Part shown: piece by piece, positions 1 through 64,000 of the stretch
Position numbering within the stretch: the stretch's first letter is position 1
How the letters are laid out: each line of letters opens with the position of its first letter
DNA from: an uncultured Prevotellaceae bacterium
GTDB taxonomy: Bacteria; Bacteroidota; Bacteroidia; Bacteroidales; Muribaculaceae
NCBI GenBank assembly: GCA_947167995.1
Contig: CAMVKS010000009.1
Span: 1-64,000 of the forward strand
Length of the DNA stretch: 64,000 bases
Direction: 5' to 3'
Program-made: the position numbers and the translations under genes
Notes under the pieces: model-generated
Database searches by the model: none
Told to the model about the DNA's origin: nothing
What the model saw: only the letters and a program-made list of their open reading frames with translations

Positions 1-63
1 TTAATAATAAAAAACTTATATAATAGTTTAAGAAAAATAACGCATCAATAAAGATAAAAAAAT

Positions 64-981
64 ATGAAGAAATTTCTATCTTTTATTGTTTTGGCCTTAA
101 TCTGCTCGCTATGTGCACAGGCGTTGCCATTTGTGACAACACCAAGCGGAACCACCTATCCCATCCACTGGTATCACTTGAAGATCAATGGAGTTTACCT
201 TTTAGGCACATCGGGCGGGACCGTTTCAGGTATAACAGAAATTGACGATGATGATGATTACTACGACTGGTCACTGTGGTGTTTCGTTGCCACAAATTCT
301 GGAAAGATCTATATCTACAACAAGGCACAAAAACAGTACATGTACAAAGGGTACTATCTAAATCCCTACTACAGCAGTTCAAACAACTATGTCGAAGAGG
401 GAAGCGGAAATAGTTTCTACATCTGCTATAATGATGCCGGCGAGAAATGGTATATCGACTATGGAGACGGAAGTGGTTTCGACATTACATCATGGCCAGA
501 ACATTCGGTCATCGCAATCGAAGCATTGGTAGAAGACTACATCGATTCGGGGGCGGAGATTGTATTTTCCGACCTTGAGGTGTATGCCGACCACTGCACT
601 TTTGGATATGATGTGATCAACAATGTGTATGGATGCGAGTATTTTCTCTATGTCAACGGTCAATTTGTGGGAGGAAACTATTACTCGGTTCAGCGCACCA
701 GTCAAGCGCAGACTCTCGAAGCACAAGCGCGCGTGACATTTAGTGCCAATCCCAGAATCAAAGAACTTGTCGCCACTAAAACCTACGTGATTCCTGCTAT
801 AGCAAATGTGCCTGGCGATGTGAACGGTGATGGAGTAGTAACAGCCGCCGATGTAACTGCACTCTATGATTACCTTCTCAATAACGATGACAACAAAATC
901 GTAAATGGTGACCAAAACGGCGACGGCAACATCACCGCGGCCGATATCACCCAAGTCTACAACATCCTACTGGGTAATTAA
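64..981 (+). CDS. Secreted protein, possible ricin/beta-trefoil-like N-terminal region, C-terminal dockerin type I-like repeats
   Basis: Signal peptide MKKFLSFIVLALICSLCAQA; C-terminus GDVNGDGVVTAADVTALYDYLLNNDDNKIVNGDQNGDGNITAADITQVYNILLGN. Confidence 0.85.
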   Translation: MKKFLSFIVLALICSLCAQALPFVTTPSGTTYPIHWYHLKINGVYLLGTSGGTVSGITEIDDDDDYYDWSLWCFVATNSGKIYIYNKAQKQYMYKGYYLNPYYSSSNNYVEEGSGNSFYICYNDAGEKWYIDYGDGSGFDITSWPEHSVIAIEALVEDYIDSGAEIVFSDLEVYADHCTFGYDVINNVYGCEYFLYVNGQFVGGNYYSVQRTSQAQTLEAQARVTFSANPRIKELVATKTYVIPAIANVPGDVNGDGVVTAADVTALYDYLLNNDDNKIVNGDQNGDGNITAADITQVYNILLGN

Positions 982-1009
982 TGTTTTTTTAAGAAAATGT
1001 ATATAAATC

Positions 1010-2866
1010 ATGAAAAGAATACTATTTTTATCAGCTTTTGTGCTTGCTTGGGTCACATCTCATGCATTGCCCTTTGAACCAACCAGCGACCCCCACTCTA
1101 CAACGACCAAATGGTACTATCTAAAGATTACTAATTATTATATTAATGGCTCCTGCATTCAACAGCCTGGATTTCCTGTTTATTATAGGACTTCGATGGG
1201 ATTAGCGCCAAGTGGTACTCATGCAAGTCATTGGTGTTTCGTTAGCGATGGTAATGGTCGGTACAAAGTGTATAATAGAGAGCAAAAAAGATATTTGTGC
1301 GATGACGGTTATTTAGAAAGTGGCATCAACGATGAACTTGCCGTGTATTACCGTGAACGCACCTCCGACACATTTTACCTCCTGCGCTCCTATGTTGACG
1401 AAGACGGTGCCACATTGACATTTAATCTCTGTTATGATAATGAGGAGAACAATCTTCTAACAGAGGCCACAACGGGAAATGTGTTGCATGGATATTTCAG
1501 TTCGGAATATGCCGACCAAGGCAGCGACGGCACTAATCCCGATCCAGATCCCACATGGACACGCTATGATGCCAATGGTGTGGGATACAAGTTTGTGGAT
1601 GGTGGCACCAGCGATGTGGACAACGAGGGCATTTCCAACCTGTGTGACGACGATGCGTCGACCAAGTATTATGGCACAGTTAATAATTGCTGGATTACCC
1701 TGCAGGCCAGCCAGAGTGTTGCAGTCCAGCAATATAGCATTGTCACAGCCAATGACTCTCGTGGCTTTTATGAGCGATCATTAAAGAGCTGGTTACTGTT
1801 TGGCTCGAATGACAACCGCAATTGGTTTCTTATTGACACACAAAACGATTATCCCATGCCGTTTGACGACCAAGTTGAGGTGGTAATCCCTGTCAACGAC
1901 AGCCGCGAGTTCACCTATTTCAAGTTCTTTTGCAGCGAAGGTGCAACCTCCACCGTGCAACTGAGCGAGGTGTGGATAAACAAAGAGCCGCACGGCTCTT
2001 GGAATATAGTTTCAACTCAAGACAAGGGTTGCGGCTACCCACAAGTGATGAAGAAGCAATGCAGCAAGTGCCATGCCTGTAAGACCGAATTCCTTGAGCC
2101 CACCAGCGGGCACAACTATGTTGACGGCAAATGCTCGGTGTGTGGCATTTATGAAAATGAGACAATTCTGCTCTACAATGCACAATTGCTAACGCCCCTT
2201 TACGTCAAGGCGCTACATGCCAACCGCAATGGCGACAGCACCTGGCCTTCGGCACCAGCAGGATGGAACGAGGTGGGCTTTGACGACAGCAACTGGACCG
2301 ACCTGGCTTTGCCCACCGCAAGCTTCGGCCACACTGGCGGCCCATTCACATCATTGCAATATAATTCGCACTGGTATGGTGAGTACAATTGCTACTGGAT
2401 GCGACGTACCTTCATTCTTGACAACGTCAATGCTGGCGACTCTTTCACTTTGAATTGCGTGCACGACGACAACATGGTGGTCTTTGTCAATGGCCAGCAA
2501 GTCTTAAATGCCGAAGGCTGGACCGCAACACCGAGCTACTGCGCATGGGACAATTCTTATGAATCGTTCAGCATCCCTGCCTCGGCTTTCAGAGAGGGCG
2601 AGAACGTACTGGCTATCTACATCCAGCAGAACTGGGGCGGTGCCTATTTCGATTGCGAACTTAGGGTTAGAAAGGCCGGCTCGATAACCGTGGCCGGTGA
2701 CGTGAATGGCGACGGCAATGTGACAGCTGCCGACGTGACAGCAATCTACAACTGGATTCTCAACAATGATGACAGCAGTATTGTGAACGGTGACCAAAAC
2801 GGCGACGGAAACATCACCGCGGCCGATGTCACCCAAGTCTACAACATCCTGCTTGGAAGTAAATAA
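1010..2866 (+). CDS. Secreted multidomain protein (N-terminal region like preceding gene, galactose-binding/discoidin-like regions) with C-terminal dockerin-like repeats
   Basis: Signal peptide; WYYLKI...HWCFVSDGNGRYKVYNREQKRYL resembles the 64..981 product; jelly-roll-like WNEVGFDDSNWTDL...; dockerin-like GDVNGDGNVTAADVTAIYNWILNN...GDQNGDGNITAADVTQVYNILLGSK. Confidence 0.85.
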   Translation: MKRILFLSAFVLAWVTSHALPFEPTSDPHSTTTKWYYLKITNYYINGSCIQQPGFPVYYRTSMGLAPSGTHASHWCFVSDGNGRYKVYNREQKRYLCDDGYLESGINDELAVYYRERTSDTFYLLRSYVDEDGATLTFNLCYDNEENNLLTEATTGNVLHGYFSSEYADQGSDGTNPDPDPTWTRYDANGVGYKFVDGGTSDVDNEGISNLCDDDASTKYYGTVNNCWITLQASQSVAVQQYSIVTANDSRGFYERSLKSWLLFGSNDNRNWFLIDTQNDYPMPFDDQVEVVIPVNDSREFTYFKFFCSEGATSTVQLSEVWINKEPHGSWNIVSTQDKGCGYPQVMKKQCSKCHACKTEFLEPTSGHNYVDGKCSVCGIYENETILLYNAQLLTPLYVKALHANRNGDSTWPSAPAGWNEVGFDDSNWTDLALPTASFGHTGGPFTSLQYNSHWYGEYNCYWMRRTFILDNVNAGDSFTLNCVHDDNMVVFVNGQQVLNAEGWTATPSYCAWDNSYESFSIPASAFREGENVLAIYIQQNWGGAYFDCELRVRKAGSITVAGDVNGDGNVTAADVTAIYNWILNNDDSSIVNGDQNGDGNITAADVTQVYNILLGSK

Positions 2867-2969
2867 AAACGCAAGCGCAAGAAATCAAAATGATACTGCT
2901 GTCGGTCAAGGGAGGCACATTCATTTGGGTTAGTTTCGAATTATAAATAACTGTTTAAAAATATTCATT

Positions 2970-3635
2970 ATGAGAAATTTATTGAAATCATTACTCGTCA
3001 TCGCCATTAGTGTGATTCCAACTGTTGCCATGGCTCAACCCGAGTCATGCACTGTGAAACACTCAGGCTCAAAAGCGACAATCAAAGATTTTGCCAAGGC
3101 CTATTGCTCACAGTGCGAACAAGGTAGCTTCGAGCGCCAAGCTCTTACTGCAATCAACAAAGGTAACTCTAAAAAATGTGTTGTCGACACTAAGAACGGC
3201 TATGTGAAATACTCGACAAAAATAGCCGACGGCTCGGTTGAGACACTCGAGATGTGCGTCTGGAACTGCGACAACAAAAACGAGAAACTCGTTGCTGTAA
3301 ATCACTTGAGTGAAGGCGGAGGACTTGATGAATCATTCCTTGAGTTCTATCGCTATGATGTCAAAACGAAGTTGATGACTCATATTGAACATCCATTTGT
3401 CGATGAGCCTCAACCCATTGACATGGTTGACCTCAGTGTAGCTGGCGATGATGTGGTCAATCAAGTAAGATCGGCCAGAAATGAGGACATGAACAAGTAT
3501 CTCCCCATCTACTCGTTACCTCGTTACGGTAAGAATATCACGTTCCGCATGGCCGACCGCAATGCTATTCATCCAGCTTTGCAGCGCACAGGCACTCTTA
3601 TTTGGAACGGATCGACTTTCAGCGTTGACCGATAA
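2970..3635 (+). CDS. Secreted protein of unknown function
   Basis: Complete ORF with signal peptide MRNLLKSLLVIAISVIPTVAMAQ; no recognised domain. Confidence 0.7.
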   Translation: MRNLLKSLLVIAISVIPTVAMAQPESCTVKHSGSKATIKDFAKAYCSQCEQGSFERQALTAINKGNSKKCVVDTKNGYVKYSTKIADGSVETLEMCVWNCDNKNEKLVAVNHLSEGGGLDESFLEFYRYDVKTKLMTHIEHPFVDEPQPIDMVDLSVAGDDVVNQVRSARNEDMNKYLPIYSLPRYGKNITFRMADRNAIHPALQRTGTLIWNGSTFSVDR

Positions 3636-3688
3636 TAAAACCGTTTTAAAAACAGAATCATTATTATTTATTATCTAAACTTATTGTT

Positions 3689-4201
3689 ATGAAAAAATCA
3701 TTATTTGTTTTATTTCTGCTGATTGCAGCAACCATTCAGGCACAGACTCTAACAAATTCGGCATGGACTACTATGCTTCCTGGTGATGAGGAAATTGAGA
3801 TGGTGCTTAACTTTGACGACGACGGAGAGTGTTATATTATACTCACCAGTGAAACCTTCGAAGATTTAGGTGATAGCATGAATATGACAATGAGAGCTTC
3901 TCTCTCTGTTCCTGGTATTTTCAATCAAGACGGAAGAGATATCACATTGAGTTTCAACAAGAAGAAAGCCGAATTCGATTTTGATCATCAGCTTAATGGG
4001 GCCGACAGCCAAACAAGAGCATTATTCAACTCATTCGTTGAACCAGAACTCAAGAAGATGGAACCTGAGTTGAAGAGTCATTTATTGGAAATGGTTCCCT
4101 CGTTTATTGACAACATGAAAATCGTCTCGGTAAGCAAGAGCAAACTCGTTGTTAGCTACAATGGCGGAAATCTCACATTCTACCCAACAGGGAAAGGTTA
4201 A
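3689..4201 (+). CDS. Secreted protein of unknown function (lipocalin/DUF-like)
   Basis: Signal peptide MKKSLFVLFLLIAATIQAQ; beta-rich sequence. Confidence 0.65.
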   Translation: MKKSLFVLFLLIAATIQAQTLTNSAWTTMLPGDEEIEMVLNFDDDGECYIILTSETFEDLGDSMNMTMRASLSVPGIFNQDGRDITLSFNKKKAEFDFDHQLNGADSQTRALFNSFVEPELKKMEPELKSHLLEMVPSFIDNMKIVSVSKSKLVVSYNGGNLTFYPTGKG

Positions 4202-4212
4202 ACACAACTGTT

Positions 4213-4875
4213 ATGAAAAATTTATTCTATATCATTATTGCGGCAGCTTTGACAGTTTTGCCAGCGCAAGCCATCGCACAAGAGCTCAAGTCTAATGGTT
4301 ATGATGCGGGAGACATTGTGCCAAACGGATGGGAATCAATATTCAAGACCGGAGATTTAAACAATGATGGAATTGCCGATCTCGTGCTCATTGCGACTCC
4401 TTGCAACTCCGATAAAATGAAAACTCGAGACGACGGCTACGTATACAACTTCAATCAACCTATACTCGCAATTTACTGGGGAGACCGAAACGGTGGCTTC
4501 AATCTTTTCAAGCAATATGACAATGTGGTTCCTGCACGCCCCGATGAATTCTTGGATATTACTCCATCAATTGAAATTGACAATAAGGGAACACTCAGAA
4601 TCATACTTGAGTTTTTTGCAAGCGCAGGAAGTTGGACTCAGCCCACAACGACACACGTTTTCCGCTTTCAGAACGGGGATTTCTACCTCATTGGCAAAGA
4701 TGTCACCGAGCTTGAACGCACAACAGGCAAAACAGTTGTGACAAGTGAGAACTACCTTGCACACAGGCGCATTGTAACGACCGAACGGCCCAGGCGAAAA
4801 CCCAGCTCCAAGAAAACCCGCTTGCCAAAGAATCCATTGAAACAAATAGGGTTCAATCTCGGTGACGACATGTAA
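4213..4875 (+). CDS. Secreted protein with possible FG-GAP/VCBS-like repeat
   Basis: Signal peptide; FKTGDLNNDGIADLVLIATP resembles an FG-GAP calcium-binding repeat. Confidence 0.65.
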   Translation: MKNLFYIIIAAALTVLPAQAIAQELKSNGYDAGDIVPNGWESIFKTGDLNNDGIADLVLIATPCNSDKMKTRDDGYVYNFNQPILAIYWGDRNGGFNLFKQYDNVVPARPDEFLDITPSIEIDNKGTLRIILEFFASAGSWTQPTTTHVFRFQNGDFYLIGKDVTELERTTGKTVVTSENYLAHRRIVTTERPRRKPSSKKTRLPKNPLKQIGFNLGDDM

Positions 4876-4925
4876 GATGGTGATGACTGTGGTACTATGA
4901 CGTAACGAGGTTCACTATAAACAAA

Positions 4926-4980
4926 CCCCAGTACCGATTACTCTATATATCGACAGAGTATATTGATACTGGGGTATTAT
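4926..4980 (+). terminator. Intergenic stem-loop between convergent genes
   Basis: CCCCAGTA...TACTGGGG inverted repeat followed by T/A-rich sequence. Confidence 0.45.
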
Positions 4981-5027
4981 TATAATCGATTCTCACTGAT
5001 TATCAGAGAGGCGAAGTGTGTCAAAAA

Positions 5028-7406
5028 TCAGCGCCTACGGCCTTTACCTCGTTTTTCTTTCGACTTCCCTCCACGAGCTGTCTTGCCTCGGCTCACCTCG
5101 CGTCGTGTGTTGTTACCACGTTGACCACGCTTGTGTCGTCGTGAAGCAGTGCCACCCTCATATTCGGCACGCATCCGATCCATCGACGACTCCCGGGCAA
5201 TGCGTGAAGCCTGAGTGATTGGTGCCTTGTCGATGCGGTGGCTGCCGGCAGGATTGTCGTTATCGACCAAGACAAAGTCGAGCTGCTTTTTAATAAGGTC
5301 GGCACGCGCCACCTGTATAGTCACAGGATCACCAAGTTGATACTTCTTTCCACGTCGTCGGCCACGAATCATATAGTTTTTCTCATCATACTCATAGAAA
5401 TCGTCATCAAGGTCACGCACAGCTATCATTCCCTCGCAATGTGTTTCATTGAGTTCGACATAAACACCCCACTCGGTGACTCCCGATATCTTGCCGTCAT
5501 AGACCTCGCCGAGCCGTGCCCCCATGAACTCAACTTCCTTGTACTTTATCGAAGCACGCTCAGCATTGGCTGCGAGCTGTTCCTGACTGCTCACATGCTT
5601 GCAGTCCTCTTCAAGCTTTTCGAGATTTACCGAACGTGAACCCCGCACCGCATATCGGTCAAGCAAGCGATGCACCATCACATCGGGATAGCGACGAATG
5701 GGCGAAGTGAAATGAGTATAGTAATCAAATGCCAGTCCGTAATGTCCCACATTCTCGCTCGAATAAACGGCCTTGGCTTGTGATTTGATAGCAAGCAATG
5801 ATATCAGCTCTTCCTCGGGCTTTCCTTTAATATCTCTGAGTAATTTGTTAATTGAGCGGTTCACCTCTTTGGCACTGCCGTTAATCTTTAGGGTGTGACC
5901 AAAGTGCGCAGCAATATCAGCGACATTGTTGAGTTTTTCTTTGTCGGGTTCCTCATGAATACGATAAACAAAGGCCTTGGCTTTCTTGCTAGGAGGAACT
6001 TTCCCTATATGGGCCGCAACGGTGCGGTTGGCAAGTAGCATGAACTCCTCAATTAGCTTGTTTGCCTCCTTCGACACATGAAGATGCACTGCGGTGGGGA
6101 CTCCATTTTCGTCTATATCAAAATATTTCTCTTCACGGTTGAATTCAACCGCTCCTTCTTCAAATCGTTGCTTGCGCAATTTCTGAGCCAAGTCGTTGAA
6201 TGTCAAAATTTCATCAACCAAGTCTCCTTTTCCTGTTTCGATAATCTTTTGGGCTTCTTCATAGCTGAATCGCCTGTCGCTGTTTATGACAGTATGGCAA
6301 ATCTTATATTTATAAACTTTAGCGTTATCATCCATTTCAAAGACTACCGAATGACACAACTTGTCCTCGTGAGGTCGAAGCGAGCATATATAGTTACACA
6401 ATCGCTCTGGAAGCATTGGAATAGTACGATCCACAAGGTATACTGATGTAGCCCTTGAATAAGCCTCTTTGTCTATAACAGTATCAGGTTTCACATAGTG
6501 GGTCACATCGGCAATATGCACACCAATCTCCCATCTGCCGTTAGGAAGTTTTTGGATAGAGAGAGCATCATCATAGTCCTTGGCGTCCGAAGGGTCGATA
6601 GTGAATGTTGTCACCCCACGCATGTCGCGACGTCGCGCTACTTCCTCGGGAGTTATACCTGGTTCAAGTTTATTGGCAACGCGCTCCACATTTTCCGGAT
6701 AATGATATGGCAATCCAAATTCGGCCAAGATGGCATGTATCTCTGCATTGTTTTCTCCTGCAACCCCAAGAACATCTACCACTTCACCAATTGGGCTGTT
6801 AGACCCATCAGGCCATTCAATGATACGAACCACAACTTTATCGCCAGTCTTCCCACCAGCAAGTTTGTCCAGTGGAATGAAGATATCGGTTGCCAGGAAT
6901 TTACTATCGGTAGCTAAATGAGCAAAATATTTCTTGATGTGAAGTGTACCAATAAACACTTGCTCTTTACGCTCAACAATCTTGATGACCTCAGCCTCTG
7001 GCTCAAATCCGCTGCGAGCGGCACTGATGTGTACCATCACCTTGTCGCCGTTGAGGGCATGCATTGAGTTGCGCTCGGCGACCATAATGGGTGTGCTGTC
7101 ATCCCCTTCGAGCTGAACACTGTTCTTGCCGTTGCTCCGGCGAATAAAAATGCCTGCGGCTACATTGTTACGCTGAGCTGCTTTGAATTTGCCAGGAGCT
7201 ATCTCATTGATGAAACCATCTATTGACAACTGCTCCAGAATTTCTACAATGAGAGCCCTTTGTTTAGGTGATTTGGCTCCCACTTGAGCACTCACTTGCT
7301 TGTAGTTGAACGGAGTTTCATCGTTCTTGTTAAAGAAATTAATAACTTTATCGTGGAATTCACGACGCTCAATTTTATAAGAGTTCAAACGGTCTTTTTT
7401 TGCCAT
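5028..7406 (-). CDS. rnr: Ribonuclease R
   Basis: RNB motifs TIDPSDAKDYDDALSIQ, HFTSPIRRYPDVMVHR and S1 domain; basic C-terminal tail. Start placed at MAKKDRL because a -7 box lies inside the longer ORF. Confidence 0.95.
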   Translation of the reverse strand: MAKKDRLNSYKIERREFHDKVINFFNKNDETPFNYKQVSAQVGAKSPKQRALIVEILEQLSIDGFINEIAPGKFKAAQRNNVAAGIFIRRSNGKNSVQLEGDDSTPIMVAERNSMHALNGDKVMVHISAARSGFEPEAEVIKIVERKEQVFIGTLHIKKYFAHLATDSKFLATDIFIPLDKLAGGKTGDKVVVRIIEWPDGSNSPIGEVVDVLGVAGENNAEIHAILAEFGLPYHYPENVERVANKLEPGITPEEVARRRDMRGVTTFTIDPSDAKDYDDALSIQKLPNGRWEIGVHIADVTHYVKPDTVIDKEAYSRATSVYLVDRTIPMLPERLCNYICSLRPHEDKLCHSVVFEMDDNAKVYKYKICHTVINSDRRFSYEEAQKIIETGKGDLVDEILTFNDLAQKLRKQRFEEGAVEFNREEKYFDIDENGVPTAVHLHVSKEANKLIEEFMLLANRTVAAHIGKVPPSKKAKAFVYRIHEEPDKEKLNNVADIAAHFGHTLKINGSAKEVNRSINKLLRDIKGKPEEELISLLAIKSQAKAVYSSENVGHYGLAFDYYTHFTSPIRRYPDVMVHRLLDRYAVRGSRSVNLEKLEEDCKHVSSQEQLAANAERASIKYKEVEFMGARLGEVYDGKISGVTEWGVYVELNETHCEGMIAVRDLDDDFYEYDEKNYMIRGRRRGKKYQLGDPVTIQVARADLIKKQLDFVLVDNDNPAGSHRIDKAPITQASRIARESSMDRMRAEYEGGTASRRHKRGQRGNNTRREVSRGKTARGGKSKEKRGKGRRR

Positions 7407-7436
7407 AATAAAAAATGGTGTAAGGTTAGAATTATG

Positions 7437-7466
7437 CAAAAATAAGAAAAAAATCACACAAGTGTT
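7437..7466 (-). promoter_or_regulatory. Bacteroidales sigma-ABfr promoter for rnr
   Basis: Minus-strand TATTTTTG (-7) with upstream TTGTG element. Confidence 0.5.
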
Positions 7467-7525
7467 ATTTTTTTTGTCATTTTTTATACTTAAATATTAT
7501 ATGTGATGTCAATACCATCGGTATT

Positions 7526-7558
7526 TTTTGGAAATCTTTCATTTTAAGAGTATCTTTG
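7526..7558 (+). promoter_or_regulatory. Bacteroidales-type promoter for the nif3-like gene
   Basis: TTTTG -33-like element, about 20 bp spacing, TATCTTTG -7 box. Confidence 0.55.
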
Positions 7559-7574
7559 TGGAAAATTTTTGAAT

Positions 7575-8666
7575 ATGACAGTTAAAGAGATAACCAAGGC
7601 TATTGAAGACTATGCACCTCTTTACTTGCAGGAAAGTTGGGACAATGCCGGCATGCAAGTGGGTGATATGGACAGTGAGGTGAAAGGAATACTTCTTTGC
7701 ACCGATGTGCGTGAAGAAATAGTAGACGAAGCTATTGGGCGAGGCGCCAACATGATAATCTCGCATCATCCTTTATTGTTCCGTGGTCTTAAGAAGATTG
7801 TTGGACGCAGCTATCAAGAACGAATAGTTGCTAAAGCTATCAAGAATGACATCTGCATATACTGCGCTCACACTAATTTAGACAGTGCTCTCGGTGGTGT
7901 GAACTTCAAGATGGCCGAGAAGCTTGGACTGAAAAACGTAAGGGTTCTTGCACCGCAACAAGGCACTATGCGCAAGATTGTGGCGTTTGTTCCCATTGAG
8001 GCTGTTTCTGAAGTCGAGAAAGCGATGTGTGAAGCCGGTGCGGGACGTTTGGGCAGCTATGACAGTTGCAGCTACAGCATGAAAGGCGAGGGTCACTACC
8101 GTCCTCTCGATGGCGCCAAGCCATGGTCGGGCGAAATTGGCATTGTGCATCACGAGGCTGAAGAACGTCTCGAAGTTCTTGTCAACAAGGCGTTGTGTGG
8201 TAGAGTAATAGCCGCAATGCTAAAAGTACATCCCTATGAAGAACCGGCATTTGACATCATTACATTGGAAAATGACGACAATTATGCCGGACTTGGCGTT
8301 ATAGGAGACATTGACCCAATGCCGGCTCGCGCTTTTTTGAAGAAAATAAAAGATGCATTCAATGTTGCGACAATCCGCTATAGCGGCAGTCTCAAGAATG
8401 ACGTGAGCCGCATTGCCATGTGCGGAGGTGCTGGGTCAGAATTCATGACCGAGGCACTGGCTCAAAACGCACATGTCTATATTACTGGCGACATGAAATA
8501 TCATGACTTCCAAGGCAACGAAGAAAGAATAATTCTTGTCGATATTGGACATTATGAGGGTGAACAATTCACAAAAGAGATTTTTTATGATATTATTCAG
8601 AAAAAAAATCCTAACTTTGCAATCGATTTTGCACAGAATGAGAAAAATCAAGTAAATTATTTATAA
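7575..8666 (+). CDS. Nif3-like dinuclear metal center protein
   Basis: LYLQESWDNAGMQVGD, MIISHHPLLFRGLK, YCAHTNLDSALGGVN, and C-terminal DIGHYEGEQF are typical of the Nif3/YqfO family; ATG preferred over TTG at 7569. Confidence 0.93.
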   Translation: MTVKEITKAIEDYAPLYLQESWDNAGMQVGDMDSEVKGILLCTDVREEIVDEAIGRGANMIISHHPLLFRGLKKIVGRSYQERIVAKAIKNDICIYCAHTNLDSALGGVNFKMAEKLGLKNVRVLAPQQGTMRKIVAFVPIEAVSEVEKAMCEAGAGRLGSYDSCSYSMKGEGHYRPLDGAKPWSGEIGIVHHEAEERLEVLVNKALCGRVIAAMLKVHPYEEPAFDIITLENDDNYAGLGVIGDIDPMPARAFLKKIKDAFNVATIRYSGSLKNDVSRIAMCGGAGSEFMTEALAQNAHVYITGDMKYHDFQGNEERIILVDIGHYEGEQFTKEIFYDIIQKKNPNFAIDFAQNEKNQVNYL

Positions 8667-8670
8667 TTTT

Positions 8671-9450
8671 ATGGCAAAACAAGAAAAAGAACTTACAGTA
8701 GAAGAGCGTCTTAAGTCGCTTTATGATTTACAAAAGACTTTGTCGGAAGTTGACCGAATCAAGACCGAGCGTGGCGAGTTGCCCCTTGAGGTTCAAGACC
8801 TCGAAGACGAAATTGAGGGACTTCAGACAAAGATTGGCAACTTCAACGACGAAATTGAACAGCTCAATGCTGTAATCACCAATCAGAAAAACTCCATTGA
8901 CCAATCCGAGAATCTCATTGCTAAATATGAGAAAGACCAGGACAATGTGCGCAACAATCGTGAGTATGACTATTTAACCAAGGAAATCGAATTCCAACAG
9001 TTGAGTGTTCAATCGGCACAGAAAAAGATTGAGGAAGCGAGTCACAAAATTGATGCCATCAATGAGAAAATCAAAGTTTCTCAAGAGATGCTTAATGAGA
9101 ATACTCAAGCATTGACCGAGAAGAAAGGCGAGCTCGACACTATCATTGCCGAGACAAAGCAGGAAGAAGAGAAACAACGCGAGAAAGCCAAAAAGCTTGA
9201 AAACAAAATCAACAATGTCGATCCTCGACTGCTTAGCGCCTTCAAGAGAATTCGCAAAAACGCTCGTAACGGATTGGGCGTTGTATATGTGCAACGCAAT
9301 GCCTGTGGTGGATGTTTCAACCGCATTCCAGCACAAAGGCAGATGGAAATAAAGATGAGGAAGAAAGTCATCGTTTGCGAATACTGCGGACGAATCCTCA
9401 TCGACCCAGCTATTGCTGGCGTTTCGGAAAGCGAAGCAAAGAACTCATAA
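8671..9450 (+). CDS. Coiled-coil protein with C-terminal C4 zinc ribbon
   Basis: Long coiled coil then CGGCFNRIPAQRQMEIKMRKKVIVCEYCGRIL; adjacent to nif3-like gene. Confidence 0.9.
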   Translation: MAKQEKELTVEERLKSLYDLQKTLSEVDRIKTERGELPLEVQDLEDEIEGLQTKIGNFNDEIEQLNAVITNQKNSIDQSENLIAKYEKDQDNVRNNREYDYLTKEIEFQQLSVQSAQKKIEEASHKIDAINEKIKVSQEMLNENTQALTEKKGELDTIIAETKQEEEKQREKAKKLENKINNVDPRLLSAFKRIRKNARNGLGVVYVQRNACGGCFNRIPAQRQMEIKMRKKVIVCEYCGRILIDPAIAGVSESEAKNS

Positions 9451-9561
9451 GTTCGTTGGCCGCTTTTAACGGCATTTTATCGTCTTTCGGTAGAAACACC
9501 GTCAATAGTGTAGCGATACTGTCGCCCAATAACGCGACCGACAGTTTTGCCAGTACTTTAT

Positions 9562-9596
9562 ACGCCAAAGTGAGCACATCGCTTTGGCGTTATTTT
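9562..9596 (+). terminator. Rho-independent terminator
   Basis: ACGCCAAAG-(11 nt)-CTTTGGCGT followed by TATTTT. Confidence 0.65.
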
Positions 9597-9691
9597 CTAA
9601 AATAACGAAATCCCCACAATTCAAGATTGTTAATAACTTTCTTGTTTTTGTACCATAGATGCAAATATTATTAATTAATTTTGCGAATGTT

Positions 9692-10321
9692 ATGAACAGT
9701 CGAGGGAAACTATATTTCAAATATGGCACAATGGGATCGGCTAAAACCGCATTGCTCCTAACTCAGGCCTATAACTTCGAAGAGAGAGGGCTACAGTACC
9801 TGTGCATGAAACCAATCATTGACAACCGTGAGAAAGAAAACGTGATTCGCTCACGCATCGGCATTGAGCGTGAATGTAGTTGGATTTATACCGAGATGAA
9901 CATTTACGAGCACGTCACTCAACTTTATCAAGAGAGCCTCGTTGTAAAAGATTGGATTCTTATTGATGAAGCACAATTTCTCACCGAAGAACAGGTTGAT
10001 CAATTAGCTCGCATTGTAGATGACTACGGAACCAATGTAGTGTGCTACGGTCTCAGAACCGACTTCCAGTCTCATCTGTTTGAAGGTTCGAGAAGGCTTT
10101 TTGAGATTGCCGACTCTATAGAAGAAATAAAATCGACATGTGCTTGTGGCAGAAAGACAAGTATCAATGCGCGCATCGATGCACAAGGAAACATTGTTAC
10201 CGATGGCAATCAAGTTGAGATAGGTGGAGACGACCGATATGTTGCTTTGTGCCGAAGCTGCTGGCGCAACAAGCGCATCGAGAGCGCCGAGCGAAACTCA
10301 CTCAAGTTCAAAAGCGAATAA
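9692..10321 (+). CDS. tdk: Thymidine kinase
   Basis: KYGTMGSAKTALLL P-loop, LIDEAQFL, CYGLRTDFQ, Zn-binding CxC...CxxCW; start at MNSRGKLYF because TAATTTTG lies at 9676..9683. Confidence 0.93.
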   Translation: MNSRGKLYFKYGTMGSAKTALLLTQAYNFEERGLQYLCMKPIIDNREKENVIRSRIGIERECSWIYTEMNIYEHVTQLYQESLVVKDWILIDEAQFLTEEQVDQLARIVDDYGTNVVCYGLRTDFQSHLFEGSRRLFEIADSIEEIKSTCACGRKTSINARIDAQGNIVTDGNQVEIGGDDRYVALCRSCWRNKRIESAERNSLKFKSE

Positions 10322-10342
10322 AAAAAGACACAATAAACAACA

Positions 10343-10386
10343 ACATCGGCATGAGATTGTATCCAACTCTCATGCCGATGTTTTTA
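10343..10386. terminator. Bidirectional rho-independent terminator
   Basis: ACATCGGCATGAGA-(11 nt)-TCTCATGCCGATGT with T tract. Confidence 0.75.
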
Positions 10387-10401
10387 ATGTAGTATCTTAG
10401 T

Positions 10402-10743
10402 TCATTTCTCGTCATTAGAGAACATCATGTTCAAGACCCAGTTGACAATTGCCAAGATAATGCTGAACAATATGGCAGAACCGAGTCCGTCCACTTTGAA
10501 TCCCTCGATGAACCAGGCGCAAAGCAAGACCATGAGCCCATTGATCACTAAGGAGAACAACCCTAAAGTGAGAATTGTGATTGGCAATGAAAACAACCTC
10601 ACAACAGGCTTGACCACAGCATTTATTGCGCCAAGAACCACTGCGACAATAACAGCCACCCACCATGGTTCAATAGTGACACTATCCATGAAGTAGGCTG
10701 TAATGCCAACTGCAACCGATGAAAGTATCAATCTTGCTATCAT
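10402..10743 (-). CDS. Phage holin family 4_2-type small membrane protein (housekeeping, not prophage)
   Basis: Four TM segments; VVAVVLGAINAVVKPVVRLFSLPITILTLGLFSLVINGLMV is characteristic. Confidence 0.85.
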   Translation of the reverse strand: MIARLILSSVAVGITAYFMDSVTIEPWWVAVIVAVVLGAINAVVKPVVRLFSLPITILTLGLFSLVINGLMVLLCAWFIEGFKVDGLGSAILFSIILAIVNWVLNMMFSNDEK

Positions 10744-10779
10744 AATCTATCTTCTTTAATGTTACACAACCTCCAAGAA

Positions 10780-11832
10780 CTAATTGTTAATTGTAATTTC
10801 GCCACAAATGCTGTACTGCAAGTATTTGGTGACCTGTGCACTTGTTTTACCCATCCCAAAAAGATACATCATCTTGGTAATTGCCGCCTCACTGGTGATG
10901 TCGTTGCCACTAATTACTCCGGCACGAGCCAAGGCGTTACCTGTATCATACAAGTTGCTGTTGACCGAGCCATTAACACATTGTGTTACATTAAGAATCA
11001 CCACACCTCGCTTCACTGCATTAGCTATAGGGTCAGTAAACCATTTGTCATTAGGGCTGTTTCCTGCACCATAGGTCATCAACACCACACCTTTGATGCC
11101 TGGGGTGTTGAGAAGATATTCCAGGGTGTCGCGAGTCATGCCTGGGTGCAAGACGATGAAGATGACATTAGAATCCATCTCATTATGCACCAGCAACGGA
11201 CGATTGTGGTCGGTGCGATATAGTGCTTCCTCATTGAAGTGTATATCTAATCCTATTCTTGCCAAATCGGGATAGTTGGCACTCATAAATGCATTAAAAT
11301 TGTCGGCACTAACTTTTGAACTACGATTGCCCCTAATCAGGTGGTTTTCAAAAAGAATAGCCACTTCCTGAACCATCGCGTCTCCCCTACTGTTTCTTGC
11401 CGCAGCAACCTGGAGTGCAGTTATCAGATTTTCTTCGCCATCGGTTCTCACCTCACCAATTGGAAGCTGAGAGCCTGTGATAATGACTGGCTTGTTTAAA
11501 TTCTCCAACATGAAGCTCAAAGCCGAGGCAGTGTAGGCCATTGTGTCGGTGCCATGCAGAATCACAAATCCATCGTAGGCATCATAATTGTTGTCAATAG
11601 CATTGGCTATTTGGCTCCAATGCTGAGGATTCATGTTACTGCTATCGATGGGAGGTTCAAATTGCAGGTTGTCAATATCATAATTCAACATCTTGATTTT
11701 TGGGACATTGTCGATGAGATGTGAAAAATCAAACGGCTTGAGCACCTTGGTCTCAGGATTTTCAATCATTCCAATAGTCCCACCAGTGTAGATGAGAAGA
11801 ATTTTAGGATTCACATTATTGTTTTTATTCAT
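10780..11832 (-). CDS. ansA: Type I L-asparaginase
   Basis: LLIYTGGTIGMI and VILHGTDTMAYTASALSFML asparaginase signatures. Confidence 0.93.
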   Translation of the reverse strand: MNKNNNVNPKILLIYTGGTIGMIENPETKVLKPFDFSHLIDNVPKIKMLNYDIDNLQFEPPIDSSNMNPQHWSQIANAIDNNYDAYDGFVILHGTDTMAYTASALSFMLENLNKPVIITGSQLPIGEVRTDGEENLITALQVAAARNSRGDAMVQEVAILFENHLIRGNRSSKVSADNFNAFMSANYPDLARIGLDIHFNEEALYRTDHNRPLLVHNEMDSNVIFIVLHPGMTRDTLEYLLNTPGIKGVVLMTYGAGNSPNDKWFTDPIANAVKRGVVILNVTQCVNGSVNSNLYDTGNALARAGVISGNDITSEAAITKMMYLFGMGKTSAQVTKYLQYSICGEITINN

Positions 11833-11866
11833 AGCTTGAATATTAGAAAGTTTCTATAAAAAGTGT

Positions 11867-12769
11867 TTATTTCACACCTGAATTGAACGCTTTATAAAAG
11901 AACAACATTTGATAGTCAAGTGCATTTATCCAGAATGTCCAAGAATGGTTGCCAGGACGCACTGTGTAGTCATGAGGGATTCCTTGCTTGTCAAGGGCCT
12001 CATGTAGAGCATTGTTCTCTTGAATGAAAATGTCATCTTTACCAGCGTCAATAACAATATTTTGACCAGGGGTGAGAGTGGGAACAAGAGTCATTACTGA
12101 GTGCTCACGCCACAATTCCTTATTGCTTTCATATTCTCCTAATCGCTCATTGATTTTCCACTTGTTGGGAAAATTATAGATATCTACTCCACCCTCCATA
12201 CTACCGCATGAGCCATAGATGTCGGGGTGCCTCCATGCAAGCCATAGTGCACCATGACCACCCATGCTCAAACCTGTTATGGCACGATATTTGGGGCTAT
12301 TGATGGTGCGGTAATGAGTCTCTATATAGTTGCGAAGTTCATAAACGATATATGTCTCAAACTGGAAATTAGGATCAATGGGTGAGTCAAAATACCAACT
12401 GTCCTGACCATCGGGACACACTATAATCACGCCATATTGGGTCGCCACCGAACGCAGGTCGGCTTTGCGTGGCCAGTCACGATAGCTTCCCCACGCGCCA
12501 TGTAGCAGATAGACAACAGGATAATAATGTACTGGATTCTTTTTTTCAACATATTGTGCTGGCAGCACAATAGTGTTTTTAATAACACGTCCCATCTTTG
12601 TACTCATCACCTCGACAGTATCGACTATGGCATTCTTTTTCTCGGCATCGGCAATAGCCTTGTCATAGATGCTGGGGACAGATTGAGTCACTACATCTTT
12701 GGCTGGCAACAACAAGGTTACTGCCAAAAACATTGTAAGCAAAAGAAAATTCTTAGATACAGTTTTCAT
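11867..12769 (-). CDS. Secreted alpha/beta hydrolase, esterase family
   Basis: YPVVYLLHGAWG, GLSMGGHGALWLA nucleophile elbow, signal peptide. Confidence 0.88.
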   Translation of the reverse strand: MKTVSKNFLLLTMFLAVTLLLPAKDVVTQSVPSIYDKAIADAEKKNAIVDTVEVMSTKMGRVIKNTIVLPAQYVEKKNPVHYYPVVYLLHGAWGSYRDWPRKADLRSVATQYGVIIVCPDGQDSWYFDSPIDPNFQFETYIVYELRNYIETHYRTINSPKYRAITGLSMGGHGALWLAWRHPDIYGSCGSMEGGVDIYNFPNKWKINERLGEYESNKELWREHSVMTLVPTLTPGQNIVIDAGKDDIFIQENNALHEALDKQGIPHDYTVRPGNHSWTFWINALDYQMLFFYKAFNSGVK

Positions 12770-12771
12770 GA

Positions 12772-13233
12772 TTATTGGTTTTTCCGTTTTTTCTTAAAAA
12801 AGTCGGTCATGAGCATTGCACACTCTTGCTCAAGAACGCCACCCTCTATCTGGGTCTTTTTATGAAATGGATTATCACAAAACATGTGATAACCTCTTTT
12901 TTCGTCGGGGGCGCCGTAAACAATCCTCGATATCTGGCTCCAGCCAAGTGCTGCTGCGCACATCAAGCAAGGTTCAACAGTGACATAAAGAGTGCAATCT
13001 ATCAAATATTTCCCTCCCAAGAATGATGTTGCTGATGTTATTGCCTGCATTTCGGCATGAGCTGTAACATCGGTGAGAGTCTCTGTGAGATTGTACCCAC
13101 GCGCGATAATCTTACCCTGGCACACTATCACTGCACCGATTGGGACTTCGTCACGCTCGGCCGCTTCTTTGGCAAGTGTCAATGCCAAACGCATATATTT
13201 CTCGTCGATATCTGAATTTGGACTCATTTTCAT
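12772..13233 (-). CDS. tadA: Nucleoside / tRNA-adenosine deaminase
   Basis: AHAEMQAI...LYVTVEPCLMCAAAL cytidine-deaminase-fold zinc site. Confidence 0.85.
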   Translation of the reverse strand: MKMSPNSDIDEKYMRLALTLAKEAAERDEVPIGAVIVCQGKIIARGYNLTETLTDVTAHAEMQAITSATSFLGGKYLIDCTLYVTVEPCLMCAAALGWSQISRIVYGAPDEKRGYHMFCDNPFHKKTQIEGGVLEQECAMLMTDFFKKKRKNQ

Positions 13234-13236
13234 TAT

Positions 13237-14403
13237 CTACAAGAAAATTTTCTTAACATAGTTACCCACTCTAACAATATAGACTCGGTTGCGGGGCAAA
13301 TCTATCATCTCTGAATCACTTGAAATTCGTTGATAATAAAGACGTCCGTTCATATCCCAGACGCTAACCAACTTGCCATAGTTGTCGCCATAGATATATA
13401 ACGAGCCAAAATGTGTGACAATAATTGGGTCTGGCTCAACTGGGAAGGCTTCGTCAACAAACTGCTCAATGCCAGTAGTCATCGCCACCGTGACCTGAAA
13501 TGGGTCGCTATCACCCATCATTGTTGTGGGCACAATTGTATAGGTAGCATCATGGTCAAGTGCCGGCAAGTAACAATTGTCGGCGGCAGTGAGGGCTACA
13601 AACTCATCATTCTCGTCATATATCTTATAGGCAAGATAATTGCCCAGTGGCACACGCTGCCAATTTTGCATGAAAACTTCTCCTTCTGGTAGTGAAGAAA
13701 GATAGACGTCCTCGTTAGGGTAAAGTGTAAACAATTTATCATCACCCCATGTCTTGTCAGTACTGTAGGCGTCAATTGCTTCATAATCGGCAACAACCAA
13801 GTCCACATTATGCGTGCCAGTGAAAATCCCCCATCCACTTGCTTTGGGTGGATGATGTGCAGCGCTGTAGATTTCATAAAGATTATGGCAATCATTAAAT
13901 GCATAAGCATCAATTAGATTTAGCGTCGATGGCAGCATCACCGTGTGAAGATAATGACATGACTCAAACGACGCATAGCCCAATCTTTTCACGCCCTCGG
14001 GTATCGCAATGTTTACCAATGCTGTCCCGAGGAAACATTCGCGTGGGATTTCAGAAATATATAAAGGCAGTGTAACATTCACAAGTTTGTCACATTCCAA
14101 GAATGCCTCGGCACCAATCTGGGTTACTGAGTTGGGAATCAAAACCTCAGTAATTTTTGAGTGTGCAAAAGCACCCTCGGCAATCGCAGTGACAGTATAA
14201 TTCTCACCTTCAAAATTAACAATTTCGGGAATTATATAAATGCCTTCATAAGCGTTCAGCCCATCAATAATATTATCATCAACCTCAACTTCTCCAAATT
14301 GAGGCCTGAAACTATAAACCAATCCTCCACTGGCAAAATCCCCCGCATGAACAGTCAGGGCCATTAACCACAATGCCAACAGTATTATATATTTGATTCT
14401 CAT
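13237..14403 (-). CDS. Secreted BspA-type leucine-rich repeat protein with C-terminal sorting-like tail
   Basis: ITEVLIPNSVTQIGAEAFLECDKLVNVTLP repeats; C-terminal VSVWDMNGRLYYQ...YIVRVGNYVKKIFL. Confidence 0.85.
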   Translation of the reverse strand: MRIKYIILLALWLMALTVHAGDFASGGLVYSFRPQFGEVEVDDNIIDGLNAYEGIYIIPEIVNFEGENYTVTAIAEGAFAHSKITEVLIPNSVTQIGAEAFLECDKLVNVTLPLYISEIPRECFLGTALVNIAIPEGVKRLGYASFESCHYLHTVMLPSTLNLIDAYAFNDCHNLYEIYSAAHHPPKASGWGIFTGTHNVDLVVADYEAIDAYSTDKTWGDDKLFTLYPNEDVYLSSLPEGEVFMQNWQRVPLGNYLAYKIYDENDEFVALTAADNCYLPALDHDATYTIVPTTMMGDSDPFQVTVAMTTGIEQFVDEAFPVEPDPIIVTHFGSLYIYGDNYGKLVSVWDMNGRLYYQRISSDSEMIDLPRNRVYIVRVGNYVKKIFL

Positions 14404-14565
14404 ATTTATGATTTTAACCTACAAAATTCAGCAAAAATCACGAAATCTGCAAGTTATTTTGAAAAAAACTTGTAAAAGAGCCCTAAAAAGTTCCGTAAAA
14501 AGATTCCGTCCAACGCATTCCTCCAATTGAAAGCTCTTGATGAGTTGCAATTATACTATCATTGG

Positions 14566-16029
14566 TCACTCTACCGATAAGGGGCAGTTGATAAGAAACA
14601 CTCTTTTCTCAGCTCGAGTCATGGCTGTGTAGAGCCAACGCAGGAAATCTAATGTACTCAAAGCCTCAGGCATGATTCCACCCATGTCCACAAAAACATT
14701 CTTCCATTGTCCGCCCTGAGATTTGTGGCACGTGACTGCATAGGCAAACTTCACCTGAAGTGCATTGAAATATTGGTGTTTTTTCATTTGTGCATATCGT
14801 TCCGATTTATTACCTGTACACTCATTGAGGACTTCATTATATAGGCGTTCGTTTTGTGCAGCAGTTAATGCGGGAGTACTGCTTTGCAAACTATCAATAA
14901 CAATCTTTACGTCCATCTCGGTATGGTTGTGGTCGGGAAACTCTACTGTCACATTGGCAAACTGGAGGCCGTAGGCTTGCTCAATCTCTCCCCAGACACG
15001 TTTAACTATCATAACATCACCGTTGGCAATGAAGTCTATATTATCATAGTCATTACTCCAATAATAGTTGTTTTTCGACACAAGCAGAATGTCGCCTATA
15101 CTCAATTCCTCTTCGCGATATAATATCGTGTTGCGAACACCATTATTATATAAAGTGGCTCTTTTGTTACTACGAGTAATGATCACTGTCTCTTCAATAC
15201 CATCTCGCTCATAGGAGTCGCTCAGGGTCTCAAGCAGAAACTCTCCCGAAAGCGATTCTATATCGGGATATTGCGCCAAGCTAAGCTTAGGCACTTCAAG
15301 CACATCGCTGTTGATAATATTACGGACAATGGTAGCATTTTGCAAAATACCTGAATCGGCTGCTTGACGTGCAATCTGGGTGAGTGTGATGTTATAGGGA
15401 GTTAAACCATACCCACTCATCACGTCGCTGTTGAGGGCGGGACTCTCGCTTTGTCCCACTGGTGGAAGTTGTGCACCGTCTCCCATGAGCATGAGCTTGC
15501 AGCCGTTGCCGTTATAGACATATTGAACCAGATCGTCAAGTAAGTGACCAGAACCGAAGAACGAACCTTCGGTTGATGAGTTGGCAATCATCGAAGCCTC
15601 ATCGACGATAAATATTGTGTTGCTATGTTTGTTTTCTGCGAGACTGAATCCTTGCGATAAATAGCTGTCTTGTCGATATATCTTTCTGTGAATTGTAAAT
15701 GCCGCACGATGTGAATATTCACTGAACACCTGAGCAGCCCTACCTGTTGGAGCAAGTAGCACTACCTTAATACCACGTCGTGTGAGAACCTGAACGACAA
15801 CTCCCATGAGAGAAGTCTTTCCCGTTCCCGCATATCCATTTAGCAAAAAAACACTACGCTCTTCGCCAATAAATAAAAAATGTGAAAATGCCGCAAGTGC
15901 CTCGACCTGTCCATCATTAGGTGTATAGGGCAATAGGTCAAGTACATCTTGATAAAAATCCTTTATCAAAAGATCATCGGCAGGAATGGTTGTGAGCTCT
16001 TTTTTTGTGTTTTTTTCTTTCATAGGCAC
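14566..16029 (-). CDS. ATP-dependent helicase, RecD/Dda-like
   Basis: NGYAGTGKTSLMG Walker A, IVDEASMI Walker B, AYAVTCHKSQGGQWKNVFVD motif. Confidence 0.88.
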   Translation of the reverse strand: MPMKEKNTKKELTTIPADDLLIKDFYQDVLDLLPYTPNDGQVEALAAFSHFLFIGEERSVFLLNGYAGTGKTSLMGVVVQVLTRRGIKVVLLAPTGRAAQVFSEYSHRAAFTIHRKIYRQDSYLSQGFSLAENKHSNTIFIVDEASMIANSSTEGSFFGSGHLLDDLVQYVYNGNGCKLMLMGDGAQLPPVGQSESPALNSDVMSGYGLTPYNITLTQIARQAADSGILQNATIVRNIINSDVLEVPKLSLAQYPDIESLSGEFLLETLSDSYERDGIEETVIITRSNKRATLYNNGVRNTILYREEELSIGDILLVSKNNYYWSNDYDNIDFIANGDVMIVKRVWGEIEQAYGLQFANVTVEFPDHNHTEMDVKIVIDSLQSSTPALTAAQNERLYNEVLNECTGNKSERYAQMKKHQYFNALQVKFAYAVTCHKSQGGQWKNVFVDMGGIMPEALSTLDFLRWLYTAMTRAEKRVFLINCPLSVE

Positions 16030-16069
16030 AAAAATAAGAAGAATTTCTAAAATTTCAAGAAAAAATCAT

Positions 16070-16077
16070 TAACTTTG
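16070..16077 (+). promoter_or_regulatory. -7 box of tRNA-Ser promoter
   Basis: TAACTTTG (TAnnTTTG consensus) about 18 bp before the tRNA. Confidence 0.5.
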
Positions 16078-16094
16078 CACCGCTTTTAGCTAAT

Positions 16095-16182
16095 GGAGTG
16101 GTGCTCGAGTGGCTGAAGAGGCACGCCTGGAAAGCGTGTAACCGTCACAAGCGGTTCCCGAGTTCGAATCTCGGTCACTCCG
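16095..16182 (+). tRNA. tRNA-Ser (anticodon GGA)
   Basis: GGAGTGG/TCACTCC acceptor, CTGGAAA anticodon loop, long variable arm, GTTCGAATC T-loop. Confidence 0.95.
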
Positions 16183-16193
16183 CGAGGAATAAA

Positions 16194-16227
16194 ACAGGTA
16201 GGTAACAAGTCCTACCTGTATTTTTTA
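16194..16227 (+). terminator. Terminator after tRNA-Ser
   Basis: ACAGGTAGG-(8 nt)-CCTACCTGT then ATTTTTT. Confidence 0.75.
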
Positions 16228-16323
16228 TCGATAAAAGTGTTATATCTGTGGCTCATGTTATGAGTAGTAACAAAATTATCACTAATTTTGCCGAAAAAAT
16301 TGAACAAGTAAAAATCACGTTTT

Positions 16324-17271
16324 ATGGGAAAGATTAACAACAACATTGTAACCCATGTCAAGGATTACCTCATGATCACAGTGGGATTATTGTGTTACTG
16401 CTTTGGCTACTCGGCTTTTCTGCTTCCCGAGAAGATTGTCACTGGCGGTGTCACTGGTCTTGCCTCACTGCTATATTTTGGATTCGAATGGAATGTTGCC
16501 ATCACTTACTATGTCATAAATGCCATCTTGCTTGCTATAGCATTCAGGACAGTTGGCAAGCAGTTTGTCATTCGCACTATAATAGGAGCCACAATTGCCA
16601 CGCTATTGTTAGGCATTATGGTGCCGTTGTTCAAGGAACCTATTGTTGCCCAGCAACCCTTCATGAATGTTATAATTGGTGCCGTTCTTTGCGGAATGGG
16701 GTTAGGGATCGTGTTCACACACAATGGAAGCTCTGCTGGCACCGACATCATTGCCGCCATGGTGACCAAGCACAGCAACATCTCGTTTGGGCGCACAATG
16801 ATATATGTCGACATGCTTATCATCAGTTCGAGCTATCTCATATTTCACACTCTCGACAAGATAGTATATGGTCTCATTTTCATGTTTATATGCTCAATAG
16901 CTGCCGATATGGTCATCGACAGCAACCGACAAAGTGTACAATTCATGATATTCTCCAAGAAATGGAAAGAAATTGCCGATGCCATTACACAGGAGGCCCA
17001 TCGAGGATGCACAGTGCTTACCGGCACCGGATGGTACACACAACAGGAAGCGACAATCCTGCTTGTGATGAGCCGCAACTATGAAAGCATGCACATCTTC
17101 CGCATTATAAAGGCGATCGACCCCGACGCTTTTGTATCGCAAGCTAAGATCAAGGGGGTTTATGGCGAAGGCTTCGACCATGTGAAAGTGAACTTGAAAA
17201 AAGAAGATGTTGACAAGATTTCAGACAAAGCCACTATCAACACCAACGGCTCAAATGAGCCTACTCAATGA
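16324..17271 (+). CDS. YitT family membrane protein (DUF2179)
   Basis: GYSAFLLPEKIVTGGVTGLASLLYF, GSSAGTDIIAAMV, C-terminal GCTVLTGTGWYT... Confidence 0.92.
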   Translation: MGKINNNIVTHVKDYLMITVGLLCYCFGYSAFLLPEKIVTGGVTGLASLLYFGFEWNVAITYYVINAILLAIAFRTVGKQFVIRTIIGATIATLLLGIMVPLFKEPIVAQQPFMNVIIGAVLCGMGLGIVFTHNGSSAGTDIIAAMVTKHSNISFGRTMIYVDMLIISSSYLIFHTLDKIVYGLIFMFICSIAADMVIDSNRQSVQFMIFSKKWKEIADAITQEAHRGCTVLTGTGWYTQQEATILLVMSRNYESMHIFRIIKAIDPDAFVSQAKIKGVYGEGFDHVKVNLKKEDVDKISDKATINTNGSNEPTQ

Positions 17272-17419
17272 GATAAGTTTAACATTTGGCATTATTTTTG
17301 CATTTAGGACTAAAAATAGTTGCAAAAAATTTGGTCTTATTAAAATAAAAGATGTAATTTTGCAGCTGTTTACAAGACAAATAATATTTTTTACTTAACT
17401 ATTTTAATTTATTTCTATT

Positions 17420-17587
17420 ATGGCATACGTAATTAGTGACGACTGTGTAGCATGTGGAACTTGCATGGATATGTGCCCAACAGGCGCTATCAGCGAGGGT
17501 GACATCTATGTAATTGACCCAGACACCTGCATCAGCTGCGGTTCTTGTGCTGAGGCATGTCCTAACGAGGCTATTAGCGAAGGCTAA
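17420..17587 (+). CDS. 2x[4Fe-4S] ferredoxin, 55 aa (below the ORF-track length cutoff)
   Basis: MAYVISDDCVACGTCMDMCPTGAISEGDIYVIDPDTCISCGSCAEACPNEAISEG; two CxxCxxCxxxCP motifs; upstream TAATTTTG. Confidence 0.96.
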   Translation: MAYVISDDCVACGTCMDMCPTGAISEGDIYVIDPDTCISCGSCAEACPNEAISEG

Positions 17588-17613
17588 TATCACTATTTGA
17601 TAACGAAAAAACG

Positions 17614-17652
17614 AGCATCCCGTTCTCAACATGAGAATGTGATGCTTTTTTT
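17614..17652 (+). terminator. Terminator after ferredoxin
   Basis: AGCATC...GATGCT plus inner TTCTCA/TGAGAA stem and T7 tract. Confidence 0.7.
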
Positions 17653-17686
17653 GTGCCCTTCCATTATGGTTTAGCGCAAAATTTAT

Positions 17687-17694
17687 TACCTTTG
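17687..17694 (+). promoter_or_regulatory. -7 box TACCTTTG immediately upstream of the start codon at 17700
   Basis: TAnnTTTG consensus 5 nt before ATG. Confidence 0.5.
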
Positions 17695-17699
17695 CATTC

Positions 17700-19511
17700 A
17701 TGAAGCCATTCAAAAAAAGACTCATAAAGAACTCCACATTGTGGTTTTATCTGTTAGCGGCATTATGTCTTATGATTCAACTGCTGGCAGTAGAATATCA
17801 TTTCAACAAGATTTCCGATATTAATTGGCTCAGCCATTTAAACATTAAAACAATATCACATCTTGCATTGAACTTGACTGCCGATGTGGTGATCTTATTG
17901 CTACCATACGTTGCATTGAAACCCAAGTGGCGCAAGTGGCAATGGTTGGTAATGTTTCTTGTCACGATATGGTGCCTGGCACAATTCCTGTACATGCCCA
18001 CCTACCGCGACATGATGCCATTGTCGTCATTCCTGCTGGCCGAGAATGTGGGAGGCACACTTATCAAGAGCACTGCCGGAGCATTTAGAGTTTCGGTCCT
18101 CGAAGTATTGTTACCTCCCGTTTTGCTATATATTGTTTACAGAATCTGGTTCAAACATGGAATCGAAAACAGTCAGCAAAAGTTGTGGAAACGAATAGTA
18201 CTTGCTTTGGTAAGTCTTATCGTTTTTGCAGGCATTCGGCTTGGAGTTAGCGCTTGGCACTATCATGACGACTCCGAAACTCAAGACTTTCAGCAACAGC
18301 TCACCAATGATTATTGTGTCATGTGGACCAAGCAAGGAGACTATGTAAACATCAATGGTGTCATTCCATATAATGTTTATTGTGCCTATACATCTATCTT
18401 CAACAAGACGACCCTCTCGCCCGAAGAAAAGAAAGATGTAATAAAGTTCATGAACGATCAACCCAGATACAATGACGATGATTTTTCCACTGCACGAGGG
18501 AAGAATGTGATACTGATAGTTGTTGAATCGCTTAACTCGTGGGTTATAGACCTCGAGCTCAATGGTCAGGAGGTGACTCCTACTCTAAATGCCATTTGCC
18601 GAGACACTGTAAACAACTTGGTGTGCACCAAAATGAAATCACAGGTGAAAAATGGGCGTTCAAGCGATGGTATTTTCATGTACAACACTGGCCTGCTGCC
18701 TCTAACTACGCAAGCAGTTGCCAACACTTTTGGAGATGTGCCATATCCTACTCTCGCCAAGTCGTTAGATGAATACGACACCTTCTATGCGTGTTGCGAC
18801 GAGCCCTCTTTATGGAATGTAAAAAACACTTCAAAAAACTATGGCTACAATAAGTTCTATGGGAAAGAGCAGATAAAGGATTTGATGAAAAACAATGGTT
18901 ATAAGCTCGACAAAGCACTTCTCGACGAAGTTTCGGAACTTCTACCCAAACACAAATCACCGTTCCTCGCTCTTATTGCCACAGCTGGCATGCATCATCC
19001 TTACGATTCGCCTATGGAGCCCACCACATGGGTTCAGAAAACTGGCCTTTACACATCCGAAGTGAGATGCTATTTAGAATGCTGCAACGCATTTGACAAT
19101 GCTTTTTCCGAGTTTCTTGAGAACATAAAAAAACAGGAAATCTATGAGAACACTATGATTGTTATAGTTAGCGATCACAATGAGATGGTTGACGATTCTC
19201 CTAAAGGCAGGCCATCAATTGACCGCATGGGAGATGATTGCGTGTTCATTGCTATTAACTCCGGGCAGAACGGATTTATCGAAGGCCCCATTGGGCAGAT
19301 CGACATCTACCCTACTATCATAGACCTTATGGGACTCAACAATCAAAAGTGGAGAGGTTTAGGCTACAGTGTATTGCGCAATGATCTACATTCAGTAGCG
19401 ACAGCACCTTTAGCAACTGTGGGGTCAAGCCCTCTTCTCTCGAGACAACAACAAGCGTGGCGCATAAGTGAGATGATCATCAAGAGCAGATGGTATGATG
19501 AAAGTGAATAA
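17700..19511 (+). CDS. LTA synthase / phosphoethanolamine transferase-like sulfatase-family membrane protein
   Basis: N-terminal TM helices; NVILIVVESLNSWVIDLELNGQEVTPTLN and MIVIVSDHNEM sulfatase motifs. Confidence 0.88.
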   Translation: MKPFKKRLIKNSTLWFYLLAALCLMIQLLAVEYHFNKISDINWLSHLNIKTISHLALNLTADVVILLLPYVALKPKWRKWQWLVMFLVTIWCLAQFLYMPTYRDMMPLSSFLLAENVGGTLIKSTAGAFRVSVLEVLLPPVLLYIVYRIWFKHGIENSQQKLWKRIVLALVSLIVFAGIRLGVSAWHYHDDSETQDFQQQLTNDYCVMWTKQGDYVNINGVIPYNVYCAYTSIFNKTTLSPEEKKDVIKFMNDQPRYNDDDFSTARGKNVILIVVESLNSWVIDLELNGQEVTPTLNAICRDTVNNLVCTKMKSQVKNGRSSDGIFMYNTGLLPLTTQAVANTFGDVPYPTLAKSLDEYDTFYACCDEPSLWNVKNTSKNYGYNKFYGKEQIKDLMKNNGYKLDKALLDEVSELLPKHKSPFLALIATAGMHHPYDSPMEPTTWVQKTGLYTSEVRCYLECCNAFDNAFSEFLENIKKQEIYENTMIVIVSDHNEMVDDSPKGRPSIDRMGDDCVFIAINSGQNGFIEGPIGQIDIYPTIIDLMGLNNQKWRGLGYSVLRNDLHSVATAPLATVGSSPLLSRQQQAWRISEMIIKSRWYDESE

Positions 19512-19566
19512 TTATTCGTTATTCTTTTCATTACAGAACACAAATATTGACAATATATATAACTGA

Positions 19567-19600
19567 ACAGAAGCGGGTCTCACGACTCGCTTCTGTTTTC
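19567..19600 (+). terminator. Rho-independent terminator
   Basis: ACAGAAGCG...CGCTTCTGT followed by TTT. Confidence 0.65.
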
Positions 19601-20015
19601 TCTGTCTTAATAAACCAAACTTATCACATTAGTAACTAAATTAATCTATGCTAAATTGCAGAATTTATTTTATTTAAATTCAATAGTTATATAGTTCTTC
19701 ATAAAGAAGAGTTAATATTGTCGTTTAAATAAATGATTGCTTAGTATTGTCTTAAACAGTCCTAATTATCAATAAAACAAATCGATAGTTACTCACCATT
19801 AGTTTTCCACTTGCAAAATTAATAAAAGTTTTTGTTATCAACAAATTTTTTATCAATATTTTCATATAAATATGCATTATTTTTTATTTATTTTTTCAAT
19901 TCACTATAAATAGACAATTATATATCATTGCTTACTTCACAAAAAAAACTTGTATTATTGAGAAAAAAGTAGTAATTTTGAAAACAAAAAAATAATCATT
20001 ATTAACGATAATATA

Positions 20016-20366
20016 ATGGAAAGCAAAGATTGGAAATCTATACTTGGTGAAGCCTTCAACATTGAGCCCAGTGAACCACAAGACACACACGAAGAAAATC
20101 AAGATAATCCATCAATACAGGAGCAACAAGGCAAGAAGATTATTGACATCATCCTTGATAAAAAAGGAAGAAAAGGGAAAACGGCTACAATTATCGCTAA
20201 CCTCAATCTCGATGAAGATTCAATCAAGAATCTCGCCACAATGTTAAAGAAAGAATGTGGCGTGGGAGGTTCTTCGCGTGACGAAGAGATTCTCTTGCAA
20301 GGTGACATGCGTGACAGAGCATTAAACTACCTCAAAGGTTTAGGACTAAAAGTAAGAATAATTTAA
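20016..20366 (+). CDS. SUI1/YciH-like translation initiation factor
   Basis: TLKKECGVGGSSRDEEILLQGDMRDRALNYLKGLGLKVRII matches the SUI1/eIF1 signature. Confidence 0.88.
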   Translation: MESKDWKSILGEAFNIEPSEPQDTHEENQDNPSIQEQQGKKIIDIILDKKGRKGKTATIIANLNLDEDSIKNLATMLKKECGVGGSSRDEEILLQGDMRDRALNYLKGLGLKVRII

Positions 20367-20376
20367 TCATCTGACA

Positions 20377-23300
20377 ATGGGAAAAGGCGAATTAAATATC
20401 ATCAGAGCCTCGGCTGGTTCAGGCAAAACCTACACTTTAGCACGCACCTATATCACAAATCTCATTGGGGTTTTAGACGACAACGCCAATGTTTCTAACG
20501 AGCCGAAATATAAAATCCGCGAAAGGAACGACTTTTATAACCACATCCTTGCCATCACGTTTACCAACAAAGCAACAAACGAGATGAAGGAGCGAATTAT
20601 AAAACAGCTTTTTGCTCTAAGTAATGGTAAAGGGGATTATGTTGACTATTTCAAAACCCACTTTATTTATAACGATTTTAGTCAGGTAACACTGGCTGCT
20701 AAAGAAGCACTATGCGGTATCCTGTTCTATTATGGCTGTTTTAACGTCTCAACTATAGATTCGTTTTTTCAAAGCATACTTCGCAATTTTGCACGAGAAC
20801 TGGATCGAGACTACAGCTACGAAGTGCAGCTCGACGAAGAATATGCCACTTCGGTTGCTGTTCACGATTTCTTGCTCGATCTTGGTGGCGACAAAGCCGA
20901 CCAAAAGGCGATAGACAATTGGGTTAAAGATTTCATTACCAATAATATATCTCAGAACAAGAGTTGGGATTTCTTTGGCCGTTCCGAAAATATAGAGTCC
21001 TTCGCAAAATATATTTATAAAGAATTCTTCAGAGAGCATCATGATGATATTGTAGAATATTTAAAAGACATAGGCAACGGGGAAACTCTATCTAATGTGG
21101 CGACGTTCAAGAAAGCCATCTACGAAAAGAGAGATTTTCATAAAACCCAGTTGGGAAATTGCATCAGCCAGTATAAGCCTTTTTTAAATAACAGATCGCT
21201 TTACGAAGATAATATCAATAAAAGAAACATTGTCTATACTTTCTACAAAGGAGTTGATGACATTTCCTCCCTTTCAAATTCAAGCATGGACAAAACGCTT
21301 CGCAACTACGCAAATGAAAGCGAGACTCTTACAAAACGCATTGTTTTGAACGCTTTTAGAAACACCATTACCCCAAACGATTGTAAAGAGTTCAACAAAC
21401 TTACCAAGGCCACGTTATATCATTGGGACATGATGCGGTTCTTCCAAAGCATTGGCGACAATATTTGGAATTTAGGACTTCTTGGCAAAATTGACGAGAA
21501 GCTTGAACAATATCGCAAGGACACCAACAGCATACTAATTGCCGATACTAATGAACTTATAGAGAAAGTGCTTGACAGTGGCGCAAGCTTTATATATGAG
21601 CATGCTGGAACCAAATTTTATCATTACATGATTGATGAGTTTCAAGATACCAGCCGCAAGCAATACAAAAACTTCAAGCCATTGCTTCAGGAGAGTTGTG
21701 ACAATGGAAATAGCAATCTCATAATCGGTGACGAGAAACAGTCGATATATCGATTCAGGAATAGCGACCCTGGCCTCTTGAGGGATGAGTTGGCCAAAGA
21801 TTTCAAGGAATATGCCAATAATTCGCCTCTCTCTGATAACCACCGAAGCCAACCTGCAATAGTCAATTTCAACAACACATTCTTTAAGACAATAATAGAC
21901 TACTACTGCCCCGACGAGGAAAAGTTCAATTCTTTAAAAAGAACCTATGCCAATATTGAACAAAACGTCAAGGCAACCGGAAAGCAAGGATATGTATGCT
22001 TCAATTTTGTCAAACCCACTGGCAACAACGAGGCAAAACAATCTATCTGCAAGGCATTACCTAACTATATCAACACCTTGAGAAGCCGAGGTTACAAGAT
22101 GAAGGACATTGCAGTGCTCGTTGGAACCAACAAAGAGGGTGATGATGTTGTCGAATATATCTTACAATACAACGAGAATCTCATTGACAACAACGATTCT
22201 CGTCACATCAATATTGTGTCGAGTGAGTCATTATTATTGAAAAACTCGCCATCGGTAAGACTCATAATCAGCATGCTTCAATTTCTTGATGCCACTCAAT
22301 TTCGAATAACTGAAAATCAAGAGCAGATAGATGACAACAAGGATTTCAACAAATTCCTGAACAACAGGCTTTCAAGGCAGAAACAATATAACGTGCTACA
22401 TGAGTTCCAAACTGTGATGCAGAATGCAAGCCAAGATCTCACTCCTGGAAAGGTGTTGCTGCAATGCTTTGAAAAAGATGCATTAAACAAGGATTTAAGC
22501 ATTCCCGAAAGACTTGAAGCTTACTCGAGAATAACACAAGAAGTAATGCCTGACAAAAAAAGCCAGCTCACCAACCTCACAAATATCGTTGATAAGATAA
22601 TAGCAAAATATATTTTACCTCAAGTTAATGATGCCTCAACCAATGGTAAGATAGAGAATTCTTTCATCATTGCATTCCTCAATATTGTCAACGACTTCTG
22701 CAATCAACACAATAGCGGAACAATAAAAGAGTTTCTTGATTTTTGGGATACCAAGAAGGACAAGTTGGCAGTAAGTTCACCATCGAGCTCCGATGCAGTG
22801 AATGTCATGACCATACACAAAGCAAAAGGACTTGAGTTTAAATGTGTTATCGTGCCTTTTACCAACTGGGAACTCATTAAAGACGAGAAACTTTATTGGA
22901 TTAATAGGGAAGAATGGCTTCACGGCAACTCAACAGGAAAACCCATTGACGATATTGGTAAAGACAATGACAAGATATTGCCTCCTCTCATTCCGGTTTC
23001 TACGAGCAAAGCCGCCAACACTCAACTCTTCAAGACTCAAATTGATAACGAGCGCGAGCGATGTCTTATCGACAATCTAAACAAAATGTATGTAGCCTTC
23101 ACACGTCCTGAAGATGAGTTACATGTGTTTGTTATTGCCGAAGACACAAATAATGAAACGCCTAAAGACATCATCAAAAACAGTGAAAAACTGTTGCTGA
23201 ATTACATTCCTACTCTAATGCTTAATGAAACCAGTTTTTCAAGTAAAGAAATTGGTTTAAGCTACAGCAGTGATCAGTACGAAGAAAACTGCACCGAGGT

Positions 23301-23961
23301 AATGACGGTAAAATCATTCTTCTATGGACAAGAAACCACAATTGAAGAGAACAATGCAGATTATAATAAAAAGAGATCAAAAAGTGATCGTAATGTGAAA
23401 ACCGCCAAAATGCCTAACTATGTTGTAGGATCTAAGTCGATGCCTGTTTACATCAGGCTCAACAACACAACTGCAGCCAAGAACGAAGGTATCAAGATGC
23501 ACGCTATATTCAGTCTCATTTCTTCATGCAACGATTTTGATAAAGCTCTTCGACATGCACAATTGAACGGTCTTTTCAATGACAATGACTATTGGAATCA
23601 ACAACGTTTCATCAACCTGATTGATACTATCAAAAAAGACAAGATATTGACAACCTGGTTTGATGATGCCAACAGTGTAATGAACGAGAGGACCATCAGC
23701 TCAAAAGATACCGATGCCGACGGAAACACTATAATTGTACACAACAGGCCCGACAGAATAGTAAAAACTCCCGATGGGGATATTCTTGTGATAGATTATA
23801 AATTCGGACAGAAAAAGGACACCGAAACCGTTAGCAATCACTCCAGTAAGGTAAGAAAATATATGGACTTACTCACAATGATAGGAGAAGATAAAAAGCA
23901 CATGAAAGGATATCTCTGGTATGCGAGATACAATACCATAGTAACTGTAGAGCCCGACTAA
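20377..23961 (+). CDS. UvrD-family helicase with C-terminal RecB-like nuclease motif (AddA-like)
   Basis: IIRASAGSGKTYTLA, YHYMIDEFQDTSRKQY, GDEKQSIYRFR, VMTIHKAKGLEFKCVIVP; C-terminal DGDILVIDYKFG. Confidence 0.92.
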   Translation: MGKGELNIIRASAGSGKTYTLARTYITNLIGVLDDNANVSNEPKYKIRERNDFYNHILAITFTNKATNEMKERIIKQLFALSNGKGDYVDYFKTHFIYNDFSQVTLAAKEALCGILFYYGCFNVSTIDSFFQSILRNFARELDRDYSYEVQLDEEYATSVAVHDFLLDLGGDKADQKAIDNWVKDFITNNISQNKSWDFFGRSENIESFAKYIYKEFFREHHDDIVEYLKDIGNGETLSNVATFKKAIYEKRDFHKTQLGNCISQYKPFLNNRSLYEDNINKRNIVYTFYKGVDDISSLSNSSMDKTLRNYANESETLTKRIVLNAFRNTITPNDCKEFNKLTKATLYHWDMMRFFQSIGDNIWNLGLLGKIDEKLEQYRKDTNSILIADTNELIEKVLDSGASFIYEHAGTKFYHYMIDEFQDTSRKQYKNFKPLLQESCDNGNSNLIIGDEKQSIYRFRNSDPGLLRDELAKDFKEYANNSPLSDNHRSQPAIVNFNNTFFKTIIDYYCPDEEKFNSLKRTYANIEQNVKATGKQGYVCFNFVKPTGNNEAKQSICKALPNYINTLRSRGYKMKDIAVLVGTNKEGDDVVEYILQYNENLIDNNDSRHINIVSSESLLLKNSPSVRLIISMLQFLDATQFRITENQEQIDDNKDFNKFLNNRLSRQKQYNVLHEFQTVMQNASQDLTPGKVLLQCFEKDALNKDLSIPERLEAYSRITQEVMPDKKSQLTNLTNIVDKIIAKYILPQVNDASTNGKIENSFIIAFLNIVNDFCNQHNSGTIKEFLDFWDTKKDKLAVSSPSSSDAVNVMTIHKAKGLEFKCVIVPFTNWELIKDEKLYWINREEWLHGNSTGKPIDDIGKDNDKILPPLIPVSTSKAANTQLFKTQIDNERERCLIDNLNKMYVAFTRPEDELHVFVIAEDTNNETPKDIIKNSEKLLLNYIPTLMLNETSFSSKEIGLSYSSDQYEENCTEVMTVKSFFYGQETTIEENNADYNKKRSKSDRNVKTAKMPNYVVGSKSMPVYIRLNNTTAAKNEGIKMHAIFSLISSCNDFDKALRHAQLNGLFNDNDYWNQQRFINLIDTIKKDKILTTWFDDANSVMNERTISSKDTDADGNTIIVHNRPDRIVKTPDGDILVIDYKFGQKKDTETVSNHSSKVRKYMDLLTMIGEDKKHMKGYLWYARYNTIVTVEPD

Positions 23962-23977
23962 AAATCTGGCTCTGTTA

Positions 23978-24748
23978 CTAATCTTTCAAGATCTTCTCCT
24001 CTATCAGTTTTAGCGAATCAAAATCGGTCTGATCAATGTGTATTGGTGTCAAGGTGGCATAACCACGACGAAGCCAGTAAAAATCGGTGCGGTTGTCTTC
24101 GGGATTGTCTTCTTCATAGTCACCAAGCATCCAATAATAGTCGCCACCTCGTGGATCAACACGATGCTCCCAAGTGTTGGTCCATCTACCTGGTGCCGAG
24201 ACGGCCATCTTCATTCCTTTGATGCCGTCTTCAACAACCGGAATATTGACGTTGAGACACACATACTTGGGCAATCCGTTGTCAAGAACTTTTCTAATCA
24301 CATGACGCATTATGGGCTGGCAAGATGTGAAATCGGCATCAAAAGCGTAGTCCCCATAACTGAAGGCAATGCTTGGCAAACCAGCCATCGACGCTTCCAT
24401 AACAACGCCAAGAGTGCCACTATAAAGCACGCTGTTCCCATGATTGAAACCATGATTCACACCCGAGAGGACCAAATCAACTTTGCGGTTGCCAACCAGC
24501 ACACCAAGTCCAAGTTTTGCACAATCGGTTGGAGTGCCATTAACTACATAAACTGTGAGCCCTGGCTCTTCTTTCTTTTTGAACACGCGCAACGGTTCTG
24601 CCATCGTGATTGAAGAGGCTTTGCCACTCTGATGGTTCAATGGTGATGCCACTATCACATCACCAAACTCCCTTGCCACCGAAACAAGTGCTTTAATACC
24701 AGGATAGTTGTATCCGTCATCGTTGCTCACAAAAATCAATGGTTTCAT
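23978..24748 (-). CDS. surE: 5'-nucleotidase SurE
   Basis: FVSNDDGYNYPGIKALV, VSGVNHGFNHGNSVLYSGTLGVVMEA. Confidence 0.96.
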   Translation of the reverse strand: MKPLIFVSNDDGYNYPGIKALVSVAREFGDVIVASPLNHQSGKASSITMAEPLRVFKKKEEPGLTVYVVNGTPTDCAKLGLGVLVGNRKVDLVLSGVNHGFNHGNSVLYSGTLGVVMEASMAGLPSIAFSYGDYAFDADFTSCQPIMRHVIRKVLDNGLPKYVCLNVNIPVVEDGIKGMKMAVSAPGRWTNTWEHRVDPRGGDYYWMLGDYEEDNPEDNRTDFYWLRRGYATLTPIHIDQTDFDSLKLIEEKILKD

Positions 24749-24763
24749 ATCGCTATATTGTTA

Positions 24764-26710
24764 TTATATTTTCTTATATTTCAATCGCAAACTGTTGAGA
24801 ACGACCGAAAGGCTCGACATTGCCATCAATCCTGAGGCCCACATAGGGGTAATTAGGAAGTCGATCCCAAACAGATAAAGCACACCAGCAGCAAGAGGTA
24901 CACACACAAGGTTATAGATGAACGCCCAAAACAGGTTTTGCCAAATCATCTTCACTGTGCTACGGCTCAGGCTCACTGCTTTGGGCAGATTAATCAAGTC
25001 TTCTCCCATAAGAGTGACCTGAGCGACATCCATAGCAACGTCAGTGCCGGTACCTATAGCTATACTCACATCGGCAAGAGCCAAAGCTTGGGTATCATTG
25101 ATGCCATCACCCATCATTGCCACTGTTTTGTTTTCGCCCTGCAACTGTTTCACGAGTTGCTCTTTGTCGCCAGGTAACACACAGCTTTGATAATGTTCGA
25201 TACCAGCTTTTTGCGCCCAATATTTTACAGCTTCATCTTTATCACCGCTTAGAAGATGAACATCAATGCCCATTTGCTTCAACTCAGCGATCGCAACTCG
25301 TGCATTAGGTTTCAATGTCTCACGCTCATCAAGTGCCATATCATTGGCGCGGGTGAAATCCACCACGTCCTTGTTAGGGATGGTCAACGTTCCTGTCTTG
25401 TCGGTTACAAGAGCATCAACTTTATGAAGCAGCTCAAGTGCTGTGGCATCTTTGATAAGAATTTGGTTCTCGGCAGCCATGCCCATGCCCACCATCAATG
25501 CAGTGGGAGTAGCAAGACCCATTGCGCATGGGCATGCAATAACCAGCACCGAAACTGCCGACATAATGGCTTGAGGCATTGCGCCCAGACCTCCAACTAT
25601 TAACCATATAACCAATGTGAGCAATGCCAGTGACAATATAACAGGGACAAACACGCTCGCAGCCTTGTCGACAAGTCGTTGAACGGGTGCTTTTGAGCCT
25701 TGAGCCTGTTGAACAATGGCTATAATCTGCGACAGAGCTGTATCATCCCCAATCTGCCGCGCACGCATGCGAAATCGTCCTTGATTTGGAATAGTCCCTG
25801 CGAGCACCTTATCACCTTCACGTTTAACGGCAGGTGTTGGTTCACCGGTAATCATGCTCTCGTCAACGTAGGCAGCATCATCGGTCATGAAGCTTGTGGC
25901 CCATGTCACCTCACCATCAACAGGAATCTTCTCACCGGCACGCACTTCGAGTATGTCGCCTTTCTCAATCGTTGAGATAGGAACCATTTCCCCTGTTTCA
26001 TCACCATCGACAGGTTTCTTCTTTTGTACCACACGGGCAGTCTTGGGTGACAACCCCATGAGCTGACGCAGGCTGCTTGCAGTACTATCCTTGGCTTTCT
26101 CCTCAATCAGTCGGCCTGTAAGGACGAAGGCTATAATCATTGTCACGGCATCAAAATAAGTGTGCCACACAATACCACGAGCACTCCATGTCGCATCGCC
26201 CCAGAAGGTGTTGAATGCACTGAACAAGAACGTAATCGCAGTCGACAAGGTGACAAGAGAATCCATGCTTGCCGTGCCATACCTTAGTTGCTTGAAGGCA
26301 GCAACATAGAATTGACGACCACACACCACGATGCTTGCCAAAGCAAGAACAAGAGACAATTGATTGGCGGCATCATGCCCTCCCACGTTTATTAATCCCA
26401 TCGAAAGGCACATCACAGCCACCGCAAACAGCCATGACAGAATTGTCTTGCGGCGAAGCAGCTTCCACTCTCGATCCTCGATCTCCTGAACGCTACGCTG
26501 GTCGTCAATCACGAGGTCATAGCCTATGTCGCTTATCTGCTTTTTTATCTCCTGAAGCGACACACGCGATGGATCAAAATCAATGAGTGCGGTGCGACCA
26601 ACAAGGTTCACACTTGCCTCATTGATTCCTTCTATCGAATTCAGCTTGTTCTCCACGTTGGCCGAACAAGCCGAGCATGCCATTCCTATGACAGGGACAG
26701 TCTTGCGCAT
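24764..26710 (-). CDS. P1B-type heavy-metal ATPase (CopA-like), apparently lacking a normal ATP-binding N-domain
   Basis: HMA domain GMACSACSANV, TGEPTPAVK, IACPCAMGLATP, TDKTGTLT, GDGINDTQALA; only about 45 aa between DKTGTLT and GDKDEA. Confidence 0.93.
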   Translation of the reverse strand: MRKTVPVIGMACSACSANVENKLNSIEGINEASVNLVGRTALIDFDPSRVSLQEIKKQISDIGYDLVIDDQRSVQEIEDREWKLLRRKTILSWLFAVAVMCLSMGLINVGGHDAANQLSLVLALASIVVCGRQFYVAAFKQLRYGTASMDSLVTLSTAITFLFSAFNTFWGDATWSARGIVWHTYFDAVTMIIAFVLTGRLIEEKAKDSTASSLRQLMGLSPKTARVVQKKKPVDGDETGEMVPISTIEKGDILEVRAGEKIPVDGEVTWATSFMTDDAAYVDESMITGEPTPAVKREGDKVLAGTIPNQGRFRMRARQIGDDTALSQIIAIVQQAQGSKAPVQRLVDKAASVFVPVILSLALLTLVIWLIVGGLGAMPQAIMSAVSVLVIACPCAMGLATPTALMVGMGMAAENQILIKDATALELLHKVDALVTDKTGTLTIPNKDVVDFTRANDMALDERETLKPNARVAIAELKQMGIDVHLLSGDKDEAVKYWAQKAGIEHYQSCVLPGDKEQLVKQLQGENKTVAMMGDGINDTQALALADVSIAIGTGTDVAMDVAQVTLMGEDLINLPKAVSLSRSTVKMIWQNLFWAFIYNLVCVPLAAGVLYLFGIDFLITPMWASGLMAMSSLSVVLNSLRLKYKKI

Positions 26711-26922
26711 TACAGTATCATCTCAAAGCGCCCAAGGTCGTCGACGGCGTCTTTCATATCTTGTGGAGTGACCTGCGACTCGTCATAATCGACAGTGACA
26801 TTAGCATCCTCAAGACTTACAACTGCATCGGCCACGCCATCTAATGCCTTGATAGCACCTTCCACTTTAGCTTTGCAGTTAACACATTTCATGCCACTCA
26901 CTTGGAATATTCTCTTAATCAT
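26710..26922 (-). CDS. Heavy-metal-associated domain protein (CopZ-like chaperone)
   Basis: IFQVSGMKCVNCKAKVEGAIKALDGV; TAATG overlap with downstream ATPase. Confidence 0.92.
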   Translation of the reverse strand: MIKRIFQVSGMKCVNCKAKVEGAIKALDGVADAVVSLEDANVTVDYDESQVTPQDMKDAVDDLGRFEMIL

Positions 26923-26988
26923 ACTATATATTTTTATGGTTTATTAATCCACAAAATTACAAAAAAAACAACAACTAAACAAATATTC

Positions 26989-27019
26989 TTGTTTATGAGC
27001 AAGCTGTTTTGTAATTTTG
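26989..27019 (+). promoter_or_regulatory. Promoter of dockerin-tagged gene 27130
   Basis: TTG -33-like and TAATTTTG -7 box with 20-bp spacing. Confidence 0.5.
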
Positions 27020-27129
27020 TACCCGGTTTTTAAACCGAGAGCCTAAACGAGATTGCTTTTATTATTATTTTGATATAATGATAACAGCTAAACCAATTTA
27101 TATTTATAAACCAAATTTTTATCACAAAA

Positions 27130-28719
27130 ATGAAAAAATTTTTACTTTCGATGTGCGCCTTGGCACTTTGCGGAGCTTCTGCATTTGCCCAAGGAACACT
27201 GACTGTTGCCGACAATCAGTCAACAAACACAAAAGTACCCATCAACACTTTGTGGTATGATGCAGCTGGTACAATCTCACAAGTAATTTATCCTGCCGAA
27301 ATGCTTGAAGACCTGCAGGGAACAAAAATCACTGCACTGAAGTTTTACCTCAATAGCAGTGGCACTCAGTTTTCTCTTGGAGCTTACGATGTTTCGTTAG
27401 GTATCACTGAGCAGACACAATTTGAAACAGCTACCGCTATCACTGGTCTTACTGTTGTGAAGACTGGACAAGTGGCACCTGAGAAGGGATCTACCGAGAT
27501 GGAGATTATCTTTGACGATCCATTCGATTATGAAGGTGGAAACCTCGTGCTTGAGACCAAGGTTACTACTGGTGGTGGTTATGGTTCTTCTTATTTCTAT
27601 GGTGAGAACAACACTCTTAAATTATCGTTCTCTCGCAGTGAGACTTTTGGTTTCGTGCCCAAGACTACTTTCACCTATGAGACTGAGACTGCCGACTATG
27701 CAGTGAAGGTTTCTCCCGAAGCTCTTGACTTTGGAAGAATCAACATTGACACCTTCAAGACTATGGAGATTACTGTCAAGAATCGTGGCAACAATGCCGT
27801 AACTCCAGTTGTCGAGGGTCTTGCTGCTCCTTTCAGCACAACCTACACTGCTACCGAGATTGCTAAGAACGAGCAGGTTGTTATCCCAGTTAAGTTCGCT
27901 CCAACTGAGATTGCCGACTACAACACTACCTTTACAATCAACTGCGGTGAGGCTGGTACTACCGAAGTTACTTTGAAGGCTGTTGCTGTCAATGAGGTTG
28001 AAGTTACCATTTGTGATGGCGAAATAAACAATGAGTATTTCCCAATCTATGGCTACTACATGGATAACGTGGGCACAAGGTCACAGATGCTTTATCCTGC
28101 CGAGAAGCTCGCCGAGGTTGTGGGCTATAAGATTACCGGTATCAAGTTCTATCCAACAGCTGCTATGGCCTTCACAGGTGGAGCTACTGAGTTGAGTCTT
28201 AAGGTTACCGACGAGACCGAGTATGTTACCGAATCGGCTATCGCTGTTCCTTCAAACCTCGTTACCGAACTTACCACCGTAGCTACTACTGAGCTTGCTG
28301 GTGGCGCCGAGGTTCTTGAGTACGTTTTCAACGAGCCATTCCTCTATGAGGGTGGTAACTTGGCAGTTCAAACCCTTTGCACTGTGAAGGGTAATTGGTC
28401 AAGAACTTACTTCCATGGCGAGGAGCAGAGTGTTCCTACAGCTACTTGCTACTGGGGTGGAACTGGCAACAACTTCACAACCAACTTCCTGCCTAAGATG
28501 ACTATCGTTTACTCTAAGGCCACTTCACAAGATGTTGTTGTTGGCGACGTGAACGGTGACGGCGAGGTTAACACAGTGGATATCACTATCCTCTATAACT
28601 ACTTCCTCAATGGTGAAACCGAGGGCATGGTAAACGGTGACCAAAACGGTGACGGAGACATAACTTCAGTAGATGTTACAGTTGTCTACAACGTTCTGCT
28701 TGGAGTAGTTGAGGATTAA
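27130..28719 (+). CDS. Secreted protein: two homologous jelly-roll-like modules flanking an ASH/choice-of-anchor-like domain, C-terminal dockerin-like repeats
   Basis: Signal peptide; internal repeat SQ(V/M)(I/L)YPAE.L...KIT.(L/I)KFY; ALDFGRINIDTFKTMEITVKNRG; GDVNGDGEVNTVDITILYNYFLN...GDQNGDGDITSVDVTVVYNVLLG. Confidence 0.88.
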   Translation: MKKFLLSMCALALCGASAFAQGTLTVADNQSTNTKVPINTLWYDAAGTISQVIYPAEMLEDLQGTKITALKFYLNSSGTQFSLGAYDVSLGITEQTQFETATAITGLTVVKTGQVAPEKGSTEMEIIFDDPFDYEGGNLVLETKVTTGGGYGSSYFYGENNTLKLSFSRSETFGFVPKTTFTYETETADYAVKVSPEALDFGRINIDTFKTMEITVKNRGNNAVTPVVEGLAAPFSTTYTATEIAKNEQVVIPVKFAPTEIADYNTTFTINCGEAGTTEVTLKAVAVNEVEVTICDGEINNEYFPIYGYYMDNVGTRSQMLYPAEKLAEVVGYKITGIKFYPTAAMAFTGGATELSLKVTDETEYVTESAIAVPSNLVTELTTVATTELAGGAEVLEYVFNEPFLYEGGNLAVQTLCTVKGNWSRTYFHGEEQSVPTATCYWGGTGNNFTTNFLPKMTIVYSKATSQDVVVGDVNGDGEVNTVDITILYNYFLNGETEGMVNGDQNGDGDITSVDVTVVYNVLLGVVED

Positions 28720-28738
28720 TATTAAACCTCATAATATT

Positions 28739-28775
28739 AAGAGAGAGTGACTTCTTTATTTTGTCACTCTCTCTT
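28739..28775 (+). terminator. Rho-independent terminator
   Basis: AGAGAGAGTGAC-(10 nt)-GTCACTCTCTCTTT. Confidence 0.75.
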
Positions 28776-28983
28776 TGTTTATATGCCACTTGATGCGGTG
28801 GTGAAGCCATCATGCACAACTCAACTCCAACAAATCATAATACATCAAACATCATTTAATTTATTGGTTTCAAGAAAATTAATTATTTGTTGGATTTGGG
28901 GAAATTTGAATAATTTCTCACGCATAGCGTGACTCCTCTATTTTGACATACCCACAAAAGGGGAAACTTCGGCCCGCTATTAG

Positions 28984-29041
28984 CATGAATGAGTGGTTTG
29001 CTATGCACATGCTGCCTTTTTAGACAAACCACTCATTCATG
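28984..29041. repeat. Perfect 17-bp inverted repeat
   Basis: CATGAATGAGTGGTTTG-(24 nt)-CAAACCACTCATTCATG. Confidence 0.95.
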
Positions 29042-29067
29042 TTCTTTCTCTTTTGAGAGGGGTAGAA

Positions 29068-29952
29068 CTAGAGAGCAAGGCGAAAGCCGAGGTAGTTGTA
29101 GCGGATGCCAGCGAAGTTCCCGCTGCGATACGCTACACGGCAGCCCCCGGCGCTGTTGAGCCCGCTGCCACCACGGTACACGCGGCGAGAGCCCGATGCA
29201 GGGCCGGTGGGGTTGGAAGATGGCGAGCTGCTGTAATAATCCCATCCATACCAATCTTGGCACCACTCCCACACATTGCCGCTCATGTCGTAGATGCCAA
29301 GCTCGTTGGCCCGCTTGGTGGCTACATCATGAGTCGTTCTGCCGCTATTACCATCATACCACGCCACATCGTCAAGATTGTTGCTGCCGCTGTACTTGTA
29401 GCCCTGGCTCTTATTGCCGCCACGGGCGGCATACTCCCACTCCGCCTCGGTGGGCAGGCTGAAGTTCAAGCCAGTCAGCGCGTTCAGCTTTTCGATAAAT
29501 ACCTGACAGTCGTTCCATGAGACGTACTCCACAGGGAGTTTTGCTCCCTCAAAGCGACTCGGATTGCTGCCCATCACAGCCTCCCACAGCTCCTGGGTCA
29601 CCTCGGTCTGGCCTATAGAGAAAGAACTCAAGGTCACACGGTGAGCGGGTTTCTCGATATCCCAAGCATCACCGCCCTGTTCGGGCGTAGCGCCCATAGT
29701 GAAAGTGCCGCCTTCAACTTGTATCATTGTAAATTTAACACCATTAACAGTAAAAAGCTGAGCTTTTTCGCGTAATTTCTCTGCAAGACCATTGTATTTA
29801 TCCATTGGCGCACTTGCCTCCTGCTGCTTGGGCTTGCTCGCTGCCGCAGGCTTTGCATTTGAACGTCTCCTTTGTGCCTGTGCCGGGCTCCATGCCGCAG
29901 CAACAATCAACGCCACAAGCGTGACAGTAAAAATCCTCGATAGATGTTTCAT
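29068..29952 (-). CDS. Secreted SUMF1/formylglycine-generating-enzyme-like protein
   Basis: FTMIQVEGGTFTMGATPEQG, PVEYVSWNDCQVFIEKLN, LPTEAEWEYAARGG, MSGNVWEWCQDWYG, RVYRGGS...YLGFRLAL. Confidence 0.93.
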   Translation of the reverse strand: MKHLSRIFTVTLVALIVAAAWSPAQAQRRRSNAKPAAASKPKQQEASAPMDKYNGLAEKLREKAQLFTVNGVKFTMIQVEGGTFTMGATPEQGGDAWDIEKPAHRVTLSSFSIGQTEVTQELWEAVMGSNPSRFEGAKLPVEYVSWNDCQVFIEKLNALTGLNFSLPTEAEWEYAARGGNKSQGYKYSGSNNLDDVAWYDGNSGRTTHDVATKRANELGIYDMSGNVWEWCQDWYGWDYYSSSPSSNPTGPASGSRRVYRGGSGLNSAGGCRVAYRSGNFAGIRYNYLGFRLAL

Positions 29953-30124
29953 ATTCCTTAATTTATTGTTGATTAATGTCAAAATTGATTATATGAAAAT
30001 AATATCTTCGCAAATTTAATAAAACTGCCCAACCCGACAAAATATTCTTCTAAAAACCTTGCAAGTCACGATTGAATTCATTATTTTTACGGCATTAAAT
30101 ATTAAAACCTCTAACCTACCGAGC

Positions 30125-32029
30125 ATGAAAAGATTTATACTTACAATTCTCACCCTTGCCTGTACAATAAGCACATGGGCATGGAAACCCATCTTCATTG
30201 GCCATCGGGGCAGTTATATGGGAGTGATGAACACCGTTGAAGCCTACAACAACGGTGTGGACCATTATGGTTATCAAGGATTGGAGTGTGACGTGCGCGT
30301 CACTGCCGACGGGTACTATGTGATAAGCCACGATGAGACCACCAATGCTGTGGGCGGAAACCTCACCGTCGCCAATGCCACCTTGGCACAACTGCAAGCC
30401 GAGACCTATACACAGACACGTGGCGGCGTGACCTACACAGGACACATCTGCACCGTCGCCGAGTATCTCGACATCTGCGTCGAGAAAGATGTGATACCTG
30501 TGGTGGAACTAAAGTGGACCACCGGCATCAACAACAACGACATGAGCAACTTCCCCGGGCTGGCAGCTCTTATCGAGGAGAAAGGACTTACTCACAAGGC
30601 CATAATCCTCACGTCGATGCGTAACTCACTTGAATATGTGCGCACCAACTTCCCCGCTCTCAAGTGCCAGTTCCTGTGCAACAGCAACTGGTCGACACAT
30701 TTCGACTGGATTGTGCAATGGGGCTTGATGCCAAGCATCGAGGCTGGCTGCTTAGACAAGTACACCGTGAAGAGATTCCACGACAAAGGTCTTGACGTTG
30801 CCGTATGGACCGTTAATTCACTTGCCAACTACAAACTTTATGGCGAGATGGGTGTGGCAATGATTACCTGCGACTATCTAATGCCCAGTGAAATGCCTGA
30901 GCTTGAAGATATCGACTGGAACTCTATCGTGGAACCACTGGAGCCGCTCGAAGTGGTGGTTGACACATTGTTTTCCTACACGAGGGAGAAAGGGAACTTG
31001 CCTGTAAATTTTCCCTCGGGGCTTGAGGCCGATGGCTCGCCATTCAAATCGGCCCAACAAGCCGCAATCAGTAAAGACGGCATCTTCTATGCCAACAACT
31101 ACACCACAAGCGCTCTCGTGATTCTCAAGCCCGACGGCACCGTGAGCGAAGCTCCCGGCACAAGCAGTCACGGCATCTGCTTCGACACAGCCGGCAACCT
31201 AATCCAGCGCAACGATGGCGTCACCAAGAATCCATGCTCCATTATCATTTACCCAGGAGGTGACATCAATGCAACCCCTGTCGATGTGGAATTTGAACTT
31301 GACGAGGAAGGGCAGACCAACTTCATCAGCGCCATAGGCGATGTGATGAGCGAAGAAGGCGGCTACGTCTACCATTACCAGAACGGCCGATCATATATCT
31401 CGCTCGTCAAGATTGCCAACGGAGAGTTTCAAGGCACCGAGAGCACCGACGCAGTATCGTTTGCCGGCACCACAGCCGGTGTGATATACCCAATAGGCAA
31501 TAATCCTTATCACTTCATCTATCAAGTACGCAATCAAGGCTACAACCTCTACGACGGCATCGATATGGGCAAATACATCCCTGGTTCACTCAATACCACT
31601 CCCCCAAACAGCAACTCGTCGGTGGGAGGAGCCTATTTTGTGCTTGACGACCACGAGATGTTTCTCTACACCAGTGGCAGCAACTACAACGGTGGATTCA
31701 CGATTCGCGACATGAGCGCCGAGGGTACTGCTGTGGCAACCATTCCTCCCATGGGCACTGGGGGCTACTCGGCCAACCCCTCGGTGGGCTCGTTCTTCAG
31801 CGTAGTACCCGAGAAGGGCAAGAGCGTAATTGTGTATGAATACACGATGGGCAATGGCTATGCCGCCTATCGAGTACACACCACCGACTATACCGCCATC
31901 AATCAAATAGATATTGACACCCCTCAACCTCAAGACAACAACTACTACGACCTTATGGGCCGCAAGGTTAATGGCAACATTCCACAAGGAATCTACATCC
32001 ATAATGGCAAGAAGATTGTTGTGAGATGA
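30125..32029 (+). CDS. Secreted glycerophosphodiester phosphodiesterase-domain protein with C-terminal sorting-like tail
   Basis: FIGHRGSYMGVMNTVEAYNNGVDHYGYQGLECDVRVTADGYYVISHDETT; C-terminal NNYYDLMGRKVNGNIPQGIYIHNGKKIVVR. Confidence 0.9.
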   Translation: MKRFILTILTLACTISTWAWKPIFIGHRGSYMGVMNTVEAYNNGVDHYGYQGLECDVRVTADGYYVISHDETTNAVGGNLTVANATLAQLQAETYTQTRGGVTYTGHICTVAEYLDICVEKDVIPVVELKWTTGINNNDMSNFPGLAALIEEKGLTHKAIILTSMRNSLEYVRTNFPALKCQFLCNSNWSTHFDWIVQWGLMPSIEAGCLDKYTVKRFHDKGLDVAVWTVNSLANYKLYGEMGVAMITCDYLMPSEMPELEDIDWNSIVEPLEPLEVVVDTLFSYTREKGNLPVNFPSGLEADGSPFKSAQQAAISKDGIFYANNYTTSALVILKPDGTVSEAPGTSSHGICFDTAGNLIQRNDGVTKNPCSIIIYPGGDINATPVDVEFELDEEGQTNFISAIGDVMSEEGGYVYHYQNGRSYISLVKIANGEFQGTESTDAVSFAGTTAGVIYPIGNNPYHFIYQVRNQGYNLYDGIDMGKYIPGSLNTTPPNSNSSVGGAYFVLDDHEMFLYTSGSNYNGGFTIRDMSAEGTAVATIPPMGTGGYSANPSVGSFFSVVPEKGKSVIVYEYTMGNGYAAYRVHTTDYTAINQIDIDTPQPQDNNYYDLMGRKVNGNIPQGIYIHNGKKIVVR

Positions 32030-32142
32030 TGCCACGCCTTGCCACTGCATCCACCTGTTTTTTAAACCCTTCCAACTTGGTGGGATATAAGAATAAATAT
32101 TTTTTAGCTGTAAAATACTCATGCTCAACAGCCACAAATCAA

Positions 32143-32181
32143 GAAAACGGTTCTTCAACCCAATGTTGAAAAACCGTTTTC
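32143..32181. terminator. Stem-loop between convergent genes
   Basis: GAAAACGGTTCTTCAAC/GTTGAAAAACCGTTTTC. Confidence 0.6.
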
Positions 32182-32203
32182 CATTCATTAATGGGGTTAA
32201 GGC

Positions 32204-32578
32204 TTACCAGGTCTCGCCAATACGCATGAGAATGTATTGTGCCAGTCGATGTCCCTGACGAGAGGATTTCTTGAACCATTCGATAGCCTTATTCGAATCT
32301 TTGGTCCCCCTTCGCCGTTGGCATAGCACAACCCGAGCATATATTGCGAAAGCCAAGGAGTCGTTCTCCTCCACACCATAGCCACTGTGATAGCATGTAG
32401 CAAGCTGATACTGCGCCTCGGGATCACCTGAAATGGCGAGATTGTAACATTCAAGTGCCTTGCCAAACATCACGTCTTGGACATTGTCATCTCCCTCTTG
32501 CGATGCCTGAACGACAGCATGGCAAAAGAGCAAAAACATTATTATGAATCCTAAGCGTTTCCTGGGCAAGCAGCACAC
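32204..32578 (-). pseudogene. Sel1-repeat protein with apparent frameshift/contraction
   Basis: Flanking frame reads YQLATCYHSGYGVEENDSLAF and KDSNKAIEWFKKSSRQGHRLAQYIL; the intervening Sel1 segment QYMLGLCYANGEGG is in another frame. Confidence 0.7.
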
Positions 32579-32589
32579 ACTGAATTTTA

Positions 32590-32904
32590 TTACAGCAGAG
32601 CTTCAATCTTAGCTTTGAGAGCGTCTTTTGCAATAGAGCCCACATTGCGGTCTTTGAGTTCGCCGTCCTTGAAGAAAAGGATAGTGGGAATATTACGGAT
32701 ACCGAATTCGGCTGTAAAATCACCGCCCTCGTCAACGTCATACTTTCCAATCTCCACTTTGCCTTCATATTCCTGAGCCAGCTCGTCAATGATTGGCGAT
32801 ACAGCCTTACATGGACCACACCATTCGGCCCAAAAGTCAACAACTACTGGTTTACCCGATTGAATAATCTCATTAATGTTGTCATCTTTAAATTCTTTTG
32901 CCAT
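32590..32904 (-). CDS. trxA: Thioredoxin
   Basis: VVDFWAEWCGPCKAVSPIIDELA. Confidence 0.97.
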   Translation of the reverse strand: MAKEFKDDNINEIIQSGKPVVVDFWAEWCGPCKAVSPIIDELAQEYEGKVEIGKYDVDEGGDFTAEFGIRNIPTILFFKDGELKDRNVGSIAKDALKAKIEALL

Positions 32905-32933
32905 AATTGCTTGTTTTATTATATTTTTTTGAA

Positions 32934-35900
32934 TTAATTGATTACGTTATATTTAAAATCCAATTCATCCAGTTGCTCTATAAACTCTCGAGTAAGAGGG
33001 ATTTTGCAGGAAGACTGCATATCAACATATCTGTTGGTTTCCAGATCATGAATATGGAATACTAAATCGCACTTATTCTCGCCCGACGCCTTGAGCTGCT
33101 CTTTAATGAGATGTAATTTATCAAATTGCTTCTCATTGACAGCTATGCGTATTGCCTTTACCATCTTCCCCTTCAAGTCCTTGAGGAATGCAATGCTACT
33201 CACTTGTAGATTAACCTTGTCGTTGTAACGGCTCTTGACAAAAGCGCACCTAACTGCCACAGCAGTTCCAGGTATACAATAATTGCGATAGGTTGCAAAA
33301 ACATTGTCAAACAACCTGAAGTCGCAGCTGCCTGTCTTATCTTCAATTTTGAGAATACCGAAATTGTTGCCACGTTTTGACGGTCTCTCGACAAACTCAG
33401 TCACCACGCCCCCAAGAATGTATTCAAACCCTAAGCGGGCTGAACCTTGTTCTATGAAGTCCTTTATTGTGGAATTGCAGCCAAATTTCAGCTCCATAAA
33501 GAATGGATCAAGTGGGTGTGCCGACAGGTATATTCCCACAAGGTCTCTTTCTCGCGAGAGACGTTCGATAGTGGGCCATGGCTCGGCTTTTGGAACAACG
33601 GGTTTAGAGGTGAAATCGTCCATCATGTCGCCAAAGAGTGTGTTGGTCTGACGGCTCTTGTCAAGTTGATATTGCTGCCCGTAATGCAACAGAACCTCGC
33701 TGAAGTCCTCCCCCTTGGTATTCTTCTCGAAGAATGCCTCGCGTTGCACTCCAAAGCTGTCGAAAGCCCCCGACAGAGCTAAAGCCTCAATAGCGCGCCT
33801 GTTGCAAGTGGCCAAGTTGACGCGTTCGACAACATCAAAGATATCCTTGAATGGACCATTCTTTTCGCGCTCACTGATTATGGCATCGACTGAATTGGAG
33901 CCAAATCCTTTGATTCCATTAAGTCCGAAACGAATGTCTCCATCCTTGTTGGCGCTGAACGATTTGTAACTCTCGTTGATATCTGGCCCCTTGACGGTAA
34001 TACCCATGGATTTACACTCGTCCATGAATTTAGACATTTTCTCCACGTCTCCCGAGCGACTTAACACAGCAGCCATATACTCGCTTGGATAGTTGGCTTT
34101 AAGATATGCAGTCTGATAAGCTACCCAGCTGTAGCACGTGGCATGACTTTTATTGAAAGCATAGGACGCAAAGGCCTCCCAGTCACTCCATATTTTCTCG
34201 AGAGTTTTGGTGTCATGACCTCGCTCTTCGCCACCTTTCAAGAACTTTGGTTTCAGCTTGTCGAGCTTGTCCTTTTGTTTCTTACCCATCGCCTTTCGCA
34301 ACACGTCGCTTTCGCCACGAGTAAAGCCTGCAAGGAGTCGCGACAGAAGCATGACCTGCTCCTGATAGACTGTGATTCCGTAAGTATCCTTCAGGTATTT
34401 CTCCATTTCGGGGAAATCGTAGGTGATGGGGTCACGACCATGCTTGCGTGCGATAAACTGTGGAATATAGGCCATAGGACCTGGACGATAAAGGGCGTTC
34501 ATCGCTATCAGGTCCTCAAACGTGCTTGGTTGTAATTCAATAAGGTACTTCTGCATACCTGCCGACTCAAACTGGAATGTGCCTGTAGTCTTACCTTCAC
34601 AATAAAGCTGATAGGTTTTCTTGTCGTCGATAGGTATCTTCTCGATGTCGATGTCAATGCCTCTTGTGGTCTTTATATTCTCGAGTGCATCTTTAATAAT
34701 CGACAATGTTTTGAGACCTAAGAAGTCCATCTTGATCAAGCCAGTCTCCTCGATTACGCTGCCTTCATACTGTGTCACCACAATGCGAGAACCGTCCTTG
34801 TCGGGTGCTGTACTCACAGGTACCCAATCTGTGATGTCGTCACGGCCTATAATCACACCACATGCATGCACACCAGTGCCACGGACATTTCCTTCAAGCT
34901 TCTCGGCATACTTTATTGTATCTCCCACAACGTGGTTGGGGTTGTTGAGTTCGGCCCTGAATTCGGGGAAGCACTTCAGGCAATTCTTAATCGTTATCTT
35001 ATAGGTTTTGCCGTTCTCATCCTCGGGCATGTCGCCTGGTTTTGAAGGGATGAACTTGGCAAGTCTATCACTCTCGGAGATGGGAAGGTCATGCACTCGA
35101 GCGACGTCTTTAATAGCCATCTTTGCCGCCATAGTGCCATAGGTGATTATATGAGCCACTTTTTCGGCACCATATTTCTCGGTGACATATTTGAGTACTG
35201 CAGCGCGGCCATCGTCGTCAAAGTCAACATCAATATCAGGCAACGAAATGCGGTCAGGGTTCAAGAAACGCTCAAACAGCAGGTCATACTTAATGGGGTC
35301 GATTTTGGTGATACCGAGACAATAAGCCACTGCCGAGCCGGCAGCAGAGCCTCGACCTGGGCCCACGGTGCAACCAAGGGACGGAGCCACCCGGATATAG
35401 TCCTGAACAATCAAGAAATAGCCTGGGAATCCCATTCTCTTGATTGTCTCGAGCTCGAAGTCAATGCGTTCACGATGTTCATCATCCATATCGGGCCAAC
35501 GCTCTTTGGCTCCCTCATAAACCAAATAACGCAAGTAGTCGTCCTCGTTGTCAAAACCGTCGGGAAGCGGGAAATCGGGCAAAATGGGTTTGTGGTCGAT
35601 TGAATAGATTTCCACTTTGTCGAGTATCTCCATTGTGTTGTCAAGTGCCTCAGGAATGTCGGCAAAGAGCTCATTCATCTCTTCCTGAGTCTTAAACCAT
35701 TCCTGCTTGGTGTAAAGCAGCGAGTTGGCATCGCCCATGCGCTTGCCAGTAGAGAGAAGTACGAGACGCTCGTGGGCATCGGCATCGCTTTCATCTACAA
35801 AATGTGAATCGTTGGTACAAATCACCTTCACCCCTAACTCCTTGCTCAACTGCATCAACACAGCGTTGACTTCCTGCTGCTTGATGAATGTCTCATGATT

Positions 35901-36575
35901 GGCATTTGGAACCGATGCTTTGTGACGTTGCAGTTCGAGATAATAATCATCACCAAACACACCTTTATACCATTCAATCGCCTTGCGCGCACTGTCGATA
36001 TCACCGTTCATGATGTACTGCGGTATTTCGCCACCGAGGCATGCCGAGCAGCAAATTATGCCCTCATGATGAGCAGCGAGCTCGCTTTTGTCGGTTCGTG
36101 CATGCATATAAAACCCTTCGGTCCACGCATTCGACACTATCTTGATGAGATTGTGGTATCCCTTATTGTTCTTGGCAAGAAGTATGAGATGACGACCGTA
36201 GTCTCGATTGTCGGTGTGAGTGTGTCGGTCATCCTTGGCAACGTAGGCTTCGCATCCAAAAATGGGTTTGAACAGTTTTTGCTGCTGCTCTTTGAGCTCA
36301 TTGGCAAGAGTTTCAATAACAGTATTGTCAGGCGTTTCTTTCCCCTGTTCTTCTTCGAGCTTGGTTTTAATCTCTTTTATAGCCTTGTTTACATCAGAAT
36401 TCTTCTTGTTGACATAGTCATGAAATTCCTTGATACCAAACATGTTGCCATGATCGGTAAGAGCCATACCTCTCATGCCGTTGGCAATGGCTTTATCAAC
36501 CATGCCCTTAACAGGTGCCTGGCCGTCAAGAATAGAATACTGTGAATGTACGTGCAGGTGGACGAATGGATGCAT
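32934..36575 (-). CDS. dnaE: DNA polymerase III subunit alpha
   Basis: PHP domain FVHLHVHSQYSILDG; GPGRGSAAGSAVAYCLGIT; LPDIDVDFDDDGR; full length 1213 aa. Confidence 0.97.
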   Translation of the reverse strand: MHPFVHLHVHSQYSILDGQAPVKGMVDKAIANGMRGMALTDHGNMFGIKEFHDYVNKKNSDVNKAIKEIKTKLEEEQGKETPDNTVIETLANELKEQQQKLFKPIFGCEAYVAKDDRHTHTDNRDYGRHLILLAKNNKGYHNLIKIVSNAWTEGFYMHARTDKSELAAHHEGIICCSACLGGEIPQYIMNGDIDSARKAIEWYKGVFGDDYYLELQRHKASVPNANHETFIKQQEVNAVLMQLSKELGVKVICTNDSHFVDESDADAHERLVLLSTGKRMGDANSLLYTKQEWFKTQEEMNELFADIPEALDNTMEILDKVEIYSIDHKPILPDFPLPDGFDNEDDYLRYLVYEGAKERWPDMDDEHRERIDFELETIKRMGFPGYFLIVQDYIRVAPSLGCTVGPGRGSAAGSAVAYCLGITKIDPIKYDLLFERFLNPDRISLPDIDVDFDDDGRAAVLKYVTEKYGAEKVAHIITYGTMAAKMAIKDVARVHDLPISESDRLAKFIPSKPGDMPEDENGKTYKITIKNCLKCFPEFRAELNNPNHVVGDTIKYAEKLEGNVRGTGVHACGVIIGRDDITDWVPVSTAPDKDGSRIVVTQYEGSVIEETGLIKMDFLGLKTLSIIKDALENIKTTRGIDIDIEKIPIDDKKTYQLYCEGKTTGTFQFESAGMQKYLIELQPSTFEDLIAMNALYRPGPMAYIPQFIARKHGRDPITYDFPEMEKYLKDTYGITVYQEQVMLLSRLLAGFTRGESDVLRKAMGKKQKDKLDKLKPKFLKGGEERGHDTKTLEKIWSDWEAFASYAFNKSHATCYSWVAYQTAYLKANYPSEYMAAVLSRSGDVEKMSKFMDECKSMGITVKGPDINESYKSFSANKDGDIRFGLNGIKGFGSNSVDAIISEREKNGPFKDIFDVVERVNLATCNRRAIEALALSGAFDSFGVQREAFFEKNTKGEDFSEVLLHYGQQYQLDKSRQTNTLFGDMMDDFTSKPVVPKAEPWPTIERLSRERDLVGIYLSAHPLDPFFMELKFGCNSTIKDFIEQGSARLGFEYILGGVVTEFVERPSKRGNNFGILKIEDKTGSCDFRLFDNVFATYRNYCIPGTAVAVRCAFVKSRYNDKVNLQVSSIAFLKDLKGKMVKAIRIAVNEKQFDKLHLIKEQLKASGENKCDLVFHIHDLETNRYVDMQSSCKIPLTREFIEQLDELDFKYNVIN

Positions 36576-36610
36576 TTCGAATATATTGTTATTAGCTTTA
36601 TGTTACAATA

Positions 36611-36626
36611 ATCAACACGTGTTGAT
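36611..36626. promoter_or_regulatory. Perfect 16-bp palindrome upstream of dnaE
   Basis: ATCAACACGTGTTGAT. Confidence 0.5.
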
Positions 36627-36803
36627 ACAGTTGTTGCAAAGCGTGCAAAACTCAACATCCTTGTAAAAACAAGGATTTGATTTTGCTCACTTTTTTACGA
36701 GTGTAAAGTTACAGCTAAACACTGTCTGTCGCAAAATAATTCCTCAATAAGTTATTAACAATTTTCTTATATCACTAAAAACAATAACATCACCGCAACA
36801 GCA

Positions 36804-38789
36804 TCAAGGATGATATTGCACAAATGCCTCGATAGCTTCGTAGCTTGCGAGACCGAGGCGGCTATAAAGCGAGGCAGTGTCCTGATTGCGCTTGAGAGAG
36901 CGTTGCCAGTTAAGATTCTCATCTTCAGGGTCGATGAATGGAGCATCATGAACTTGAGACTGATGTTTCAATATTGCATCGCGCTTATGCTGAAACTCCT
37001 CGGGACTCATTGGCACAGCCATCTCAATGTGAGCAATATCCCAATCACCCCACAATCCACGATACATCCACACACGACAATCTTGCATGAATTCCTCTTC
37101 TTTCAAATCTTCAATTGCGGCAAGAACCACATTGGCCGAAGGTTCGTGAATGCCATAAGGGTCGCTCAAATCATCGGCAAAGAATATCTGGTGAGGCTGG
37201 ATTTTCTCTATCAAAGCTTTTACTGGCAGCACATCGGCTTCGGTTAAACGTCCTTTCCCAAATTGTGTGTCTACATAAAACGGCAATGACAATTCATGAA
37301 TATTTTCCTCCTTTACACCTAAATAGGCACAACTGGTGATTCCTTCGCAAACAAAGATTTCGCCTTTGCAGAAGCGAACCTCATCGATATCGGGGTCACC
37401 TGGAGTCTTATTCTCGAGGCTTTGCTCTATCTTCTCTACTACACCGCGTTGAGCATCATTGTAATAACCTTTACTCTGTGCCACTCGCTTCGAGACCATC
37501 ACATAACGCTTCATGTCCTCGTCGCTCACCATCACATCGCCCGATGTCTCAAACACCACATGAACCTCATGACCTTGTTCCACAAGGCGGCGCAAAGTGC
37601 CTCCCATCGCAAGGACAACATCATCGGGATGGGGACTGAAGGCGAGGACGCGTTTGGGATAAGGATTGGCACGTTCCGGGCGGTAGGTATCGTCGGCATT
37701 GGGCTTGCCACCAGGCCAGCCAGTGATAGTGTGCTGGATATCATTGAATATCTGGATGTTCACATTATATCCTGAGCCATACACTGCTACGAGTTCACTC
37801 AAGCCATAGTCGTTGTAGTCTTTGTTGGTGAGTTTGAGAATTGGTTTCCCTGTCTGTTCGCTAAGCCACACAAGTGCTCTTCGCAACAACGTGCGATTCC
37901 ATTCACACGAAGTCACTTTCCATGGATAGTTTATTCGCGTGAGGCACGAGGCTGCATCAAGGTCAATCACAAGCTTAACATTGTGGTGCATCTGGAGGAA
38001 TGATGCAGGAAATTGGTCAGTGATATTCCCTTCAATAGTATTAAAAACAGCTTTGGCACTACCTTCTCCCCATGCTGTAGTTATTATCTTACTGGCATTG
38101 AGGATATTGCTTATGCCAAGTGTGACCGCAGTCTTGGGCGATTGCTCACACTGATAGCTGTCGGCTATGCGTGTGCGCGTCTCGCCTGAGAGCGAAACGA
38201 GTCGGCACGACGACATACTCGTAGAGCCAGCCTCGTTAAATGCCAATCCTCCGTTCTTGGTCAGCTCGCACACTACAATATCAAGACCACCATATTCATC
38301 TATCTCAGTCTCGTAGACTCGACAAAACCTGAAAACATTCTCTTTAGTTGCATCAGGATTGAAAGTGTGTATATTCTCGGGAGCAATATCAACTTTGTTG
38401 AGGAAACCGTCGCTGAGTCGTTTGAGGGTACTCTGTCCTTCGGCATCGGGTACTCCGAGCCCCAATTCAGTCATATTGAAAACAACGACGTTATTAAAGC
38501 TCAACTTATCGGCAAAGTACATTTTCACGAGTTCTCCATAAACGTCCATTGCGCAACGTCCAGCACCAAGTCCCATCACACAACGTCCTTTCTCGCGCAC
38601 ACATTGCTCGATAGTGTCGGCCACTTCTTGGGCCGCCCAAGCTGCACCTTCAAGTGGTGTCTCTAATACATTTGTTTGAACTTTCTCATATCTCGTTAGT
38701 GATATTAGTTCAACTTCACTATCAGGACAATAGTAACGTCTTGACACTTGTTCAAGCTTTATGTGAGAACTCAAGTCGGTTTTCATCAT
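36804..38789 (-). CDS. NagB-like (glucosamine-6-phosphate deaminase-fold) domain fused to PIG-L/LmbE-like deacetylase
   Basis: N-terminal GLDIVVCELTKNGGLAFNEAGSTS aligns to NagB; C-terminal RVLAFSPHPDDVVLAMGGTLRRLVEQGHEVHVVFET is PIG-L. Confidence 0.9.
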   Translation of the reverse strand: MMKTDLSSHIKLEQVSRRYYCPDSEVELISLTRYEKVQTNVLETPLEGAAWAAQEVADTIEQCVREKGRCVMGLGAGRCAMDVYGELVKMYFADKLSFNNVVVFNMTELGLGVPDAEGQSTLKRLSDGFLNKVDIAPENIHTFNPDATKENVFRFCRVYETEIDEYGGLDIVVCELTKNGGLAFNEAGSTSMSSCRLVSLSGETRTRIADSYQCEQSPKTAVTLGISNILNASKIITTAWGEGSAKAVFNTIEGNITDQFPASFLQMHHNVKLVIDLDAASCLTRINYPWKVTSCEWNRTLLRRALVWLSEQTGKPILKLTNKDYNDYGLSELVAVYGSGYNVNIQIFNDIQHTITGWPGGKPNADDTYRPERANPYPKRVLAFSPHPDDVVLAMGGTLRRLVEQGHEVHVVFETSGDVMVSDEDMKRYVMVSKRVAQSKGYYNDAQRGVVEKIEQSLENKTPGDPDIDEVRFCKGEIFVCEGITSCAYLGVKEENIHELSLPFYVDTQFGKGRLTEADVLPVKALIEKIQPHQIFFADDLSDPYGIHEPSANVVLAAIEDLKEEEFMQDCRVWMYRGLWGDWDIAHIEMAVPMSPEEFQHKRDAILKHQSQVHDAPFIDPEDENLNWQRSLKRNQDTASLYSRLGLASYEAIEAFVQYHP

Positions 38790-38856
38790 AACATCTATGA
38801 TTAAATGGTTTTAAATCAATTTAAATATAGCTAATCCAGACACAACCCTTACCAAT

Positions 38857-39615
38857 TTATAAGTCAATTTCAAGCTCAACCGGGCAATGGTCACTACCGA
38901 AAACCTCGGTGTGAATCTTGGCGCCAACCATCTTGTCACGTGCGTCGTTGCTCACCAAGAAATAATCGATACGCCACCCTGCATTCTTCTCGCGAGCCCT
39001 GAAGCGGTAACTCCACCATGAATATACACCTTCAAGATCGGGGTTAAAGTGACGCCAACTGTCAGTAAAGCCCGCATCGAGCAAAGTGGTCATCTTATTG
39101 CGTTCCTCATCGGTAAACCCTGCATTTTTACGATTTGTTTTTGGGTTTTTAAGGTCAATTTCCTTATGTGCCACATTGAGGTCGCCGCACACAATCACGG
39201 GCTTCTTCTCATTGAGTTTTAGAAGATAAGCCCTAAAGTCATCCTCCCATCTCATGCGGTAGTCAAGGCGCCGAAGGCCATCTTGACTGTTGGGCACATA
39301 CACGTTCACAAGATAGAAATGTTCCATCTCCAATGTAATTACTCTGCCCTCGTGATCATGCTCGTCGATGCCTATGCCAAGAGTAAAGCACAACGGCTCT
39401 TTACGAGTGTAGATTGCGGTTCCCGAGTAGCCTTTTTTCTCAGCATAATTCCAGTAACTGTGGTAACCGTCAAACTCCAAGTCGAGCTGGCCAGCCTGCA
39501 TTTTAGTCTCTTGAAGGCAAAAGAAGTCGGCATCAAGTTTCTTGAATGTCTCAACAAAATCCTTCCCAACAACAGCGCGAAGGCCGTTTACGTTCCATGA
39601 TATGAGGCGTGTCAT
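38857..39615 (-). CDS. xth: Exodeoxyribonuclease III
   Basis: LISWNVNGLRAV, LQETKMQAGQLD, VCGDLNVAHKEIDL, GSDHCPVELEI. Confidence 0.95.
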   Translation of the reverse strand: MTRLISWNVNGLRAVVGKDFVETFKKLDADFFCLQETKMQAGQLDLEFDGYHSYWNYAEKKGYSGTAIYTRKEPLCFTLGIGIDEHDHEGRVITLEMEHFYLVNVYVPNSQDGLRRLDYRMRWEDDFRAYLLKLNEKKPVIVCGDLNVAHKEIDLKNPKTNRKNAGFTDEERNKMTTLLDAGFTDSWRHFNPDLEGVYSWWSYRFRAREKNAGWRIDYFLVSNDARDKMVGAKIHTEVFGSDHCPVELEIDL

Positions 39616-39935
39616 TGCTCGTCTTCGTTTTTATAGTTTTCCTGCTCGTCAACAATATCGCCGTCTTCGATTGCTTTGTCAACAGCGTCTTCTTTTGAGG
39701 CATTCTCAAGAATCTCACGTTCGATGCGGCGACTCTCTTCACGGTCTATCTTGCGAGCCTTAATGAAGAGATAAAGTGAGACAACAAAGGCCACCAAAGC
39801 TATAATTGCTCCTATTGAAAGAGCCCAGTATTCCAACTTGCCTGTGTTTTGAAGATAAAGCAATAAAAGACATAACACAAGACACAGAATGTCAAGAATA
39901 TATGCGTGACGCAAAAGTAGTTTTGAGTTGTTCAT
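39612..39935 (-). CDS. Small two-TM membrane protein of unknown function
   Basis: ORF with two hydrophobic segments, ATGA overlap with xth; start at MNNSKLLL. Confidence 0.7.
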   Translation of the reverse strand: MNNSKLLLRHAYILDILCLVLCLLLLYLQNTGKLEYWALSIGAIIALVAFVVSLYLFIKARKIDREESRRIEREILENASKEDAVDKAIEDGDIVDEQENYKNEDEQ

Positions 39936-39951
39936 ATTTATATATTTTTGT

Positions 39952-40134
39952 TCAATAAAATCTGTTGAATAGCGCACTATAACGCATTCCTATGTCACGT
40001 AGTTTCGCTTCAAGCTCAGCACAATTGATATCGAGCTCGTCGCATAATTCATGAAGCGACATGTGGCGGTCGCGCAACTGAGTGTTTATGTAACTAACAA
40101 GAATAAATGGGTCTTGCGGAAGAGATTTCAACAT
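39952..40134 (-). CDS. Small DUF4250-like protein
   Basis: LPQDPFILVSYINTQLRDRHMSLHELCDELDIN. Confidence 0.7.
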   Translation of the reverse strand: MLKSLPQDPFILVSYINTQLRDRHMSLHELCDELDINCAELEAKLRDIGMRYSALFNRFY

Positions 40135-40232
40135 TATTACCTATTTTAATCTTACAACTCACAAAGGTAAACAATAATTATAAACAAACCAATTTTTTCA
40201 AAATAAATTACTAATTTTGCACAATAATTAAA

Positions 40233-41579
40233 ATGCAAACATATATGGCAACAAGAATGAACTGGGAACGACTCATTTGCGACATGCGTTTGGGACTTGA
40301 GCATTACAAAGACAGCAAAAGTGGCGTGCGTAGCGACTTTGAGCGCGACTATGACCGACTCATTTTCTCGTCACCGTTCAGGCGATTGCAGAACAAAACA
40401 CAGGTATTTCCATTGCCTGGCAGCATTTTTGTACACAACCGATTGACTCACAGCCTTGAAGTGTCGTGCGTGGGACGCTCTCTTGCCAACGAGATTGCTA
40501 TACGTCTACATGAGCTACACCTTCAAGAGCCATGGCGCGACAAGCTCTGGAACATGGGCGAGATTGTAGCAGCGGCATGCTTGGCCCACGACTTGGGGAA
40601 CCCTCCTTTCGGACACTCAGGCGAAAAGACCATCGGAGAGTTTTTCAGCAATGGCAATGGCAAGGTGTTCCAAGAAAAACTCACACCACAGCAATGGGCC
40701 GACCTAACGCACTTTGAAGGAAACGCCAACTCGTTTCGAACCCTCGTGCACCAATTCAAGGGTCGTCGCCCAGGAGGATTTGCTATGACCTACTCTACTC
40801 TTGCATCAATCGTAAAATATCCTTACTCATCGAGTCACGCCGGCAAAAAAGGCAAGTTTGGTTTTTTCACCACCGAGAAGGAGACATTCGAGAAAATCGC
40901 CAACGAGTTAGGAATCATTAAACTCGAAGAGGAGCGCTACTGCCGCCACCCATTAGTCTATATGGTAGAGGCTGCCGATGATATTTGCTACCAAGTCATG
41001 GACATTGAAGATGGGCACAAACTAAAACTCCTCTCAACCGAAGAAACTATCGACCTGTTAACAAGCCTCTTCAATGAAGAGCGCAAAGAGCACATGCGCA
41101 AGGTAATGGAAAATGTTGCCGATCCAAATGAGAAAATCGTCTATCTGCGCTCTTGTGTTGTGGGGCTCCTTGTTCAAGAATGTGCCAAGACTTTCGTCGA
41201 ACACGAGAACGAAATAATGGAAGGACGTTTCGAGGGCTCACTTATCGACAACATTTCACCTCTCCCCAAGGAGGGTTACAAGCGATGCAGCGAACTTGCT
41301 TTCAAGAAATTGTACCGTGCAGGCTACGTGGTCGATGTCGACTTGGCAGGTATTAGAATTATCAACCTGCTGCTTGACAAACTCACTCAAGCCGTACTAC
41401 ATCCCGAGACCAACTACTCACAACTGCTGCTCAATAAGTTCCCGCAGCAATATGATGTTCACGCCACCACTCTTTTCGAAAAAATACAAGGAGTGCTCGA
41501 CCACATCAGTGCTATGACCGATGTCTATGCTCTTAACCTCTATCGTCAGCTCGACGGAATAAGTTTACCCTCTGTATAA
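40233..41579 (+). CDS. dgt: Deoxyguanosinetriphosphate triphosphohydrolase
   Basis: RRLQNKTQVFPL, VHNRLTHSLEVSCVGRSLA, AACLAHDLGNPPFGHSGE, EAADDICYQVMDIEDG. Confidence 0.95.
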   Translation: MQTYMATRMNWERLICDMRLGLEHYKDSKSGVRSDFERDYDRLIFSSPFRRLQNKTQVFPLPGSIFVHNRLTHSLEVSCVGRSLANEIAIRLHELHLQEPWRDKLWNMGEIVAAACLAHDLGNPPFGHSGEKTIGEFFSNGNGKVFQEKLTPQQWADLTHFEGNANSFRTLVHQFKGRRPGGFAMTYSTLASIVKYPYSSSHAGKKGKFGFFTTEKETFEKIANELGIIKLEEERYCRHPLVYMVEAADDICYQVMDIEDGHKLKLLSTEETIDLLTSLFNEERKEHMRKVMENVADPNEKIVYLRSCVVGLLVQECAKTFVEHENEIMEGRFEGSLIDNISPLPKEGYKRCSELAFKKLYRAGYVVDVDLAGIRIINLLLDKLTQAVLHPETNYSQLLLNKFPQQYDVHATTLFEKIQGVLDHISAMTDVYALNLYRQLDGISLPSV

Positions 41580-41589
41580 AACATTTACA

Positions 41590-42720
41590 ATGAGATACTT
41601 TATTATAGCTGGCGAGGCATCGGGCGATATTCATGGCAGTGCACTCATCGATGCCATTAAAGATAATGACCAAGAGGCAAGCTTCGATTTCCTTGGTGGT
41701 GACCTCATGGCACGAAGTGCAGGGCATGACCCACTGATACACTACCGAGACATGGCTTTCATGGGATTTATAGAGGTAATGAAGCACTTGGGCAGCATCT
41801 TGGGCTTCATGAAACGGGCAAAGCAAGCCATGACTGCCAATCGTCCCGATGCATTGATACTAATAGACTATCCGTCATTTAACCTCAAGATGGCAAAATG
41901 GGCTAAGGGACAAGGAATTCCTGTGTTCTATTTCATCTCTCCCAAGGTGTGGGCATGGAAGGAGTGGCGCGTAAAAGACATCAAGCGATATGTTGACCGC
42001 ATGTTTTCAATCCTTCCATTTGAGACCGAGTTCTACCGCAATCACGGATATGAGATAGAATATGTGGGCAACCCCACAGTGAAAGAGGTTGCAACAGCCC
42101 TTCGGGACATGCGCTGCGACAACGATTTTAGACAGGAAAACCGGCTCCATCCCACCAAACCCATCATCGCCATGCTACCTGGTTCACGCCTTAAAGAGAT
42201 TCGCGACAACCTGCCCACCATGATTGCGGCTGCCCAGCTTCACAACAACTGCCAGATGGTGATTGCCGGAGCTCCAAGCATTGACGACGAAGTTTATTCG
42301 CTCGCAATAAAGGGCACAAAAATACCAGTGCTGCGTGACCAGACTTTTGAACTGGTGCATCACTCACGTGTTGCACTCGTCACCTCGGGGACCGCAACAC
42401 TCGAGACAGCACTGCTTGGAACTCCACAGGTGGCATGCTATCGCATGAATGGCAGCAAACGCGTGTACTGGTTCTACAGCAAACTCATTAAGGGCAAATA
42501 TGTGACCTTACCGAACCTTATAGCCGACGCTCCCATTATTCCCGAATTGCTCTTGCACTATTGCAGTATAGACAATGTTGATGAACACCTCACACAACTA
42601 CTCAACGACAGTGACCAACGTCGCACAATGCTTGAAGGATATAAGAAACTGGCACAGATTCTCACGACCAACGACTGCGCCACCAATACTGCCAAACGCA
42701 TAATTGAGCAATTGACATGA
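41590..42720 (+). CDS. lpxB: Lipid-A-disaccharide synthase
   Basis: IIAGEASGDIHGSALI, MGFIEVMKHL, FYFISPKVWAWKEWRVKDIKRYVDRMFSILPFE, LPGSRLKEI. Confidence 0.97.
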   Translation: MRYFIIAGEASGDIHGSALIDAIKDNDQEASFDFLGGDLMARSAGHDPLIHYRDMAFMGFIEVMKHLGSILGFMKRAKQAMTANRPDALILIDYPSFNLKMAKWAKGQGIPVFYFISPKVWAWKEWRVKDIKRYVDRMFSILPFETEFYRNHGYEIEYVGNPTVKEVATALRDMRCDNDFRQENRLHPTKPIIAMLPGSRLKEIRDNLPTMIAAAQLHNNCQMVIAGAPSIDDEVYSLAIKGTKIPVLRDQTFELVHHSRVALVTSGTATLETALLGTPQVACYRMNGSKRVYWFYSKLIKGKYVTLPNLIADAPIIPELLLHYCSIDNVDEHLTQLLNDSDQRRTMLEGYKKLAQILTTNDCATNTAKRIIEQLT

Positions 42721-43814
42721 AAAACACACTCGATGAGATAAGAGCTTTCCTTGAAAAGGAGATTGTGCCACGATATGACTCGTTTGACGCAGGGCACCGC
42801 CGTGACCACGCGCATTATGTGATGCAAGAGAGCCTTAACCTGGCTCAGTTCTACCCTACCGTGCGATGCGATATTCTACTCGTGGCTGCCGCCTATCACG
42901 ATTTGGGCCTTGAGGTGGGACGCAAAGTGCACCACACTGAGAGCGCGCGCATCATTCGTGAGGACCAGCGACTCATGCAGTGGTTCACACCTGAGGAAAT
43001 CGAGATCATAGCACAGGCCGCCGAAGATCATCGCGCGTCGAGCGACAACACCCCACGCTCCATCTACGGCCGCATAGTTGCCGAAGCCGACCGGCAAATT
43101 GATGGCGACACCATAATCAGACGCACCATCCAGTTCTCGTTCAAGCACTATCCAAGCCTTGACAAGAAAGAGAACTACAAGCGACTTATCGAACATATGG
43201 CAGAGAAATATGACGAAGGCGGCTACCTGAAATTGTGGATTCCTGAGTCGAACAACGCCAAGAGGTTGCAGGAATTCAGGCAGTTGCTTCATCAACCCGA
43301 GGCTTTGAGGAAAAAATTTGACAAGATATATGACAAACTAATAACACAAAATGACATGACAACAATATTAAAACCAGGCATCCCAGTGGCGCTGTGCAGC
43401 GACCATGCCGGATATGCCACCAAGCAAGCAGTGATTGAATATCTCAAGAAAAACAACATTGAGTATAAAGACTTTGGAACCTATAGCGAGGAAAGCTGCG
43501 ACTACCCCGACTTTGCCCACCCTTGCGCGCTTGCGGTCGAGTGCGGCGAGTGCTATCCAGGCATCGCCGTGTGCGGCAGCGGAGAGGGCATTAACATCAC
43601 TCTCAACAAGCACCAGGGCATCCGCTCTGCACTGTGCTGGATTCCAGAGGTCGCCCGCCTTGCTCGCCAGCACAACGATGCCAATGTGCTTGCTATGCCG
43701 GGACGCTTTGTGACTAATGAGGAGGCTCTTGAAATGGTAAAAACCTTCCTATCAACACCTTTTGAGGGTGGTCGCCATCAACGTCGCGTAGAGAAGATTC
43801 CTGTTGGGAATTGA
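42717..43814 (+). CDS. Fusion: N-terminal HD-domain phosphohydrolase and C-terminal ribose-5-phosphate isomerase B
   Basis: HD: GHRRDHAHYVMQESL...AAAYHDLGLE; RpiB: VALCSDHAGYATKQAV...AVCGSGEGINITLNKHQGIRSALC; continuous frame, ATGA overlap with lpxB. Confidence 0.9.
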   Translation: MKNTLDEIRAFLEKEIVPRYDSFDAGHRRDHAHYVMQESLNLAQFYPTVRCDILLVAAAYHDLGLEVGRKVHHTESARIIREDQRLMQWFTPEEIEIIAQAAEDHRASSDNTPRSIYGRIVAEADRQIDGDTIIRRTIQFSFKHYPSLDKKENYKRLIEHMAEKYDEGGYLKLWIPESNNAKRLQEFRQLLHQPEALRKKFDKIYDKLITQNDMTTILKPGIPVALCSDHAGYATKQAVIEYLKKNNIEYKDFGTYSEESCDYPDFAHPCALAVECGECYPGIAVCGSGEGINITLNKHQGIRSALCWIPEVARLARQHNDANVLAMPGRFVTNEEALEMVKTFLSTPFEGGRHQRRVEKIPVGN

Positions 43815-43831
43815 TAGGAGTGGAAGGAGTT

Positions 43832-43868
43832 TTGCATTGTGCATTACGAATTGTGCATTATGCATTAT
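43832..43868. repeat. Short TGCATT-rich intergenic repeat
   Basis: TTGCATTGTGCATTACGAATTGTGCATTATGCATTAT. Confidence 0.7.
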
Positions 43869-44774
43869 TTACAGGCTTCCTACGATAATAAGAGTCATAC
43901 CTGCGATGAGGATTATCTGGTCGATGATTTTTAGTCGCAGGTTTTTTTCTTTCAAGGCTATGGCACCATAGAAGAATGCCACAAGAGCGCTTCCACGACG
44001 TATCATCGATGCTATCGACACAAGCGACTCTGGATAAGACAGGCTGTAGAAATAGGCAAGATCGGCTATAATGATGAATATTGAGATTACAATTATATTC
44101 TTATTCCAATGAAAGCGGTCGATGCTTCGCTTGTGGGAATGTTCAACAGCCACAAGCACAATCATTATAAGTGTTTGATAGAAAGGATACCATGCCTCGA
44201 TTGCAAGTGGAGTTAATCCGTTACCCAGCAGCCACTTGTCATAGAGACCACTTGCTGCCCACAGTACAATTGAGATGATTCCCATGAGAATCCACACTCC
44301 CAATCCTTCCTGGGTCTTCTCGCAACGACCAATGAAGCCAACCCAAAGCAACGACACAAAGCCAAGGATGATTCCAGCCCACTGAACAGCATTAGGACTC
44401 TCGCCAAAAAGGACGATTGCTCCAATCAGCACCAAGATGGGGCGTGCTGCATTAATTGAGCCACTGATGCTCAAAGGAAGATACTTCATAGAGGCAAAGC
44501 CCAAAAGCCATGATAGGGTGACTATCACCGACTTCAACGCTATCAAAGCATGGCCATTGGCAGTAAGGGCACACTCTGGCTTACCCATGAGCGACATAAT
44601 CGTGAGAGGTGACACTAAAATCGAGCACATCAACACATTAAGCATCAACACAACAAACACGTTATTGCGTTCAAGTGAGAGTTTCTTGAAAACATCAAAG
44701 AAGCCCAGACTAATCGACGATATCACTGCAAGCAGAATCCACATAAAATTTATTTTGAGGGTGCAAAGGTACAA
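43869..44774 (-). CDS. EamA/DMT-family transporter
   Basis: Ten hydrophobic segments with duplicated EamA pattern. Confidence 0.88.
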   Translation of the reverse strand: MYLCTLKINFMWILLAVISSISLGFFDVFKKLSLERNNVFVVLMLNVLMCSILVSPLTIMSLMGKPECALTANGHALIALKSVIVTLSWLLGFASMKYLPLSISGSINAARPILVLIGAIVLFGESPNAVQWAGIILGFVSLLWVGFIGRCEKTQEGLGVWILMGIISIVLWAASGLYDKWLLGNGLTPLAIEAWYPFYQTLIMIVLVAVEHSHKRSIDRFHWNKNIIVISIFIIIADLAYFYSLSYPESLVSIASMIRRGSALVAFFYGAIALKEKNLRLKIIDQIILIAGMTLIIVGSL

Positions 44775-44881
44775 ATTTTCTTTCAGTTATGAGCTTTAGA
44801 CTGCCATTTTTTGTAGAATATAAATATTTTTACTATTTTTGTGCGAAATTATAAACTTTGAACTTATACTAAACACTATAT

Positions 44882-46840
44882 ATGAGAAACAATCTAATTC
44901 TATTTATAGCACTATCTTTAACCGCAATCAGTGCACAAGCATCGACATATTATGGGTTTAAAATTGGTGGCGTGTCGGTAAACAGCGACAACTATACCAA
45001 TGTGAGAGGTTCAAACATCAAGGCAAACGACACAAGCCAGCCTTACTCGGTGGTCTATGATCCGTCGACCAAGACCGTGACCCTCAACAATGTAAAAATA
45101 GAGCGAACGGGCAACGACAACCGGTGCATCTACAATGAGAGTTGCGACGGGTTAACGGTATATTTCAGCACTGCCAACAGCTATCTCAGTTCCACAACAT
45201 GTGCCCCAATTAGGTTAGAAGCCAATACCACTTTCACTTGCGAGGCACTGGTGCAGGTGAGCGTTCAAGGTACTGATGGTGACGCCAATTGTCTCTATGC
45301 CACAAGTGGTGCTACTGTCACTTTCGACCATGCCACTTTTAGGATGTATCTTAATGGAAATTCTAATCCCGCAATATCCAGCAGCAGTACCACCAACGAG
45401 AAAATCGTCTTTCACCACTCGCGCGTTTATGTTTATAGCGCAGGCGGCAGTGCCTTGTCACGCTTTTCGAGTGTGACATGTGACGGCTCGGCACTACTGC
45501 TGCGCACGGGCAGCGAAACGGCATGTGCCATGTACTATGTGAATTTATTCACGTTGACCAACTATCCCACCATGACTATTGGTTATGGCGTCAACCCAAT
45601 TACCAGTTTCACAAACTACACCATCTTTGGCGTGGCGACCTTCAGCAACACCCAAAAGACCTTTGTCAACGCGGGCAACGATGTGCTGCCAGGCAGAGAC
45701 ATCATCATTTCACAGCGAATTCCCGTCGATGAGTCACACTTTCCCGACGCTACCTTCCGCTCATGGGTAACCGAGAAATATGGCTCAACCCTTGAGACCT
45801 ATGATATTTTTGAAAGGCGCACAATCAATGTTGAGACATCAGACAGTAAAGCCTTGAAGAATGTGGAGGACTGGACTGGAATAGGTTATTTCCATTGCTT
45901 CCGTCGATTGTGGGACCAGGGAGGAAAGACAAGAATCCTGCGATTGGCTTCTAATAAGGAGTTTTATCACTTGAAGTGCTATGACAATCCCGTGGGCATC
46001 TCATGGGCTGGACTGGCATCTACTCTTAAACCAGTGCCAAGCGGAAAAGAGGGCTTGATTGAAGCTTTCAACGCCACAGCTGCCGAGCGCAACCCGCTCC
46101 CGACCCGCTCTCAGCTGGGTGTCATAAAAAGTAATGGATTTGATTTTATTGTGAAGAACGGCAACAATACCTATTCACTCAACGCCCTGCAGAACTACTG
46201 GCCCATAGATTATGACCACTTCCCCGACGACGCGTTCCGCACCTTCCTTTACACTCGTGCCGAGGGATTAGATGCCGTTATCTATGATAGCGAGAATGCA
46301 AAGATCAATGCCTATGACTTAAAAAACATGAATATCGCCGACCTCACGGGTATTGAGGGTCTCACAAATATCACGCATTTGTATTGCTACCAAAACCGGC
46401 TCTCAACCTTAAATATTTCTAAAAACACCAAATTGATTTTGCTGTATTGCTACTGGAACAGGATCAAGAGTGACGGTTGGGACCATTTCATTGCCACGGC
46501 ACCCACCATGAGCAACAGGCTTGATGTGTATTGCTACTATCCCTCAAGCATGGAGAACAACGACCTACCCACCTACCAGCAAGTGGCTCAGGCCAAAGCC
46601 AAGAACATCCATTTCTATCATTGGACCAACTACCGCTGGGAAGAAATGAGCGATATTGCGCCAATCGTTCCTGGCGACGTGAACGGTGATGGAGTGGTGA
46701 CAAGTGCCGATATTACAGCACTATATGATTTCTTGCTTAACAACGACACCACACACATCGTCAATGGAGATCAGACTGGCGATGGCGACATCACAGCTGC
46801 CGACATCACAGCAGTTTATGGTGTGTTATTAACCTCATAA
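44882..46840 (+). CDS. Secreted protein: carbohydrate-binding/beta-helix-like module, LRR region, C-terminal dockerin-like repeats
   Basis: Signal peptide; LRR LTGIEGLTNITHLYCYQNRLSTLNISKNTKLILLYCYWNRI; GDVNGDGVVTSADITALYDFLLNN...GDQTGDGDITAADITAVYGVLL. Confidence 0.87.
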   Translation: MRNNLILFIALSLTAISAQASTYYGFKIGGVSVNSDNYTNVRGSNIKANDTSQPYSVVYDPSTKTVTLNNVKIERTGNDNRCIYNESCDGLTVYFSTANSYLSSTTCAPIRLEANTTFTCEALVQVSVQGTDGDANCLYATSGATVTFDHATFRMYLNGNSNPAISSSSTTNEKIVFHHSRVYVYSAGGSALSRFSSVTCDGSALLLRTGSETACAMYYVNLFTLTNYPTMTIGYGVNPITSFTNYTIFGVATFSNTQKTFVNAGNDVLPGRDIIISQRIPVDESHFPDATFRSWVTEKYGSTLETYDIFERRTINVETSDSKALKNVEDWTGIGYFHCFRRLWDQGGKTRILRLASNKEFYHLKCYDNPVGISWAGLASTLKPVPSGKEGLIEAFNATAAERNPLPTRSQLGVIKSNGFDFIVKNGNNTYSLNALQNYWPIDYDHFPDDAFRTFLYTRAEGLDAVIYDSENAKINAYDLKNMNIADLTGIEGLTNITHLYCYQNRLSTLNISKNTKLILLYCYWNRIKSDGWDHFIATAPTMSNRLDVYCYYPSSMENNDLPTYQQVAQAKAKNIHFYHWTNYRWEEMSDIAPIVPGDVNGDGVVTSADITALYDFLLNNDTTHIVNGDQTGDGDITAADITAVYGVLLTS

Positions 46841-46885
46841 ACACTTAATATTTTCTTTTAAATATAAATCAAAAAAACAATAATA

Positions 46886-49711
46886 ATGAAAAAAATATTT
46901 TTATTACTGGTGTTCTTCACCATTGCTATCGTGGCAAGTGCAGAGCCAGCCAATCCAACTCCCATCACCGTGACACAAGCTGACGGAACAACGTTACAAC
47001 TATGCCTTGTGGGAGACGAGTTTTACCATTTCAACACAACAATCGACGGCTACACCATCCTCAATGTTGATGGCCGTTGGGAGTATGCCAAGAAAAATGG
47101 TGAGTTATTAGTGTCGTCAGGTATCATGGCTCACAATCCTCAAGACCGTAATGCTCAGGAATTACTGTTGTTGGAGTCAATGCCTAAATGTCTTGTAGAT
47201 AAAAAGGAGACGAATCATGCCCACAAGGCCCGTCTTGACCGCGACACTAAGAACCAGAGCAATGAGCCTGTTGTTGATTACAGCACCTTCCGTGGCCTCA
47301 TCATTCTTATTAACTACAACGATAAGCAATTCCAGATGAGCAATGCCAACAGCTTCTACAACCAGCTCTGCAACACTCACAACTACACTGGTTTCTACCA
47401 CCAGGGACAATTTCAACAGTGTACAGGCAGCGTGCGAGATTACTACTACGACAACTCAATGGGTCAATTCGACCCAGATTTTGACGTTGTGGGCCCCGTT
47501 ACCCTTGACTATTCGTGCTATAAGGGTCACGAAAAATCGCGCGAGATTTTCCAGGCCGCGATGGACGCTGTTGATGGCCAGGTCGACTTCTCGCAATATG
47601 ATGCTGACAATGACGGCGAAATCGACATGGTGTTCTTTATGGTGGCAGGCTACTCGTCGAGCTACAGCGGCAACAACAGCGGTTACCTGTGGCCTCACAT
47701 GAGCTACCTATATGGCTACAACGGCAGTTACTATTATTATCTGCAATATGACGGCAAGTACATGGGGCGCTATGCCTCGTCGTGCGAGATATATGGTTGG
47801 GAGAGTTACGGCTACACTATGCCTAACGCCATTGGCACCATTTGCCATGAGTTTGGCCATGTGCTGGGATTGCCCGACCTCTATGATACCGACTATGGTC
47901 AAAGCGGAGGTCAGAGCCTCCACCCCGATGGCTGGGATGTGATGGCTGGAGGAAGCCACAACAACTACGGTCGCACACCAGTTGGTTATAGCCTTTGGGA
48001 ACGCTGGGAACTCGGTTTCACTTCTAAGCCCCAAGAACTTACGCCTGGCACTAGGACTTTGAGCCCTGTAAATTCGAGCAACACTGGTTTGATGATGTCA
48101 TCGCCAAATCCTCAGGAATATTTCCTCTTTGAGGACCGACAGGCCAACAAATGGGACTCGGCTCTTCCTGGTCATGGATTACTTGTGACCCGAGTAGATC
48201 GCAGCAACCAGTCGGTTTGGGACCAGAATGATGTTAACTGCAACCCTCAGCGCAATTATTATGAGCTCGTGAGGGCTTCGGGCACCAGCGACAGCCAAGT
48301 GCCATTCCCTGGCAACAGCAACGTCACTGTGCTCAACTCTGTCACCGAACCAGCTCTCCTTACCTGGGACGGTCAATCGTGCAACTTTGGCCTCTCGGGA
48401 ATTACCGAAACTGGCGGCAACATCACTTTCAATGTGGTTGCTGAGGTTGAGCCCAGCACAATCGTTGAGGACTTTGAGTCGATGCCTATTTCGACCGTCG
48501 AGAATCCTGCCGACGTGCTCGGAAACTTCGCCACATGGACCTTCCCCAAAGCATCGGTAGTGGAAGCAAATGGCGGCAAAGCCGCAGGCCTTCAGTCTCC
48601 TGGTGGTGTTTTCATGACAAGCGACATCAACGTCAAGATGGTAAAGATTACGATGCAGGCTACAAACCAATCTACCACCACCTCTAAGGTGCAGCTGCAA
48701 TATTCATTTGATGAAGGCGCGACATGGACCACCGTAGGCACCGAAAACATATCCGCGTCGAGCTCTGAGCAGCTGCAATGGCTACTTAACGACATCAATC
48801 AGCCCGTGAGATTCAGGATAATGCAGACTTCAGGCGCCAAGAACAAGCTGCTCCTTATCGACGATATCACTATCACATATACCGAGGCACCAACTTATGA
48901 CCTGAAAATTGCTGATACACAGGTCGATGGTGCTACCATAGGCAACCTTGCCCAAATTGATGGCGTGGAAGGACTAGTGCAGTACCTGCCCGTCAGCAAC
49001 ATCCTTAAAATAGGCAACGCCACAATCACTGGTGAGGGATGCGTAAATGCAGGCGCAACGCTTTCAGGTCTGAATATTCAGGTTCAAGGCGAGGTGACCC
49101 TGAACACCACCCGAGTCGGCCGTCCAGCCATTATTTTCAACAATAGCGATGACGCTATCGTGCAAGGCGTTTCATCGGGGGATGATTATGCAAAACTAAA
49201 CATCAATGTTCCTGCTGGAAACAATACGACGCCAGTTATTTACTATATTAGCTATTATGGAAACGATGAACATCGTGCGTTCATCAAGGATATCGACATT
49301 CACATGACTGGTACTGCCTATATAGGTTCAGAAAATTGGAACGAATGTCTTACTGTTGAGAATTCAAGTATTATTGCAGACGGTCCTTGGAGTGATTTTT
49401 ACGTCATTAACGATGTGCAGCTCGTTGACTGTTACGTGTCACTTCCCGAAGGTGGTTATTTTAACCGTGGCCAGCTATGTGATGCTCAGGGGCAGGAGTG
49501 GCATGGACCGTTTAAAATACTACGCGCGCAGCAAGTGGTTGCTGGCGATGTGAACGGAGATGGCACGGTGACCAGTGCCGATGTTACTGCGCTCTACAAT
49601 TGGCTGCTTAATAACGACAGCAGTTCTATCGTTAATGGTGACCAAAATGGCGATGGCAACATCACAGCTGGCGATATAACTGTCGTATATAACACCCTGT
49701 TAGGAAATTAA
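46886..49711 (+). CDS. Secreted M6-family metalloprotease with C-terminal module like preceding gene and dockerin-like repeats
   Basis: ICHEFGHVLGLPDLYDTD zinc site (HExxHxxGxxD), QYDADNDGEIDMVFFMV; GDVNGDGTVTSADVTALYNWLLNN...GDQNGDGNITAGDITVVYNTLLGN. Confidence 0.92.
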   Translation: MKKIFLLLVFFTIAIVASAEPANPTPITVTQADGTTLQLCLVGDEFYHFNTTIDGYTILNVDGRWEYAKKNGELLVSSGIMAHNPQDRNAQELLLLESMPKCLVDKKETNHAHKARLDRDTKNQSNEPVVDYSTFRGLIILINYNDKQFQMSNANSFYNQLCNTHNYTGFYHQGQFQQCTGSVRDYYYDNSMGQFDPDFDVVGPVTLDYSCYKGHEKSREIFQAAMDAVDGQVDFSQYDADNDGEIDMVFFMVAGYSSSYSGNNSGYLWPHMSYLYGYNGSYYYYLQYDGKYMGRYASSCEIYGWESYGYTMPNAIGTICHEFGHVLGLPDLYDTDYGQSGGQSLHPDGWDVMAGGSHNNYGRTPVGYSLWERWELGFTSKPQELTPGTRTLSPVNSSNTGLMMSSPNPQEYFLFEDRQANKWDSALPGHGLLVTRVDRSNQSVWDQNDVNCNPQRNYYELVRASGTSDSQVPFPGNSNVTVLNSVTEPALLTWDGQSCNFGLSGITETGGNITFNVVAEVEPSTIVEDFESMPISTVENPADVLGNFATWTFPKASVVEANGGKAAGLQSPGGVFMTSDINVKMVKITMQATNQSTTTSKVQLQYSFDEGATWTTVGTENISASSSEQLQWLLNDINQPVRFRIMQTSGAKNKLLLIDDITITYTEAPTYDLKIADTQVDGATIGNLAQIDGVEGLVQYLPVSNILKIGNATITGEGCVNAGATLSGLNIQVQGEVTLNTTRVGRPAIIFNNSDDAIVQGVSSGDDYAKLNINVPAGNNTTPVIYYISYYGNDEHRAFIKDIDIHMTGTAYIGSENWNECLTVENSSIIADGPWSDFYVINDVQLVDCYVSLPEGGYFNRGQLCDAQGQEWHGPFKILRAQQVVAGDVNGDGTVTSADVTALYNWLLNNDSSSIVNGDQNGDGNITAGDITVVYNTLLGN

Positions 49712-49734
49712 CATTCTTAATAATATAATAAAAA

Positions 49735-49773
49735 AATAATCAGCTTGAGGCGAGTTCTTCAAGCTGATTATTT
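49735..49773. terminator. Bidirectional terminator between convergent genes
   Basis: AAATAATCAGCTTGA...TCAAGCTGATTATTT. Confidence 0.75.
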
Positions 49774-49797
49774 GTTATTTAATTCATGAATTGAGAC

Positions 49798-51381
49798 CTA
49801 CTCGACATGGAAGCGATAGATGCCACCATCTCTTGAGCCTACAACCATTATATTATCTTTAACTATGGGGGAAGATTCAAAGTTGCTCGACATTACCTGG
49901 TCGAACAGTATCTCGCCGTCTTTTCCTCGAATGAGGTAAAGATGTCCACTTGAGTTGCCTATTACTATATAAAGCTCGTTTTTCTCATTATAGAAACCAA
50001 CAGGAGAGGACCACGCAAAGAAAGTGAGAGGCTTGCGGTAAAGCAAGTTGCCTGAGTTCTTGTCAAAAGCTAAGAATTCTGAATTCTTACTGCCGTCAAG
50101 CTGGTTGAACGATGCAAAAATCATGTTCTTGCAGTCACCATCACCTATCAAAGGCGTGCAATACAGTCCTCCATCAAAGTGCGAATCACGAACGTTGACT
50201 TTTGCACTTGGGCAAGACCATTCCCACACTTTGGTACCACTGAGTGCATTCAGTTTTACAAAGTGTGTGCGTTTGTCCGAACCACCCTGCAAGTCTACTT
50301 CGCAACCACAATAGATGTAAGGAACATCTTTCTCTACCTCAAGCACAATAGAGCCATCGATATCGTCATGATTATCGTAGTGCCACACAGGTTTCATTGT
50401 GTTGAGATTGATGCAAAGAATGTCGCCATGATTATCACCTACAAAACCATAATTCTTGTAAATTGCCATGCTCGACTCTATTCCAGCACCTCCATCACCT
50501 TTAACCACATAACGCAATGCACTATGCATCTTGAGCTGGCCATTGCCCAATCGAGAATATTTATATATCGATCCATTCTCTCCAGGCCAGAACAGGAATT
50601 GACCTGCAACCACTGGCGATGAGTCATAGGCACCCCATCCACGCTTGGCTTTAGGGTCGCGGTCCCACATGTAGACGCGCTCATGCTTGTAAAGGTCAAC
50701 CGACAGATGACCAAAGGGGCTTTGGGTGGGAATTCCTTGCCCAACATACAAACTGCCATTCAGTGCCGGGTCAAGAGAAACAGACCCTTTTACTGGGTTT
50801 CCTACTTCAATCGATTTGCGGCTTTCCTTGCCATTGGCAAAGTTCAAGAAATATAGTTGCTCACACAATGAGCCAACAATTATCTCCTCTTCGCTGAAAT
50901 CGGCTGTAAGTGCAGGCGAGCTCTGTCGGAACTTATCCATCTGCTCTTTGGGCCATTTCACATAAACAGGCTCACCGGTCCATCCTGAACCGCCTCCCCA
51001 GGAGCCACGTGCCGATGTTCTGAAAACCCAGTCTTGAACAATCCTGTTAGGAGTACCTTTGATTTTACCACTATAGGTGCGAGCGTCACGGCGTTGCCCT
51101 CCACGGAAGGTGAATACACCGGGAACTGTGTCGTAAGGGTTGATTAGGTTATCAAGAATGCCACTCGTCACGGTGTCGATCAATTCGACATCATAGGTCA
51201 AATCATCCACACTTGCAAAAACTGTATCAGGGAGCATCACTTTGTCAACCTTAGCAGCCGCCACACTGTCGCTGTCCACACCTGTCTTCTTTCCTGTGAT
51301 ACCTTTACAGGACACCACACTCATGCCCAGCATGATTCCGACAAAAGCTATAGCGACAAATTTAGAGTCAATAAATCTCAT
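49798..51381 (-). CDS. PQQ-binding-like beta-propeller repeat lipoprotein
   Basis: Lipobox-like MSVVSC; repeats such as GSLCEQLYFLNFANGKE, NGSIYKYSRLGNGQ, VGSRDGGIYRFHVE. Confidence 0.85.
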   Translation of the reverse strand: MRFIDSKFVAIAFVGIMLGMSVVSCKGITGKKTGVDSDSVAAAKVDKVMLPDTVFASVDDLTYDVELIDTVTSGILDNLINPYDTVPGVFTFRGGQRRDARTYSGKIKGTPNRIVQDWVFRTSARGSWGGGSGWTGEPVYVKWPKEQMDKFRQSSPALTADFSEEEIIVGSLCEQLYFLNFANGKESRKSIEVGNPVKGSVSLDPALNGSLYVGQGIPTQSPFGHLSVDLYKHERVYMWDRDPKAKRGWGAYDSSPVVAGQFLFWPGENGSIYKYSRLGNGQLKMHSALRYVVKGDGGAGIESSMAIYKNYGFVGDNHGDILCINLNTMKPVWHYDNHDDIDGSIVLEVEKDVPYIYCGCEVDLQGGSDKRTHFVKLNALSGTKVWEWSCPSAKVNVRDSHFDGGLYCTPLIGDGDCKNMIFASFNQLDGSKNSEFLAFDKNSGNLLYRKPLTFFAWSSPVGFYNEKNELYIVIGNSSGHLYLIRGKDGEILFDQVMSSNFESSPIVKDNIMVVGSRDGGIYRFHVE

Positions 51382-51530
51382 TTTTTATCTTTTTTGAAAA
51401 ACGGTGCAAAGTTAGCAAGTATTCATTGTTCACAAAATAGTTTTTACCTTGTTTTTTAAAAAAATAGAAGAAAATAGTGTGACATTATAAAATTTATTTA
51501 CTAATTTTACAACGATTAAATACTAAGAAA

Positions 51531-53960
51531 ATGAAAAAGATACTTTTTATCATCGCATTGCTGGCATGTGGAGTTTGCTCAATGTCGGCAGGCATCAACA
51601 TCGGAGGCACTGTGTATAACGCCGACACCATCTTGCACCGTCAGGTGGGGCCTGGCATCTACAACACTATCATCAGAATACCAGATTTTCCTCTCAATGT
51701 CTATCTTCTTGAGGCCGACATGAACAACCCATACAACCGAGTTGAAACCACTATTGGTTACAACACTTTGGGAAGAACAGAATTGTTGACTAATGCTTAC
51801 AATCGCAACCGAACAGCGACGCGTCGACCAATAGCGGCCTGCAATGCCAACTTCTGGTGCGTGACAGGTAACGGGTCGCCAACGATGGATTTTGAGCTCG
51901 GTGACCCCTTCGGTGCAGTGGTGCGCAACGATAGTGTTTATCTCAACACCGAGACCAATGCCGATGCGTGGAATGGAGGTCCAAGCCGCACAGGGGCATG
52001 TGCCATCACACAGGACAAAACTCTATACTTCGGTCATTTCAACTGTGGCGGAACAATATCATCACCCAAACTTTCAGCACCAGCTCCCCTTAACACAGTG
52101 AACCGTCGCAATCTGCCGCACACCGCCGTACTTTGGACTCCTGCATTCAGTCGCACACGCGAGTTTGAGACCAACTGGATTGGCTACAACGAGCAAGGTG
52201 TTGCCGATGCCGACAATTTCTACCTCACTTTCACCGAAGGCAGTCGCTGGCTCGTGAACCAAGATATGCAGTTCACGATTTCAAAGATAGTTAGAAATGC
52301 CGACCGCCAGACTCTGGGCGAATATGATGCATGCATCACCGCCACTGGACTGATGAAAGACTACCTCGTGGCTCTTGACGAGGGCGATTTGATTACCATC
52401 AACCACGGATGGACCTACAACGAAGAGAATCAAGTGACACCATTCATCGAGAACATGGTAGAGGGCAACGCTCCTGTTATGCACAACGGCGAACTCACAG
52501 GACGCAACAACGACGAGAGCTACAACTCAATGATATATAGCCGCACCGCATACGGCTGCGATGCTACCGGCAAGAAACTCTACATGATTGTAATTGACAA
52601 ATCCACAAGTAGATACTATGGTACAAGCAATGGCTGCACAACAACAGTGATGTGCCAAATTCTTAAAGACCTATACCCCGACATCTCGGAGGTAGTGAAC
52701 ATGGACGCTGGTGGCTCGGCCGAGATGATGGTCGACGGTAAGATTATAAACACGACCACCGAGGGTACCCCACGCGCTGTGGCTTGCGGATGGATGCTCG
52801 AGACCGAGGCTCCTGAAGACAATGAGATTTCATCAATCCAGTTCTATGACTTCCGTGCCGACTTGCCAATCTATTCGTCGTATACTCCACGCATCGTTGG
52901 TTTTAACCAATATGGCGAGGTTGTTAACGACAATGTCACTGGTTTCTCGCTATCATGTGATGAGAGCATGGGCTCAACCGAGGGTTCAACGCTGATTCTG
53001 AGTGGGAACGTTGGTGAGGGCATTCTTACAGCCAACCTAAATGGAATGACCGCCACAGTACCCGTCAGAACACTTGAGGCACAACCTGCAATTGCTATGA
53101 AACCCATGATATATGTCGACAACCGAGAATTTCCCATTGAGGTGAGCGCTGTAATTTACGGCAAAAAATTCTATTACGATGGCGGTAAACTCACTTGGGA
53201 AGTCGATGACCCGAGCATTGCAACTATCGTCAATGGAAATATCCGAGGTGTTAAAAACGGTAAAACGGCTTTAACTTGCACAATTGGGAACTATATAGAC
53301 ACCGATAGTATTACCGTGGAGATTAGCGACAGGGAGTATATTGAGCAAACCTGGGAAGGATGGTCGCTAAAAGGTGCAGGTGCCAAGAACCTGGTTCTCG
53401 ACGAGAATGGGAATCTGTCATTCACCTATAGTTCTAATCGCGCTCCTTACATACAGCTATCAAAGGATATAACATTCTACAGTCTCCCCGACAGCATCTC
53501 TTTGACATTCACAAGCTCACTGCCATTGCAAATGGTACAAATTGATGTTCGTAATACTGTTCTAAACAAACTCAACTATCTTGAGTTCGGAAAGAATACC
53601 GGTTTCGAAGCCAATCAAGAATACACGTTGAATTTCGACCTTAACGCCATGGGCGGTCTTGACAACCTGCTCACCTATCCGCTGAGTCTACACACCATAA
53701 AGTTCACACCGGTTAAGAGCAACTTTGGCGATCATGTCATACAGCTCAAATCTCTCAAGGCCCACTACCCTATCACCACAGCAAAGCCTGGCGATGTGAA
53801 CAGTGATGGCAACGTGACAGCTGCCGACGTGACAGCACTCTATGACTTCCTCCTAAATAATGAAACAACACACCTGGTAAACGGAGACCAGAACGGTGAC
53901 GGAAACATCACCGCTGCCGACGTGACAAGGGTCTACGATATATTGCTCGGGGCACAATAA
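51531..53960 (+). CDS. Secreted phosphodiester glycosidase (NAGPA-like) with Ig-like (BIG2) region and C-terminal dockerin-like repeats
   Basis: RRPIAACNANFWC, NTTTEGTPRAVACG, VVNMDAGGSAEMMVDGKI; BIG2-like GKLTWEVDDPSIATIVNGNIRGVKNGKTALTCTIG; GDVNSDGNVTAADVTALYDFLLNN...GDQNGDGNITAADVTRVYDILLG. Confidence 0.9.
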   Translation: MKKILFIIALLACGVCSMSAGINIGGTVYNADTILHRQVGPGIYNTIIRIPDFPLNVYLLEADMNNPYNRVETTIGYNTLGRTELLTNAYNRNRTATRRPIAACNANFWCVTGNGSPTMDFELGDPFGAVVRNDSVYLNTETNADAWNGGPSRTGACAITQDKTLYFGHFNCGGTISSPKLSAPAPLNTVNRRNLPHTAVLWTPAFSRTREFETNWIGYNEQGVADADNFYLTFTEGSRWLVNQDMQFTISKIVRNADRQTLGEYDACITATGLMKDYLVALDEGDLITINHGWTYNEENQVTPFIENMVEGNAPVMHNGELTGRNNDESYNSMIYSRTAYGCDATGKKLYMIVIDKSTSRYYGTSNGCTTTVMCQILKDLYPDISEVVNMDAGGSAEMMVDGKIINTTTEGTPRAVACGWMLETEAPEDNEISSIQFYDFRADLPIYSSYTPRIVGFNQYGEVVNDNVTGFSLSCDESMGSTEGSTLILSGNVGEGILTANLNGMTATVPVRTLEAQPAIAMKPMIYVDNREFPIEVSAVIYGKKFYYDGGKLTWEVDDPSIATIVNGNIRGVKNGKTALTCTIGNYIDTDSITVEISDREYIEQTWEGWSLKGAGAKNLVLDENGNLSFTYSSNRAPYIQLSKDITFYSLPDSISLTFTSSLPLQMVQIDVRNTVLNKLNYLEFGKNTGFEANQEYTLNFDLNAMGGLDNLLTYPLSLHTIKFTPVKSNFGDHVIQLKSLKAHYPITTAKPGDVNSDGNVTAADVTALYDFLLNNETTHLVNGDQNGDGNITAADVTRVYDILLGAQ

Positions 53961-54007
53961 AACTCATAAAATAAAATCACACAACAAATAACTATAAACT
54001 CAAAATT

Positions 54008-54592
54008 ATGAACTATCAACTGATCAACCTACCGTACAACGTGAATGAATTAGAGCCAGTGATTAGCGCCGAGACCATTGCTTTGCATCACGGCAAACAT
54101 TTGGCAACCTACGTTAACAACCTAAACAACCTGCTGCCAGGCAGCGGTTTTGAAGAGAAAACTCTTGAAGAAATTGTGACAAGTGCCACAGGTGGAATTT
54201 TCAACAACGCCGGGCAAATCCTTAACCACAACCTCTACTTCGAACAGCTACAAGCACCGAGTGAGGACAACTGTCCTGTGGGAGAGCTCGCCAAAGCTAT
54301 TGACGAGCAGTTTGGCTCATTCGAAGCCTTCAAGGAGAAATTTACTGCTGCAGCAGTGACCTTGTTCGGCTCGGGATGGGCATGGCTCGCCTGCGACAAA
54401 GACGGAAAGCTCCAAATCATGCAAATGCCTAATGCCGACAACCCTGTGACAAAGGGTATGAAACCATTGATGACGATGGACGTGTGGGAACATGCCTACT
54501 ATGTTGACTACCGCAACCGTCGTCCCGACCATATAGCGGCAATGTGGCAAATCATCAACTGGCAAGAAATTGACCGACGCTTTATGATATAA
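54008..54592 (+). CDS. sodB: Fe/Mn superoxide dismutase
   Basis: IALHHGKHLATYVNNLN, LFGSGWAWL, MDVWEHAYYVDYRNRRPDHI. Confidence 0.96.
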   Translation: MNYQLINLPYNVNELEPVISAETIALHHGKHLATYVNNLNNLLPGSGFEEKTLEEIVTSATGGIFNNAGQILNHNLYFEQLQAPSEDNCPVGELAKAIDEQFGSFEAFKEKFTAAAVTLFGSGWAWLACDKDGKLQIMQMPNADNPVTKGMKPLMTMDVWEHAYYVDYRNRRPDHIAAMWQIINWQEIDRRFMI

Positions 54593-54649
54593 TGAGTAAA
54601 AATGCTGCATTTGGAAAATTCGCCGTAAAAAAATGACCAATTCTGTTAA

Positions 54650-54989
54650 CAACAGAAAATAATTACTCTCTTTTCACCAAGTTCAAAATTTGATTCTTGT
54701 CAGAATTGGGAATATTCAAATAGCTCCCATCCTGTCTCCGGCAACGATTTCAAATTGATATATATTATCGAAAAAATTATTTCCATCTGGCTGGACGGGA
54801 ACCAAAAAGAAGTGGACATGAGTGAATTTGGTGGAGACGTATGTGAGAACGGCAAAGACATTGACGCAGGCGGCTCGGTGAAATAATTCTTTACGATGGG
54901 ACGGATTCGGTGATGTCTATAATTTCAGAATTAAATGGTTGGCGAAAAAGAAGCACTACATTCCTACAGGTAATGAATATGAGGACTAG
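54650..54989 (+). pseudogene. Decayed gene remnant of unknown family
   Basis: ATG-less 78-codon open stretch ending at the stop 54884..54886 (...SSKFDSCQNWEYSNSSHPVSGNDFKLIYIIEKIISIWLDGNQKEVDMSEFGGDVCENGKDIDAGGSVK*), then a shifted frame SLRWDGFGDVYNFRIKWLAKKKHYIPTGNEYED*. Confidence 0.5.
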
Positions 54990-55080
54990 CTTAAGTGGAG
55001 GACAATACGGACTTTTCTTTATAAAATGATTCCTAATTAAGTGTATTTTACTAACTTTGAACATATTGATAATTCGGAAG

Positions 55081-55704
55081 ATGACACAGTTCAAACATAT
55101 TATATTTGACTTTGACGGGACGATTGCTGATACATCACACATCATAACTGCTACTATGCAGGCAACAATGCGTGAGATGGGACTCGAAGTGGCAACCACT
55201 GAAGCGATAAAAAAGGTGATAGGACTGCCTCTGAAGGACTGCTTCGGAAATATATACCAAGGCATGAATGATGAGGAGATGACACGGTGCGCAGAAACAT
55301 ACTGCAGAATATTCGATATTAACAAGGACTCACTGACTCCTGCCCTATTCCCACATGTTAAGGAGACCCTGTGCTATCTGAGACGGCAAGGCGTGACATT
55401 GAGCGTGGATTCGTCACGATCGCATGGCTCTCTGACGGAACTGCTCGAAAGGAATGACGTGGGGCAACTGTTTTCTGTGATAGTGGGTGTCGATGACGTG
55501 GATCAGGCGAAACCGCACCCTGAGGGGGTGATGAGAATTCTTGAGGCAACGGGAACTCAACGCGAAACGGCTCTGCTCGTGGGTGATATGCCAGTGGATA
55601 TGTCAATGGGAAGGAACGCGGGAATAAGGACCTGCGCCGTGACTTACGGAAACTCGACAAAAACAGAACTACTCAAATCACAACCGGACTTTTTTTATAG
55701 ATAG
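55081..55704 (+). CDS. HAD-superfamily (IA) hydrolase, phosphoglycolate-phosphatase-like, C-terminus out of frame after a T7 tract
   Basis: HIIFDFDGTIADTSHII, VDDVDQAKPHPEGVMRILE, LLVGDMPVDMSMGRNAG. Confidence 0.88.
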   Translation: MTQFKHIIFDFDGTIADTSHIITATMQATMREMGLEVATTEAIKKVIGLPLKDCFGNIYQGMNDEEMTRCAETYCRIFDINKDSLTPALFPHVKETLCYLRRQGVTLSVDSSRSHGSLTELLERNDVGQLFSVIVGVDDVDQAKPHPEGVMRILEATGTQRETALLVGDMPVDMSMGRNAGIRTCAVTYGNSTKTELLKSQPDFFYR

Positions 55705-55934
55705 CTTTGACGAATTATTATGGCTTGAATGTTCTCTTGTATAATTGAATAATAGGATGCTTGCTTTTTGAACTCTAAATAATAATTATGAAAATAATAA
55801 TCTTTTAGATTTGTTTTTCATCATGATAACGTTAATCATTTTTTATCGGTAATCTTTATTTTGTCTCTTCTGTCTTGCGACATTCAGTCGTTGAAGCCTT
55901 CGTTTTAGAAAGTTGTAACAATTGGATGAAATAA

Positions 55935-55962
55935 AAAGAGGGTGTGCGCGCACACCCTCTTT
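55935..55962. terminator. Perfect 28-bp palindromic terminator between convergent genes
   Basis: AAAGAGGGTGTGCGCGCACACCCTCTTT. Confidence 0.75.
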
Positions 55963-55965
55963 ATT

Positions 55966-56028
55966 TTAGTATAGATAGATTGCACATTCTATTGCCATGA
56001 CGACAACCAAGATAACAATGGCAACCAT
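55966..56028 (-). CDS. Possible 20-aa hydrophobic micropeptide
   Basis: ATG...TAA encoding MVAIVILVVVMAIECAIYLY, 5 nt after the stop of the wHTH gene, ending at the terminator. Confidence 0.35.
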   Translation of the reverse strand: MVAIVILVVVMAIECAIYLY

Positions 56029-56033
56029 AGCTT

Positions 56034-56321
56034 TTATTCCACTTTAAGATAGTCGCGCAGAGCGTTCACATATTCTTCAAATGCTTCCTTGCCAGTTTCG
56101 GTCACACTGCACAAGGTGAGCGGCTTCTTTCCTTGGAATTTCTTCTCGACAGTGATATACCCTGCCGTTACCAGTTTGTCGAGCTGAACACTCAGATTGC
56201 CAGCAGTGGCTTGCGTTTGCTCTTTGATGAAGACGAAGCTCGCTTCTTCGCAGTTCATCAAGATAGACATGATAGCCAGTCGCAATTGAGAGTGCAACAA
56301 TGGATTCAGTTCTTTTAGCAT
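56034..56321 (-). CDS. Winged-helix transcriptional regulator (ArsR/MarR-like, DUF-type)
   Basis: LRLAIMSILMNCEEASFVFIKEQTQATAGNLSVQLDKLVTAGYITVEKKFQGKKPLTLCSVTETGKEAFEEY. Confidence 0.9.
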   Translation of the reverse strand: MLKELNPLLHSQLRLAIMSILMNCEEASFVFIKEQTQATAGNLSVQLDKLVTAGYITVEKKFQGKKPLTLCSVTETGKEAFEEYVNALRDYLKVE

Positions 56322-56950
56322 TGCTTCTTGGCTTTAGCGTTCAAAATATGTCCAGGAATAATCATCGTTACAACGAAGCACAAAACGAACAAAGGTATTA
56401 CCCATGATATAGCGAGTTGCACATTGGCTACCACACAGCACATCACAAAGACTCCCGCAAGCATACTGATACATCCCCCAATTATCATCGATTTTTCTTG
56501 AATGATGCAACCTTGCATGTTGGCTCCAAAGCCAGCCAGCAAAAAGGCGAGAATCAGCATTACTACCCATGTGTCTTTGCCAAAAAACTGAAACCCAATC
56601 GACAATAATGTCCCCAGGGCAAAAGCACATCCTATCGTACACCACAGGTTGCTGGTGAGACGGTCAACATAGGTCTTAGGGGTTTTCTCGATGCGACCTT
56701 TGTCTTTGCGCAATATTACAAGCATTCCTATTCCTCCCACTATCCAGATGAGGAACCAAAGCCAGTTGCACGCGGGATTGCCATTTGTCAATATTAACGA
56801 CACGCCCACGAGAAGGCCAACGATAGCACTAACATAGCCCCACCACAACAGCAGGTTACCCTGACCAATGTGCATGTGGCGCTTTGTCTTGTTAATCATC
56901 TGAGTGATCAACTCCAAACTCTCTTGATTGTTTAATTTCTTGTCTTCCAT
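56315..56950 (-). CDS. Multi-TM membrane protein, cotranscribed with regulator
   Basis: Several TM segments; overlaps start of downstream regulator by 7 nt. Confidence 0.8.
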   Translation of the reverse strand: MEDKKLNNQESLELITQMINKTKRHMHIGQGNLLLWWGYVSAIVGLLVGVSLILTNGNPACNWLWFLIWIVGGIGMLVILRKDKGRIEKTPKTYVDRLTSNLWCTIGCAFALGTLLSIGFQFFGKDTWVVMLILAFLLAGFGANMQGCIIQEKSMIIGGCISMLAGVFVMCCVVANVQLAISWVIPLFVLCFVVTMIIPGHILNAKAKKQC

Positions 56951-57104
56951 ATTTTCCTTACATAACTTAAATGGTGAATAAAATATTTTCCTCAGATTTA
57001 TAAATCTGTTGCAAAGATAAAGTAGTTTATTTTATAAACCAAATATTTTAGCAACTTTTTTACACTGAAACACAAAAACTACCATTTTAGATAAAAGTAT
57101 TCAT

Positions 57105-57136
57105 AAAAAACGCCTCTGTGAGAAATCACAGAAGCG
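57105..57136 (-). terminator. Terminator of tRNA-Arg
   Basis: Minus-strand CGCTTCTGTGATTTCTCACAGAGGCGTTTTTT. Confidence 0.75.
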
Positions 57137-57151
57137 AAACAAAAAAGCATG

Positions 57152-57223
57152 TGAACCCATGGGGAGTCGAACCCCAATCGAAGGAACCGGAATCCTTTAT
57201 TCTATCCATTGAACTATGGGTCC
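57152..57223 (-). tRNA. tRNA-Arg (anticodon CCG)
   Basis: GGACCCA/TGGGTTC acceptor, AAGGA-TTCCGGT-TCCTT anticodon arm, GTTCGACTC T-loop. Confidence 0.95.
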
Positions 57224-57301
57224 TGCTACAAAATGGGAATTCATTATAAATATATAACAAATTTTCCCACAATTTGCGGTGCAAAAGTAGTGAATAATTT
57301 G

Positions 57302-57309
57302 TATCTTTG
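57302..57309 (+). promoter_or_regulatory. -7 box of ung promoter
   Basis: TATCTTTG, inside the ORF-track extension and before the true start. Confidence 0.5.
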
Positions 57310-57340
57310 CAAAAATCATCAATCTATTTTGAGTTTATTC

Positions 57341-58009
57341 ATGGCTATTAATGTAAGAATTGAAGAGAGCTGGCGACAAGAACTCGCCGATGTGTGGGAA
57401 AAAGAGTATTTTTCTCGACTAACGGAATTTGTGCGAGAAGAGTATCGCCAAAGACAGATATTTCCACCTGGGAAACAGATTTTTGCGGCCTTCGATGCGA
57501 CGCCATTCCATGAGGTGAAAGTTGTGATTCTTGGACAAGATCCTTATCATGACACAGGTCAAGCCAATGGATTGTGCTTCTCGGTCAATGACGGCATCCC
57601 TTTCCCTCCTTCACTTCAAAATATCTTTAAAGAAGTCCACGACGATACCGGTGCCCCCATTCCCAGCAGTGGCGACTTGAGACGATGGGCAAGGCAAGGC
57701 GTGCTGCTGCTCAACTCCACTCTCACCGTCGAAGCTCATCGCGCAGGTTCTCACCAGAACCGAGGCTGGGAGCTTTTCACCGACGAGGTCATAGCCCATC
57801 TTGCCAGTCATCGCGAGCACCTGGTGTTCATCCTGTGGGGCAGCTATGCGATAAGAAAAGGGTCATTCATCGACCGCACTCGCCACCTGGTGTTAACATC
57901 GCCCCACCCCTCGCCATTGAGCGCTTATAGAGGCTTCTTCGGCAACCATCATTTCACTCTTGCCAACGACTATCTGCGCCAGCACGGCAAGCAACCCATT
58001 ACATGGTAA
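57341..58009 (+). CDS. ung: Uracil-DNA glycosylase
   Basis: VVILGQDPYHDTGQANGLCFSV, GVLLLNSTLTVEAHRAGSHQNRGWE, HPSPLSAYRGFFG. Confidence 0.97.
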   Translation: MAINVRIEESWRQELADVWEKEYFSRLTEFVREEYRQRQIFPPGKQIFAAFDATPFHEVKVVILGQDPYHDTGQANGLCFSVNDGIPFPPSLQNIFKEVHDDTGAPIPSSGDLRRWARQGVLLLNSTLTVEAHRAGSHQNRGWELFTDEVIAHLASHREHLVFILWGSYAIRKGSFIDRTRHLVLTSPHPSPLSAYRGFFGNHHFTLANDYLRQHGKQPITW

Positions 58010-58096
58010 TGTTTTTTTATTGCCAAAAAATGCAGTAATTGCCAAGAAATACCTACCTTTGCACAGCGAAACGAAATTATAAGGTAATAAAAGAAT

Positions 58097-59914
58097 ATGC
58101 AGAACATAAGAAACGTCGCCATTATTGCTCATGTCGATCACGGCAAGACCACCCTTGTCGACAAGATGCTCGCTGCAGGAAATCTGTTCCGCGACAACCA
58201 AGTGGTGGGAACGCAAATCCTTGACAGCAACGACCTTGAGCGAGAACGTGGCATTACAATCCTATCAAAAAACGTCTCTATAAATTATAAAGATTATAAA
58301 ATCAACATCATCGACACTCCGGGTCATAGCGACTTTGGTGGTGAGGTGGAGCGTGTATTAAACATGGCCGACGGATGCTTGCTGCTTGTTGATGCCTTCG
58401 AGGGTCCAATGCCTCAAACACGCTTTGTGCTTCAAAAAGCCATCCAGATTGGCCTCAAGCCCATCGTAGTGATCAACAAGGTTGACAAGCCCAACTGCCG
58501 TCCCGACGAAGTTCAAGAGGCGGTCTTCGACCTGATGTTCAACCTTGACGCCACCGAGGACCAACTTGACTTCCCCACCATCTTTGGCTCGGCCAAGAAT
58601 GGCTGGATGAGTAATGACTGGCGCCAGCCCACCGACAACATCACAGCAGTGCTTGACGCTATCATTGACTACATTCCTGCACCCAAAGTTGTTGAAGGCG
58701 ACCCGCAGATGCTAATAACCTCACTCGATTACAACACCTATGTGGGGCGCATCGCAGTGGGACGTGTGCATCGTGGTGAGCTGCGCGATGGTATGGACGT
58801 GGGACTGTGCAAGAAAGACGGTACCATAGCACGCCAGCGCATCAAGGAGTTGAGAGTGTTTGAAGGCATGGGGCAAAAGCACGTTGACAGCGTTCAATGC
58901 GGCGACATATGTGCAATTATCGGTCTTGACGGCTTTGAGATTGGCGACACTGTAACATGTCTCGACAATCCCGAACCTCTACCCCGAATCGCCATCGACG
59001 AGCCCACCATGTCGATGCTCTTCACCATCAACGACTCTCCGTTCTTTGGCAAAGAAGGCAAATATGTCACTTCACGTCACATCCATGACCGACTCATGCA
59101 CGAGCTCGATAAAAATCTTGCTCTCCGAGTTGAAAAAAGCGAGGATGATGATTCATGGATTGTCTTTGGACGAGGTGTACTCCACTTGAGCGTTCTTATC
59201 GAGGAAATGCGACGTGAAGGCTATGAACTGCAAGTGGGTCAACCACAAGTCATCGTCAAGGAGATTGACGGCGTAAAATGCGAGCCTATCGAGACTCTCA
59301 CTATAAACGTTCCCGAGGAATACTCGAGCAAGATGATCGACATGGTCACCCGCCGCAAGGGAGAGATGACCATGATGGAGACTCAAAACGATCGCATTCA
59401 CATGGAATTCAAGATTCCTTCCCGTGGCATAATCGGTCTGCGAACCAATGTACTCACAGCCAGTGCCGGCGAGGCTATCATGGCGCACCGCTTCTCATGC
59501 TATGAGCCATGGAAAGGCGAAATCGTGAGACGCGTGAACGGTTCTATCATCGCAATGGAAGGAGGTACTGCTTATGCCTATTCCATCGACAAGTTGCAGG
59601 ATCGTGGCCGCTTCTTCATCTTCCCTCAAGAAGAAGTCTATGCAGGTCAGGTTGTTGGCGAGCATACCAAGGAAAAAGACCTTGTTGTAAATGTCACCAA
59701 GAACAAGAAACTCACTAACATGCGTGCCAGCGGAGCCGATGACAAAACTCGCATCATTCCGCCCATCGTTTTCAGCCTTGAAGAGGCTCTCGAGTATATC
59801 AAGGCCGATGAATATGTGGAAATCACTCCAGGCCATCTGCGCATGCGCAAGATCATCCTCGATGAGATAGAACGCAAGCATCAGGCCAAGCTGCGCGGAG
59901 AAAGTGAAGAATGA
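58097..59914 (+). CDS. typA: Translational GTPase TypA/BipA
   Basis: RNVAIIAHVDHGKTTLVDKML, ERERGITILSKN, DTPGHSDFGGEVERVL; full length. Confidence 0.97.
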   Translation: MQNIRNVAIIAHVDHGKTTLVDKMLAAGNLFRDNQVVGTQILDSNDLERERGITILSKNVSINYKDYKINIIDTPGHSDFGGEVERVLNMADGCLLLVDAFEGPMPQTRFVLQKAIQIGLKPIVVINKVDKPNCRPDEVQEAVFDLMFNLDATEDQLDFPTIFGSAKNGWMSNDWRQPTDNITAVLDAIIDYIPAPKVVEGDPQMLITSLDYNTYVGRIAVGRVHRGELRDGMDVGLCKKDGTIARQRIKELRVFEGMGQKHVDSVQCGDICAIIGLDGFEIGDTVTCLDNPEPLPRIAIDEPTMSMLFTINDSPFFGKEGKYVTSRHIHDRLMHELDKNLALRVEKSEDDDSWIVFGRGVLHLSVLIEEMRREGYELQVGQPQVIVKEIDGVKCEPIETLTINVPEEYSSKMIDMVTRRKGEMTMMETQNDRIHMEFKIPSRGIIGLRTNVLTASAGEAIMAHRFSCYEPWKGEIVRRVNGSIIAMEGGTAYAYSIDKLQDRGRFFIFPQEEVYAGQVVGEHTKEKDLVVNVTKNKKLTNMRASGADDKTRIIPPIVFSLEEALEYIKADEYVEITPGHLRMRKIILDEIERKHQAKLRGESEE

Positions 59915-59942
59915 ATTGTTTAAACTCTATAATATTATTACT

Positions 59943-60512
59943 ATGAAGAAATCACACAAACTCTGGGGAATAATGATTCTCATTGCTTTACTCGCCACCG
60001 TTTATGCGCCCGAGACTCAAGCACGCCCTAAGCGTGACTTGAAGAAGGAAGCTGTTGAAGACCTGCTGCGAGAAGGCGTCAATTGCTTTGAGGCAGGAAA
60101 CTATCAAGAAGCGGTTGAATATTTTGAAGCTGCTCACAAGAAAGGTAACATTCGAGCCACCCACAATCTTGCAATATGCTATGCCGAGGGCAAGGGTGTT
60201 CAACAAGATTACAAAAAAGCTTTCAAACTCTACGAGAAAGCTGCCAAGAAAGGCTATGTCGATTCTCAAGTGGCTGTTGGACAGATGTACATGAACGGAT
60301 ATGGTGTAAAAAAGGACTACAAAAAAGCCATTAAATGGCTGGAAAAAGCAGCCAAACAAGGCGACAGCGATGCCATGTATCTCATTGGCAAGTGCTATTA
60401 TTATGGTGGCAATGGCATTAAGAAAGATATAAACAAGGCCCGAGAATGGATTAGCAAGTCGGCAGCTCTCGGCAATGAGACCGCCATCGACAACCTACCC
60501 AAGTTACAATAG
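59943..60512 (+). CDS. Secreted Sel1-repeat protein
   Basis: ATHNLAICYAEGKGVQQDYKKAFKLYEKAAKKGY tandem Sel1 repeats. Confidence 0.9.
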   Translation: MKKSHKLWGIMILIALLATVYAPETQARPKRDLKKEAVEDLLREGVNCFEAGNYQEAVEYFEAAHKKGNIRATHNLAICYAEGKGVQQDYKKAFKLYEKAAKKGYVDSQVAVGQMYMNGYGVKKDYKKAIKWLEKAAKQGDSDAMYLIGKCYYYGGNGIKKDINKAREWISKSAALGNETAIDNLPKLQ

Positions 60513-60562
60513 ACACGACGAGAAAAGCAGTATTAGACACATTTTTTGCAATTTATCATCAC

Positions 60563-60608
60563 ATCTGCCATATCAGTTATCAAGACTTGATTTATGGCAG
60601 ATTTTTTA
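60563..60608 (+). terminator. Rho-independent terminator
   Basis: ATCTGCCAT...ATGGCAGAT then TTTTTT. Confidence 0.65.
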
Positions 60609-60670
60609 CTCTACAACATTTCAAAAACCAAAAAAACATTAAAATGACTTGTTATGTGATGAATATTGTG

Positions 60671-60678
60671 TAACTTTG
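60671..60678 (+). promoter_or_regulatory. -7 box of bamD promoter
   Basis: TAACTTTG upstream of ATG at 60704. Confidence 0.5.
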
Positions 60679-60703
60679 CAAGTTAATAATCGAAACTGTT
60701 GAA

Positions 60704-61510
60704 ATGAAACACCGTTTTCTTATCATATTATCTCTTCTTGCCATCCTTTCGGGGTGTGGTGAGTACAACAAAGTGCTCAAAAGCTATGACTACAATCTAA
60801 AGTATGATTATGCCAAAAAGGCTTTTGAGAACAAGAAATATACCCAGGCCTATACTATCCTCGCCGATTTGGTGCCAATTTTCAAAGGTACCGAGAAGGG
60901 TGAAGAATGCCTTTACCTGCTTGGATTGAGCTACTATGAGAATCACGATTACCTCAATTCGGGTTCATATTTCAGGCAGTATTACACTCAATATCCCAGA
61001 GGACGATATGCCGAGCTTGCAAGATTCTATGCCGGATACGGCTACTACCTTGACTCCCCTGAGCCTCAGCTGGACCAGAGCGAGACTCTCAGAGCCATAG
61101 AAGAACTTCAGGCGTTTATCGACTATTTCCCCAAAAGCGACAAAGTGGCTATTGCCCAGAATGCAATTTTTGAGTTGCAAGACAAACTTGTGCTCAAAGA
61201 ACTTGAAAATGCTCAACTATACTTCAACCTGGGCGGATATTTGGGAAACAACTATGAGAGTGCTGTCATCACAGCCAAGAACGCCATCAAGGACTATCCT
61301 TACACAAAGTACAAGGAAAAACTTGAATTCCTTATTCTCAAATCAAGATTCAAAGAGGCTCAAATGAGCGTAGACGAGAAAAAGGAAGAACGATTCAGAA
61401 CTGTAGTGGATGAATATTATGCATTCATCAATGACTTCCCCAACAGCGAGAATCGTAAAGAAGCCGATAACATGTTTAAGGTTGCCGACAAATTCTTAAA
61501 CGGAAAATAA
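60704..61510 (+). CDS. bamD: Outer membrane assembly lipoprotein BamD
   Basis: Lipobox LSGC; EYNKVLKSYDYNLKYDYAKKAFENKKYTQAYTILADLVPIFKGTEKGEECLYLLGLSYY TPR pattern. Confidence 0.93.
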   Translation: MKHRFLIILSLLAILSGCGEYNKVLKSYDYNLKYDYAKKAFENKKYTQAYTILADLVPIFKGTEKGEECLYLLGLSYYENHDYLNSGSYFRQYYTQYPRGRYAELARFYAGYGYYLDSPEPQLDQSETLRAIEELQAFIDYFPKSDKVAIAQNAIFELQDKLVLKELENAQLYFNLGGYLGNNYESAVITAKNAIKDYPYTKYKEKLEFLILKSRFKEAQMSVDEKKEERFRTVVDEYYAFINDFPNSENRKEADNMFKVADKFLNGK

Positions 61511-61541
61511 ATAACATCACACTAATAAACGAAACATAACA

Positions 61542-61886
61542 ATGGCTATCGATTACAAGAAATCAAACGCTCCACAAAACACCACAGTTCACGACCTCAT
61601 TGACCTGGCAGAACAAACAGGCAACATCTATGAGACCGTTGCTATTATTGGCAAACGTGCCAACCAGATCTCGGCCGACATGAAGAACGACCTTGAGAAG
61701 AAGCTCCAAGAGTTCACTGAGAAGACCGATAACTTAGAAGAAATCTCGGAAAATCGCGAACAAATTGAGATCTCGAAATACTACGAGAAGCTTCCCAAGC
61801 CGACCCTTATAGCAACCAAGGAATATGAGGATGGCAAACTGTATTATCGCAATAAGAGCAAAGAGAAAGAGGGCATCGACTTCTAA
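61542..61886 (+). CDS. RNA polymerase omega/Rpb6-like subunit
   Basis: TGNIYETVAIIGKRANQISADMKNDLEKKL. Confidence 0.85.
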   Translation: MAIDYKKSNAPQNTTVHDLIDLAEQTGNIYETVAIIGKRANQISADMKNDLEKKLQEFTEKTDNLEEISENREQIEISKYYEKLPKPTLIATKEYEDGKLYYRNKSKEKEGIDF

Positions 61887-61923
61887 TAATCGACGCACCC
61901 CTATTTACTAAGACAAGAAATCA

Positions 61924-61967
61924 TGAGCCGCGACTCTCAATGAGGAAGTCGCGGCTCACGTTTTTTC
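61924..61967. terminator. Terminator between convergent genes
   Basis: TGAGCCGCGACT...AGTCGCGGCTCA then TTTTTT. Confidence 0.8.
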
Positions 61968-61990
61968 TTAATGCTATAAAAGCTAAATGT

Positions 61991-62458
61991 TTAGAACTTG
62001 TACTTGAAACCGAGGCCAGTAACACTCTGATTCATGTCCTTGAGGATTTGGAAACGCTCCTCAACATAGAATGCGAAGCGGTTGTTAATAGTATACTCAC
62101 CTCCAACGCCCACATTAGCACCAAAGCGGTTAACACCATCAAAACCATCGGGAGTAACTCTTGCATAAGAGAAACCAGCCAAAGGATAGATGGCAAACTT
62201 ATTGCTTGTGTGAATCAAGTAATGCAGGTTTAGGTTTACATTGAAAGCATTCACGTGATCGCTCTCAAAATAGTAAATGAACTCGGGCTCAATTCTAAAG
62301 TTGTTAACAAACTCATACTGGAAGTTAAGCCCAAGACCTACCATTGAGTGTTTAGAGGCATAGTTGAACTGTGCACCAAATGCCTTCTCACCTTGAGCTG
62401 CACTCATCGAGAACACACCTGCCAAAGCCACAAGGCTCAAAATCAAAAATTTCTTCAT
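61991..62458 (-). CDS. Outer membrane beta-barrel protein
   Basis: Signal peptide MKKFLILSLVALAGVFSMSAAQ; alternating beta-strand pattern ending ...GLGFKYKF. Confidence 0.88.
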   Translation of the reverse strand: MKKFLILSLVALAGVFSMSAAQGEKAFGAQFNYASKHSMVGLGLNFQYEFVNNFRIEPEFIYYFESDHVNAFNVNLNLHYLIHTSNKFAIYPLAGFSYARVTPDGFDGVNRFGANVGVGGEYTINNRFAFYVEERFQILKDMNQSVTGLGFKYKF

Positions 62459-62545
62459 AATAATAAATTTTTAAATTATTAATTATCTTAGCTTGATATC
62501 TAAATAATTTCGCTGCAAAATTAGCACTTTTAATTATTATAAACA

Positions 62546-62577
62546 AATGTCTGCTCCCAAAAATGGAAGCAGACATT
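62546..62577 (-). terminator. Stem-loop downstream of gdhA
   Basis: AATGTCTGCT...AGCAGACATT. Confidence 0.55.
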
Positions 62578-62620
62578 GCAGTTATATTATCTATTGTTAT
62601 ATCAATTGCTGATATTTGGA

Positions 62621-63964
62621 TTAGATAACACCCTGCTCGAGCATAGCCTGAGCAACCTTCATGAAGCCAGCGATGTTAGCGCCCTTCACGTAGTCGATAG
62701 TGCCGTCGGCCTGAGTACCGAACTTCACGCACTGCTCGTGAATGTTCTCCATGATCCAGTGAAGCTTCTCGTCAACTTCCTTAGCCGACCAGCTCAGGTG
62801 AGCAGCGTTCTGAGTCATCTCAAGACCCGAGGTAGCTACACCACCCGCGTTAACGGCCTTGCCAGGAGCGAAGAGGATGCCGTTCTTCTGGAAGAAGTGG
62901 ATAGCGCCAGGTTGGCAACCCATGTTAGAAACCTCGCAGCAGCACCAGCAGCCATTAGCCTTCAATTCCTTAGCGTCATCCTCGCTAAGCTCGTTCTGGA
63001 ATGCGCAAGGAAGAGCGATGTCACAAGGTATGCTCCAAGCCTTCTTGCCAGCAGTAAACTTAGCCTGTGCAGGGAACTTGTCGGCCATATCCTGAACCTT
63101 GTTGCGGTTAGAAGCACGCATTTCAAGCATATAATCGATCATCTCAGGAGTGATGCCTTCGGGAATCTCGCAAACGCCGTCGGGGCCAGAAATGGCAACA
63201 ACCTTAGCGCCGAGCTCAACAGCCTTCTTCGAAGCACCCCAAGCCACGTTACCGAAGCCCGAGAGAGCAACCTTCATGCCCTTGATGTCCTTGCCAGCCT
63301 TGTGGAGCAGGTGCTGAGTGAAATAGAGAGCACCGTAGCCAGTAGCCTCGGGACGGAGGATAGAGCCACCCCAAGTCTCGCCCTTGCCAGTGAGCACGCC
63401 AGTGTGATAGCGGCGAGCCAGCTTTTGATACATACCATTGAGGTAACCAATCTCACGACCACCAACGCCTACGTCGCCAGCGGGAACGTCCTGATCGGGA
63501 CCAATGTTGTGACGGAGCTCAAGCATGAATGCCTGGCAGAAACGCATGATTTCGGCGTCGCTCTTGCCAACTGGATCGAAGTCAGAGCCACCCTTGCCAC
63601 CGCCCATAGGCAGAGTAGTAAGAGCGTTTTTGAAAGTCTGCTCGAAACCGAGGAACTTCAGCATTGAGGGAGTAACAGCCTTGTGGAAGCGGAGACCACC
63701 CTTGTAAGGGCCAATGGCGCTGTTGAACTGCACGCGGTATCCCAGGTTGGTTTGAACCTCACCCTTATCGTCGATCCATGTTACACGGAAAGTGAAGATG
63801 CGCTCGGGCTCTACCATGCGCTCAACGATTTTTGCTTTCTCAAACTCAGGATGCTGGTTGTAAACCTCTTCGATAGACTCGAGAACCTCACGTACAGCCT
63901 GCAGATACTCAGATTCGCCTGGGTGTTTAGCCTCCAGGTCGGCCATAATTTTTTCAACGTTCAT
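62621..63964 (-). CDS. gdhA: NADP-type glutamate dehydrogenase
   Basis: GPYKGGLRFHKAVTPSMLKFLGFEQTFKNALTTLPMGGGKGGSDFDP; VALSGFGNVAWGASKKAVELGAKVVAISG. Confidence 0.97.
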   Translation of the reverse strand: MNVEKIMADLEAKHPGESEYLQAVREVLESIEEVYNQHPEFEKAKIVERMVEPERIFTFRVTWIDDKGEVQTNLGYRVQFNSAIGPYKGGLRFHKAVTPSMLKFLGFEQTFKNALTTLPMGGGKGGSDFDPVGKSDAEIMRFCQAFMLELRHNIGPDQDVPAGDVGVGGREIGYLNGMYQKLARRYHTGVLTGKGETWGGSILRPEATGYGALYFTQHLLHKAGKDIKGMKVALSGFGNVAWGASKKAVELGAKVVAISGPDGVCEIPEGITPEMIDYMLEMRASNRNKVQDMADKFPAQAKFTAGKKAWSIPCDIALPCAFQNELSEDDAKELKANGCWCCCEVSNMGCQPGAIHFFQKNGILFAPGKAVNAGGVATSGLEMTQNAAHLSWSAKEVDEKLHWIMENIHEQCVKFGTQADGTIDYVKGANIAGFMKVAQAMLEQGVI

Positions 63965-64000
63965 GATTGAAATGATTTAGAAAATTAATTTTATTAAAAA

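What the first reader, a model, noticed from the sequence alone, without database searches (positions are those of the whole stretch)
36804..38789. Degenerate NagB-like domain fused to an intact PIG-L deacetylase
Aligning by eye to E. coli NagB: GxGxDGHIAFNEP becomes ELTKNGGLAFNEA (catalytic D141 to N, H143 to G), FNMDEYVGLP becomes FNMTELGLGVP (D72 to T), and the phosphate loop LPTGGTP becomes LGAGRCA. The C-terminal PIG-L/LmbE domain keeps AFSPHPDD. This suggests a pseudoenzyme sugar-phosphate-binding domain controlling or targeting a zinc deacetylase. Automated annotation would probably call it glucosamine-6-phosphate deaminase, which may be wrong.
Basis: partly seen in the sequence, partly recalled or inferred. 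Interest (0 to 1): 0.6.

Follow-up and report, generated by a model that had tools for sequence, protein, structure and literature searches.

The report
Two-step sugar enzyme losing its parts
This gene descends from a two-in-one enzyme that probably removed first the acetyl group and then the amino group from a cell-wall/chitin sugar; its second half is now dead because a separate enzyme does that step, and in this rumen genus the first half is changing too.

Summary
ORF 36804-38789(-), 661 aa, is a NagB-like domain fused to a PIG-L domain. It belongs to a known family, NCBIfam NF002557/PRK02122 (767 bits, cut-off 384). The deaminase residues are gone: D72→T, H143→G, K208→S, with a broken phosphate loop. 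D141→N means little, because functional relatives lack that Asp.

The loss is not peculiar to this genome. In 250 sequences the ancestral Bacteroidota form has both active sites. The deaminase site was lost about four times, and 38 of 39 genomes with a changed site carry a separate NagB (31/32 with D72 and H143 both lost, against 7/35 intact). Some Muribaculaceae have dropped the domain and keep a nagB–PIG-L gene pair.

The PIG-L half stays invariant elsewhere. Its gene alternates with nagA in one genus (21 fusion only, 11 nagA only, 0 both; about 5 switches). I infer that PIG-L is a NagA-like GlcNAc-6-P deacetylase.

'Intact PIG-L' is wrong here. In the window's genus the conserved oxyanion His is usually Tyr/Phe/Asn, a few members lose zinc ligands, nagA is always present, and PIG-L diverges as fast as or faster than the dead NagB half. 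Purifying selection shows the protein is still used.

The parts
36804..38789 (-). PRK02122-type NagB-PIG-L fusion gene, 661 aa, including stop codon
   Evidence: ORF; NF002557 766.8 bits, cut-off 384; AlphaFold2 mean pLDDT 90.3
37941..38669 (-). NagB-like domain, residues 41-283; NagB fold kept, deaminase site lost
   Evidence: Pfam PF01182; Foldseek to E. coli NagB 1dea TMt 0.86 and B. subtilis NagB 2bkv TMt 0.92
38550..38570 (-). Former phosphate loop, LGAGRCA (residues 74-80) in place of LPTGGTP
   Evidence: alignment with E. coli NagB
38469..38471 (-). Thr107 at the position of catalytic D72
38253..38255 (-). Asn179 at the position of D141 (not diagnostic: functional relatives also lack Asp here)
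38247..38249 (-). Gly181 at the position of catalytic H143
38058..38060 (-). Ser244 at the position of phosphate-binding K208; Ser in 59 of 61 sequences of the genus
37656..37940 (-). Family-specific connecting region, residues 284-378; highly conserved (ITGWPGGKPNADD) and kept where the NagB domain is deleted
36990..37655 (-). PIG-L/LmbE zinc deacetylase-like domain, residues 379-600
   Evidence: Pfam PF02585; Foldseek to diacetylchitobiose deacetylase 8bgo, E 7e-10
37620..37631 (-). HPDD zinc/general-base motif (residues 387-390), kept
37155..37157 (-). Tyr545 in place of the otherwise near-invariant second-shell His (DPHGTH to DPYGIH)
37146..37148 (-). His548, third zinc ligand by homology, kept

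Best explanation
The family began as a bifunctional amino-sugar catabolic enzyme: the PIG-L half takes the acetyl group off GlcNAc-6-phosphate (the NagA step) and the NagB half turns the resulting GlcN-6-phosphate into fructose-6-phosphate. In a Bacteroidales clade that has a separate intact NagB, the fused NagB half became redundant and lost its catalytic residues, leaving the protein as a PIG-L deacetylase with a dead partner domain. In the window's genus (Sodaliphilus, Muribaculaceae) a conventional nagA is also present. There the PIG-L half has lost its oxyanion histidine in most members and evolves faster than before, while the whole protein stays under purifying selection. The window protein is therefore best read as a deaminase-dead NagB-PIG-L protein with a zinc site that may still bind metal and a deacetylase activity that is probably weakened or changed. 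Shown by computation: fold, residue losses, their distribution, co-occurrence and selection. Inferred: substrate identity and present activity.
For: Residue losses. Ancestral form with both sites intact across the phylum: 83 sequences have D72/H143/K208 plus HDDHH. Separate NagB in 31/32 genomes with the site lost versus 7/35 with it intact (Fisher 4e-11, not corrected for descent); at least 3 independent losses, 4 on the best tree, all with a separate NagB. The dead fusion lies next to an intact nagB in 19 of those 32. Split nagB + PIG-L gene pairs with the NagB domain deleted (families confirmed). Intact fusions lie inside chitin loci with SusD, GH18 and GH20, the locus type of the F. johnsoniae chitin locus, whose 'NagB' could not be expressed by its authors (PMC5127042), and beside MurQ or MurQ, NamZ and GH20. 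nagA and the fusion alternate in genus g185, 21 fusion only/11 nagA only/0 both/1 neither, with about 5 switches on an rpoB tree. In 80 Muribaculaceae genomes 65/66 with NagB have the fusion or nagA, against 4/14 without NagB. In the window's genus all 48 genomes have nagA and 45 also have the fusion. NagB/PIG-L divergence ratio is 0.91 with the site intact, 1.72 with the site lost, and 0.63-0.97 in the window's genus. Pairwise dN/dS in the window subclade is 0.03 for NagB and 0.05 for PIG-L.
Against: Substrate and activity are untested. nagA and the fusion co-occur in 12/76 order and 21/77 phylum genomes. G604 has a nagA about 80 bp from an intact fusion on the same strand, where PIG-L would be redundant. 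Over the family outside the genus, presence of nagA and of the fusion is not negatively associated (18 both, 68 fusion only, 18 nagA only, 73 neither; p 0.85) until NagB presence is taken into account. The ten 'neither' genomes tested for NagB were chosen by me. Fifteen of 24 order genomes with NagB but no fusion also lack nagA, so NagB does not strictly need a partner. Other genera with nagA plus fusion keep an intact PIG-L site (L160, L162, L246), so nagA presence alone does not explain the relaxation.
Confidence: 0.62

Rival explanations
1. The dead NagB domain is a sugar-phosphate sensor that switches or targets the attached deacetylase.
For: In the window's genus the NagB-like half is as constrained as PIG-L or more so. 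Former pocket sites settle on common residues: Ser at K208 in 59/61, Glu at E148 in 59/61, Arg/Lys in the loop in 59/61. Pocket entropy is 1.05 bits, against 1.56 in sister genera of similar divergence.
Against: Pocket sites are no more conserved than random sites of the same domain (fraction 0.52), and in sister genera they are hypervariable (0.92-0.996). Several genera delete the domain and keep PIG-L. No ligand is known.
Confidence: 0.17
2. In this genus both halves are dead: a two-domain pseudoenzyme kept for a non-catalytic role, such as a scaffold or partner of NagB.
For: The oxyanion His is lost in most members and zinc ligands in a few (L028, L038, L052, L058, L073, L265), under purifying selection; nagA and nagB are both present.
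Against: Zinc ligands and the general-base Asp are kept in 55 of 61 members, the window's among them. A Tyr near the metal could still support catalysis (own inference). Three genomes of the genus show no fusion gene, so it is dispensable.
Confidence: 0.15
3. PIG-L acts on another amino sugar (free GlcNAc, chitobiose, a bacillithiol precursor), and its link with nagA is indirect.
For: The closest solved PIG-L structures are diacetylchitobiose deacetylases.
Against: Ancestral fusion to a GlcN-6-P deaminase, the MurQ neighbour that yields GlcNAc-6-P, and replacement by nagA within one genus point to GlcNAc-6-P. The match to BshB1 is only 35.7 bits, cut-off 182.5.
Confidence: 0.2
4. The protein is a working GlcN-6-P deaminase with shifted catalytic residues.
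For: NagB fold and the E148 equivalent are kept.
Against: D72, H143 and K208 are all changed with no D/H at equivalent positions; an intact NagB is present in the genome.
Confidence: 0.03

Closest known systems
NCBIfam NF002557 / PRK02122, 'glucosamine-6-phosphate deaminase-like protein'
   Same: Full-length architecture: NagB domain, conserved connecting region, PIG-L domain
   Different: The window copy lacks the NagB catalytic set and the PIG-L second-shell His that the ancestral form has
NagB (GlcN-6-P deaminase; E. coli 1dea, B. subtilis 2bkv)
   Same: Fold; E148 equivalent
   Different: D72, H143 and K208 substituted; below the TIGR00502 cut-off; fused to PIG-L
PIG-L/LmbE deacetylases (diacetylchitobiose deacetylase 8bgo, MshB, BshB)
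   Same: Fold; HxDD and third-His zinc site
   Different: First His of the HxxH motif is Tyr; family-specific connecting and C-terminal regions
NagA (GlcNAc-6-P deacetylase, TIGR00221)
   Same: Proposed reaction of the PIG-L half in the family
   Different: Unrelated amidohydrolase fold; a separate nagA is present in this genome

Membership tests
PRK02122 / NF002557 | Profile score above curated cut-off over the full length | tested here: met
   766.8 bits, cut-off 384, residues 11-660
PRK02122 / NF002557 | NagB + connecting region + PIG-L order | tested here: met
NagB, GlcN-6-P deaminase (TIGR00502) | Score above equivalog cut-off | tested here: not met
   164.9 bits, cut-off 236.9
NagB, GlcN-6-P deaminase (TIGR00502) | Catalytic D72 and H143, phosphate-binding K208 | tested here: not met
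   Thr, Gly, Ser
NagB, GlcN-6-P deaminase (TIGR00502) | Deaminase activity | not testable with these tools
   Needs an assay
PIG-L deacetylase | Zinc ligands H, D, H and general-base D | tested here: met
   H387, D390, H548, D389
PIG-L deacetylase | First His of the HxxH motif (oxyanion side) | tested here: not met
   Tyr545; His in 187/189 relatives outside the genus
PIG-L deacetylase | Deacetylase activity | not testable with these tools
   Needs an assay
NagA-equivalent function (of the family, not homology) | Replaces nagA in otherwise similar genomes | tested here: met
   Genus g185: 21 fusion only, 11 nagA only, 0 both, 1 neither; about 5 switches
NagA-equivalent function (of the family, not homology) | Needed in the window's own genome, i.e. 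no nagA there | tested here: not met
   nagA on contig 21, 239.7 bits

The most novel reading that the evidence does not exclude
In Sodaliphilus the old two-step enzyme has been remade into a largely non-catalytic protein: the NagB-derived pocket is held to a new residue set (Ala/Ser76, Arg/Lys78, Ser/Thr107, Ser244) and senses an amino-sugar phosphate, while the zinc deacetylase half is the one now drifting.
Probability: 0.17. Interest if true: 0.65.

Novelty: new variant of a known kind. Interest (0 to 1): 0.48.

Why it matters
Many Bacteroidota have a GlcN-6-P deaminase but no recognisable GlcNAc-6-P deacetylase: nagA was found in only 12 of 76 Bacteroidales genomes with the fusion. If the PIG-L half of PRK02122 does that step, it fills a gap in the amino-sugar catabolism of major gut and chitin-degrading bacteria, and the claim can be tested with simple complementation. 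The family also gives a clear natural series of enzyme decay: both sites intact, one dead, that half deleted, then the second half changing. Names that end in 'deaminase' would mislead models of this pathway.

Tried and rejected
A simple family-wide test that nagA and the fusion exclude each other failed (p 0.85). It became informative only within one genus and after scoring NagB. A phylogeny-corrected test of 'site lost goes with a separate NagB' had only 3 independent pairs, all agreeing, p 0.25, so the Fisher value should not be taken at face value. I considered that the pocket in the window's genus is newly fixed; entropy shows it is only as conserved as the rest of the domain. Literature searches for PRK02122 and for combinations of PIG-L or LmbE with GlcN-6-P deaminase or NagA returned nothing relevant; a search for MshB with H144 returned nothing. 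P. gingivalis PGN_0606 carries the same product name, 'deaminase-like', as a ChIP-seq site of a hemin regulator; I did not check its sequence. Very long open frames of some relatives (L275, L280, L283) are read-through of high-GC upstream sequence, not extra domains.

Full report
What is there. The minus-strand ORF at 36804-38789 encodes 661 aa. Pfam finds a NagB-type domain and a PIG-L domain, and the whole protein scores 766.8 bits to NCBIfam NF002557/PRK02122, cut-off 384. The AlphaFold2 model is confident (pLDDT 90.3). Its N-terminal part superposes on NagB (TMt 0.86 to 1dea, 0.92 to 2bkv), and its C-terminal part on diacetylchitobiose deacetylase. The gene lies in a same-strand run xth - fusion - dnaE, with gaps of 67 and 228 bases. 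Close relatives keep that order. The best matches are Muribaculaceae metagenome assemblies, and a named Candidatus Sodaliphilus is among the related loci, so I call the genus Sodaliphilus.

The deaminase site. Alignment to E. coli and B. subtilis NagB puts Thr at D72, Gly at H143 and Ser at K208; Glu148 is kept. Asn at D141 is not evidence of decay, because B. subtilis NagB and intact family members also lack Asp there. The genome has a separate NagB with the full motif set, a nagA and another PIG-L protein, which is below the BshB cut-offs.

The family. In 250 sequences, including the window's, three states appear. Eighty-eight have D72 and H143 (and K208), and nearly all of these have the PIG-L residues HDDHH as well. 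Eighty-nine have lost D72 and H143 but keep HDDHH without exception; 12 are partial. The 61 Sodaliphilus sequences have lost the deaminase set and also show change in PIG-L: the first His of HxxH is Tyr, Phe, Asn, Arg or Thr in most, and zinc ligands are replaced in six (L028, L038, L052, L058, L073, L265).

Why the NagB half died. Among 74 Bacteroidales genomes with the fusion, a separate NagB is present in 31 of 32 with D72 and H143 both lost, in 7 of 7 partial, and in 7 of 35 intact. On a tree of the other half of the protein the site was lost about four times, always in genomes with a separate NagB, but too few events exist for a significant corrected test. In 19 of the 32 the dead fusion sits directly beside the intact nagB. 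Several genera carry a split form: an intact nagB followed at once, on the same strand, by a gene made of the connecting region and PIG-L only (L232-L239). L239 differs in that no nagB was seen next to it in the stretch fetched.

What PIG-L probably does. Intact fusions lie in a chitin locus with GH18, GH20 and SusD genes, matching the layout of the F. johnsoniae chitin locus, whose 'NagB' its authors could not express (PMC5127042). They also lie beside MurQ, which makes GlcNAc-6-P, and in a locus with MurQ, NamZ and GH20. nagA was found in 12 of 76 order genomes with the fusion and 21 of 77 phylum genomes with it. In one Muribaculaceae genus of 33 genomes, 21 have the fusion only, 11 nagA only, none both, one neither. 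On an rpoB tree of 25 of them the switch happened about five times. In 80 Muribaculaceae genomes, 65 of 66 with NagB have the fusion or nagA, against 4 of 14 without NagB. I infer a NagA-like role. The counter-evidence is listed under the best explanation, notably co-occurrence in other genera and NagB genomes elsewhere in the order with neither partner.

The window's genus. All 48 genomes have nagA; 45 also have the fusion. The ratio of divergence NagB/PIG-L is 0.91 in intact sequences, 1.72 where only NagB is lost, and 0.63, 0.82 and 0.97 in three Sodaliphilus groups. So PIG-L has sped up relative to the dead NagB half. Pairwise dN/dS is low for both halves in the window subclade (0.03 and 0.05); synonymous sites are near saturation, so the absolute values are rough. 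The former pocket is less variable than in sister genera but no more conserved than the rest of its domain, which leaves a sensor role possible but unproven.

Verdict. This is a known family. The most useful outcome is a testable proposal that the PIG-L half of PRK02122 is the missing GlcNAc-6-P deacetylase of many Bacteroidota. That rests on comparative genomics alone; no activity was tested.

Noticed in passing
42717-43814 (+): 365-aa ORF that fuses an HD domain (N-terminal) to RpiB/LacAB isomerase (residues 224-361, Pfam E 7e-57), next to lpxB-like and dgt-like genes; an uncommon-looking pairing.
   Followed up: partly
44882-46840 and 46886-49711 (+): Two neighbouring large ORFs that each end in a type I dockerin repeat; the second also matches peptidase M6.
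   Followed up: partly
30059-32029 (+): Glycerophosphodiester phosphodiesterase domain (GDPD) followed by a long extra C-terminal region in a 656-aa ORF.
   Followed up: partly
L013 1447-3402 (genome G043): The reverse kind of decay: NagB site intact but PIG-L residues changed (R, A, D, H, R), in a genome that has both a separate NagB and nagA.
   Followed up: no
G604 contig 15, 544008-547108 (-): An intact fusion lies about 80 bases from a conventional nagA on the same strand, which does not fit a simple NagA replacement.
   Followed up: no
L014, L231, L240-L243: A small separate group of fusions with H143 changed to Gln while D72 and K208 are kept; in L014 and L231 an intact nagB is the next gene.
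   Followed up: no
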